NCBI GenBank assembly: GCA_031262165.1
Contig: JAISIF010000076.1
Span: 1-40,143, forward strand
Direction of reading: 5' to 3'
From: Myxococcales bacterium
Lineage (GTDB): Bacteria; Myxococcota; Myxococcia; Myxococcales; UBA5297
Length of the DNA: 40,143 bases
Part shown: positions 1 to 40,143 of the stretch, one piece after another
How the letters are laid out: every line of letters begins with the position of its first letter
Numbering within the stretch: position 1 is the first letter of the stretch
Made by a program: the position numbers and the translations under genes
Notes under the pieces: generated by a model
Database searches by the model: none
The model's input: only the letters and a program-made list of their open reading frames with translations
What the model was told of the DNA's origin: nothing

Positions 1-16
1 AGAAAAGGACACTTCC

Positions 17-1366
17 ATGACGCCAAACAAACCTCTCTATTTGGGCCTTGCCGTATGGACATTGGCTCTCCTCGTTGCTGTCAGCGCCTGCGATTCCGAC
101 GAAGATCCAGATGATTGCCTCCTGACAGATTCGTGCGGATCACTCGAAAAGCCCAACGGTGACAATACCGGCAATAATAATAATGGAAACAATAACAATA
201 ATAATGGGGGAAACGATTCCGAAGACACCAGCCAATGGCCCAAGCCGGGAACGACACACGCGGATGTCTATAATTTCCTTCCGCAAGGCGTCTTTATTTT
301 CAAAAATCAGACGACCAACAGCATGGATATTGGAAAAGGCGATCTCATTGCCAAAAACGCTGATGGTTCTCTCATCACAGCGAGTGTCCAGGATTTGGAC
401 ACCGATAGCTATACGGTTCGAGACTGGGCGATTTGGACGAAGGACGGCATGTATTACAAAGTAGATCGTAAAACGAAGGGTGAAGACGAAAACAAACACG
501 ATCTATTCTACACGATTAGTTTGAAACATGCCGATTCGACCGCCGCGACGCCCAAAACAGCTCAGATCTCTGTCCCCTGGGGCAGCTATGGTGCTGGCGC
601 TGTGGCCGATGGCAGTCCGTTGACATTTAAAGTGTCGGGATTCAATCTTTTGTCTTTCGTCAATTCTTCAGTCAAAGACGAAGCTGTTTTCGAAAAGGAT
701 GAATCGATCGCCGGTGTTCTCTGTAAGAAATATGTTTATGAGGATGTGCTTAAATATGAATACTGGATCATGGACAATGGTTTGGCGCTAAAGCGCAATG
801 TCTATTTGCCGAATGGTGATCTGGAAGAGGTCATGAGCTTCGAGACGGTCATCGCCGAATTGGATACTTCTTCCTACGATGCCGTGACGCAAAAGTTCGC
901 TCGATTCAGCAACCAGATAAGTCCGGCCATCACAGAACCCGTCGCAGATATGTTCAAGATGACAGAGGTCGTGCATGGCGGGGAATGGATTGCACCGGAC
1001 ACTTTCCTCGAATGGACCTATGGCGGTTTCGATGTGATGACCATTTTCCGCGACGATAACTGGGAAGGGCACCCCGAGCATCAAGTCCACGTGAGCTTTC
1101 CTGCGGGAACGGCAATGGCCACTGAAGTAGCTGCCTACCAGGCATCGATCATGGCAATCGATGGAATGGTCCAAACATCAGGGGCGAACTGTGACCCTGC
1201 GACCAATTCAATTGGCTGCGAATACAAATATAACAATTCTAACTACCAATCTCAGGATTGTGGCTCGAGTTGGGAATTTGCAATCCAGACGTGGGGTGAG
1301 GTTATGGGAACACCATCGACGCCTGACTCTATTTACATTCGTTTGGTTGATATTGTTTGTCTCTGA
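17..1366 (+). CDS. Predicted lipoprotein with Asn-rich linker, function unknown
   Basis: 449-aa ORF; signal peptide with lipobox-like AVSAC|DSDED; NGDNTGNNNNGNNNNNNGGND linker; followed by a hairpin terminator at 1400-1434. Confidence 0.8.
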   Translation: MTPNKPLYLGLAVWTLALLVAVSACDSDEDPDDCLLTDSCGSLEKPNGDNTGNNNNGNNNNNNGGNDSEDTSQWPKPGTTHADVYNFLPQGVFIFKNQTTNSMDIGKGDLIAKNADGSLITASVQDLDTDSYTVRDWAIWTKDGMYYKVDRKTKGEDENKHDLFYTISLKHADSTAATPKTAQISVPWGSYGAGAVADGSPLTFKVSGFNLLSFVNSSVKDEAVFEKDESIAGVLCKKYVYEDVLKYEYWIMDNGLALKRNVYLPNGDLEEVMSFETVIAELDTSSYDAVTQKFARFSNQISPAITEPVADMFKMTEVVHGGEWIAPDTFLEWTYGGFDVMTIFRDDNWEGHPEHQVHVSFPAGTAMATEVAAYQASIMAIDGMVQTSGANCDPATNSIGCEYKYNNSNYQSQDCGSSWEFAIQTWGEVMGTPSTPDSIYIRLVDIVCL

Positions 1367-1399
1367 TTTTGAATCATATTCTCTCAAATCGATTTATCG

Positions 1400-1434
1400 C
1401 AGGGGCATTGCAGACGATGCCCCTGTATTTGTTT
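1400..1434 (+). terminator. Rho-independent terminator of the lipoprotein gene
   Basis: CAGGGGCAT-tgcagacg-ATGCCCCTG followed by TATTTGTTT, 34 bp after the stop codon. Confidence 0.75.
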
Positions 1435-1657
1435 CAAAAGCACTTCTACGGACCTATCCGTCAATTATCCCGTCGAGCTCTGGTCATTGCGTGCGCAGCA
1501 AAACAATTCAGATTGGTTCTTTGTTCTTTGTCATGGCCAACTCCCCTGGATTGTTTTGTCGCTTCGCTCCTCACAGTGATGATCTTTTGCCGAATGATTT
1601 CGGTTTTTAGAGAGGCCCTTGAAGGACCTATCCCTCAATCCATCGAGGAATTTTTAC

Positions 1658-2173
1658 ATGAGTCAATGCCTGTATCTGCCAGCTTCGGAACTCCCCCAGC
1701 TGATCGGCAAAACATTGGGGCCGAGCGATTGGAAGGACGTCACCCAGGAAGTCATCGACCAATTTGGCCAAGCCACGGGTGACCAGCAGTGGATTCACGT
1801 CGATCCCGTGCGTGCGGCCAAAGAATCTCCGTTTCGCAGGAAGACGGTCGCGCACGGCTACTTTACCCTGGCGCTCATTCCGGGCTTCTTCTTCAGCCTG
1901 CTCGAAGTCGAGGGCTGCCGACTCATCGTCAATCTCGACGCCAGCGATGTCCGCTGGCCTGCGCCTGTTCGCATTCCCTCGCGTGTCCGACTCCATGCGT
2001 TCGTCCAGGACGTGACGGCCTTCGAGAGCGGTATGGATCTGCACCTCCAGATGACCATCGAGATCGAGGGACAGGCGCGTCCGGCGCTCGAAGCGAAGAC
2101 CACCTACCGCTACTACGTCCGATCGGCGCCCCAGACAGAGGCAACGCCTTCGGCATCGACACCGGACCAGTAG
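1658..2173 (+). CDS. MaoC-like (R)-specific enoyl-CoA hydratase / dehydratase
   Basis: FGQATGDQQWIHVDPVRA...GPFRRKTVAHGYFTLALIPGF-type hot-dog MaoC motif; start placed at MSQCLYLP (1658) rather than the ORF start at 1619. Confidence 0.85.
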   Translation: MSQCLYLPASELPQLIGKTLGPSDWKDVTQEVIDQFGQATGDQQWIHVDPVRAAKESPFRRKTVAHGYFTLALIPGFFFSLLEVEGCRLIVNLDASDVRWPAPVRIPSRVRLHAFVQDVTAFESGMDLHLQMTIEIEGQARPALEAKTTYRYYVRSAPQTEATPSASTPDQ

Positions 2174-2193
2174 GGGCCCTTGCGTGCAACGTA

Positions 2194-2319
2194 GGGCAAT
2201 CGAATTCTAAGATTGCTTGACCCGCTCACTCGCTGAAAGCGGTGCGACACCTCCCTGAATGAGGGAGGCTTTTGCCGACAGTGGGCGTTGGGAAGTGGAG
2301 CATCAGAACTCGATTACCC
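2194..2319. repeat. Box-bounded MITE-like element, family 2, copy 1 (about 126 bp)
   Basis: GGGCAATCGAATTCT at 2194-2208 and its inverted partner AGAACTCGATTACCC at 2305-2319, enclosing a CCTCCCT...AGGGAGGCTTTTG hairpin; internal similarity to 29714-29879. Confidence 0.65.
2250..2273 (+). terminator. Hairpin terminator-like element inside the box-bounded repeat
   Basis: CCTCCCT-gaatg-AGGGAGG followed by CTTTT. Confidence 0.55.
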
Positions 2320-2362
2320 TGCGAGCCAAGCTCGTCGTGCTTGTCTCGAAGGATGACCACAG

Positions 2363-2382
2363 GGCGTTGCTCGCAACGCCCC
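2363..2382. repeat. Short palindromic repeat, family 3 (GGGCGTTGC tc GCAACGCCC)
   Basis: Perfect 9-bp inverted repeat in intergenic DNA; related sequence at 8982-9004, 9021-9070, 30018-30055. Confidence 0.6.
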
Positions 2383-2531
2383 TACGCGTTCCGGGAAACA
2401 ACCCAGCGGTAGGCTCTCACCCGCACCCACAGAGACCGGCCAACGCTTGACGCGCGCAGAGGCATCGGCAGAAGGCGCCAGGTTTTTCGGTTCAGCCTCA
2501 GTGGCCTTCGAAAGCCCCTAGACAATCAACC

Positions 2532-5500
2532 ATGCCCCATCGACCTCTCTTGCCGCTGCTGCTGTTCTGTTGCCTCGCGCTCTTCTCGTGGAGCGCTCTG
2601 ACCTGGGCCGAGCCCGCTGTCGAGGTGGCGTCCCCTGCCCTGGCCGAGGCTGAGCCAGACGTCGATGCCAGCGCTGGTTCAGGTTCGGGTTCAGATTCAG
2701 ACGTGGTCTCGGACGCCGACACTGCCCTCGGCACGGATCCAGGTTCAGATTCAGGCTCTGATTCAGCTTCAGACGTCGATGCCAGCGCTGGTTCAGATTC
2801 AGACGCAGGCACAGAGGCAAGCGCCGACTCAGATTCCGATTCGGACGCTGGCTTGGATGACCCGGCGCCCCCGCCAAATCCAGAGGCAAGCCTGCTCCTG
2901 CCCTCGCCGAACTTGTCGATCGCCCTGACGCGCGACGAGTCGCCGCCGCTGCTGTCCAGGAACGACGAGCCCCTGGTCGAGGTGACCGCACGGCCGCTGC
3001 CCGCAGCCCTGCCCGCCCTGCGCTTCGAACCCCAGGAGTTTGCGCCGCTCGAACATCCCGACGAGGCCAAACCCCAGCTCGAAGCGCCAGCGGATGTTTC
3101 GGACGCGACGGATTCGCAGACCACGACCACGACCGCGCCGACACCGCCACAGGGAATGAGCTCCTGCCCCGAGCCACCGATCCCGGCGCCCCCAGCGCCC
3201 GCAGCAGCACCACCGACGCCGCCCATACCTCGGCTCCCACCGGTCGAAGAGCCCCTCGAACTAGACCTGCTCCTGTTCGGGAAGATCGAGGGTGACTTTG
3301 CCCTCATCGACTGTCGGGACAAGGCGGGCGCGAACAACCACTTTGCCTACGCCTCCCAAGTCACGCTCGTGAACACCCTGAGAGAGGCGGCGCTGCGCCA
3401 GGGGCGGCTCGAACCCATCCCGTTCAACCTCGGGGACAGCACGTTCCCAGGTGCGCTCTCGAACTTCCTCCTGTCGCAGGGTGAGGCAGGCGCCACCGAG
3501 GTGGCCACCATCCTCTCGAAGATTCCCTACGCGGGCATGGCGCTCGGCAACCACGACTTCTCGCCGCCGCAAGAGGACGTCCGCCGCTTCTTCAAGTCCG
3601 CGGCACACGCGCGCCTGCCCGTGCTCGGCGCCAACGTGCGCTGCACCACGCCAGAGGCGGACGCCTCGCTGTGTGCGCTGTTGGGCACGTCCGAGGAGGG
3701 AGGGCGCCCCTATCGCTTCATTCGGCGCGGGCCGCTCAACATCGGCGTGACGGCGCTCATCGATCCCAGGGTCACCTCTCAGATCGCCAAGGATCGGCTC
3801 GAAGGGATCGAGCTGCTCGAACCCGTCGAGGTTCTCAAACGGCTCGTCCCCCAGATGCGTGCCCAGGGCGCCAACCTCATCATCGTCCTGTTCCACATCG
3901 CGGGCAGCCAGACGACGAACGCGCTGGAGCCGCTGATCAATGAGATCGAAGGGCTCGATCTCATGATCACGGACCGGCTCTTTGCCATCGACGAGGAGCC
4001 CCTGGCCGCGCACGTCCCAGCGCTGCGCCAGATGGGGCACATGGTCCTGCCGCGGACGCAGACCTTTGTCCTTGGGGCGGGCAGCTCGGCCAACGGTGCC
4101 ACACGCGCCACCCTGCGGCTGCGACGCGACGGCGAGCGCTTCCTCCTCGAGCAGATCTCCCCGCGCTACATCTCGACGGGCATCCTCGATCCAGAGCCTG
4201 GCACGGCGCGCAGGCTCGAGGGCGCGGCCAGCGCGTTCTGCGACGAATGGGGCGGCCCACTGCGCCCAGGCACCGAGCTGGCGCAGGCCTTCGACATCTT
4301 CGACATGGCCGAATTCATCCTGAACACGCTGCGCTTCACGGTGAACGCGGAGCTCGCGTTCATGAACGCGCGTGCCTTCCGCAACCCCGAACAGTTCCCG
4401 CTGACCGACACGCTCACGCAGGCCGACGTCTTCTCGACGCTGCCATTCGGCAGTCGGCTCGTGAAAGCCCGTTTGCCCGGTGAGCAGCTCGAACGGCTCG
4501 CGCCTCATCTGGGCGAGGAGATCCTGGGGGTGGGCCTCTCCAAGAACCAGAAGGGCGAGCTGGAGGTGAACGGCCGACCACTCGACAAAAAGCGTCACTA
4601 CGTCGTGGCGCTCAACGAGTTTCTAGCCGAGGGGAGCGGCGGCTTCCTCGAGCAGAAGAAGATCGAGGAGGTCACGTTCTACCGCGACCCCGTCACACAT
4701 CAGGAGCCGACGCTGGCCTGGATCGTCAGCGACGCGGTGCGAGATGCCCGCTTCACCACGCCAGATGGGAGCTTCCGCCTTTCGCCCAAGGAGAACTTCC
4801 CCGACCTGCACCGGCAGCTGCTCTGGAAGCTCGGCGGCTCGCTCAACGCGGCCTACAGCCAGATGGACATCGTCAACCCGAGCGGCGCCGATGGCGCAGC
4901 CTCCTACGACAAGTCGCGCCTGACGGCCGTGGCCACGGATGTCCTGAACCTGGAGCTCAAGCTGCTGGCGAATGCCGAGAGCCGCGACCACGGCTGGGAC
5001 AGCGACCTGCTGCTGCAATACGCCACCACGCGCCTGAAGGGCGAAGCCGACTCGCACGAGTTCGAGGAGACGAAGGACGTTCTGCGCCTGCGCTCGGCCT
5101 ACAAGCACCTCGGGCTGCGCTCGGCCTTGGGCAGCCGCTGGTATGTGCCGGTGCCCTACACCGAGCTCCAGATGGAAAGTCAGCTCACGCAGGACGCGAC
5201 GATGACGTGGCACCCGCTGGAGATGACCAGCATCGTCGGCCTGCTCCTGCGGCTGACGAGCACGCTGGAGTTCAAGATGGGCCTCAACATCCGCGGTGAC
5301 CTGAACGCGCCCAAGGACGAGCCCATGATCGGTCTCTTCACCGGCTACCAGCTCACCAAGACCAACCTATTCGAGCTCGCCAGCCGACCGGTCCAGTTCG
5401 AGAGCGAGTTCGAATACTTCTTCAACGCCGATGGCCACGACCGGCTCCACGAGCTGCGCTGGGCCAACAAAATATATTTTGCCATTACCGGTGCCCTGTC

Positions 5501-5621
5501 CCTGACCGGGAATTTCAATATGTATATCTATCGAACGAAATCGGTCGGCGAGGTAGGGCGCGCCACCGAGGCCATGCTCGGATTGAATGTGGCGCTCGAA
5601 AAGATGATTCAGATGTTTTGA
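2532..5621 (+). CDS. 5'-nucleotidase-like metallophosphoesterase with Ser/Asp-rich N-terminal linker and probable C-terminal outer-membrane beta-barrel
   Basis: 1029 aa; signal peptide; SD-repeat region; NLGDSTFPG and ALGNHDF metallophosphoesterase motifs; 5'-nucleotidase C-domain-like region; last ~260 aa with amphipathic strands ending in MIQMF. Confidence 0.75.
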   Translation: MPHRPLLPLLLFCCLALFSWSALTWAEPAVEVASPALAEAEPDVDASAGSGSGSDSDVVSDADTALGTDPGSDSGSDSASDVDASAGSDSDAGTEASADSDSDSDAGLDDPAPPPNPEASLLLPSPNLSIALTRDESPPLLSRNDEPLVEVTARPLPAALPALRFEPQEFAPLEHPDEAKPQLEAPADVSDATDSQTTTTTAPTPPQGMSSCPEPPIPAPPAPAAAPPTPPIPRLPPVEEPLELDLLLFGKIEGDFALIDCRDKAGANNHFAYASQVTLVNTLREAALRQGRLEPIPFNLGDSTFPGALSNFLLSQGEAGATEVATILSKIPYAGMALGNHDFSPPQEDVRRFFKSAAHARLPVLGANVRCTTPEADASLCALLGTSEEGGRPYRFIRRGPLNIGVTALIDPRVTSQIAKDRLEGIELLEPVEVLKRLVPQMRAQGANLIIVLFHIAGSQTTNALEPLINEIEGLDLMITDRLFAIDEEPLAAHVPALRQMGHMVLPRTQTFVLGAGSSANGATRATLRLRRDGERFLLEQISPRYISTGILDPEPGTARRLEGAASAFCDEWGGPLRPGTELAQAFDIFDMAEFILNTLRFTVNAELAFMNARAFRNPEQFPLTDTLTQADVFSTLPFGSRLVKARLPGEQLERLAPHLGEEILGVGLSKNQKGELEVNGRPLDKKRHYVVALNEFLAEGSGGFLEQKKIEEVTFYRDPVTHQEPTLAWIVSDAVRDARFTTPDGSFRLSPKENFPDLHRQLLWKLGGSLNAAYSQMDIVNPSGADGAASYDKSRLTAVATDVLNLELKLLANAESRDHGWDSDLLLQYATTRLKGEADSHEFEETKDVLRLRSAYKHLGLRSALGSRWYVPVPYTELQMESQLTQDATMTWHPLEMTSIVGLLLRLTSTLEFKMGLNIRGDLNAPKDEPMIGLFTGYQLTKTNLFELASRPVQFESEFEYFFNADGHDRLHELRWANKIYFAITGALSLTGNFNMYIYRTKSVGEVGRATEAMLGLNVALEKMIQMF

Positions 5622-5779
5622 GGCGCGTATTTGTTTGGGACGATATGAATTCCATGGACCCAATGGAGCGAATGAATCGTCTGGCAAAATCGGCAGGGTG
5701 AACGACCTGTTTTGGAAAACGATCGGTCCGCACTCCTGCCCAAAGCGATCGGCCTCGCTCGACTCTCTGCGCTGGGCTT

Positions 5780-5939
5780 TGGGACTCATCCCTCGAAGAG
5801 GACCGAGCCCCGCTCGTCCGTGAAACGCCAGCCTTCGTTGCTTCGCGCTTCACTTCCGTCTGGATGCTCCCGGATCGCGCCTCGTCTGACATTCCCCGTC
5901 CTTCGAGGTGCAAAGGTCCTCATCGGGATACGTCCTTGG
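5780..5939 (-). repeat. MITE-like TIR element, family 1, copy D
   Basis: Reverse complement GGACGTATCCCGATGAGGACC...GAAGTGAAGCGCGAAGCAACGAAGGCTGGCGTTTCACGGACGAGCGGGGCTCGGTCCTCTTCGAGGGATGAGTCC aligns end to end with the copy at 37788-37949. Confidence 0.85.
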
Positions 5940-6014
5940 CTTCGCTTCAATCCAGCCTACCGAGGCACGCCACATCCCCTCCCAGAATGCCTCTCCCCGC
6001 CGCCGCGCTTCGCG

Positions 6015-7067
6015 TCATTCGGCAGCAGCCCTCGCCGGGAAACGGCGGCGCAGCTCAGCCTCGATCTGCGTCAGATCCGTGGGCAGCGCCCGCGGCGTTG
6101 CCTTGCCAATGAACAGGAGGAGCTGCGGCACCGAGCGCACGCCCTGGCGATCGCGCGTCTGTGCCGCGGTCTCGATGTTCAGGCTCACGATGTTCAGCTG
6201 TTCCATGTAGCCAGGGGCCAGGCGCGCGAGCTCGGCGTTCAACGCCTGGCACGGGTGGCACCACGGCGCCTCGAACAGGACGAGCACGGGCAGCGGCGAG
6301 GCCTGCACCGTCCGAACGAACGTCGCGTCCGTCACCTCACGCAGCGCGCGACGCCTCTTCACGGGGATGGGCGCGGGCGGCGGCGTGTTCTGGCGAGGCT
6401 TCTTGGCCTGGAACGACGACGTGCGGGGTTGGGCGGGCGCGACGACGGTGGGCTTGGGCCTGGCCGTATTCGACGTCTTCCCTGATGCCTTTCCTGACGC
6501 CTTCCCCGGCTTGCCTGAACCAGCTCGCGAAACCGCCTTTGACGCCTGGCGGCTGGATTGCTGGTTCGAGTCCTTCACCTCCTGGAGAAAACGCCGCTCG
6601 TCGAGCTCGCGGCAGGCGCGCGCTTCCTGGTCTGCCGCCGCCTTCTCGTAGAGCGCGGCAGCGTGGACAAAGTCACCCACGCGCTTGGCAATGGCGGCCC
6701 GCTCCATGAGGGCGTTGCGATCGTCCGGTTGGAGCGCGAGGGCGCGATCGAGATGCCCTGCCGCGGCGCTGAGCTCATTGGCCTTCAATTCCTGCCGCGC
6801 CAGGAACAGGCGGCCCTCGAACGTCTCGTCGAGCGAGATCGCGAGGTTCCCGATCTCTAGGCTGAGCGCGAGGGAGTCCTCTTGGCGCGCGGCAGCCATC
6901 AGAAGGCGCGCGACCTCGACCTTCTCGTCTGCCGCGTAATCTGCCCCCTTGATCGCGCCGATCTGGGCGAGGAGCGCCTCGTCGCCGCCCGCGTCGATCA
7001 CGCGCTCGAGCTCCGCTGGGGAGGGCTGGGCCGTCAGAAGGAGGAGGGCGAGCGGGGCGTAGATCAT
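6015..7067 (-). CDS. TPR-containing protein with C-terminal thioredoxin domain
   Basis: PLPVLVLFEAPWCHPCQALNAELARLAP (WCHPC active site); TPR-like repeats upstream; start at MIYAPLALLLLTAQPSPAE (signal peptide), internal to the listed ORF. Confidence 0.8.
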   Translation of the reverse strand: MIYAPLALLLLTAQPSPAELERVIDAGGDEALLAQIGAIKGADYAADEKVEVARLLMAAARQEDSLALSLEIGNLAISLDETFEGRLFLARQELKANELSAAAGHLDRALALQPDDRNALMERAAIAKRVGDFVHAAALYEKAAADQEARACRELDERRFLQEVKDSNQQSSRQASKAVSRAGSGKPGKASGKASGKTSNTARPKPTVVAPAQPRTSSFQAKKPRQNTPPPAPIPVKRRRALREVTDATFVRTVQASPLPVLVLFEAPWCHPCQALNAELARLAPGYMEQLNIVSLNIETAAQTRDRQGVRSVPQLLLFIGKATPRALPTDLTQIEAELRRRFPARAAAE

Positions 7068-7107
7068 CGCTGGTGCCTCTACTGGAGCGTCGAGGGGTTG
7101 GACGCCA

Positions 7108-7974
7108 TCAAGGGCTCGCGACGATGGCGACGCCTGCCTTCTCGGCAGCGGCAATGACCTGGGGCGCGTCGATGACGATCGTCTCGCCCGCATGGATGGC
7201 CAAGACGGCGCCCTTGGCCTTGGCGATCACCTCGATGGTGCGCGGCCCGAGGGTGGGCAGGTCGAAGCGCTTGTCCTGGGTGGGCTTACAGCGCTTGACC
7301 ACGACGATGCCTGGTCCAGCGAGGTCTGCTCCGCGTTGGATGCAGGCGTCCGTGCCCTCGGCCGCCTCGACCGCGAAGACGATGCCGTCCTTGACGATCA
7401 CGACCTGCCCGACGTCGGCTCGTCCGAGGAGCGCGACCACCTCGTTCCCCAGAGCCACGTCCTTTTCCTGTTGGGCGGTGAGCTTGCCCTTGGTGAGCAT
7501 GCCCTCGGGCGCCAGGAGGTCGGAGAGGATGTCCGTGGGTGCGCAGATCTTGATGCCGTTCGACTCGAAGTATTGGGCGATGGCACGCAGGAGCGCGTCG
7601 TCGCGGAAGCTGCGCGCCGAGGCCAGGACCTTGAGCGCGCCGAGGTCGAAGCGCGTGTTCTTCAGGAGCTTCAATTTGCTGACGCCGCCCGCGAACACGA
7701 GCGTCTTCACGCCGCGCTTTTTGAGGAGCTCGACACATTTGGAAGGCTGGCCGATCGAGATCCAATGCATCTGATCGACGCAGGAGCCGAGCGTCTCGTC
7801 GGTCTCGCCACGCAGGGCCAGCGCGACGACTTCGTGCCCCTGCTCGCGCGCGGCCAGCGCGAAGAGAAAGGGCAGGCGGCCATTGCCCGCGATCAGGCCG
7901 ATGGGCGCTGTCGAGTCGTGCAGCTCAGAGCAGGAGCCCGTGGATGTCTGGTTTTGGGGATCGTCGGTCGTCAT
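7108..7974 (-). CDS. lpxI: UDP-2,3-diacylglucosamine diphosphatase LpxI family
   Basis: IGLIAGNGRLPFLFALAAREQGHEVVALALRGE...VFAGGVSKLKL, characteristic LpxI/DUF1009 motifs; adjacent to lpxA. Confidence 0.9.
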   Translation of the reverse strand: MTTDDPQNQTSTGSCSELHDSTAPIGLIAGNGRLPFLFALAAREQGHEVVALALRGETDETLGSCVDQMHWISIGQPSKCVELLKKRGVKTLVFAGGVSKLKLLKNTRFDLGALKVLASARSFRDDALLRAIAQYFESNGIKICAPTDILSDLLAPEGMLTKGKLTAQQEKDVALGNEVVALLGRADVGQVVIVKDGIVFAVEAAEGTDACIQRGADLAGPGIVVVKRCKPTQDKRFDLPTLGPRTIEVIAKAKGAVLAIHAGETIVIDAPQVIAAAEKAGVAIVASP

Positions 7975-8019
7975 GTCGGAGATCGGTTCTCTTGAGTCAG
8001 AAGGGTGGAGAATCAGCGC

Positions 8020-8802
8020 TCAGCGAGGCCCGCGCACGGAGCCACGGGTCGAGCCTTCGAGGAAGGCCAGCAGGTGGTCTATCTCCAGGTTGCCGCCGTA
8101 TTCGGCCCGCACCCGCGTGACGGCCTCGTGCAGCCCGAGCTGCGTTCGGAACAGAGTCTTGTAGGCCGACTTGATACGCGAGAGGGCCTCGGGCGCGATG
8201 CCAGCGCGCGTGAGGCCGACCGTGTTGAGGCCCGCGAGCGTGGCGCGATCGCCCTGCACGATGCAGTAGGGCGGCACGTCCTGCGTCACGATGGCGCCCG
8301 CGGCCACGAAGGCGTGGCGGCCGACCCGCGTGAACTGGTGCAGGGCAGCCAACCCGCCGATCTTCACGTCGTCTTCGAGGATGACGTGCCCTGCCAGGCT
8401 GCCGCAGTTCGCGATGACGCAGCGATCGCCGACGATGGCATCGTGCGCCACGTGGCTGTAGGCCATGAAGAGCGAGCCGCTGCCTACCTTGGTCAGGCCA
8501 CCGCCGCCGAGCGTGCCCAAGTGGATCGTGGCGAACTCGCGGATCTGGTTCTCATCGCCGATCTCCAGGCGAGTCTCCTCGCCCGAGAACTTGAGGTCCT
8601 GCGGCACGGCGCCGATCGCGGCGAACTGGAAGATTCGGTTGTTGCGACCGATGGTCGTGTTGCCCTCGATGACCGCGTGCGGGCCGACGGTCGTGCCGCG
8701 CCCGATGCGGACGCGCGGGCCGATGACGACGTAGGGGCCGATCTCGACATCGGTGTCGAGCTCCGCGCCGTGGGCCACGATGGCCGTGGAATGGATGGAC
8801 AT
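8020..8802 (-). CDS. lpxA: Acyl-[ACP]--UDP-N-acetylglucosamine O-acyltransferase
   Basis: Left-handed beta-helix hexapeptides; IHSTAIVAHGAEL...QFAAIGAVPQDLKFSGEETRLEIG...MAYSHVAHDAIVGD; start at MSIHSTAIV (8802). Confidence 0.95.
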   Translation of the reverse strand: MSIHSTAIVAHGAELDTDVEIGPYVVIGPRVRIGRGTTVGPHAVIEGNTTIGRNNRIFQFAAIGAVPQDLKFSGEETRLEIGDENQIREFATIHLGTLGGGGLTKVGSGSLFMAYSHVAHDAIVGDRCVIANCGSLAGHVILEDDVKIGGLAALHQFTRVGRHAFVAAGAIVTQDVPPYCIVQGDRATLAGLNTVGLTRAGIAPEALSRIKSAYKTLFRTQLGLHEAVTRVRAEYGGNLEIDHLLAFLEGSTRGSVRGPR

Positions 8803-8879
8803 GTGCGCTCCTGCGCTTCGAAGAGACCGCCGCCGCACGCCGGTGATGGGAGAGGCAGAGAGGCCGCGGGCCTGAAAAG

Positions 8880-8915
8880 GGCGCGCTCTTTAGTCGGCGG
8901 CCTGTCGAGTTTCAA
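8880..8915 (-). promoter_or_regulatory. Predicted promoter of lpxA-lpxI
   Basis: Minus strand TTGAAA (8910-8915) - 17 nt - TAAAGA (8887-8892) followed by GCGCGCC. Confidence 0.6.
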
Positions 8916-8981
8916 TCGCGGTGGCGTGGTGTGGAGCGAGGCTGCCTTCGTTCTGATTTTTGATGTCGACGAGGGACGTGC

Positions 8982-9070
8982 AGGGGCGCTGCCTGCAACG
9001 CCCGTCGTGCCTTTGCCGAATGACGATCGCAGGTCGTTGCACCAACGCCGCTACGCATTCCTGAAGGCAC
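8982..9070. repeat. Two family-3 short palindromic repeats in tandem
   Basis: CAGGGGCGCTGCctGCAACGCCCGT at 8981-9005 and GCAGGTCGTTGCACCAACGCCGCTACG at 9029-9056. Confidence 0.5.
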
Positions 9071-9092
9071 GTTCGTATCCGGTCCAGGGATC

Positions 9093-9131
9093 AAAAAACG
9101 CCAGACGCTCCCGAGGGAACATCTGGCGTTC
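9093..9131 (-). terminator. Rho-independent terminator downstream of rplI
   Basis: Minus strand AACGCCAGAtg...cgTCTGGCGTT followed by TTTTTT. Confidence 0.85.
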
Positions 9132-9164
9132 GTCTTCGACGAATTGCCTTCATCGCGCTGCGGC

Positions 9165-9611
9165 TCACGCCTCGGCGACGACCGCCAACTTCACCTTGCC
9201 GGTGACGTCGTGGTGCAAGCGGACGTCGATCTCGAACTGGCCGATGGCCTTGATGGGCTCGGGTAGGACGAGGTCACGGCGATCGATGCGGACGCCCTTC
9301 TCGGCAAGCGCGTCGGCGATGTCGAGCGCGGTCACTGAGCCGTAGAGCTTGTCCTGGTCGCCGACCTTGCGGGCGATCTTCAGATCGACCTGGCCGAGCT
9401 TGTGGGCAATGGCAGTCGCCGAGGCGCGCACCTTGGCCTGGTGGGCCGCGATGACGCGCCGATCGTGCTCGAGCTGGCGGATGTTCTTGTCCGTCGCAGC
9501 GACGGCCAGCTTCTTCGGCAGGAGGAAGTTGCGGGCATAGCCGTCGCGCACCTCGACCAGTTCGCCGGAGCGACCGAGTGCCTGGATGTCTTCGCGCAGA
9601 ATGATCTTCAT
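9165..9611 (-). CDS. rplI: 50S ribosomal protein bL9
   Basis: MKIILREDIQALGRSGELVEVRDGYARNFLLPKKLAVAATDKN. Confidence 0.97.
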   Translation of the reverse strand: MKIILREDIQALGRSGELVEVRDGYARNFLLPKKLAVAATDKNIRQLEHDRRVIAAHQAKVRASATAIAHKLGQVDLKIARKVGDQDKLYGSVTALDIADALAEKGVRIDRRDLVLPEPIKAIGQFEIDVRLHHDVTGKVKLAVVAEA

Positions 9612-9626
9612 GTGCCTCTCTCCTTC

Positions 9627-9923
9627 CTAGACGTGCAGGACGGTGTAGGGGAGCAGCGCGACCATGCGGGCGCGCTTGATGGCGGAGGCAACCTCGCGCT
9701 GATGCTTGGCGCAGTTGCCGTTGATTCGCCGGGGAATGATCTTGCCGCGCTCGGTGACGTAGCTCTTGAGCGTCGCGGCATCCTTGAAGTCCACGTGGAG
9801 GTTCTTCTCGGTGCAGAAGCGGCAGACCTTGCGACGGCCAAAGCCACGGCGATTGCCTTCAGAGCCCTCTCGGGACTCACGGGCCTCGCGGGGGGCGGCG
9901 TCTTTCATCTCTGTTCTGGGCAT
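9627..9923 (-). CDS. rpsR: 30S ribosomal protein bS18
   Basis: [62 protein letters not shown]. Confidence 0.97.
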
Positions 9924-9971
9924 GGCGTCTCCTCAATGAAACCTTTGTGAAAACGGACGGTTGGACCGCCC

Positions 9972-10430
9972 TCAGGCCTGCAGCTCCTCGCTGTCGTTCC
10001 CGTCATGTTCATCTGTCTCGGCGCCGCTTTCGCGCTCGACGCGGGGACGCTCGTCCATATCGCCAACGAGCTTCTCGTCTTCCTCGACCTCACGGGTCGC
10101 GGGATCGATGGCGTCTGCGATCTTGGTGGTGATGAACTTGGTGACATCCTCGACGATCGACAGGTTGCGCTCGACTTCGGCGACGACCTTGGCTCCGCCC
10201 AGGTAGTCCACGTGAATGAAGAGAGCGCGCGCCTGCTTCTCGACGGGAAACGCGGTCTTCTTCTTTCCCCAGTGGGTGAACTTGATGACCTTGCCGCCAT
10301 CCTTGGCGACGGTCGTCTTGATGCGCTCTTTGATCTTCTCGACGGTCTCGTCGGTGACGTCCGGCTTGACCAGGAAGAGCGTCTCGTATTCGCGCAGAAG
10401 ATTTCCCGCGCTCAACGCCTTGTGTGCCAT
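9972..10430 (-). CDS. rpsF: 30S ribosomal protein bS6 with acidic C-terminal extension
   Basis: LREYETLFLVKPDVTDETVEKIKERI...GKKKTAFPVEKQARALFIHVDYLG; start at MAHKALSAGNLLREYE (10430). Confidence 0.95.
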   Translation of the reverse strand: MAHKALSAGNLLREYETLFLVKPDVTDETVEKIKERIKTTVAKDGGKVIKFTHWGKKKTAFPVEKQARALFIHVDYLGGAKVVAEVERNLSIVEDVTKFITTKIADAIDPATREVEEDEKLVGDMDERPRVERESGAETDEHDGNDSEELQA

Positions 10431-10684
10431 GTGCAGTCTCCTCACGGATCTGTGCTGTATGAGAGCCGCGCCCTTTCGTAAGGGCGCAGCGAGGAGCTCT
10501 GGAGGCAGCGGCAAGATGGACCATCCATTCCGCCCGCGCTCCAGAGTTGTCGGAGTGCCGGTTCGCCCAAAGGCGACCGCGAACACCCTCGGCGAAGAGA
10601 TCGGCGCCTCTCGGAAAGAGGCGGCGTCGAGCCCTTCGACCAGGGGATTCTTTCATCCGCGATGTAAAAGAACGGCCAAAAAAG

Positions 10685-10720
10685 GCGCGCGCCCCTAGCA
10701 CACACCCTCTTTGAATTCAA
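10685..10720 (-). promoter_or_regulatory. Predicted promoter of rpsF-rpsR-rplI
   Basis: Minus strand TTGAAT (10715-10720) - 17 nt - TAGGGG (10692-10697) followed by CGCGCGCC. Confidence 0.6.
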
Positions 10721-10843
10721 GAGGCTGGAAGATGGCACTCGAACCCCATCGGCTTCACCGACCTCTCCCTCGATGAGGGGCGCTTCGACAAAAGCCTCGC
10801 TCTCCGAGGAAGGTGGCCCGGAGGCAAGAAGATCATTGATCCC

Positions 10844-11416
10844 TCATCTCCGGTTGAAGGCGTTCATGGCCTTGGCGAGCCCACCTTCGAGGAGGGCCTC
10901 GATGGCCTGCGCCGCGCTGTCGATCGCCTCGTCGATCTGCGACGCTTCGCCCACGCTGAACTTCGAGAGCACGTGCCCGACGACCCGCTCTCTGGCCTCG
11001 GGGCCCTGGGGCTTGCCAATGCCCACGCGTACCCGCACGAAGTCACCGCTCCCGAGGCACTGGACGATGGACTTGAGGCCGTTGTGCCCGCCCGTCCCGC
11101 CACCGCTGCGCAGCTGAAGGCGGCCGAGCGCGAGATCGAGCTCGTCATGGATCACGACGATGTCCTCGGGGGCGACCTTGTAGAAATGCGCTGCGGGCCC
11201 GACCGACTGACCCGACAGGTTCATGAACGTCTGGGGCTTGAGCAGCAGCACCTTGTGCCCGGCGAGCGCTCCCTGCCCCGACTCCGCGCTGAACTTGGTG
11301 GACATCAGGTCGATGTGCGCCCTGGCGGCGAGCGCGTCGACGACGCGGAAGCCGAGGTTGTGGCGCGTGGCCTCGTATTCGCGGCCGGGATTCCCGAGCC
11401 CGACGATGAGCTTCAT
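10844..11416 (-). CDS. pth: Peptidyl-tRNA hydrolase
   Basis: [29 protein letters not shown]...[13 protein letters not shown]...[29 protein letters not shown]; true start at 11416. Confidence 0.96.
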
Positions 11417-11522
11417 GTGGAAGGGACCTCGCCCTCGATGGGTGAAAGAAGAAGCGCCGGGGTCCTCTCTGGTGGAGGACGCCCGGCGCCGATGCCGCGG
11501 ATGAGGAGGAGCGGTAGGGCGT

Positions 11523-11663
11523 GTCCTCAAATTCTCCCGGCGCCACTCTCGTCCGTGAAAAGCCAGGCAGCGTTGCTTCGTCGGTCACTTGCGTCAGCAA
11601 GCTCCCTCCTCGCGCCTCACCTGTCATTCCACGCCCTTTGCCCGGCTCGGTCCGAATTCGAGG
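11523..11663 (-). repeat. Diverged family-1 MITE-like element, copy E
   Basis: Reverse complement GGACCGAGCCGGGCAAAGGGCGTGGAATGACAGGTGAGGCGCGAGG...AAGTGACCGACGAAGCAACG...TTTCACGGACGAGA matches copies C and D in order without large indels. Confidence 0.65.
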
Positions 11664-11681
11664 CCCCCCCCCTAGGGACGG

Positions 11682-14519
11682 CTATTGCTGATTGCCGCCC
11701 GACTTCTCCTTCTCCGGTGGGTATTCCGAGAGGCGGCCCGGAGGCGGTTCGAGCGGCTTGCGATCGGCCGACGGCTCGCTGGGCTTGCGCAAGGGTGCGC
11801 GATCGTTCGTGAGCTTGTTGGACGAGCCCTGCTCCCGATCTCCGCCGCGCGAACGCCCCTGGCGCTCGGTCTTGCCGTAAATGTCGAACTGCTCCTGCTG
11901 GTAGCTTGGCTGCTGCCGCACCTGGATGGTCTTGTTGAAGCGGTCCATCAGGTAGCGCAGCTCTTCGCGCTCTTCGACCTGGAGAATGCGCGCGACCTCC
12001 GGGTGGCAGTTCACGATGATCGAGCCCTCTTTGTAGTTGTTGGCCTCGCGCCGGATCTCCCGGAAGATCTCATAGGCGATCGTCGTCTTGCTTTTGACGT
12101 GACCGCGGCCATCGCAGTGGGGGCACGGCTCGTTGAGCGTGCGACCGAGCGACTCACGGACGCGCTTGCGGGTCATCTCGATGAGGCCGAGCTCGCTGAT
12201 CTTGAGGATGTTCGTGCGTGCCTTGTCGCGACCGAGCGCCTCCTGCAGCGCCTTGAAGACTTTGTCGCGGTTCTGCGCCTTGGCCATGTCGATGAAGTCG
12301 ATGATCATGATGCCGCCGATGTTGCGCAGGCGCAGCTGGTAGACGATCTCCTTGGCTGCTTCGATGTTGATGCGCGTGATCGTCTCTTCGAGACTCTTCT
12401 TGCCGACGTAGCGACCGCTGTTCACATCGATGGCTGTCAGCGCCTCTGCCTGGTCGATGATGAGGTAGCCACCGCTCTTGAGCCAAACCTTGCGACCGTA
12501 GGCGCGCTGTAGCTCATGCTCGATGCCGTAGGCGTCGAAGATGGGCTCGTCACCCTCGTGCAGCACCACGCGATCCTTGAGGGCGGGCGCCTGGGCGGCC
12601 ACGAAGCGCGAGATGCGCTCCCACTCGGCGCGATCGTCGATGACGAGCTTCTCCACGTCCTGGACGAAGAGATCGCGCGTGGCGCGCAGCGTCAGATCGA
12701 GATCGGGATGCAGCAGCGCGGGTGCTCCGACCTTGTCCCGTTTGGCGACCACCTCGCTCCAGATGCCGATGAGGAAGCGCGCGTCGGCCTCCAGTTTTTC
12801 GGTGGAGATGTTCTCTGCCACGGTGCGCACGATGAAACCTGTTCCTGGCGGGCGGATGCGCTCGACGATCTCGCGCAGGCGGCGGCGTTCGCTCTCCTTT
12901 TCGATGCGGCGGCTGATGCCCACGTGATCGACGGTCGGCATGAAGACGATCTGGCGACCTGGGATCGAGATGTGGCTCGTGACCCGCGCACCCTTGGTGC
13001 CGATGGGATCCTTGGCGACCTGGACGATGATCTCCTGTCCTACCTTGAGAAGGTCCTGGATGTTGGCCACGGGCCGCTGCTTCTTCGACTTGCCATTGTC
13101 CGAGTCGGCGTCCGCATCGGCGTTGGCGTTGGCGTTGGCGTGTTTGTCAGCGGCTCTGACCTCGGCGCCGTTGGCGCCATTGCCGTTGCGATCGCCGCGC
13201 TCATGGCGGGCACCACCGCGACGCGAACCGCGCTCGCCTTGCTTGCCCTGGCGCTGATTGCCGCGCTGTTGCTCCACGACGGGCGTGTTCTCCGTGTCGG
13301 CGACAGCAGCGGCGGCGACAGCAGCGGCCTTGTCATCTGAAGCGTTCGCGGCGGCCTCGACAGGGGGGGGCTCGTCGACAGACGTGGCGGCATCGGTCGT
13401 CACGGGCGCGGCGGGCTCGACGGCTTCGCTTTCGATGGGCGTGGCCTGGACAGGTTCGGCGGTCTCGACGGCTTCGACGTTCTCTGGCGCTTCGGCAGGC
13501 GCCGCTTTTTCACCCTCTTCCGGAGCGGCAAGCTCGACGGCTTTGACGGTGGTTTCGAGAACAGGGTTGCTGTCGACCGTGGCCTCGCCAGAGACAGCCT
13601 CGGGCATGGTGGCCGCTGCCTCGGGCGACTTGTGATCGGCTGGCTGCTCCGAGTGGCGCAGCTCGCGCCGGGCAGTGCCCCCCCTGCGCCGACGGCGCGA
13701 GCGAACACACAGCTCACCCTTGCGCTCGGGCGTCTCCGCAGAGGCTTCCGACGAGCCCTCTTCCGGAGCTGCGCCCTCTTCTTCGGAGGCCTCCGCAACG
13801 CTCTCTTCAGCGACCGCCACCAGAGGGGGCTCGGAGATGGTCGTCGCCTGCTCTGCCTCTATGGCTGTCTCACTCGGAGCTGCCGGTGGTGCGTCAACGA
13901 CAGGCACGATCACCTCGGGATCGGGCTCCACCTCGACGACGAGTTCGGCGTCGATCACGACCTCTGATGCGGGCGAAGCGGCGATCTCGGACACTTCCAC
14001 GACAGGTGCTTCGCAGGACGACGCGACTGCCTCGGGTTCAGGCGAGGCGGTCGATGAGCCATTGAGCACGCTGGGCGTCTTCAGATCACCAGGCGTTCCC
14101 AGGAGGGCCGGAACCGAGATGACCAGGGGTTGCGCGGACGCCTCCAGCAGGGCCGGAGTTGGCGCCTTGGCCGTGGTGACCACATCGGTCACGGCACTGA
14201 GATCGAGGCCTTCATCGATCTCGTCGTCGAGCTCTGCGTGCTCGCCCTCGGTCAGCTCGAACTGCTGCTCACTGAAGTCCGGGTCGTAGAAGACGTCGTT
14301 CACATAGAGGAACGCTGCCTTGTCGAGTCCGATGTCCACGAAGGCGGCCTGCATCCCGGGCAGCACGCGAACGACCCTGCCCTTGTAGATGTTGCCGACG
14401 ATGCCTTTGTCCTTCTTCCTCTCCAGATAATACTCGCTGATGCTCCCGTTCTCGACGAGGGCTACGCGCGTCTCAACGCCTGTGACGTTGATGACCAAAA
14501 CTGCACCCATCTGAATCAT
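11682..14519 (-). CDS. rne: Ribonuclease E/G family protein with a large insertion inside the S1 domain
   Basis: GNIYKGRVVRVLPGMQAAFVDIGLDKAAFLYVNDV ... IQDLLKVGQEIIVQVAKDPIGTKGARVTSHISIPGRQIVFMP ... AIDVNSGRYVGKKSLEETITRINIEAAKEI ... CPHCDGRGHVKSKTT. Confidence 0.93.
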   Translation of the reverse strand: MIQMGAVLVINVTGVETRVALVENGSISEYYLERKKDKGIVGNIYKGRVVRVLPGMQAAFVDIGLDKAAFLYVNDVFYDPDFSEQQFELTEGEHAELDDEIDEGLDLSAVTDVVTTAKAPTPALLEASAQPLVISVPALLGTPGDLKTPSVLNGSSTASPEPEAVASSCEAPVVEVSEIAASPASEVVIDAELVVEVEPDPEVIVPVVDAPPAAPSETAIEAEQATTISEPPLVAVAEESVAEASEEEGAAPEEGSSEASAETPERKGELCVRSRRRRRGGTARRELRHSEQPADHKSPEAAATMPEAVSGEATVDSNPVLETTVKAVELAAPEEGEKAAPAEAPENVEAVETAEPVQATPIESEAVEPAAPVTTDAATSVDEPPPVEAAANASDDKAAAVAAAAVADTENTPVVEQQRGNQRQGKQGERGSRRGGARHERGDRNGNGANGAEVRAADKHANANANADADADSDNGKSKKQRPVANIQDLLKVGQEIIVQVAKDPIGTKGARVTSHISIPGRQIVFMPTVDHVGISRRIEKESERRRLREIVERIRPPGTGFIVRTVAENISTEKLEADARFLIGIWSEVVAKRDKVGAPALLHPDLDLTLRATRDLFVQDVEKLVIDDRAEWERISRFVAAQAPALKDRVVLHEGDEPIFDAYGIEHELQRAYGRKVWLKSGGYLIIDQAEALTAIDVNSGRYVGKKSLEETITRINIEAAKEIVYQLRLRNIGGIMIIDFIDMAKAQNRDKVFKALQEALGRDKARTNILKISELGLIEMTRKRVRESLGRTLNEPCPHCDGRGHVKSKTTIAYEIFREIRREANNYKEGSIIVNCHPEVARILQVEEREELRYLMDRFNKTIQVRQQPSYQQEQFDIYGKTERQGRSRGGDREQGSSNKLTNDRAPLRKPSEPSADRKPLEPPPGRLSEYPPEKEKSGGNQQ

Positions 14520-15039
14520 CCCTTCGCGGTAGCCGCCTGAACGCCAGTCTGTTCGACGCTCGAAGACTGCTCAGCAGGCTTACCGCACGGGGCCAACACT
14601 CCCTAAGTCTTTGAAATCATTAAAATTTTTCGGGTTCGTGAACTGACCACGGGTGTGTCGTGCGCCCTGAAATGGCACCCCGGTTCGTCACGACTCAAAA
14701 CACGCGGGTGCCTCTGTTCTGAAAACATCCATAGGAGAGCTCAAGAGCGCGAGCGTCGCGGCAATGCTCTCCAACTCGAAATCGTCCTCGGCAGGAAATG
14801 GTGAGGAGGTCTTGCACCACCTCTCGAATCGCCTGGGAGCTCTTCCCTGGGCGACCTCACGGCCTCAACGTTCGAAGAGGCTCGGTCCATTTCCGAAATC
14901 TATGCGCGTCCTTCGGCCCGCGGGCCGTCGAAAGGCGCCTTGCCACTCCCTGTCCAACCAGAGGGGAGCGCCGACGGCGCCGGAAAAAGCCTGTCCTTTC
15001 AAGCATTTACCCAGGGTCTGGTGGCAGCCCCTGACAAAA

Positions 15040-15076
15040 AGCGGCGGGACTCTAGTCGTGGATTTTCAGGAATCAA
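15040..15076 (-). promoter_or_regulatory. Predicted promoter reading toward rne
   Basis: Minus strand TTGATT (15071-15076) - 16 nt - TAGAGT (15049-15054) followed by CCCGCCGC; no other minus-strand gene lies between it and rne. Confidence 0.5.
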
Positions 15077-15087
15077 CCCTCAATCCA

Positions 15088-15102
15088 GGGCGATCGAGTT
15101 CT
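15088..15102. repeat. Family-2 15-bp box (solo)
   Basis: GGGCGATCGAGTTCT. Confidence 0.55.
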
Positions 15103-15201
15103 GTCTTTGATGTCGAATCCGAGCGCGTGGGGACATTGCATGCCCTCTACAAAAAACTCACAGCGCTCAGAATCGAACATCCCCCCACGACGCCAGCGCT
15201 C

Positions 15202-16395
15202 TCACCCGCCCAGTCTGCTGATGAAGTAGCCAGCCACGACCGCCGTCCCGATGACGCCCGACACGTTTGGCCCCATCGCGTGCATGAGCAGGTAGTTCGA
15301 CGGGTCGGCCTTGGCACCAACATTGTGTGCCACACGTGCGGCCATGGGCACGGCCGACACACCAGCAGCACCGATGAGCGGGTTGATCTTGTTCTTCGAG
15401 AACAGGTTCATGACCTTGGCCATGATCACGCCCGTGGCCGTGGACAGCGCAAAGGCGAATACGCCGATGAGGATGATCTGTCCTGTCTGTATCGTCAGGA
15501 ATTTCTGGGCGGTCATGGTCAGACCCACGCTCGTGCCAAGAAAGATCGTGACGGTGTTCATGATCTCGTTTTGCGCGGCCTTCACGAGGCGCTCGGTGAC
15601 GCCGCACTCGCGCAAGAAGTTGCCAAGCATCAGCATCGCGATGAGCGCCGAGGCCGGAGGCACGAGCAGGATGCAAAGGATGCAGACGACGATCGCGAAA
15701 CACAGGCGCTCCAGCTTCCCGACTTTGCGCAGCGACTTCATGCGAATCTTCTTTTCGGCGTCAGTCGTCAGCAGGTTCATGATGGGCGGCTGGATGAGCG
15801 GAACGAGCGACATATAGGTGTAGGCCGCGACCGCGATGGGGCCGATGAGACCAGGCGCGAGCTTCGTGGCCGTGAAGATCGATGTCGGTCCATCCGCGCC
15901 ACCGATGATGCCGATCGAGGCGGCCTCGCCCTGCGTGAAACCAAGCCCAAGCGCCAAGATGAAGACGAGGAAGATCCCTGCCTGCGCTGCTGCGCCGAGC
16001 AGGAGCGTGCGTGGATTGGCGATGAGTGGCCCGAAGTCGGTGAGCGCACCCACACCCAGGAAGATGATGGGCGGGAACAGCTCCCATTGGATGCCCTTCG
16101 AAAGATAATAGTAGAGGCCTCCAGGCTCGTAGCAGCCACACGCCGAGGCGCCGTGTTCGAGCGCACACTTGGCCGCCTCGCCGACGCAATGGATGCTCGG
16201 ATCGTTGATGACGCCGATGGTCGGCAGGTTCGCGATGAGCGCGCCAAAGGCGATGGGCACGAGGAGCAGCGGCTCGTAGCCCTTGGCAATGGCAAAATAG
16301 AAGAGCACGGCCACGATGAGCCACATGACGAGCATGCCTGGCTCAATCTTCGTGAAGCCCGTGTCCATGAGAAAATCGATGATTGCTTGGAGCAT
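15202..16395 (-). CDS. Sodium ion-translocating decarboxylase beta subunit (OadB/MmdB family)
   Basis: Multi-TM; EPLLLVPIAFGALIANLP...FPPIIFLGVGALTDFGPLIANPRTLLLGAAAQ...GIIGGADGPTSIFTATKLAP. Confidence 0.93.
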   Translation of the reverse strand: MLQAIIDFLMDTGFTKIEPGMLVMWLIVAVLFYFAIAKGYEPLLLVPIAFGALIANLPTIGVINDPSIHCVGEAAKCALEHGASACGCYEPGGLYYYLSKGIQWELFPPIIFLGVGALTDFGPLIANPRTLLLGAAAQAGIFLVFILALGLGFTQGEAASIGIIGGADGPTSIFTATKLAPGLIGPIAVAAYTYMSLVPLIQPPIMNLLTTDAEKKIRMKSLRKVGKLERLCFAIVVCILCILLVPPASALIAMLMLGNFLRECGVTERLVKAAQNEIMNTVTIFLGTSVGLTMTAQKFLTIQTGQIILIGVFAFALSTATGVIMAKVMNLFSKNKINPLIGAAGVSAVPMAARVAHNVGAKADPSNYLLMHAMGPNVSGVIGTAVVAGYFISRLGG

Positions 16396-16610
16396 GGAAA
16401 ACTCTGGAGGCCCACCAAGTGGACCGAATGGACACGCGAGATCAGCGTCGCGTGTCGATCGTCTTGGAAAGAGGAGGATGCAGCGCGGGAGGTGATCGGG
16501 ATCGAGTCAGGCAAGCTGAGCCAGACAAGCCCTTGTGCCGCGGTCAGCATCGAAGGCAGTGGCCTGTCTCTGGCTTATGGGGCGCAGAGACGAGTCGCCA
16601 AAGCAGCATG

Positions 16611-17021
16611 TCAGCCGAGCGTGAGCAGGGTCGCACTCTCTTCGATCACGTCGCCCTTGTGCACGGCAATGGAACGCACTGTCCCAGCGTGCGGGGCATT
16701 GATGGGGGTGTTCATCTTCATGGCTTCGAGCGTGACGAGCAGATCGCCTTCCTTCACGGCCTGTCCTTCCTTCGCGTGGATCTCGATGACGGTTCCAGAC
16801 AAAGGTGAGGTGACGGGTGCGCCCCCTGTGGCAGCAGCAGGTGTGGCAACGGGCTGAGGCACAGGTGCAGCGATCGTCGGTTGTGCCGCCATCGTCTGAA
16901 CCATCGGCTGTTGTTGCTGTGAAGCGAGAGTGGCACTGGCTGCTGCTTGGGCGCCGTCGAGGGTTTCGACGAGGACATCGTAGCTCTTGCCATCAACGGT
17001 GATTCTCATGTGCTTCATCAT
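16611..17021 (-). CDS. Biotin carboxyl carrier protein (decarboxylase gamma-type/biotinyl subunit)
   Basis: Ala/Pro/Gln linker then PLSGTVIEIHAKEGQAVKEGDLLVTLEAMKMNTPINAPHAGTV with the biotinylation motif EAMKM. Confidence 0.92.
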   Translation of the reverse strand: MMKHMRITVDGKSYDVLVETLDGAQAAASATLASQQQQPMVQTMAAQPTIAAPVPQPVATPAAATGGAPVTSPLSGTVIEIHAKEGQAVKEGDLLVTLEAMKMNTPINAPHAGTVRSIAVHKGDVIEESATLLTLG

Positions 17022-17087
17022 CTTCTGTGAACCTCTTTCCCGGGGCCTTCCCCGGTGGATGTTGCGGATGGTTGGTGAATGAAAGTG

Positions 17088-17705
17088 TCAGGGGCGAGAG
17101 AGGGGCGAGAGCTGCTCACGCCGCCCTTCCTGTGCCCAGTTCGTCTCGATTGGACGGACACTCAGGATGCGGTGCGGCGTCTGACCGAGCACGGCGGCGA
17201 CTGCTGCTGCGATCGCGGCGAGCGGAATGTCCTGCGATGCGGACATCGACTGCGCTGACACACCTGGCGCGAGCTTCTGCACACTCACCACGCGATGCGG
17301 TGTCGATCCCATGATCGCTTGAGCAGCGGCGACGAAGACGGCGGGCGGGATTGCCTCTTCGAGGAGGGGCGTGGCAGCGCTCGAGGCCAACATCGATGTC
17401 GATCCCGTCGATTCGGCAGGCAGTGCCTTTCCAGGAGCAGCGGCTGCCATCTGCTTCTTTCGCGTCTTCCCATCGAGCCATTTGAAGAACAGGCCCATGA
17501 GCTCGCAGATGATCCACAGCGCGATGAGCGTGATGAAGACGATGAGCAAGCCGACGGCGAGGAACTGGAAGGCTTCGCCCCACGTCAGCCCGTTTCCAAT
17601 GGTCCGGCTGGCGAGTTTGGGGATCGGCGTCGCGTCGAGATTCGAATCGGGTATCTGTGGAGTGGCCGTGTTCAACAGGCCCAAAAGCTGGTGCACTAGA
17701 TTCAT
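17088..17705 (-). CDS. OadG/MmdD-like small membrane subunit with C-terminal duplicated motif
   Basis: One TM segment GEAFQFLAVGLLIVFITLIALWIICELMGLFFKW in operon position; C-terminal duplicated AAAQAIMGSTPHRVVSVQ / AAVAAVLGQTPHRILSVR. Confidence 0.8.
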   Translation of the reverse strand: MNLVHQLLGLLNTATPQIPDSNLDATPIPKLASRTIGNGLTWGEAFQFLAVGLLIVFITLIALWIICELMGLFFKWLDGKTRKKQMAAAAPGKALPAESTGSTSMLASSAATPLLEEAIPPAVFVAAAQAIMGSTPHRVVSVQKLAPGVSAQSMSASQDIPLAAIAAAVAAVLGQTPHRILSVRPIETNWAQEGRREQLSPLSRP

Positions 17706-19255
17706 AGAGCGATGTTTCCGTGTTTTTTGGCGGGACGAGCCTCGCGCTTGTTGAGGGTGTTGCGCAGTGCGAGCGACAGCACGGCACGACTTCGACTGGG
17801 CTCGATGACGTCGGTGAGTTGATTCGACTCGGCCGCCTGCCAGGGAGAGGCGAACTTCTGGCGGTAGTCGACAGCGATTTCGGCGGCACGCGCCTTGGGA
17901 TCGGCGGCCTGCTTGAGCTCGTTGCGAAAGAGGATGTTGATGGCACCCTCGGCGCCCAACACCGCGATCTCGGCACTTGGCCAGGCAAAGACGAGATCGG
18001 CGCCCATCGCCTTGCTGTCCATCGCGATGTAGGCACCGCCGTAGGCCTTGCGCAGGATGAGCGAAATCTTGGGGACGGTCGCACTCGCCCAGGCAAACAA
18101 CATCTTGGAGCCATGCCGGATGATGCCGCCGCGTTCCTGACTGAGGCCCGGCAAAAAGCCCGGCACGTCCATCAGCGAGATGAGCGGGATATTGAACGCG
18201 TCGCAGAACTGGATGAAGCGCGCTGCCTTGTCAGCCGCGTCGATGTCGAGCGTGCCAGCTTTGAACAGAGGCTGATTGGCCACGACGCCGACGACGATGC
18301 CATCGAGCCGCGCAAAACCCACGAGGATGTTCTTCGCGAACAGCGCGTGGACCTCGAAGAAACTGTCCACATCGAAGATCGCGTCGATGGCTGCGCGCAT
18401 ATCGAGTGGTGTCTTCGGATCGCTCGGAACGAGGGCATCCAGACGCGCATCCGGTGTCAGATCGATGCTCTTCGATGGCGCGTGCGGTGGATCTCGAAGG
18501 TTGTTGGGCGGCAGGTAGGAGAGGAGCTTCTTCACGATGCGCAGCGCATCGGCGTCGTCCTCGGCCACGAAGTGGACGTTGCCACTCACCGAGGCGTGCA
18601 TGAGCGCGCCACCCACCTCCTCGGCAGAGCACTGTTGACCGGTGACAGCGCGGATGACCTCAGGCCCAGTGATGAACAGCTGCGCATGCCTCTTCGTCAT
18701 CACGACGAAGTCCATGAGCGCCGGAGAGTAAGCAGCCCCGCCTGCGCATGGCCCGGCAATGACGGCGATCTGCGGCACCACACCTGACATCAGGACGTTC
18801 TGACGGAACACACGCGAATAGCCTGTCAGCGCATCGACGCCCTCCTGAATGCGCGCGCCACCCGAATCATTGATGGTGACGACAGGGATGCCCGTCTTGC
18901 CCGCATAGATGATCGCGTCGACGATCTTGTCGGCATGGACCTGGCCGAGCGTGCCGCCGTTCACCATGAAATCCTGGCTGCACATCGCCACTGCCTGACC
19001 ATCGACCTGCCCGACACCCGTGATGACGCCATCGCCAGGCATCCGCTTTCGGTCCATGCCAAAGTCTTTGGCATGGTGATGCGCAAAGGCGCCCATCTCT
19101 TGGAACGTGTCCACGTCGAAGAAGACATCGACGCGCTCGCGGGCGGTCATTCGGCCATCTCGATGGCGCTCGATCACCTTGTCTTGATTGCCGAGTCTCT
19201 TCTGCTCGGCGCGGCGGGCCTCCAGTGCCTCCATCCGATCTCTGGCTATCGTCAT
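17702..19255 (-). CDS. mmdA: Methylmalonyl-CoA decarboxylase/acyl-CoA carboxylase carboxyltransferase subunit
   Basis: MTIARDRMEALEARRAEQKRLG...GDGVITGVGQVDGQAVAMCSQDFMVNGGTLG...INDSGGARIQEGVDALTGYSRVF...DVPGFLPGLSQERGGIIRHGSKMLFAWA; ATGA overlap with the OadG-like gene. Confidence 0.88.
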   Translation of the reverse strand: MTIARDRMEALEARRAEQKRLGNQDKVIERHRDGRMTARERVDVFFDVDTFQEMGAFAHHHAKDFGMDRKRMPGDGVITGVGQVDGQAVAMCSQDFMVNGGTLGQVHADKIVDAIIYAGKTGIPVVTINDSGGARIQEGVDALTGYSRVFRQNVLMSGVVPQIAVIAGPCAGGAAYSPALMDFVVMTKRHAQLFITGPEVIRAVTGQQCSAEEVGGALMHASVSGNVHFVAEDDADALRIVKKLLSYLPPNNLRDPPHAPSKSIDLTPDARLDALVPSDPKTPLDMRAAIDAIFDVDSFFEVHALFAKNILVGFARLDGIVVGVVANQPLFKAGTLDIDAADKAARFIQFCDAFNIPLISLMDVPGFLPGLSQERGGIIRHGSKMLFAWASATVPKISLILRKAYGGAYIAMDSKAMGADLVFAWPSAEIAVLGAEGAINILFRNELKQAADPKARAAEIAVDYRQKFASPWQAAESNQLTDVIEPSRSRAVLSLALRNTLNKREARPAKKHGNIAL

Positions 19256-19332
19256 TGAGATGTCTCGCAAAAAGAAAGCTGCGTTTGGCAATCGATTCGA
19301 AGGGAATCGGCAAGAGGGTGGTTGGAAATCAT

Positions 19333-19740
19333 TCACCCTTCAGGCGGCGAACAAAGCTCGACGAGAACCCCACTCGTAGATTTGGGGTGAAGAAAGGCGA
19401 TTTGCTTGCCGTGCGCACCCTCGCGCGGCGCTTGGTCGATGGCTTTGATGCCCGCCTGCGTCACCCTGCTGAGCTCAGCATCCGTGGCGTCTGTTGCGAG
19501 CGCCAGGTGGTGCAGCCCCACGCCCTTGTTCTCCAGAAACTTGGCAATCGGGCCTGATGCGTCCGTCGGTTCGAGCAGCTCGATGGCCACTTCGCCGACG
19601 TGGAAAAAGGCCGTCTTCACCTTTTGGCTCTCGACGATCTCGATCCCGTCACACGGCCTACCCAGCAGCTTCTCGAAGATGGGGATCGCGGCATCCAGAC
19701 TTCGGACGGCGATTCCCAGATGATCGATGCGTTGAATCAT
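19333..19740 (-). CDS. mce: Methylmalonyl-CoA epimerase
   Basis: IDHLGIAVRSLDAAIPIFEKLLGRP...GEVAIELLEPTDASGPIAKFLENKGVGLHHLAL...KQIAFLHPKSTSGVLVELC. Confidence 0.93.
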   Translation of the reverse strand: MIQRIDHLGIAVRSLDAAIPIFEKLLGRPCDGIEIVESQKVKTAFFHVGEVAIELLEPTDASGPIAKFLENKGVGLHHLALATDATDAELSRVTQAGIKAIDQAPREGAHGKQIAFLHPKSTSGVLVELCSPPEG

Positions 19741-19821
19741 GGCGCGAGCCTCCTTTTGGCGGCTCGCCAGATCGGCACTTCAGCACCTCTCCCTACCCTT
19801 GGCCGCCCGCCACAAAACGCG

Positions 19822-19854
19822 GCGCGCCCTAGCAGCCAGAATCTCAAAGTTCCA
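19822..19854 (-). promoter_or_regulatory. Predicted promoter of the mce-mmd operon
   Basis: Minus strand TGGAAC (19849-19854) - 17 nt - TAGGGC (19826-19831) followed by GCGCC; the -35 is weak. Confidence 0.4.
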
Positions 19855-20099
19855 GAGGAGAAATCGCTTTGGGCGGGAGGCGGGTTCGATCAGGAGAGCT
19901 GGGCGTTGACCGTAGGAGCGTTGTGCAGAGCGTCCCCTCAGGCCCTGAGTCGACATCAGACAACAGAATCAGCGAGGGCCTTGCGTGAGATGCGAAGCGC
20001 CAGAGGCAATCAGGCCTCCGTATCCCCTTCCCCTTCCCCTTCCCGCTGACCCGCTGCATCCGTATTCAGCATCGCCTGCGTCTGCCGCGAGGCGTCCTC

Positions 20100-21038
20100 T
20101 TAATCGGTGAGCGCCTGCTCCAGATCGGCGAGTGCGGCGTCCGCCTCGGCGCTGCTCTCCTTGAGCTTGGCCTCGAATGAATCGTCCCGAAGATCTTGAA
20201 CGAGCGAGGCGACGCCTTTGGGCTCAGCCACGGCCTCTGGCCCGAGTTCCTTTTCGAGGACCTCTTCACTCTCCTTCGAGAGTTCCTGAAACTCGCGCAG
20301 CGTGGGCAGCGCGCCGAGGTCGCGCAGATTGAAAAACTCGAGGAACTCGCGCGTGGTCCCATAGATGAGCGGTCGACCAGCCTCCTCGCGCTTGCCCAGA
20401 ATCTTGATGAGACGGCGTTCGAGCAGCGCCTTGAGAACTGCGCCGCTGTCCACGGCCCGGATGTCCTCGATCTCGGGGCGCGTGACGGGCTGGCGGTAGG
20501 CCACGATGGCCAGGGTCTCGAGTGCGGCGCGCGTCAGGCGCTGTGGCTTCACCTTGAGGAAGCGGCGGATGACCTCGGCGCTCTCAGGGCTCGTTCGGAA
20601 CTGCCAGCCACCCGCGACATCGTGCAGCACGATGCCCGAGCAGCCCTCGGCATAGCGCGACTGGAGGTCGGCGAGCGCCTCGCGGATCACCTTGAGCTCG
20701 ATGCCGGTGTTCTTGCGGATGAGCTCTTCAGTGAGGGGCTTGTCCGAGATGAAGAGGATCGACTCGATGAGCCTGCGGATGCGTTCGGGCGCGTAGTTCT
20801 TTGCCTCGGCCACCAGCTTGTCGAAGGCGTCTTCACTCTCCGCTGGCTCGGCTGGCGTGTCGATCTCGGCCGCGACGGTCTCTTCCTCGTCAGAATCAGA
20901 TTCAGAGCCCTCGTCCGCGAATGCTTCCGCGTCACCTTCGATCTGATCCTGCTCCTGTCGCGCGGCAAAGGGCAGGACGTTGTCGTCGCTGCCCTCTGGT
21001 TTTGCGTTTGCGTTTTCTGCGTCGATTGGGTCGGTCAT
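20100..21038 (-). CDS. scpB: Segregation and condensation protein ScpB with acidic N-terminal extension
   Basis: RLIESILFISDKPLTEELIRKNTG...RLTRAALETLAIVAYRQPVTRPEIEDIRAVDSGAVLKALLERRLIKILGKREEAGRPLIYGTTREFLEFFNL. Confidence 0.93.
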   Translation of the reverse strand: MTDPIDAENANAKPEGSDDNVLPFAARQEQDQIEGDAEAFADEGSESDSDEEETVAAEIDTPAEPAESEDAFDKLVAEAKNYAPERIRRLIESILFISDKPLTEELIRKNTGIELKVIREALADLQSRYAEGCSGIVLHDVAGGWQFRTSPESAEVIRRFLKVKPQRLTRAALETLAIVAYRQPVTRPEIEDIRAVDSGAVLKALLERRLIKILGKREEAGRPLIYGTTREFLEFFNLRDLGALPTLREFQELSKESEEVLEKELGPEAVAEPKGVASLVQDLRDDSFEAKLKESSAEADAALADLEQALTD

Positions 21039-21084
21039 TTTAGAATTTGGGCGACCGATGATCGCCCCTACGAATCAGAGGTTT

Positions 21085-21161
21085 TTAGGACTCATCCCTC
21101 ATTGAGGACCGAGCAACGCGAAGGACGTGGAGAGCCAGACCATTGAGGGACAAGTCCTCAG
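21085..21161. repeat. Internally deleted family-1 element, copy G (about 77 bp)
   Basis: TTAGGACTCATCCCTCATTGAGGACCGAGCAACGCGAAGGACGTGGAGAGCCAGAC joined to CATTGAGGGACAAGTCCTCA; left part and right TIR of the full element with the middle missing. Confidence 0.8.
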
Positions 21162-21364
21162 ATCTTCTCCGCCTGCACCAGTTCAGCGAACCGCTCGAAC
21201 GATCGGTCGAACGTCTTTTCGACATCGCTGGAGAAGCAACAGGCCGGGAGCTGCCGGTTCTTGAGGTGTCTGTGCAGGCACGCGCAGCACGTCCCTTTGG
21301 CGCCACACCCGGGGTAGCTGCACTTGCATCGGGCGAGGTTGTCTTCTTTGCGGGGGCAATCCAT
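21158..21364 (-). CDS. Small Cys-rich protein, DUF6485-like
   Basis: MDCPRKEDNLARCKCSYPGCGAKGTCCACLHRHLKNRQLPACCFSSDVEKTFDRSFERFAELVQAEKI. Confidence 0.75.
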   Translation of the reverse strand: MDCPRKEDNLARCKCSYPGCGAKGTCCACLHRHLKNRQLPACCFSSDVEKTFDRSFERFAELVQAEKI

Positions 21365-21416
21365 GAGGCGTCTCCTCCTGGCAGACCGGCATCCGAGCCG
21401 AGCTTTGGGGGATGAA

Positions 21417-22034
21417 TCAGATCGTCCAGGGTGCGACGTCTTCGAGCAGGAACTCCATCGCGTGCCAGGCGTCATCGAGGCTGCAGCTCATGAGCAGGAG
21501 CGTGTGCTTCTTGCCGTCGAGATCGCGGACGTGGTTCTTCAGCTCAGCTTCGATCTGGAAGCCAGCGCGCTCGCACATCGCCCGAACCGCGGCCTGGGTG
21601 TCCATGAGGCGGACGGTGAGCTTGTCGAAGAGGCGCAGGCTCGCCTGATCCACCAGCTCGCGCATCAGGAGCGCGCCGAGTGAGTGGCGCCGGAACTCCT
21701 TGCGGACCATGATGCGCACCTCACCGACGTGAGGCGACCAGAGGTGGTTGTCTGGCTCGAGCAGGCCGTGGCCGACGAGGCTGCCTTCATGGAAGGCCAA
21801 GAGCCGCAGGTAGCGCCCGTTCTGGAGTGATTCGAGGACGAGCTGCCGGAAGAACTCGACGTTGAACACGTCGTAGCGAAGGAAGAGGCGATCCTCGCGC
21901 GGCATGGACTGGAAGAAGGCCAGGAGGCTCTCGAAGTCGGCCGCCTCCAATGGGCGCAGCGTCACCTCCAGGCCGTCTTTGCAGCGGAGCTTCCGCGGCC
22001 AGGTTTCGTGGTGGGGATGGTCATGCAAGCTCAT
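21417..22034 (-). CDS. GNAT family N-acetyltransferase
   Basis: LRPLEAADFESLLAFFQSMPREDRLFLRYDV...VGEVRIMVRKEFRRHSLGALLMRELVDQA...DTQAAVRAMCERAGF; start at MSLHDHPHH (22034), not the ORF start at 22547. Confidence 0.85.
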   Translation of the reverse strand: MSLHDHPHHETWPRKLRCKDGLEVTLRPLEAADFESLLAFFQSMPREDRLFLRYDVFNVEFFRQLVLESLQNGRYLRLLAFHEGSLVGHGLLEPDNHLWSPHVGEVRIMVRKEFRRHSLGALLMRELVDQASLRLFDKLTVRLMDTQAAVRAMCERAGFQIEAELKNHVRDLDGKKHTLLLMSCSLDDAWHAMEFLLEDVAPWTI

Positions 22035-22060
22035 GGGACGCGGGCCCTCCGAGGCTCCCT

Positions 22061-22196
22061 CTCCCGCATCTTCGATCCACCCTCCCCACGAAGGAGAGAG
22101 GGCTGTTGGGAGAGAGATGAAAGCGACTGTGACGAATCGTTCTCGATGTCTTCCCTCTCCCGTTTGATGGGAGAGGGCGGATCGAAGATCCGGGAG
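22061..22196. repeat. Nested inverted-repeat intergenic element
   Basis: CTCCCGCATCTTCGATCC (22061-22078) inverted as GGATCGAAGATCCGGGAG (22179-22196); inner hairpin CCCTCTCCC-gtttgat-GGGAGAGGG. Confidence 0.7.
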
Positions 22197-22216
22197 ATGG
22201 AAGAGACAGGACTGCC

Positions 22217-23248
22217 TCACCCTGTCTTGGCGACGATACCTCTCTGGACGATCAGCTCCGCGATCTGGACGGCGTTGAGTGCCGCGCCCTTGCGCAGGTT
22301 GTCCGCGCAGATGAACAGGTCGAGGCCGTTCTCCTGACTCTCGTCCTTGCGGATGCGCCCGACATGCACCGCGCTGTCGCCAGCGGCGAGCATGGGCATC
22401 GGGTAGATGTTCTGGCTCGGGTCGTCGAGCACCTTCACGCCGGGCGCGCTGGCGAGAATCTTCCGCGCCTCGTCTGGGCCGAGCGGGCGCGAGAAGGCGA
22501 GGTTCACCGACTCGCTGTGGCCGATGAAGATCGGGACGCGCACGCACGTCGCGCTGACCGGCAAGTCCGAGATGCCGAGGATGCGCCGCGTCTCGTGGAC
22601 CAGCTTCAGCTCTTCCTTGGTCGAGCCCGTCGCATCGAAGTCGTCGATCTGCGGGATGAGGTTGAAGGCGATGCGGTGCGCAAATGCCTCGGGCGAGGTC
22701 TCGCGGCAGTTCATCAGGTCACCGATCTGCTTCTCCAGCTCGGCCATGCCGCTCTGGCCCCTGCCTGAAACCGACTGGTAGGTCGAGACCACGACACGCC
22801 GGAGCATCGCTGCGTCGTGCAGCGGCTTGAGCGCGACCACCATCTGGATCGTCGAGCAGTTGGGGTTCGAGACGATGCGCCGTGTCTTCGCGAGCTCGAC
22901 GCTGTCCGGGTTGACCTCGGGCACCACGAGCGGCACGTCGGCCTCGCGCCGAAACGCGCTGGAGTTGTCGATGACGAATGCGCCCTGGGCCGCGGCGATG
23001 GGTGCCCACTGGCGGCTCACCGTGGCACCTGCCGAGAAGAGCGCGAAATCGCACCCCGCCAGAGCCTTCTCGCTGAGCGCTTGGACGGTGAGCTCCTCGT
23101 CGCGAAACTCGAGCCGGGTCCCCGCGCTGCGGCTGGAGGCGAGCGGCACGAGCTCACGCACCGGGAACTCGCGCTCTTCGAGGATGTCCATCATCTCGCG
23201 CCCCACCGCGCCCGTTGCCCCGACGATCGCCACCTTGAAACCAGTCAT
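22217..23248 (-). CDS. asd: Aspartate-semialdehyde dehydrogenase
   Basis: FKVAIVGATGAVGREMMDILEEREFPVRELVPLASSRSAGTRLEF...VSNPNCSTIQMVVALKPLHDA...SVSGRGQSGMAEL. Confidence 0.95.
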   Translation of the reverse strand: MTGFKVAIVGATGAVGREMMDILEEREFPVRELVPLASSRSAGTRLEFRDEELTVQALSEKALAGCDFALFSAGATVSRQWAPIAAAQGAFVIDNSSAFRREADVPLVVPEVNPDSVELAKTRRIVSNPNCSTIQMVVALKPLHDAAMLRRVVVSTYQSVSGRGQSGMAELEKQIGDLMNCRETSPEAFAHRIAFNLIPQIDDFDATGSTKEELKLVHETRRILGISDLPVSATCVRVPIFIGHSESVNLAFSRPLGPDEARKILASAPGVKVLDDPSQNIYPMPMLAAGDSAVHVGRIRKDESQENGLDLFICADNLRKGAALNAVQIAELIVQRGIVAKTG

Positions 23249-23401
23249 TCTGGATTGCTCCTTGTTATCTTTGATTCATTATTTTTATTTGGATCGGCGT
23301 ATTCCACACCAATGTCACGCCATGGCAAGGGATTATAAAATTTTGAATTGGCATCAACATTTTTCAGAGAGCCGGGAGAGGGCCTTCATCAGAATTCTAT
23401 A

Positions 23402-23468
23402 TTTAGGACTTAGGCTGGCGTTTTACGAACGAGCGGGCCGACGAAATAATCGAAGGATACGTCCTTAA
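23402..23468. repeat. Internally deleted family-1 element, copy H (about 67 bp)
   Basis: TTTAGGACTTA joined to GGCTGGCGTTTTACGAACGAGCGGGCCGACGAAATAATCGAAGGATACGTCCTTAA, the right part of the full element. Confidence 0.75.
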
Positions 23469-25805
23469 TTAAAATGAATTCCCGATGGTGAATTCGAATT
23501 GATACGAATCGTCCGTCGAACGGCGCGTGAGCGGAAAACCCCACTCGAAGCGCAGCGGGCCGATGGGCGAGATCCAGCGAACGCCGAAGCCGACCGAGTG
23601 GCGCATCCCGAGGGGCAGCTTGCCCTTGGGCGAGAAGATCGTCTCGTCCACCCCATAGACGTTGCCCATGTCGTAGAAGGCGACGCCTCGGATGCCAACC
23701 GAGTCGAGGATGGGGAACTCCAGCTCGAAGTTGAAGTAGGCCTGCTTGTCGCCGCCCACGGTGAACTCGGACAGGCTCGCGTCCGGCAGACCCTCGGTGC
23801 CCACGCGCACCGTCGGCGAGATGGAGCGCAGCGCGTAGCCGCGCACGTTGCTGATGCCGCCCAGGTAGTAGAGCTCGCTGATCGGGATGTCGTCGCCCTG
23901 GATGTAGCCGAGCGCGCCCTGCACCTTGAAGACGAGCTGGCCCTTCAGGATGGGGAAGTAGAGCCGGACGTTCCCCGAGTAGCGCGTGTAGATGAAGCTG
24001 GCGCCCAGCCATTCGGGCGAGTGCTCGACCGAGGCGCTCTCATAGTGGCCGCGCTTGGGGAATAGGCGATTGTCGCGCTTGTCGTAGATGAGCGTCAGGC
24101 GCAGGCCGCTGCTGAAGCCGTTGCGGAAGCGGTTGGCGAGCAGCAGATCCGCCGTGCCGCCGCTCGGTTCGACCGTCACGTATTCGGGCACGTAGGCGAG
24201 CAGGAGCATCAGGTCGGGCATCAGGTGGTAGCCCCACGTGATGTCACCGCCAACCGAGCCGCGCACGAATCCATAATAGTCGAGCTGCTGTCGGTAGAAG
24301 TTGAAGGCGAAGATCCAGTTCGAGTCGAGGAAGTGGGGGTCGTAATAGGAGAGCTGAACCAGGCTGCGCACCGAGCTGATCTGCGCGGCGAGCGAGGTCG
24401 AGACGCCCCAGCCGAACAGGTTGTCCTTGCTGATCTGGGCGGTGAACAAAAAGCTCTCGAACGAGCTGAAGCCGAAGCCGACCTGGAACGTGCCCGTGGG
24501 CTTCTCCTTCACCAGCACCGTCACGACGACCGTGTCGGGCTTGCTACCTCGCTTGTGGATGACCTCCACGGTCTCGAAGTAGCCGAGCGCCATCACCCTG
24601 TTCTTGGAGACGCGCATACCCGTGCCTCGGAACAGCTCGCCCTCATACACGCGCAGCTCGCGGCGGATGACCTTGTCGCGCGTCGTGTGGTTGCCCACGA
24701 TGTTGATGCGCTCGACGGTGACCCGATCCCCCTTCTTGATGTCGAAGGTCAGATCCACGACGCGCGTGGTTGGATCGATCGAAGTCAGCGGCGAGAGGTT
24801 GGCGTAGGCATAGCCGTCCTCCTGATAGACGTCGGTCAGCGCCTGGATGTCGCGCTGGAGCTGCGAGCGGTTGAAGACCTCGCCCCGCTCCATGGTCAGG
24901 ACGCGGGCCAGCTCCTCGGGCGGCTTGAGCAGGTCTCCGGCAAAATCCACCGTGCCCAGGCTGTATTGCTCGCCCTCGGTGATGGGGATGGAGATGTTGA
25001 TGAAGCGCCGGTCGGCGGAGATCGACACGCGCGGCGAACTCACGCGCACGTTGATGAAGCCACGGTCGAGGTAGGCCGACTGAATCATCATCACGTCGTG
25101 CTGGAGCATGTCCTCGCGAAACGTGCCCGCGCTCGTCAGGAACGAGAGGAGGTTGCCCTCCTTGCTGAGCATCACGTCCCTCAGCTCATCGCTCGACACC
25201 TTCTCGTTGCCGATGAAGTCGATCGATCGGATCTGGACCTTGGCGTGCTCGTTCACGTCGAAGAACACGTCCACCTCGGACGGGCTCGCCGACTCGATCT
25301 TGGGCGTCACCTCGGCGAGGTAGTAGCCCTTCTCGACGTATTTCTCCTGGAGGCGGCGGGCGACCTGTCGGACCGACTCCATGTTGAGGATGGTGAAGGG
25401 CTTGAGCGTGACGATCTCTTTGAGGTCCTCGTCGCTCAGCTCCTCGTTGCCGCGCACCTCGACCTTGCGGATGGCCGGCTTCTCCTCGACCACGACGATG
25501 AGCTGGGGCGCGGGGCCATCCTCATCGAGGAGGATCTGCACGTCAGAGAAGAAGCCGAGCTTCCAGAGCGCCTTCAGATCTTCTTCGGCGCGCGTGATGT
25601 TGAAGGGCACGCCGACCCGCGAGGCCATGGCGTTGCGGATGGCGTCGGCCTCGACGCGGCGGTTTCCACGAACCTCGATGCCGCCCAGGGCAGGCTTTTC
25701 GCCGATGGCCGCCGACGGCGACGCCGCTTGCGAGGAGGATATCGCCGCGACGAGGGACATCCACACGATCAGGAGTTGGGCGGCGATGAATCGGGTCATG
25801 AGCAC
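23469..25805 (-). CDS. bamA: Outer membrane protein assembly factor BamA
   Basis: POTRA repeats (GIEVRGNRRVEADAIRNAM..., IRKVEVRGNEELSDEDLKEIV...); C-terminal barrel with YLGGISNVRGYALRSISP and terminal FEFTIGNSF. Confidence 0.95.
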   Translation of the reverse strand: MLMTRFIAAQLLIVWMSLVAAISSSQAASPSAAIGEKPALGGIEVRGNRRVEADAIRNAMASRVGVPFNITRAEEDLKALWKLGFFSDVQILLDEDGPAPQLIVVVEEKPAIRKVEVRGNEELSDEDLKEIVTLKPFTILNMESVRQVARRLQEKYVEKGYYLAEVTPKIESASPSEVDVFFDVNEHAKVQIRSIDFIGNEKVSSDELRDVMLSKEGNLLSFLTSAGTFREDMLQHDVMMIQSAYLDRGFINVRVSSPRVSISADRRFINISIPITEGEQYSLGTVDFAGDLLKPPEELARVLTMERGEVFNRSQLQRDIQALTDVYQEDGYAYANLSPLTSIDPTTRVVDLTFDIKKGDRVTVERINIVGNHTTRDKVIRRELRVYEGELFRGTGMRVSKNRVMALGYFETVEVIHKRGSKPDTVVVTVLVKEKPTGTFQVGFGFSSFESFLFTAQISKDNLFGWGVSTSLAAQISSVRSLVQLSYYDPHFLDSNWIFAFNFYRQQLDYYGFVRGSVGGDITWGYHLMPDLMLLLAYVPEYVTVEPSGGTADLLLANRFRNGFSSGLRLTLIYDKRDNRLFPKRGHYESASVEHSPEWLGASFIYTRYSGNVRLYFPILKGQLVFKVQGALGYIQGDDIPISELYYLGGISNVRGYALRSISPTVRVGTEGLPDASLSEFTVGGDKQAYFNFELEFPILDSVGIRGVAFYDMGNVYGVDETIFSPKGKLPLGMRHSVGFGVRWISPIGPLRFEWGFPLTRRSTDDSYQFEFTIGNSF

Positions 25806-25915
25806 AGGTTCTTCAAGGGACGGCGCTGATCTGTTTGCGGCTGCGACCGTCGTCGATCCGGGAGAAGCATCCCCGGTTTCATCGAGCGCGTTCGTCGCTC
25901 AAAGCGCGGAAAAAG

Positions 25916-25951
25916 GCGGGCGCTCATAGGGGATTGGGTCAGGGGGCTCAA
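25916..25951 (-). promoter_or_regulatory. Predicted promoter of bamA
   Basis: Minus strand TTGAGC (25946-25951) - 17 nt - TATGAG (25923-25928) followed by CGCCCGCC. Confidence 0.5.
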
Positions 25952-25975
25952 TGGGTTTTTCCCTGCCACTCTCCT

Positions 25976-25990
25976 GGACAATCGAGTTCT
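25976..25990. repeat. Family-2 15-bp box (solo)
   Basis: GGACAATCGAGTTCT. Confidence 0.55.
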
Positions 25991-26100
25991 GGCGATCTCA
26001 ATCCAGACCGATGCGGTTTCTTGGATCGTGGCGCCAGCAACCTTTCGGGCTTCAGAGAAAGATGGACGAGGCCCCGGTCTACGAAGCGATCTCGGAGCTC

Positions 26101-26263
26101 TTACGACTTATCCCTCGATTAGGACCGATCAACGCGAAGGACGGGGAATGCCAGACTTTGGCGCGAGGCTTTGAGCTTCCAGCCGGACGTGAAGAGCGAA
26201 GCAACGAAGGCTGGCGGTTCACGGACGAGCGGGGCGACGAGATGATCGAGGGATAGGTCCTTA
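26101..26263 (+). repeat. Family-1 MITE-like element, copy A (163 bp)
   Basis: TTACGACTTATCCCTCGATTAGGACCGATCAACGCGAAGG...GAGATGATCGAGGGATAGGTCCTTA; near-identical to copy B. Confidence 0.92.
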
Positions 26264-26478
26264 TTGAGTTCACTGCCTTCTTCCGAAGATCTCCATGAGT
26301 GCCATAGGTCGGATGTCAGCCCCATGTGAGAGGATCGGGATGGGGGGGGGTTACCCCCAAGAGGGATTCTGACCCGTTCCCAGAAATGTCAGACCCATCT
26401 GCTCTTCTGGGAGATCGGCTCTGCCTTTGGGCCGCTTCGTTCGCCGAACTGCGCCCAGATAGCTGTCCGAGCCTGAGC

Positions 26479-26641
26479 TTAGGACTTATCCCTCGATTAG
26501 GACCGATCAACGCGAAGGATGAAGACCGCCAGACTTTGGCGCGAGGCTTTGAGCTTCCAGCCGGACGTGAAGAGCGAAGCAACGAAGGCTGGCGGTTCAC
26601 GGACGAGCGGGGCGACGAGATGATCGAGGGATAAGTCCTAA
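26479..26641 (+). repeat. Family-1 MITE-like element, copy B (163 bp) with perfect TIRs
   Basis: TTAGGACTTATCCCTCGAT ... ATCGAGGGATAAGTCCTAA, a perfect 19-bp terminal inverted repeat. Confidence 0.95.
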
Positions 26642-26830
26642 GTCCTTAGGGGCAACGGCCTCTCCTCCAAGGCAGTGCGAAGAGGAGGGAGGCAAGATAC
26701 AAGGGGGGTTGCGTGCCGTGTCCCTAAGGCCCATCTCACGACGCCAAAAATCAGAACTCGCACCCTAGCCCTCAACCCCGAACGGCGCCTGGCCGCGCGC
26801 GCCATCGATGCACAACTTCCCTCGACAGCC

Positions 26831-27259
26831 ATGACCAATCGACTCGCCATCTTTCTTCACAGCGGTGATTACGACCGCGTGCATCAGGCCTTTTCCGCTG
26901 CCGTGGCCGCGACGAGCCTGGGGCGCGAGGTCGATCTCTACTTCTTCTGGTGGGCGCTCGACCGCCTCATTCGGGACGACTTCGACCTGCCGAATTTCGC
27001 GGGACAGCCGTCCGATCAGGCCGTGCAGCGCCTCAGACAGGACATCGACGAGCGCTTTGCCGAAGGTCAGTTTCCGACCACGCGCCAACTCCTCGACAGC
27101 CTGCGCGCCAGCGAGCATGCCCACCTCTTTGCCTGTTCTGGCTCGCTCGCCATCCTGGGCAAACGGGCAAACGCGGTCGAGGGCAAGGTCGAGGCGCTCG
27201 TCGGTTGGAGCATGATCTTCGATAGGACCGCCGACGTCGTGGACCGGTTCGTCTTTTAG
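26831..27259 (+). CDS. DsrE/DsrF-like protein
   Basis: RLAIFLHSGDYDRVHQAFSAAVAATSLGREVDLYFFWWALDRLI...AHLFACSGSLAILG; start at MTNRLAIF. Confidence 0.7.
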   Translation: MTNRLAIFLHSGDYDRVHQAFSAAVAATSLGREVDLYFFWWALDRLIRDDFDLPNFAGQPSDQAVQRLRQDIDERFAEGQFPTTRQLLDSLRASEHAHLFACSGSLAILGKRANAVEGKVEALVGWSMIFDRTADVVDRFVF

Positions 27260-27271
27260 GCGATCGGCCGC

Positions 27272-27697
27272 TCAGCCCCTCGGCCCGACCAGATCGATGC
27301 CCAGCGTTCGAGCGACCTCAAAGATGCGGCTGTCCCTGTAGAACTCGCCGAACACGATGCGCCTGAGGCCCGCGTTCGCGATGAGCTTGAAGCAGGGCCA
27401 GCATGGGCTCGCGGTGATGTAGATGTCGCTACCGTCGATGGCCACGCCGTTCTTGGCCGCCTGCAGGATCGCGTTGGCCTCGGCGTGGATGGTGGCCACG
27501 CAGTGTCCGTCCTCCATCATGTGGCCGACCTCGTCGCAGTGCGGCATCCCTCGGATCGAGCCGTTGTAGCCAGTGGACAGGATGGTGCGGTCGCGAACGA
27601 TGACGGCGCCGACGTGCTTGCGATCACAGGTCGCGCGCGAGGCGACGACCCGCGCGATCTGCATGAAGTAATCGTCCCAGTTTCTCTCGGTGGGCAT
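27272..27697 (-). CDS. dCMP/deoxycytidylate deaminase family protein
   Basis: KHVGAVIVRDRTILSTGYNGSIRGMPHC...TIHAEANAIL...YITASPCWPCFKLIANAGLRRIVF (HAE and PCxxC zinc motifs). Confidence 0.93.
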   Translation of the reverse strand: MPTERNWDDYFMQIARVVASRATCDRKHVGAVIVRDRTILSTGYNGSIRGMPHCDEVGHMMEDGHCVATIHAEANAILQAAKNGVAIDGSDIYITASPCWPCFKLIANAGLRRIVFGEFYRDSRIFEVARTLGIDLVGPRG

Positions 27698-27883
27698 CTG
27701 TTCTGGCTCCTCGTCGGTCGTCGGTCATCGCGCGCTCGTCCCTTGTCGAGCGTCAGGGCAAAGCGGGGCGGGCAATGGGCCGCGCTGGCGGCAGGTCCTA
27801 GGTTTGGCGCGATGGGCCTGGGCGTTGGGTCGGTCGATGGGATGGGATGGGGTGGATCGGGTGAACGCGGGAGGTGGGGCGGA

Positions 27884-28261
27884 ATGACGCAGCTTTTCTT
27901 GGCGGCGCTCCTGTTTTTCACGGCAGGGGGAGCGGCGCGGGCGGTGGTAGTCGGCGGTGGCGGGGAGTGGCGGGAGGTGTCGGGCACGCTGCGGCAGGTC
28001 GATCATCAGAAGAAGTCGATCGCCATCGAGCCTGCGCAGGCCTCTGGTCAGAGCATGATCATCCAGATCGATCCTTCGACGACGATCCTCATCGACGGAC
28101 AGCTCTCGGCGCTCGACGAGCTACCGCGCGGTGCCGAGGTGCGCGCGTCTTTTCAGGAGGCGAAGGATCGCCGTCGCGCACAGTGGATCGAGGTCCAGCG
28201 CGTCCGGGCAGCGCAGGCGCATCCTCAGCCACCAGAGTCTCCGAAGGCCGGGCAGCGCTGA
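27884..28261 (+). CDS. Small secreted protein of unknown function
   Basis: MTQLFLAALLFFTAGGAARA signal peptide then GTLRQVDHQKKSIAIEPAQASGQSMIIQIDPSTTILIDGQLSALDELPRGAEVRASFQ. Confidence 0.6.
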   Translation: MTQLFLAALLFFTAGGAARAVVVGGGGEWREVSGTLRQVDHQKKSIAIEPAQASGQSMIIQIDPSTTILIDGQLSALDELPRGAEVRASFQEAKDRRRAQWIEVQRVRAAQAHPQPPESPKAGQR

Positions 28262-29475
28262 GGCATCGACAACACGGCGTCGGAGAGCGCGAGCGTCGTG
28301 ACGAGTCGGCGTCCCTCGCGCCACGCCTCTGGAGAATCGGGCAGGACCTCGTCGAACAGCACGGTCTTGCCCAGGGAGATCACGAGGCGCGCCTGAGGTG
28401 GCGCCGCCTCGCCCGCCGCGAACTGGCCCCAGATCTCGACGCTGCCTGGCGTGGTGGCCGGAATGGCGAAGCGCGCCTCGTAGCCATCCGAGCGCGCCGA
28501 GCACCACGGTGGAGGCGGCGCTTCCAGGGCGCAGCGCTCGGGCGTCGATGGGAGCGAGTGTTCCTCGCGGCGCACCATCTCGATGGATAGGCCACGTACG
28601 CCCTCTGGCTCTTCCTCGATGAGCGCGATCTCGTAGCTGGGCGTGCCTGCCTCGAAGTCGATGAAGCGGCGCGAGGCCATGCCATCGCTCCGGAGCGCGT
28701 GCGCGCCCACGCGGAACAGGCCTTGGGCGCGGATGGGGATGCGCAGTTGGGGGCTGTCACCGATGCGCTCGATCTTCGATCCGGGCGGCGCGTCGAGGAG
28801 CTCGAACGACAGGGCCGCGCCGGGTTCGGCCTTGGCCGCGCACGCGACGCTCTGGCCGAGCAGGGGGCGCGGCACGCCCGCGTGGTTCTGCCAGGCCATG
28901 ACCGGCTCCGGCGTCTCGACATGGCAGGAGAAATCGAGCGCGGGTGGGCTCAGGCACGAGCTGGCGCGCTGCGGACGCACGACGAAGCGGACGTCGCCCG
29001 CGTGGCGCGGCACGGCGCGTAGGAGCGCTGGATAGGTGGGCTGGCGCGAGGGGAGCGGACAGCCTGGCGAGGGCGAGTGCTCGACGAGGGTGACCTCCAG
29101 CGTCGAGCCGACGAGCGTCAGGCGTTCGAGCGCCAGGGAGTGGCCGACCGACGGTTTCTCACCGGCAAAGGCCACGAGGATCGTCTCGCGCGAGAAGTCG
29201 ATCTTGGGCGCCGAGAGCGGTGCGGGCCACAGCGCGTCCCACTCGGCCCTGGTGCGCACGACGTGGAAACCACGTTTGCGCGCGCCAGGGTGCTCGGGAA
29301 AGGCGCGACCCGCTCGCACCGCTCTTCCTTGACGCGCCGTCGTTGCCGCTGCCTGCTGCTCGACGACGCTGACCCGAGGAGGGGCGGCGGCGCAGGCCGC
29401 GAGCGCGAGTGTGAGGAGCGAGGCCACGGCGCTGAGATGCCTGGATGTCGAGGGCGCAGAAGGCTGAGTGGACAT
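28225..29475 (-). CDS. Predicted lipoprotein with PrcB-like domain
   Basis: LLTLALAACAAAPPRV lipobox; GFHVVRTRAEWDALW...IDFSRETILVAFAGEKPSVGHSLALERL; start at MSTQPSAPS (29475), because the longer ORF overlaps the SRP RNA. Confidence 0.65.
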   Translation of the reverse strand: MSTQPSAPSTSRHLSAVASLLTLALAACAAAPPRVSVVEQQAAATTARQGRAVRAGRAFPEHPGARKRGFHVVRTRAEWDALWPAPLSAPKIDFSRETILVAFAGEKPSVGHSLALERLTLVGSTLEVTLVEHSPSPGCPLPSRQPTYPALLRAVPRHAGDVRFVVRPQRASSCLSPPALDFSCHVETPEPVMAWQNHAGVPRPLLGQSVACAAKAEPGAALSFELLDAPPGSKIERIGDSPQLRIPIRAQGLFRVGAHALRSDGMASRRFIDFEAGTPSYEIALIEEEPEGVRGLSIEMVRREEHSLPSTPERCALEAPPPPWCSARSDGYEARFAIPATTPGSVEIWGQFAAGEAAPPQARLVISLGKTVLFDEVLPDSPEAWREGRRLVTTLALSDAVLSMPQRCPAFGDSGG

Positions 29476-29499
29476 CGTTTGGAGACGAAGAGCAGGAAA

Positions 29500-29533
29500 A
29501 GAAAAAGCCCGACTCGTATGGAGTCGGGCTTTC
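29500..29533 (-). terminator. Rho-independent terminator of SRP RNA
   Basis: Minus strand AAAGCCCGACTC-catac-GAGTCGGGCTTTTT. Confidence 0.9.
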
Positions 29534-29536
29534 GAT

Positions 29537-29625
29537 GGGATGGTCGAGCACACGAAAGGGATCGCTACCGTTGCTTCCTTCCGGACCTGGCGGGGTTCAC
29601 GGCCTCCCGTTGCCCGACCACAAAC
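29537..29625 (-). ncRNA. ffs: Small signal recognition particle RNA (4.5S type)
   Basis: Minus strand TGGTCGGGCAACGGGAGGCCGTGAACCCCGCCAGGTCCGGAAGGAAGCAACGGTAGCGATCCCTTTCGTGTGCTCGACCA; conserved CAGGTCCGGAAGGAAGCA apical domain and closing stem TGGTCGGGCA/TGCTCGACCA. Confidence 0.95.
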
Positions 29626-29663
29626 TCTGATGAAGGGACCTCGCAAAAAATACCCTCAAAAAC

Positions 29664-29699
29664 GGCGCGGCCTTTTAGCAGCTTTCTTGGAAGGGCCAA
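29664..29699 (-). promoter_or_regulatory. Predicted promoter of SRP RNA
   Basis: Minus strand TTGGCC (29694-29699) - 16 nt - TAAAAG (29672-29677) followed by GCCGCGCC. Confidence 0.55.
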
Positions 29700-29713
29700 G
29701 GTTTTTTTGAACG

Positions 29714-29879
29714 GGGCAATCGAGTTCTCGATTGACTCGACAGGCTCACCCCTCTCTCGGGCGCTGCGCGCCACCTCTCTCTGAGAGGGCTGCTTTTGAT
29801 GGAGTCTTCCTCACCGAGCGGGATGTCGGCGAAGACGACAGGGGGCTTGGCGATGCGAATCGATAGAACTCGATTGTCC
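29714..29879. repeat. Box-bounded MITE-like element, family 2, copy 2 (166 bp)
   Basis: GGGCAATCGAGTTCT (29714-29728) and inverted AGAACTCGATTGTCC (29865-29879); internal CCACCTCTCTCTGAGAGGGCTGCTTTTG resembles the 2194-2319 copy. Confidence 0.7.
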
Positions 29880-29909
29880 TGTCTTTTTGAATGGGGAGGG
29901 CTTCGTTCT

Positions 29910-30019
29910 CCTGAATGACCACTGGACGACAGATTGGAGGACGACGAGCAGATCATCGGAATGGCAAAGCCGCATCGAAAGCCCCTGAATGACCACTGGA
30001 CGACAGATTGGAGGACGAC
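29910..30019. repeat. Pair of identical 36-bp direct repeats, 74-bp period
   Basis: CCTGAATGACCACTGGACGACAGATTGGAGGACGAC at 29910-29945 and 29984-30019. Confidence 0.9.
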
Positions 30020-30055
30020 CGCAGGTCGTTGCACGCAACGCCCCTGCCCGTCCCG
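30018..30055. repeat. Family-3 short palindromic repeat
   Basis: ACCGCAGGTCGTTGCacGCAACGCCCCTGCCCGTCCCG. Confidence 0.5.
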
Positions 30056-30134
30056 ATTCGTCATCAAACGGACGATTGGACGGGGAAGGTGGAGACGGGG
30101 CGCAGGACAGGCGCCTGCGCTCGCAATGTTTCGG

Positions 30135-30172
30135 TTGCTGGCCTTCTGACGGCATGGCTAAAGCGCGCGCCC
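30135..30172 (+). promoter_or_regulatory. Predicted promoter of the SEC-C protein gene
   Basis: TTGCTG (30135-30140) - 18 nt - TAAAGC (30159-30164) followed by GCGCGCCC. Confidence 0.5.
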
Positions 30173-30304
30173 ATTCGCCACGCCGCGTTCGAGAGGCCTG
30201 ATCGCGGCTCGCCGACCCGAACTCGATGTCTCTGGCCGTCGAGTCCATTCGGCGCCGCGCACACCGCCCGAGCGGCGGCACGGCAGATCGAGGAAACGAT
30301 TTCG

Positions 30305-31297
30305 ATGGGGACACCCGCACACATCTTCAAGACGGCTCGACGGCAGATTCGGAAGCTCCGGCACAGGGGCGCATCGACGGATCAGGAGCGGCGCCTGCTC
30401 GCCTCCGCAGACCAGCAGCGCGCCTGTGGGCTGGGCTGGCGCTACGACGGGTTCGACGATTTCTCGACGCAGGCGCTCTTCGACAAGCTCGCCGAGTTGG
30501 GCATCGCGCTCGACGAAGCGGCCTTTTGTCAGTCGGCGCGCGCGCAGGGATCGCCCACGCTGCTCGCCGAAACTTGGCGCGCGCTCACGAGCGCCGAGGG
30601 CCGTTGGATTGACTTCCCTGACCTGGCCGCGCGCGAGCTCTGGCGCCGACTGCTCCCGGACATGCGCTCTGCCGAGGTGGTCTCCGACGAGCTCGACGCC
30701 CTGCTGGAGCGCGCCGAGGTCGCCTCGCCCGACGAGAAGGTATCGCTGTGGTTTCGCGCCGCGCGCTGCCTCCTCGATGCCTGCCTTCGCGATGGCGTGG
30801 CCGACGAGGACTTCTTCAAGGCCGTGTTGCGCGAGTCGGGCGGCGATCTGACGGGATGGATGGCCGAGCTGCCACCAGCCCTGATGGGCACGCCGTTCGA
30901 GCTCGACGCGCCCGGCATCGCCGCTGAGTTCGCGCGCTTCGTCGAGCGCCGTCGCCTGCTCGCCGAGCGGGCCGAACTGCTGTTGCGCCTGGGCAAGCCC
31001 GCCGAGGCCCAGGCCGAGATCGACGCGCTCCTCGACGCGCACCCGGACGATCTCCACGTGTTGCTCAAGGCGGGCGGCATCTACGAGGCGCTGGGCGAGC
31101 CAGAGAAGGCACAGCGCTATCTCGGCGCCTATGCCCGGCGCCTGGAAGAGAGGCGCGCGCGGCAGGTGTCGTCGACCCCAGCCTTCCCGCCCAGGCGACC
31201 GTCCGAGCCGAGCGCGTCGATGAAGGCCGCGCCCAACGCGCCGTGTCCCTGCGGCAGCGGCAAGAAGTTCAAGCGCTGTCACGGCCTGCCCAATTGA
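30305..31297 (+). CDS. TPR-like protein with C-terminal SEC-C metal-binding motif
   Basis: NAPCPCGSGKKFKRCHGLPN C-terminus; helical repeats LAERAELLLRLGKPAEAQAEIDALLDAHPDDLHVLLKAGGIYEALGEPEKAQRYL; start at MGTPAHIFKTARRQ. Confidence 0.8.
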   Translation: MGTPAHIFKTARRQIRKLRHRGASTDQERRLLASADQQRACGLGWRYDGFDDFSTQALFDKLAELGIALDEAAFCQSARAQGSPTLLAETWRALTSAEGRWIDFPDLAARELWRRLLPDMRSAEVVSDELDALLERAEVASPDEKVSLWFRAARCLLDACLRDGVADEDFFKAVLRESGGDLTGWMAELPPALMGTPFELDAPGIAAEFARFVERRRLLAERAELLLRLGKPAEAQAEIDALLDAHPDDLHVLLKAGGIYEALGEPEKAQRYLGAYARRLEERRARQVSSTPAFPPRRPSEPSASMKAAPNAPCPCGSGKKFKRCHGLPN

Positions 31298-31344
31298 TGA
31301 CGTCTGGCCCCCGGCCTCCCTCCCCTGCCCACGAGCCGATGATC

Positions 31345-33684
31345 ATGTCCCGACGTCTCGCTCAGCTCACGCTCAAGCTCGCGCCCCTCGCGCTCTGTCT
31401 CCTGCTCTGCCCAGGCGTGGGCTTCGCCGTTCCCATGCAGACCCAGCCCGTGGAGCTCACGGACGCCTCGGGCGCCCGCCTCCTCGTCCGCTTCCACGGC
31501 GATGAGTTCTTCAACTGGATGAGCGACCTGGACGGCCACCCGATCGAGCGCGGCAGCGATGGGAGATTCCGCTACGTCGAAATCGATCGCGAGGGCCGCT
31601 GGCGCGTCGGCCTCCACCTCGTGGGCAGCGTGCGCCCTGCCGCGCTCGGCCTGAGGCCTCATCCGCCGCTCGACCGCGCGCGGTTCGAAGCGAGCCGTGC
31701 CCAGCGCGCGCGCTTCAGAGCGCCCTCGTCGTCCACCATCACCAAGGGCTCGCGCGCCACCAAACCGCTCCTGCCCAATGGAAGGCTCCACGCCCTCGTG
31801 ATCCCCGTGCAGTTCCAGGACAAGGCGCTCACCAAGTCGCGGGCAGAGCTTCAGGCGCTCTTCGACGGGCCCGTGCGCGACTACTACCTGGAGGCCTCTT
31901 CCGGTCAGGTCGAGCTGAGCGCCACGGTCGTGCCTAGCCTCACCCTGAACCAGAACATGGGCGCCGTCGCCTGGAACGCGACCTACCCGTCGCGACCGGC
32001 CTGGACCATGTTCCAGGCGAGCTTCGACTACCTGGACGACCAGGGCTTCGACTTCACGCCCTTCGATCGAAACGGCGATGGCTTCGCCGACCTCGTCGTC
32101 ATCCTCCACGCGGGCAAGGGCTACGAGCAGACGAAGGACACCTCGGACATCCACTCGCACTACCTGGCGTTCGCCAACATCCCAGGCTTTCCCGAGCGCT
32201 TCACCTCGCACGACGGCATCGATTTCTTTGGCTACGTGACGGTGCCCGAGATGGCGACCAGCGGCGCGATCACGCCGCTCGGCGTGGTCGTCCACGAGGC
32301 GGGCCACTACTTCGGGCTGCCCGACCTCTACGACACAGGCCCCTCGGCGAACACGGCGAGCGGCCTCGGCAGCTTCTGTCTGATGGCCTATGGCATGTGG
32401 ACCGGTGGGACGCCGGGCACCTCGCCAGTGCACCCGAGCGCGTGGTGCAAGCAGGCGCTCGGCTGGATCGCCCCGCAGAAGCTGACCGCGATCGGCTCTC
32501 AGCGCCTCACGCCCATCCAGCAGGCGCCACACCGCGTGCTGCGCATCGACACGAGCGACAGCGCGCACGACGCGGACCAGTATTTCCTGATCGAGAACCG
32601 CCGGAAGGAGGGCTTCGACGCGCACCTGCCAGGCGAAGGGCTCCTCGTCTTCCACGTGGATGAGGGGCGCTGGTCGAATGACTTCGCGCTCAACGTGGAC
32701 CCGGAGCACTACTTCATCGACCTCGAACAGGCCGACGGCAGGCGTGAGCTCAACACGACGAGCCAGCGCGGCGACGCGACCGATCCCTTCCCCACCCCGC
32801 AGAACGCAGCCTTCACGCCGCTCAAGCAGCCATCGAGCCTGGCCTATGGCGCGACGGATGGCCGCGTCTTCATCACCGACATCCGGCGCCTCGGGCGCGA
32901 CATCGCCTTCGACTTCTCGCTCCAGGCGCCGCTCCCGCTCGGCGCGCGCTGCGCGCAGGACGCCCTGTGTGGCAGCGACATCTGCGTGGGCGCGTGCTGC
33001 GACGAGAACTGCGAGGGCGTCTGCGACAAGGTCTGCGCGACCGAGCGGACCGAGTGCCCGCGCCCCGTCGAGCTGGCCTGTGACGACGGCGACCCATGCA
33101 CGCTCGACGACGCGTGCAGTGACGGGCGCTGCGTCGGCACGCTCAAGGCCTGCCCGCTGCCCGACTCGCCGTGCGCGCTCGCGGCGTTCTGCGATCCGGT
33201 GAGCGGTGGATGCTTCGCCGAGTTCGCCGTGGAAGGCTCGTCCTGTGAGCCGCTCTCACGCCTGCCCGGCGACGCGGTCTGTGCCGTGGGCGCGGCCACG
33301 TGCCAGGCAGGCCAGTGCGTCCATGACAGCAGCCGCGATGGGATTGGCTGCGACGACGGCGATCTGTGCACGCTCGGCGACGCCTGCCGAGCCGGGCGCT
33401 GCTCTGGGACGATCAAGCTCTGCCCAGCGCTGGACGAGTGTCACGTCGCGACGAGCTGTGAGCCATCGACGGGCATGTGCCCCGTGGTCCCTGCCTTCGA
33501 GGAGACGCCGTGCTCTGGCGGCGTGTGCCGCTCGGGCGTGTGCGTGTCCTCGGCGGCGGATGGCGGGGGCGGCTCAGGTTGCGGCGGGTGCCAGGGCGAC
33601 CCTTTGGCCGCGCCGATGGGGCTGATGGGACTGGTCGCGCTCGCGGCTGTCAGCGTTGGCCGACGGCGGCGTCGAACCGGCTGA
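31345..33684 (+). CDS. M6 family metalloprotease (immune inhibitor A-like) with Cys-rich repeats and MYXO-CTERM-like tail
   Basis: VVHEAGHYFGLPDLYDT (HExxHxxGxxD); two CDDGDxCTLxDACxxGRCxGTxKxCP repeats; C-terminal GSGCGGCQGDPLAAPMGLMGLVALAAVSVGRRRRRTG. Confidence 0.88.
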   Translation: MSRRLAQLTLKLAPLALCLLLCPGVGFAVPMQTQPVELTDASGARLLVRFHGDEFFNWMSDLDGHPIERGSDGRFRYVEIDREGRWRVGLHLVGSVRPAALGLRPHPPLDRARFEASRAQRARFRAPSSSTITKGSRATKPLLPNGRLHALVIPVQFQDKALTKSRAELQALFDGPVRDYYLEASSGQVELSATVVPSLTLNQNMGAVAWNATYPSRPAWTMFQASFDYLDDQGFDFTPFDRNGDGFADLVVILHAGKGYEQTKDTSDIHSHYLAFANIPGFPERFTSHDGIDFFGYVTVPEMATSGAITPLGVVVHEAGHYFGLPDLYDTGPSANTASGLGSFCLMAYGMWTGGTPGTSPVHPSAWCKQALGWIAPQKLTAIGSQRLTPIQQAPHRVLRIDTSDSAHDADQYFLIENRRKEGFDAHLPGEGLLVFHVDEGRWSNDFALNVDPEHYFIDLEQADGRRELNTTSQRGDATDPFPTPQNAAFTPLKQPSSLAYGATDGRVFITDIRRLGRDIAFDFSLQAPLPLGARCAQDALCGSDICVGACCDENCEGVCDKVCATERTECPRPVELACDDGDPCTLDDACSDGRCVGTLKACPLPDSPCALAAFCDPVSGGCFAEFAVEGSSCEPLSRLPGDAVCAVGAATCQAGQCVHDSSRDGIGCDDGDLCTLGDACRAGRCSGTIKLCPALDECHVATSCEPSTGMCPVVPAFEETPCSGGVCRSGVCVSSAADGGGGSGCGGCQGDPLAAPMGLMGLVALAAVSVGRRRRRTG

Positions 33685-35239
33685 TCGCGCCCTGCGCAAA
33701 GGCGACGCCCGTCCGGCCCTGGCGCTTGACCTCGTAGAGGCAGTGATCCGCGTGCTGGAAAAGCGCCTCGGGCCCTTCGACGTGCTGAGGCCAGCACGCG
33801 CCGCCGATGCTGATCGAGATGCCCTCGCCCAGGGCTGCCGCGCCTAGCCGCCTCGCGACCAGGAGCGCCTGCGGCTCGCCGATCTCGGGCATGATCACCA
33901 CGAACTCGTCGCCGCCGAACCGGCCCACCACGTCGTCGGCCCTGAGCGAGCGGCAGAGCAGCGCCCCGAGCGCGCGCAGCATCGCGTCACCAGCGGCGTG
34001 ACCCTGGGTGTCGTTGACCTGCTTGAACAGATCGATGTCGAGGATCAGGAGCGAGCAGGGGCGGCCATGGCGGCGGCAGCGCGCGAACTCGATGCCCATG
34101 CGCACTTCGAGCTCGCGGCGCGACAGCACGCCGGTCAGCGTGTCCTCGCGGGCCAGCAGTTCGACGCGCTTGAGCAAGGCGAGGTTCTCCCAGGCGAGCG
34201 CCGTCTGATCGGTGAACAGGCCAAAGTAGTCGCGCTGCTCTGGGCTGATCGGCGCGCCGTTGTAGCGGTTGTCGGCCACGACGGCGCCCAGCAGCGTCCC
34301 GTGTGGCCGCAGCAAGGTGACGATGAGCTCGTCGGCGAGGTCGAGATCGAGCGGCTGGGAGAGGAGCGCGAGGAGCTCGCCGCGCTCGAGGACGAGTGGG
34401 CCGCTCGACTCGCACAGCAGCTCGTGCAGGCGCGGTTGGCGCTCGGCCGGGAACGACAACTTCTGGATGGTCTGCTGAAAGCGCGTGTCGATGTGCCGTT
34501 CCTCGACGTCCGCGATGACGTCGTCGAGGCCCTTGTCCTCCAGTTCGACGGCCTCCCAGACGCGCCTGGCCTCGGCCTCGTCGATGGGTCCGATCGCCTT
34601 GGCGCCCACGAAGCTCCGAGTGGCCTCGTCGAAGACGAAGAGGATCGCGCGGTTGAAGCCGAGCGCGTCGCCGGACGTGAGGCCAGAGAGCATGATGTAG
34701 AGCGCCTGATCCACGTCATCCGCCTGGAGCATCGAGGTCGTGAGCGCGCGCAGCGAGGCCAGGGTCGAGGACTGGAATGCGAGCCGCTCGATCAGATCAC
34801 TGAGCTCTGTGCGCGTGAGCAGCGCGTCGAGGAGCGCCCGCGCGACGTGCGAAATGCCCTTCGCGAAGTCCTGCGGCGTCGGGACGAAGCAATGCCCGGC
34901 TCTTCGAACGCACAGGCGCGGCGCCATCGCCGATACGCTCGCTCGGCAGGCAATCCACCCGCTGAGCAGCCCGAGCTTGATGAGCTGTCGCGCTGCCTGC
35001 GGCAGTGGTTGGCGCGCGTCGGGGGGAAGCTCGAGATCGAGGGAGATTCCATCGGGCAGGCGCGAGAACAGTGAGCGCAGGTAGCGTGGCACCGGGGCGA
35101 TGCGCATCTGCAACAGGATGTCTTCCGGGAGCTGGGTTTGGCTTGGGAGGTCCATGTCCATGAAAGGGCGCCTCGGGCCCATCCTGCGGTCGATCGGCGA
35201 GAAGAAAGCGCGGACGACTGAAAACGATGACCCGCTCAT
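33650..35239 (-). CDS. GAF-like sensor diguanylate cyclase (GGDEF)
   Basis: DTLTGVLSRRELEVRM...LLILDIDLFKQVNDTQGHAAGDAMLRALGALLCRSLRADDVVGRFGGDEFVVIMPE; intact GGDEF and RADD (RxxD) I-site; N-terminal GAF-like region; start uncertain. Confidence 0.88.
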   Translation of the reverse strand: MSGSSFSVVRAFFSPIDRRMGPRRPFMDMDLPSQTQLPEDILLQMRIAPVPRYLRSLFSRLPDGISLDLELPPDARQPLPQAARQLIKLGLLSGWIACRASVSAMAPRLCVRRAGHCFVPTPQDFAKGISHVARALLDALLTRTELSDLIERLAFQSSTLASLRALTTSMLQADDVDQALYIMLSGLTSGDALGFNRAILFVFDEATRSFVGAKAIGPIDEAEARRVWEAVELEDKGLDDVIADVEERHIDTRFQQTIQKLSFPAERQPRLHELLCESSGPLVLERGELLALLSQPLDLDLADELIVTLLRPHGTLLGAVVADNRYNGAPISPEQRDYFGLFTDQTALAWENLALLKRVELLAREDTLTGVLSRRELEVRMGIEFARCRRHGRPCSLLILDIDLFKQVNDTQGHAAGDAMLRALGALLCRSLRADDVVGRFGGDEFVVIMPEIGEPQALLVARRLGAAALGEGISISIGGACWPQHVEGPEALFQHADHCLYEVKRQGRTGVAFAQGAISRFDAAVGQR

Positions 35240-35286
35240 CTTATCGGCGCCGCGCCCCGGCGCCAGCCCATCGGACGGACGCACCA

Positions 35287-35301
35287 GGGCAATCGAATTC
35301 T
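35287..35301. repeat. Family-2 15-bp box (solo)
   Basis: GGGCAATCGAATTCT followed by CGATTTG. Confidence 0.55.
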
Positions 35302-35451
35302 CGATTTGCATGACGCAGGGGCATCGAATTTTCCCTCGCCCCCTCGCTTCGCGTCGGCCCTCTGCCACGCGTGGCAAACGGAAATGATCTTGGGAGTCAT
35401 CAGGAGCGCTCCCTCGCAAGGCCTGCGGGCGAGGGCTGGGGAGAAGGGGTC

Positions 35452-35545
35452 TGCACTCACGATCTCGATCGAGCTCACGGGTGCATCCACTCCTGCCAGA
35501 CCCCGATGATGGAGAAGGTGAGTGCACTCACGATCTCGATCGAGC
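35452..35545. repeat. Direct repeat pair, 71-bp period
   Basis: TGCACTCACGATCTCGATCGAGC at 35452-35474 and 35523-35545, both preceded by GGAGAAGG. Confidence 0.85.
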
Positions 35546-35780
35546 CTTCTCCCACCAGTCGGCTTCGCCCTCTTCCCCCTCGATGAGGGGGCTCATCGTG
35601 AAACCTCGCTCTCAGTGGCAGGTGGTTTTTGAGAGGCGTTTGGAGCACCCGACGCGTGACGTGCGCGCCGAACATCCCTTCTCAGAGCGACTGATGGCCT
35701 CGGCCGACAGAGGGCGCCACGTCGGGGGCTTCCCTGACGGCACGCCATTCCTAACTTCCGACGACTGACCGCGAGCTGAC

Positions 35781-36398
35781 GTGGCGTGGTCTTCGGAGGA
35801 GATGGCCTTGCTCGACGCACTGGAAATTCACCGTCTGGCGCAGCTCGCGCGCCGCAATGGCATTCCGTTCGTGCCTCGCCTGCTGCGCAAGTTCATCCAG
35901 ATCACAGCCTCGGCCTATCTGGGGACCGAGGCGAGCTTTGGCCCGGACTGCGAGCTGGCCTATGGCGGTCTGGGGATCGTCGTCCACCCAAAGAGCCGGA
36001 TCGGCGCGCGCGTGCGCATCGGGCCGCACGTCACGATCGGTGGCCGCTCCAACAGCAAGGGCGCGCCGATCATCGAAGACGACGTGCAGATCGGCGCTGG
36101 CGCCTGCCTGCTCGGCGATATCCGGATCGGCAAGGCCGCGCAGATCGGCGCCAACGCGGTGGTGATCCACGATGTCCCGGCCAACACCGCAGTGGTCGGC
36201 GTCCCGGCTATCCCCATCCACCACCGCGACACGTCGTCGACGATGGCGATGCCGACGAAGGGCGACGGCTCGGCCTCGGTCGAGCGCGGTCGGGCACGCC
36301 ACATCCCCATCCACTTCGAGGATGAGGAGAGTGCGCCGAAGAGCCAAGGCCGCCGCGGCCCGCGTTCGGGGCCCAAGGGCGGCCGAGATCTCTCGTGA
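35781..36398 (+). CDS. Serine acetyltransferase-like hexapeptide-repeat acetyltransferase
   Basis: YGGLGIVVHPKSRIGARVRIGPHVTIGGRSNSKGAPIIEDDVQIGAGACLLGDIRIGKAAQIGANAVVIHDVPANTAVVGVPA. Confidence 0.85.
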   Translation: MAWSSEEMALLDALEIHRLAQLARRNGIPFVPRLLRKFIQITASAYLGTEASFGPDCELAYGGLGIVVHPKSRIGARVRIGPHVTIGGRSNSKGAPIIEDDVQIGAGACLLGDIRIGKAAQIGANAVVIHDVPANTAVVGVPAIPIHHRDTSSTMAMPTKGDGSASVERGRARHIPIHFEDEESAPKSQGRRGPRSGPKGGRDLS

Positions 36399-36428
36399 AT
36401 GACGACGGCGGCACGGAAGGGGGAGACG

Positions 36429-37790
36429 ATGCGCGCAGGTCATTCTTCTTCACGGCCTGAAGCCGGAGGCAGCCTCGGGCAGGAGCTCTGCGAGCTGTCG
36501 GGCGCGCGCATCCTGCTCGTCGGCAACACGCCACCGCCCCACGGCGGCGTGGCCATGCACGTCCAGGCGCTCTACGAAAAACTCCACGCGCTCGATGCCT
36601 GGGTCCGCGTGCTCTCGCTCGGCGCGCACCACAGCGGCCCCTCGATTCAGGGCGTGAAGAGCGCCTCGGCGCTCGCCAGTGAACTCTCGTCCTACGCGCT
36701 GCTCGGCTTCCTGCCGCACCTCCACATGAGCGGGCACACGCTCAAGTCCTGGCTCATCGCCGCTGCCGTCGCCGCGCTGCGCCTGCCCAGAGGCAAGGGC
36801 GCGCTGCTCACGCTCCACTCGGGCATGGTGCCACGCTTCTTCGAGAGCCAGCCGCGCGCGCTGCGCGCCTCGTTCGGACACATCGCGCGCCGCTTCTCCG
36901 CCATCCTGGCCGTGAACGCCGAGGTGGCAGAGGCCGTCCGATCCCTGGGCGTGGCCTCGTCCAAGATCCGGGTCCTGGCGGCTGGCTTCATCCCTGGCGC
37001 GCCAGAGCCTGCGCCGCGCGGACTCGAGCTGTTGCGCCAGCGCTCGACGCCGCTCATCGTCAGCGCCATTGCCGATGGCCCGATCTACGGCGCTCGCGAG
37101 CTGATCCGAGCGTTGCCATGTCTGATGGCGCGCTTCCCGCGCGTTGGGCTCGCGCTCTTTGGCCCGTGTCCGACCGCGCCACTCCAAGAACTGGCGCGCG
37201 AGCTCGGTGTCCTGGAACGCGTGGCCTTTCTCGGCGAACTCTCACACGCGCGCTCGCTCGGCACGATGGCCCGCGGCGACGTGTTCCTGCGTGCGACCCG
37301 CGCCGACGGCGACGCCATCTCGGTGCGTGAGGCGCTGTGCCTGGGTAAGCCTGTCGCGGCCAGCCGCGTGGGTGAACGGCCAGAGGCGGCGCACCTGTTC
37401 GAGCCAGGCGATGTGCCGGGCATGTGTGAGGCGATCGCCAGCGCGTGGGCCGCGGCGCGACACACCAACCGCGTCGATGTCGCGCTCGATGCCCGTGCCC
37501 GTGCCGAGGCCGATCTGGCGCAGGTGCTCGCGAGCTACCTCGCACTCCTTGATCGGGCGCCACTGCCCGAACGCTGGCCGAGTCGACGATCAGCGGCGAG
37601 CGCGCTCGCCGCGCTGCCAGAGCGCGTCTGCGAACAGCGCAACGAGGCACGCCTCGATCGGCTCGTCGCCACGGACCCTTTTGGCAAGCCCGTCGAGAAC
37701 CGCCTGAACGTGGACACGCTCACCTGCCCTTTTCGCGGAGAGCTGAACGCGATCATCGACGCGCCCAGACTCGAGGGCAAAGCCAACTAA
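36429..37790 (+). CDS. Glycosyltransferase (GT4-like)
   Basis: RILLVGNTPPPHGGVAMHVQALYEKL...VGLALFGPCPTAPLQELARELGVLERVAFLGELSHARSLGTMARGDVFLRATRADGDAISVREALCLGKPVAASRVGERPEAAHLFEPGD; start 36399 or 36429. Confidence 0.85.
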   Translation: MRAGHSSSRPEAGGSLGQELCELSGARILLVGNTPPPHGGVAMHVQALYEKLHALDAWVRVLSLGAHHSGPSIQGVKSASALASELSSYALLGFLPHLHMSGHTLKSWLIAAAVAALRLPRGKGALLTLHSGMVPRFFESQPRALRASFGHIARRFSAILAVNAEVAEAVRSLGVASSKIRVLAAGFIPGAPEPAPRGLELLRQRSTPLIVSAIADGPIYGARELIRALPCLMARFPRVGLALFGPCPTAPLQELARELGVLERVAFLGELSHARSLGTMARGDVFLRATRADGDAISVREALCLGKPVAASRVGERPEAAHLFEPGDVPGMCEAIASAWAAARHTNRVDVALDARARAEADLAQVLASYLALLDRAPLPERWPSRRSAASALAALPERVCEQRNEARLDRLVATDPFGKPVENRLNVDTLTCPFRGELNAIIDAPRLEGKAN

Positions 37791-37949
37791 GGACTTAGCC
37801 CTCGATGAGGACCGAGCACCTCGAAGGACGGGGAATGCCAGACGAGACACGAGGCGGGCGCTTCCAGACGGAAGTGACCATCGAAGCAACGAAGGCTGCC
37901 GTTTCTCGGACGAGCCGGGCTCGGTCCTCATCGATGGATAAATCCTAGG
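37788..37949 (+). repeat. Family-1 MITE-like element, copy C
   Basis: TAAGGACTTAGCCCTCGATGAGGACCGAGCACCTCGAAGGACGGGGAATGCCAGACGAG...GAAGCAACGAAGGCTGCCGTTTCTCGGACGAGC...ATCGATGGATAAATCCTA. Confidence 0.88.
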
Positions 37950-38008
37950 GCCAGGCTTCGAATTCGGACCGAGGCCTTGCGATTCGATCTTCAGAAAGGA
38001 GCAAAGCG

Positions 38009-39979
38009 ATGTGCGGCATCGTCGGCCTCGTCCATGTCTCTCCCGACACACCCATCGACGAATGCGCCGTGCGCGAGGCCATGCGCCTCATGGCGCACCG
38101 CGGACCAGACGGCGAAGGGCTGTTCCTGGGAGCGGGCGTCGCGATCGGCCACCGTCGGCTGTCCATCGTCGATCTCGAAAACGGCGCTCAGCCCATGTTC
38201 AATGAGGACGGTCGCGTGTGCGTCGCGTTCAACGGGGAAATCTACAACCACGCCTCGCTGCGCACCGAGCTGATCGCCTTGGGCCACCGCTTCACGACGC
38301 GCTGCGACACCGAGGCGATCGTCCACGGCTACGAGACATGGGGTGAGGAGGTCTTCACGCGGCTGCGTGGCATGTTCAGCATCGCGATCTGGGACGGTCG
38401 TCGTCGCAAGCTCGTGCTCGCCCGCGACCGCCTGGGCATCAAGCCGCTCTACTGGGCACGCGCCAAATCGAACCAGGCCTTGTGCTTTGGTTCGGAGATC
38501 AAGTCGCTCTTCGCCTTCGAGGGCATCGAGCGGAGCGTGAGGAGCGAGGCCCTGTCGGCCTATCTGGCCCTGCGCTACGTGCCTGGCCCGGCCACGCTCT
38601 TCAGAGACGTCGAGCGGCTCCAGCCTGGCCACCGGCTCGTGTTCGAGGCCGGGAAGATCCGGATCGAGCGCTTCTGGGAGCTGCCCATCGACGCGCCCAC
38701 GGAGCACCCGCGCAGCGGCGATCTCATCGAGGAGAGCACGGCCCTGAGCGCGCAGCTCATCGAGTCGGTCCGCCTGCGCCTCATGTCCGACGTGCCGCTC
38801 GGCATCTTCCTGTCGGGCGGGATTGACTCCACGGCCGTTGCCTGGGCCATGCGGCAGCTCGGCCACTCGCCCCTCAAGAGCTTCTCGATCGGGTTTTCGG
38901 GCGCACGGGCGGGCGAGAGTGAGGGCGAACTCCCCCACGCGCGCATCGCGGCGCGGGCGTGCGGCTGCGAACACCGCGAGCTCAGCCTGAGCGCGCGCGA
39001 ATTCCACGACAGCGTGGACAAGGCGTGCTGGCACCTCGACGAGCCGCTCTCGGATGGCGCGTGCATCCCGCTGATGAAGCTCGCCTTCCGCGCGCGCGAA
39101 GAGGTGACGGTCGTGCTCTCGGGCGAGGGCGCCGACGAGGCCTTGGGTGGCTACCCGATCTACGGTCGAATGCTCGCGATGGAGGCGCTGCGGCAGCGCG
39201 GTGGGCTCAGGCTCGATGCCGCGATCGATTTCTTCCTCAAGTTCGGCGGAGGCGCGCTCCTGTCCATGGGCTTTGGCCCGGCGTCGGTCGGCCGCGCCAA
39301 GCTGCGCCGCTATCTGGAGTGGCTGCAGCAGCCGTTGAGCTCCCGCTATTTTGGCGTTGGCCGCGCGGTCGGCGATGGCGAGCTCGGGGAGATCTTTGGC
39401 GACGCGGCGTTGACTGGCTTGCGCGCGCATTTTGCCCCGCTCTGGGAGAGAGCCCAGCGCCTCGATCCGCTCCGCCAGATGCTCCTCGTCGATACGCGCG
39501 TCTGGCTGCCGGACGACCTGCTCATCAAGGCCGACAAGATGACGATGGCTGCCTCGATCGAGCTGCGCGTCCCATTCCTCGATCACGAGCTGCTCGAAAA
39601 CGCCTGGGAGATCCCGTCAGGGCTCAAGTTCTCGCGGGGCATTGGCAAGCGCGTGCTGCGCGCCGCCATGGCCGGGAACATCCCCGAACACATCCTCACG
39701 CGAAAGAAGGAGGGCTTCCCGCTGCCCATCTCACGCTGGCTGCGCGAGGAGCTGCACGAGCCCTGTCGCCGAGCACTGTTGTCCACGCGCTCGCTGACGC
39801 GCGAGTTCGTCGGCGCGGCCATTGCTGAGAAGTGGCTCGACGAACATCGCATGGGCCGCGTGGACCGACGCGAGGAGCTCTGGGCGCTCTGGGTCTTGGA
39901 GACGTGGCGCGCGCTGTTCGTCGAGGGTAACCGTGAGGCGTTTTTGACGCGCTCATTGGGGTTCCGCCAGGCGGCGTAG
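38009..39979 (+). CDS. asnB: Asparagine synthase (glutamine-hydrolysing)
   Basis: MCGIVGLVHVSPDTP...MAHRGPDGEGLF...VAFNGEIYNHASLRTEL...MSDVPLGIFLSGGIDSTAVAWAM (PP-loop SGGIDS). Confidence 0.94.
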   Translation: MCGIVGLVHVSPDTPIDECAVREAMRLMAHRGPDGEGLFLGAGVAIGHRRLSIVDLENGAQPMFNEDGRVCVAFNGEIYNHASLRTELIALGHRFTTRCDTEAIVHGYETWGEEVFTRLRGMFSIAIWDGRRRKLVLARDRLGIKPLYWARAKSNQALCFGSEIKSLFAFEGIERSVRSEALSAYLALRYVPGPATLFRDVERLQPGHRLVFEAGKIRIERFWELPIDAPTEHPRSGDLIEESTALSAQLIESVRLRLMSDVPLGIFLSGGIDSTAVAWAMRQLGHSPLKSFSIGFSGARAGESEGELPHARIAARACGCEHRELSLSAREFHDSVDKACWHLDEPLSDGACIPLMKLAFRAREEVTVVLSGEGADEALGGYPIYGRMLAMEALRQRGGLRLDAAIDFFLKFGGGALLSMGFGPASVGRAKLRRYLEWLQQPLSSRYFGVGRAVGDGELGEIFGDAALTGLRAHFAPLWERAQRLDPLRQMLLVDTRVWLPDDLLIKADKMTMAASIELRVPFLDHELLENAWEIPSGLKFSRGIGKRVLRAAMAGNIPEHILTRKKEGFPLPISRWLREELHEPCRRALLSTRSLTREFVGAAIAEKWLDEHRMGRVDRREELWALWVLETWRALFVEGNREAFLTRSLGFRQAA

Positions 39980-40026
39980 CAACCATCTTGCGGTTCAAGG
40001 GGGAAGTGCGAGGGGGAGATCGCTCA

Positions 40027-40041
40027 GGGCAATCGAGTTCT
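40027..40041. repeat. Family-2 15-bp box
   Basis: GGGCAATCGAGTTCT followed by AAATTTACTTGACAG. Confidence 0.6.
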
Positions 40042-40143
40042 AAATTTACTTGACAGCCCAACACCGCCAGGCGGGCCTTTGAGTAACTCCAAGCAGGTGT
40101 TCGAGAACTCTGTTTCACCCTGAAAAAGAAAAATCGAACCAAG

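Follow-up and report, generated by a model that had tools for sequence, protein, structure and literature searches.

Insertion sequences (ISs) of the IS1031 group in the IS5 family prefer TNA as their target, which becomes a 3-bp repeat, and some members carry two overlapping ORFs joined by a frameshift (PMC12016507). Elements with features of both the IS1031 and IS427 groups have also been described (PMC2516522). Among bacterial MITEs, Correia, Chunjie and QMITE2 are non-coding, TIR-bounded, mostly intergenic elements that reach high copy number and include deleted derivatives, and ERIC is present in 711 copies in Photorhabdus (PMC10969869). The family described here shares all these traits of Correia, Chunjie and QMITE2 and differs from them in its TIR, its TNA duplication and its sequence; the element type itself is well known, and this family is new.

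We analyzed a 40,143-nt stretch of contig JAISIF010000076.1 from a Myxococcales bacterium (hereafter, the window). As the initial annotation had reported, it holds two near-identical repeats, copies A and B (Table 1), which are 96% identical over 162 nt and lie in direct orientation with a spacing of 378 bp. The difference between them that had been noticed, ACGGGGAAT versus ATGAAGACC, was also seen, and there is no transposase inside either copy or between them. The letters of the perfect 19-bp TIR described for copy B, TTAGGACTTATCCCTCGAT...ATCGAGGGATAAGTCCTAA, are exact, but the outer TTA is the target duplication and the TIR proper measures 16 bp. At the right of copy B the terminal TAAGTCC occurs twice in tandem, which puts the true right end at 26645; the flanks of copy B read TTA/TTA at this outer end versus TTA/TAA at the inner one. 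The extra right-terminal TAAGTCC also occurs in four other MITE copies and in one IS of the genome (C107), and in all five MITE copies the agreement with the left flank is at least as good at the outer end as at the inner one.

The two copies occupy a region that had been described as divergent between bamA-like and dsrE-like genes. The divergent arrangement and the bamA identification hold, the latter by POTRA repeats and Omp85, but the DsrE-like match of the small gene on the right is below threshold. Homologues of this small gene were found in two relatives (G002, 70% identity; G004, 64%), and the 1.5-kb flank of the G002 homologue showed no bamA frame. A promoter and terminator scan of positions 25800-26840 returned nothing within copies A and B. 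Besides these two, the window holds five more copies, some degenerate or deleted.

Table 1. Features of the window, with filled target sites and candidate source ISs elsewhere in the same genome. Plain numbers are window positions.
Feature	Position	Strand	Details
MITE copy	5782..5935	-	flanks TTG/TTG (CAA/CAA on the element's strand)
Degenerate MITE copy	11515..11658	-	decayed TIRs
Internally deleted MITE derivative, 70 bp	21088..21157	+	flanks TTA/TCA
Internally deleted MITE derivative, 59 bp	23406..23464	+	flanks TTA/TTA
bamA-like gene, left of divergent region	23469..25805	-	POTRA repeats and Omp85
Left target-site duplication TTA, copy A	26101..26103	+	pattern based on 70 copies
MITE copy A, 157 bp	26104..26260	+	TIR CGACTTATCCCTCGAT / ATCGAGGGATAGGTCC
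Right target-site duplication TTA, copy A	26261..26263	+	
Left target-site duplication TTA, copy B	26479..26481	+	
MITE copy B, 164 bp	26482..26645	+	16-bp TIR, tandem TAAGTCC at right end
Right target-site duplication TTA, copy B	26646..26648	+	
Small gene, right of divergent region	26831..27259	+	sub-threshold DsrE-like match (PF13686, E 0.0025)
Full-length MITE copy	37791..37945	+	flanks TAA/TAG
Filled target site	L065:7214		TTA/TTA; empty paralogs L034, L077
Filled target site	L073:6493		TAA/TCA; empty paralog L084
Filled target site	L052:12263		TTA/TTA; empty paralogs L073, L066, window 40027
C190 IS			TTA followed by GGACTTATCCCTAAATAA; best-matching TIR; cut off by contig end
C107 IS			TAA followed by GGACTTGTCCAGAAATA...AAGCCCTAAGTCC, then TAA; 945 bp to inner right end
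C50 IS			TCA followed by GGACTTATCCATAAAT; right flank mismatched (TCA/TTG)

The consensus element is about 157 bp long (157-164 bp in the resolved copies A and B) and is bounded by TIRs GGACTTATCCCTCGAT...ATCGAGGGATAAGTCC, which measure 16 bp in the consensus and in most copies. It has no coding capacity beyond mechanical ORFs, its length is below the 0.6-kb limit for MITEs, and internally deleted derivatives occur in the family. Within the alignment, CTTTG alternates with CGGG/CGAG at three separate internal sites in many combinations.

The further copies that the initial annotation expected BLAST to find are abundant. Copy B matched at least 40 places in its own genome with E <= 2e-40, among 333 first-look candidates, and a profile built from 30 copies detected 70 copies, 46 of them full length, in a 644-kb sample; such numbers greatly exceed chance. 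Contigs chosen by number gave 21 copies in 209 kb and the remaining sample 49 in 435 kb, and extrapolation from the 644-kb sample gives approximately 330 copies (300-340) per 3.02-Mb genome. The median identity to the consensus was 90%. Only 1 of the 70 copies lies inside a gene, though 74% of the sample is coding by a crude codon-based gene call.

The element was not found in 198 other genomes of the phylum, two of which belong to the same genus; the lone match outside its own genome was a weak one of 26 bases (E 1e-3, in G017). Plasmids searched by blastn gave no matches to the element, and exact core patterns gave none in viral contigs and GTDB genome contigs. The repeat family is a non-autonomous MITE private to one species among the genomes searched, and its spread probably postdates the split of this species from its sequenced relatives. 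The MITE reading of the initial annotation is borne out: the element is present in many copies, ends in TIRs, sits almost always between genes, and has both target duplications and empty sites.

To define the target, we examined the flanks of all 70 copies. TNA stands at both flanks in 39 of them, and the middle base is equal in 26 of these 39. Permutation gave 13.6 on average and did not reach 26 in any of 50,000 rounds. Flank matches longer than 3 bp were absent in the first 46 copies. Because the middle base is matched and no match extends beyond 3 bp, the element duplicates 3 bp of its target, TNA, rather than the TA of IS630/Tc1-type elements that had been suggested earlier.

The empty-site comparison that the initial annotation had recommended was run within the genome, where three insertions lie in sequences with uninterrupted paralogs (Table 1). 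In all three cases the empty paralog has one TNA triplet and the filled site has two; at L073:6493 one flank has changed, since the flanks read TAA/TCA. Together with the TNA duplication, these empty sites show that the element has been mobile. At L036, where a MITE copy lies within an IS5 gene, rearrangement of the right flank prevented its use as a further case. A different interspersed repeat, CAGGGCAATCGARTTC-TAA-ATTTACTTGAC, is present in the window at 40025-40142, 2192-2221, 29712-29741 and 35285-35314 and recurs genome-wide; at 40027-40142 the similarity runs for about 115 bp, and the internal TAA of this repeat is a recurrent MITE target. Another repeat-like sequence, CGTCATTGCGAGGAGCGA...CGACGAAGCGATCC, adjoins MITE ends or sits between them (left flank of L020; L057:4846-4935). 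At 29910-30055 the window also contains a 36-nt sequence repeated exactly and in direct orientation, with copies at 29910 and 29984 (74 nt apart); it overlaps a 44-nt repeat common with 2350-2393.

Copies A and B are the closest pair found in the family (95.5% identity over aligned columns, against 93% for the next pair). Together with their proximity of 378 bp and shared orientation, this might point to local duplication or gene conversion instead of two insertions, but the repeat ends at the element ends, each copy has its own TTA, and the flanks differ, which makes such an origin unlikely. Because the flanks are unrelated, we take A and B to belong to a young sublineage and to have inserted separately, although one of them may later have been converted by the other. 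In copy B, the cluster of changes carrying ATGAAGACC (window 26521-26532 versus 26592-26600) restores pairing between the left and right arms of that copy (ACCGCCAG / CTGGCGGT), an outcome expected of quasi-palindrome correction by template switching, in this single case.

Candidate sources were sought by scanning the IS5-type genes of the same genome for TNA-bounded ends. The matching type of IS, in this genome and elsewhere, has ends of the pattern TNA followed by G(A/G)ACTTATCC[C/G]TAAATA and a DUF4096 transposase in two overlapping frames, and three ISs of this genome (C190, C107 and C50) have MITE-like GGACTTATCC-type ends. One of the own-genome ISs matches 12 terminal MITE bases exactly. 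A GG start is common to the MITE and the own-genome ISs, whereas relatives elsewhere start with GA. The transposase matches Pfam PF13340 above the cut-off and NCBIfam NF033580 with E values of 1e-18 to 1e-29; the NF033580 scores fall below the full-length cut-off because each frame is partial, and the two overlapping frames of C107 jointly span model positions 2-257. Among the ISs of this type, flanking duplications are TAA/TAA at C107, L137, L140 and L141 and TTA/TTA at L143, and are unmatched at C50.

Homologous ISs occur in other phyla (Acidobacteria, Lentisphaeria, Ruminococcus and others), where the ends are of the type TNA followed by GAACTTATCC[C/G]TAAATA. Where both ends could be resolved, the IS measures 918-949 bp and its TAA or TTA duplications match; the two-frame layout was present in most of those checked. 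The label IS1031-like refers to the TNA target, the 3-bp duplication and the two frames. The MITE interior showed no homology to the IS loci, only the ends being shared; MITE matches at these loci consisted of nested MITE copies and two matches of 19-24 bases (E 0.003). Since C190 is cut off and most other IS5-type genes of the genome are broken, the active source remains a candidate only.

The initial annotation had anticipated an autonomous IS with the same TIR. ISs with similar ends do exist, but they belong to IS5 and not to IS630. Mobilisation at TA by an IS630/Tc1-mariner transposase, as first suggested, would agree with the enrichment of T and A beside the ends; however, duplication involves the whole TNA triplet, whose middle base agrees on the two sides, the only IS630-type trace in the genome is one 30-residue remnant of a DDE_3 transposase, and the TIR-matching ISs are of the IS5 family. 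The duplication and the DDE_3 fragment thus disfavor this route, which we consider extremely unlikely and which would need an IS630 element with GGACTTATCCC ends to revive. Just as unlikely is that the element is a palindrome of REPIN/REP type and owes its movement to a Y1 (RAYT/IS200) transposase. The genome does have Y1 transposase genes (9 matches) and the element folds as a hairpin, yet its symmetric TIRs, its nested empty sites and a target duplication of 3 bp argue otherwise, and its ends resemble those of IS5-type ISs instead. To our knowledge, Y1 transposition does not duplicate its target.

Based on these data, we assign a probability of about 90% to the reading that this is a MITE of about 157 bp mobilised in trans by an IS5-family (IS1031-like) transposase and inserting at TNA. 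The transposase would recognise the terminal GGACTTATCC(CT) repeats and would place the element at TNA, giving rise to the 3-bp duplication; the trans action of an IS5-type enzyme is what we infer from the ends and the target.

The element is also predicted to form a full-length imperfect hairpin, with a fold z of -8.0 for the + strand and -5.3 for the - strand; in 67 of 70 copies the + strand has the more stable fold (mean -63.7 versus -47.4 kcal/mol). Such folding would be in keeping with a conserved structured RNA or an ERIC-like regulatory hairpin under selection on the + strand transcript. Against this, double compensatory cells numbered 23 compared with 16.7 (sd 3.6) in shuffled data, 16 of the 23 lying in the TIR, and broken cells 315 compared with 324 (sd 5). 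Orientation relative to tandem neighbours is unbiased (17 same, 22 opposite), relatives lack the element, and copies are freely lost or decayed. Rfam gave no match for the element, the sole match in the window being the bacterial small SRP RNA (29530-29626, - strand; RF00169, 68.7 bits). Because covariation is weak and orientation bias absent, a maintained RNA function finds no support, and we regard it as highly improbable.

Most simply, the strand asymmetry would be a property of the founder sequence. A more novel but very unlikely idea is that the asymmetry, in which the + RNA pairs via G-U and the - RNA cannot, is ancestral and that the founder was a structured transcript or a strand-specific RNA step was selected, that is, an RNA gene captured by IS5. 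If true, the family would differ from a plain deletion derivative.

On the preferred reading, mobilisation in trans by an IS5-family transposase, the genome is a clear record of how a non-autonomous element multiplied in a burst, most of the host's IS5-type transposase genes having since decayed. For a family extrapolated to about 330 copies in a 3-Mb genome, sequence has resolved the target rule, the empty sites and the probable source IS.

Like the IS5/IS1031 group, for example ISLrh (PMC12016507), the system combines a TNA target, a 3-bp duplication and an IS5-type transposase, and the ISs share with that group two overlapping frames, a length of about 0.9 kb and a TIR of similar length. 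In contrast to ISLrh, the MITE is a non-coding derivative with GGACTTATCC rather than GAACCTGTCTAG ends, and its interior is unrelated to the IS. Its extrapolated copy number of about 330 per 3 Mb exceeds that of most bacterial MITEs and is below that of ERIC in Photorhabdus. As in ERIC, the element forms a full-length imperfect hairpin, is intergenic and, as ERIC does in some genomes, reaches hundreds of copies, whereas no sequence relation to ERIC was established and in the present family the duplication is defined as TNA and a candidate for the source IS exists.
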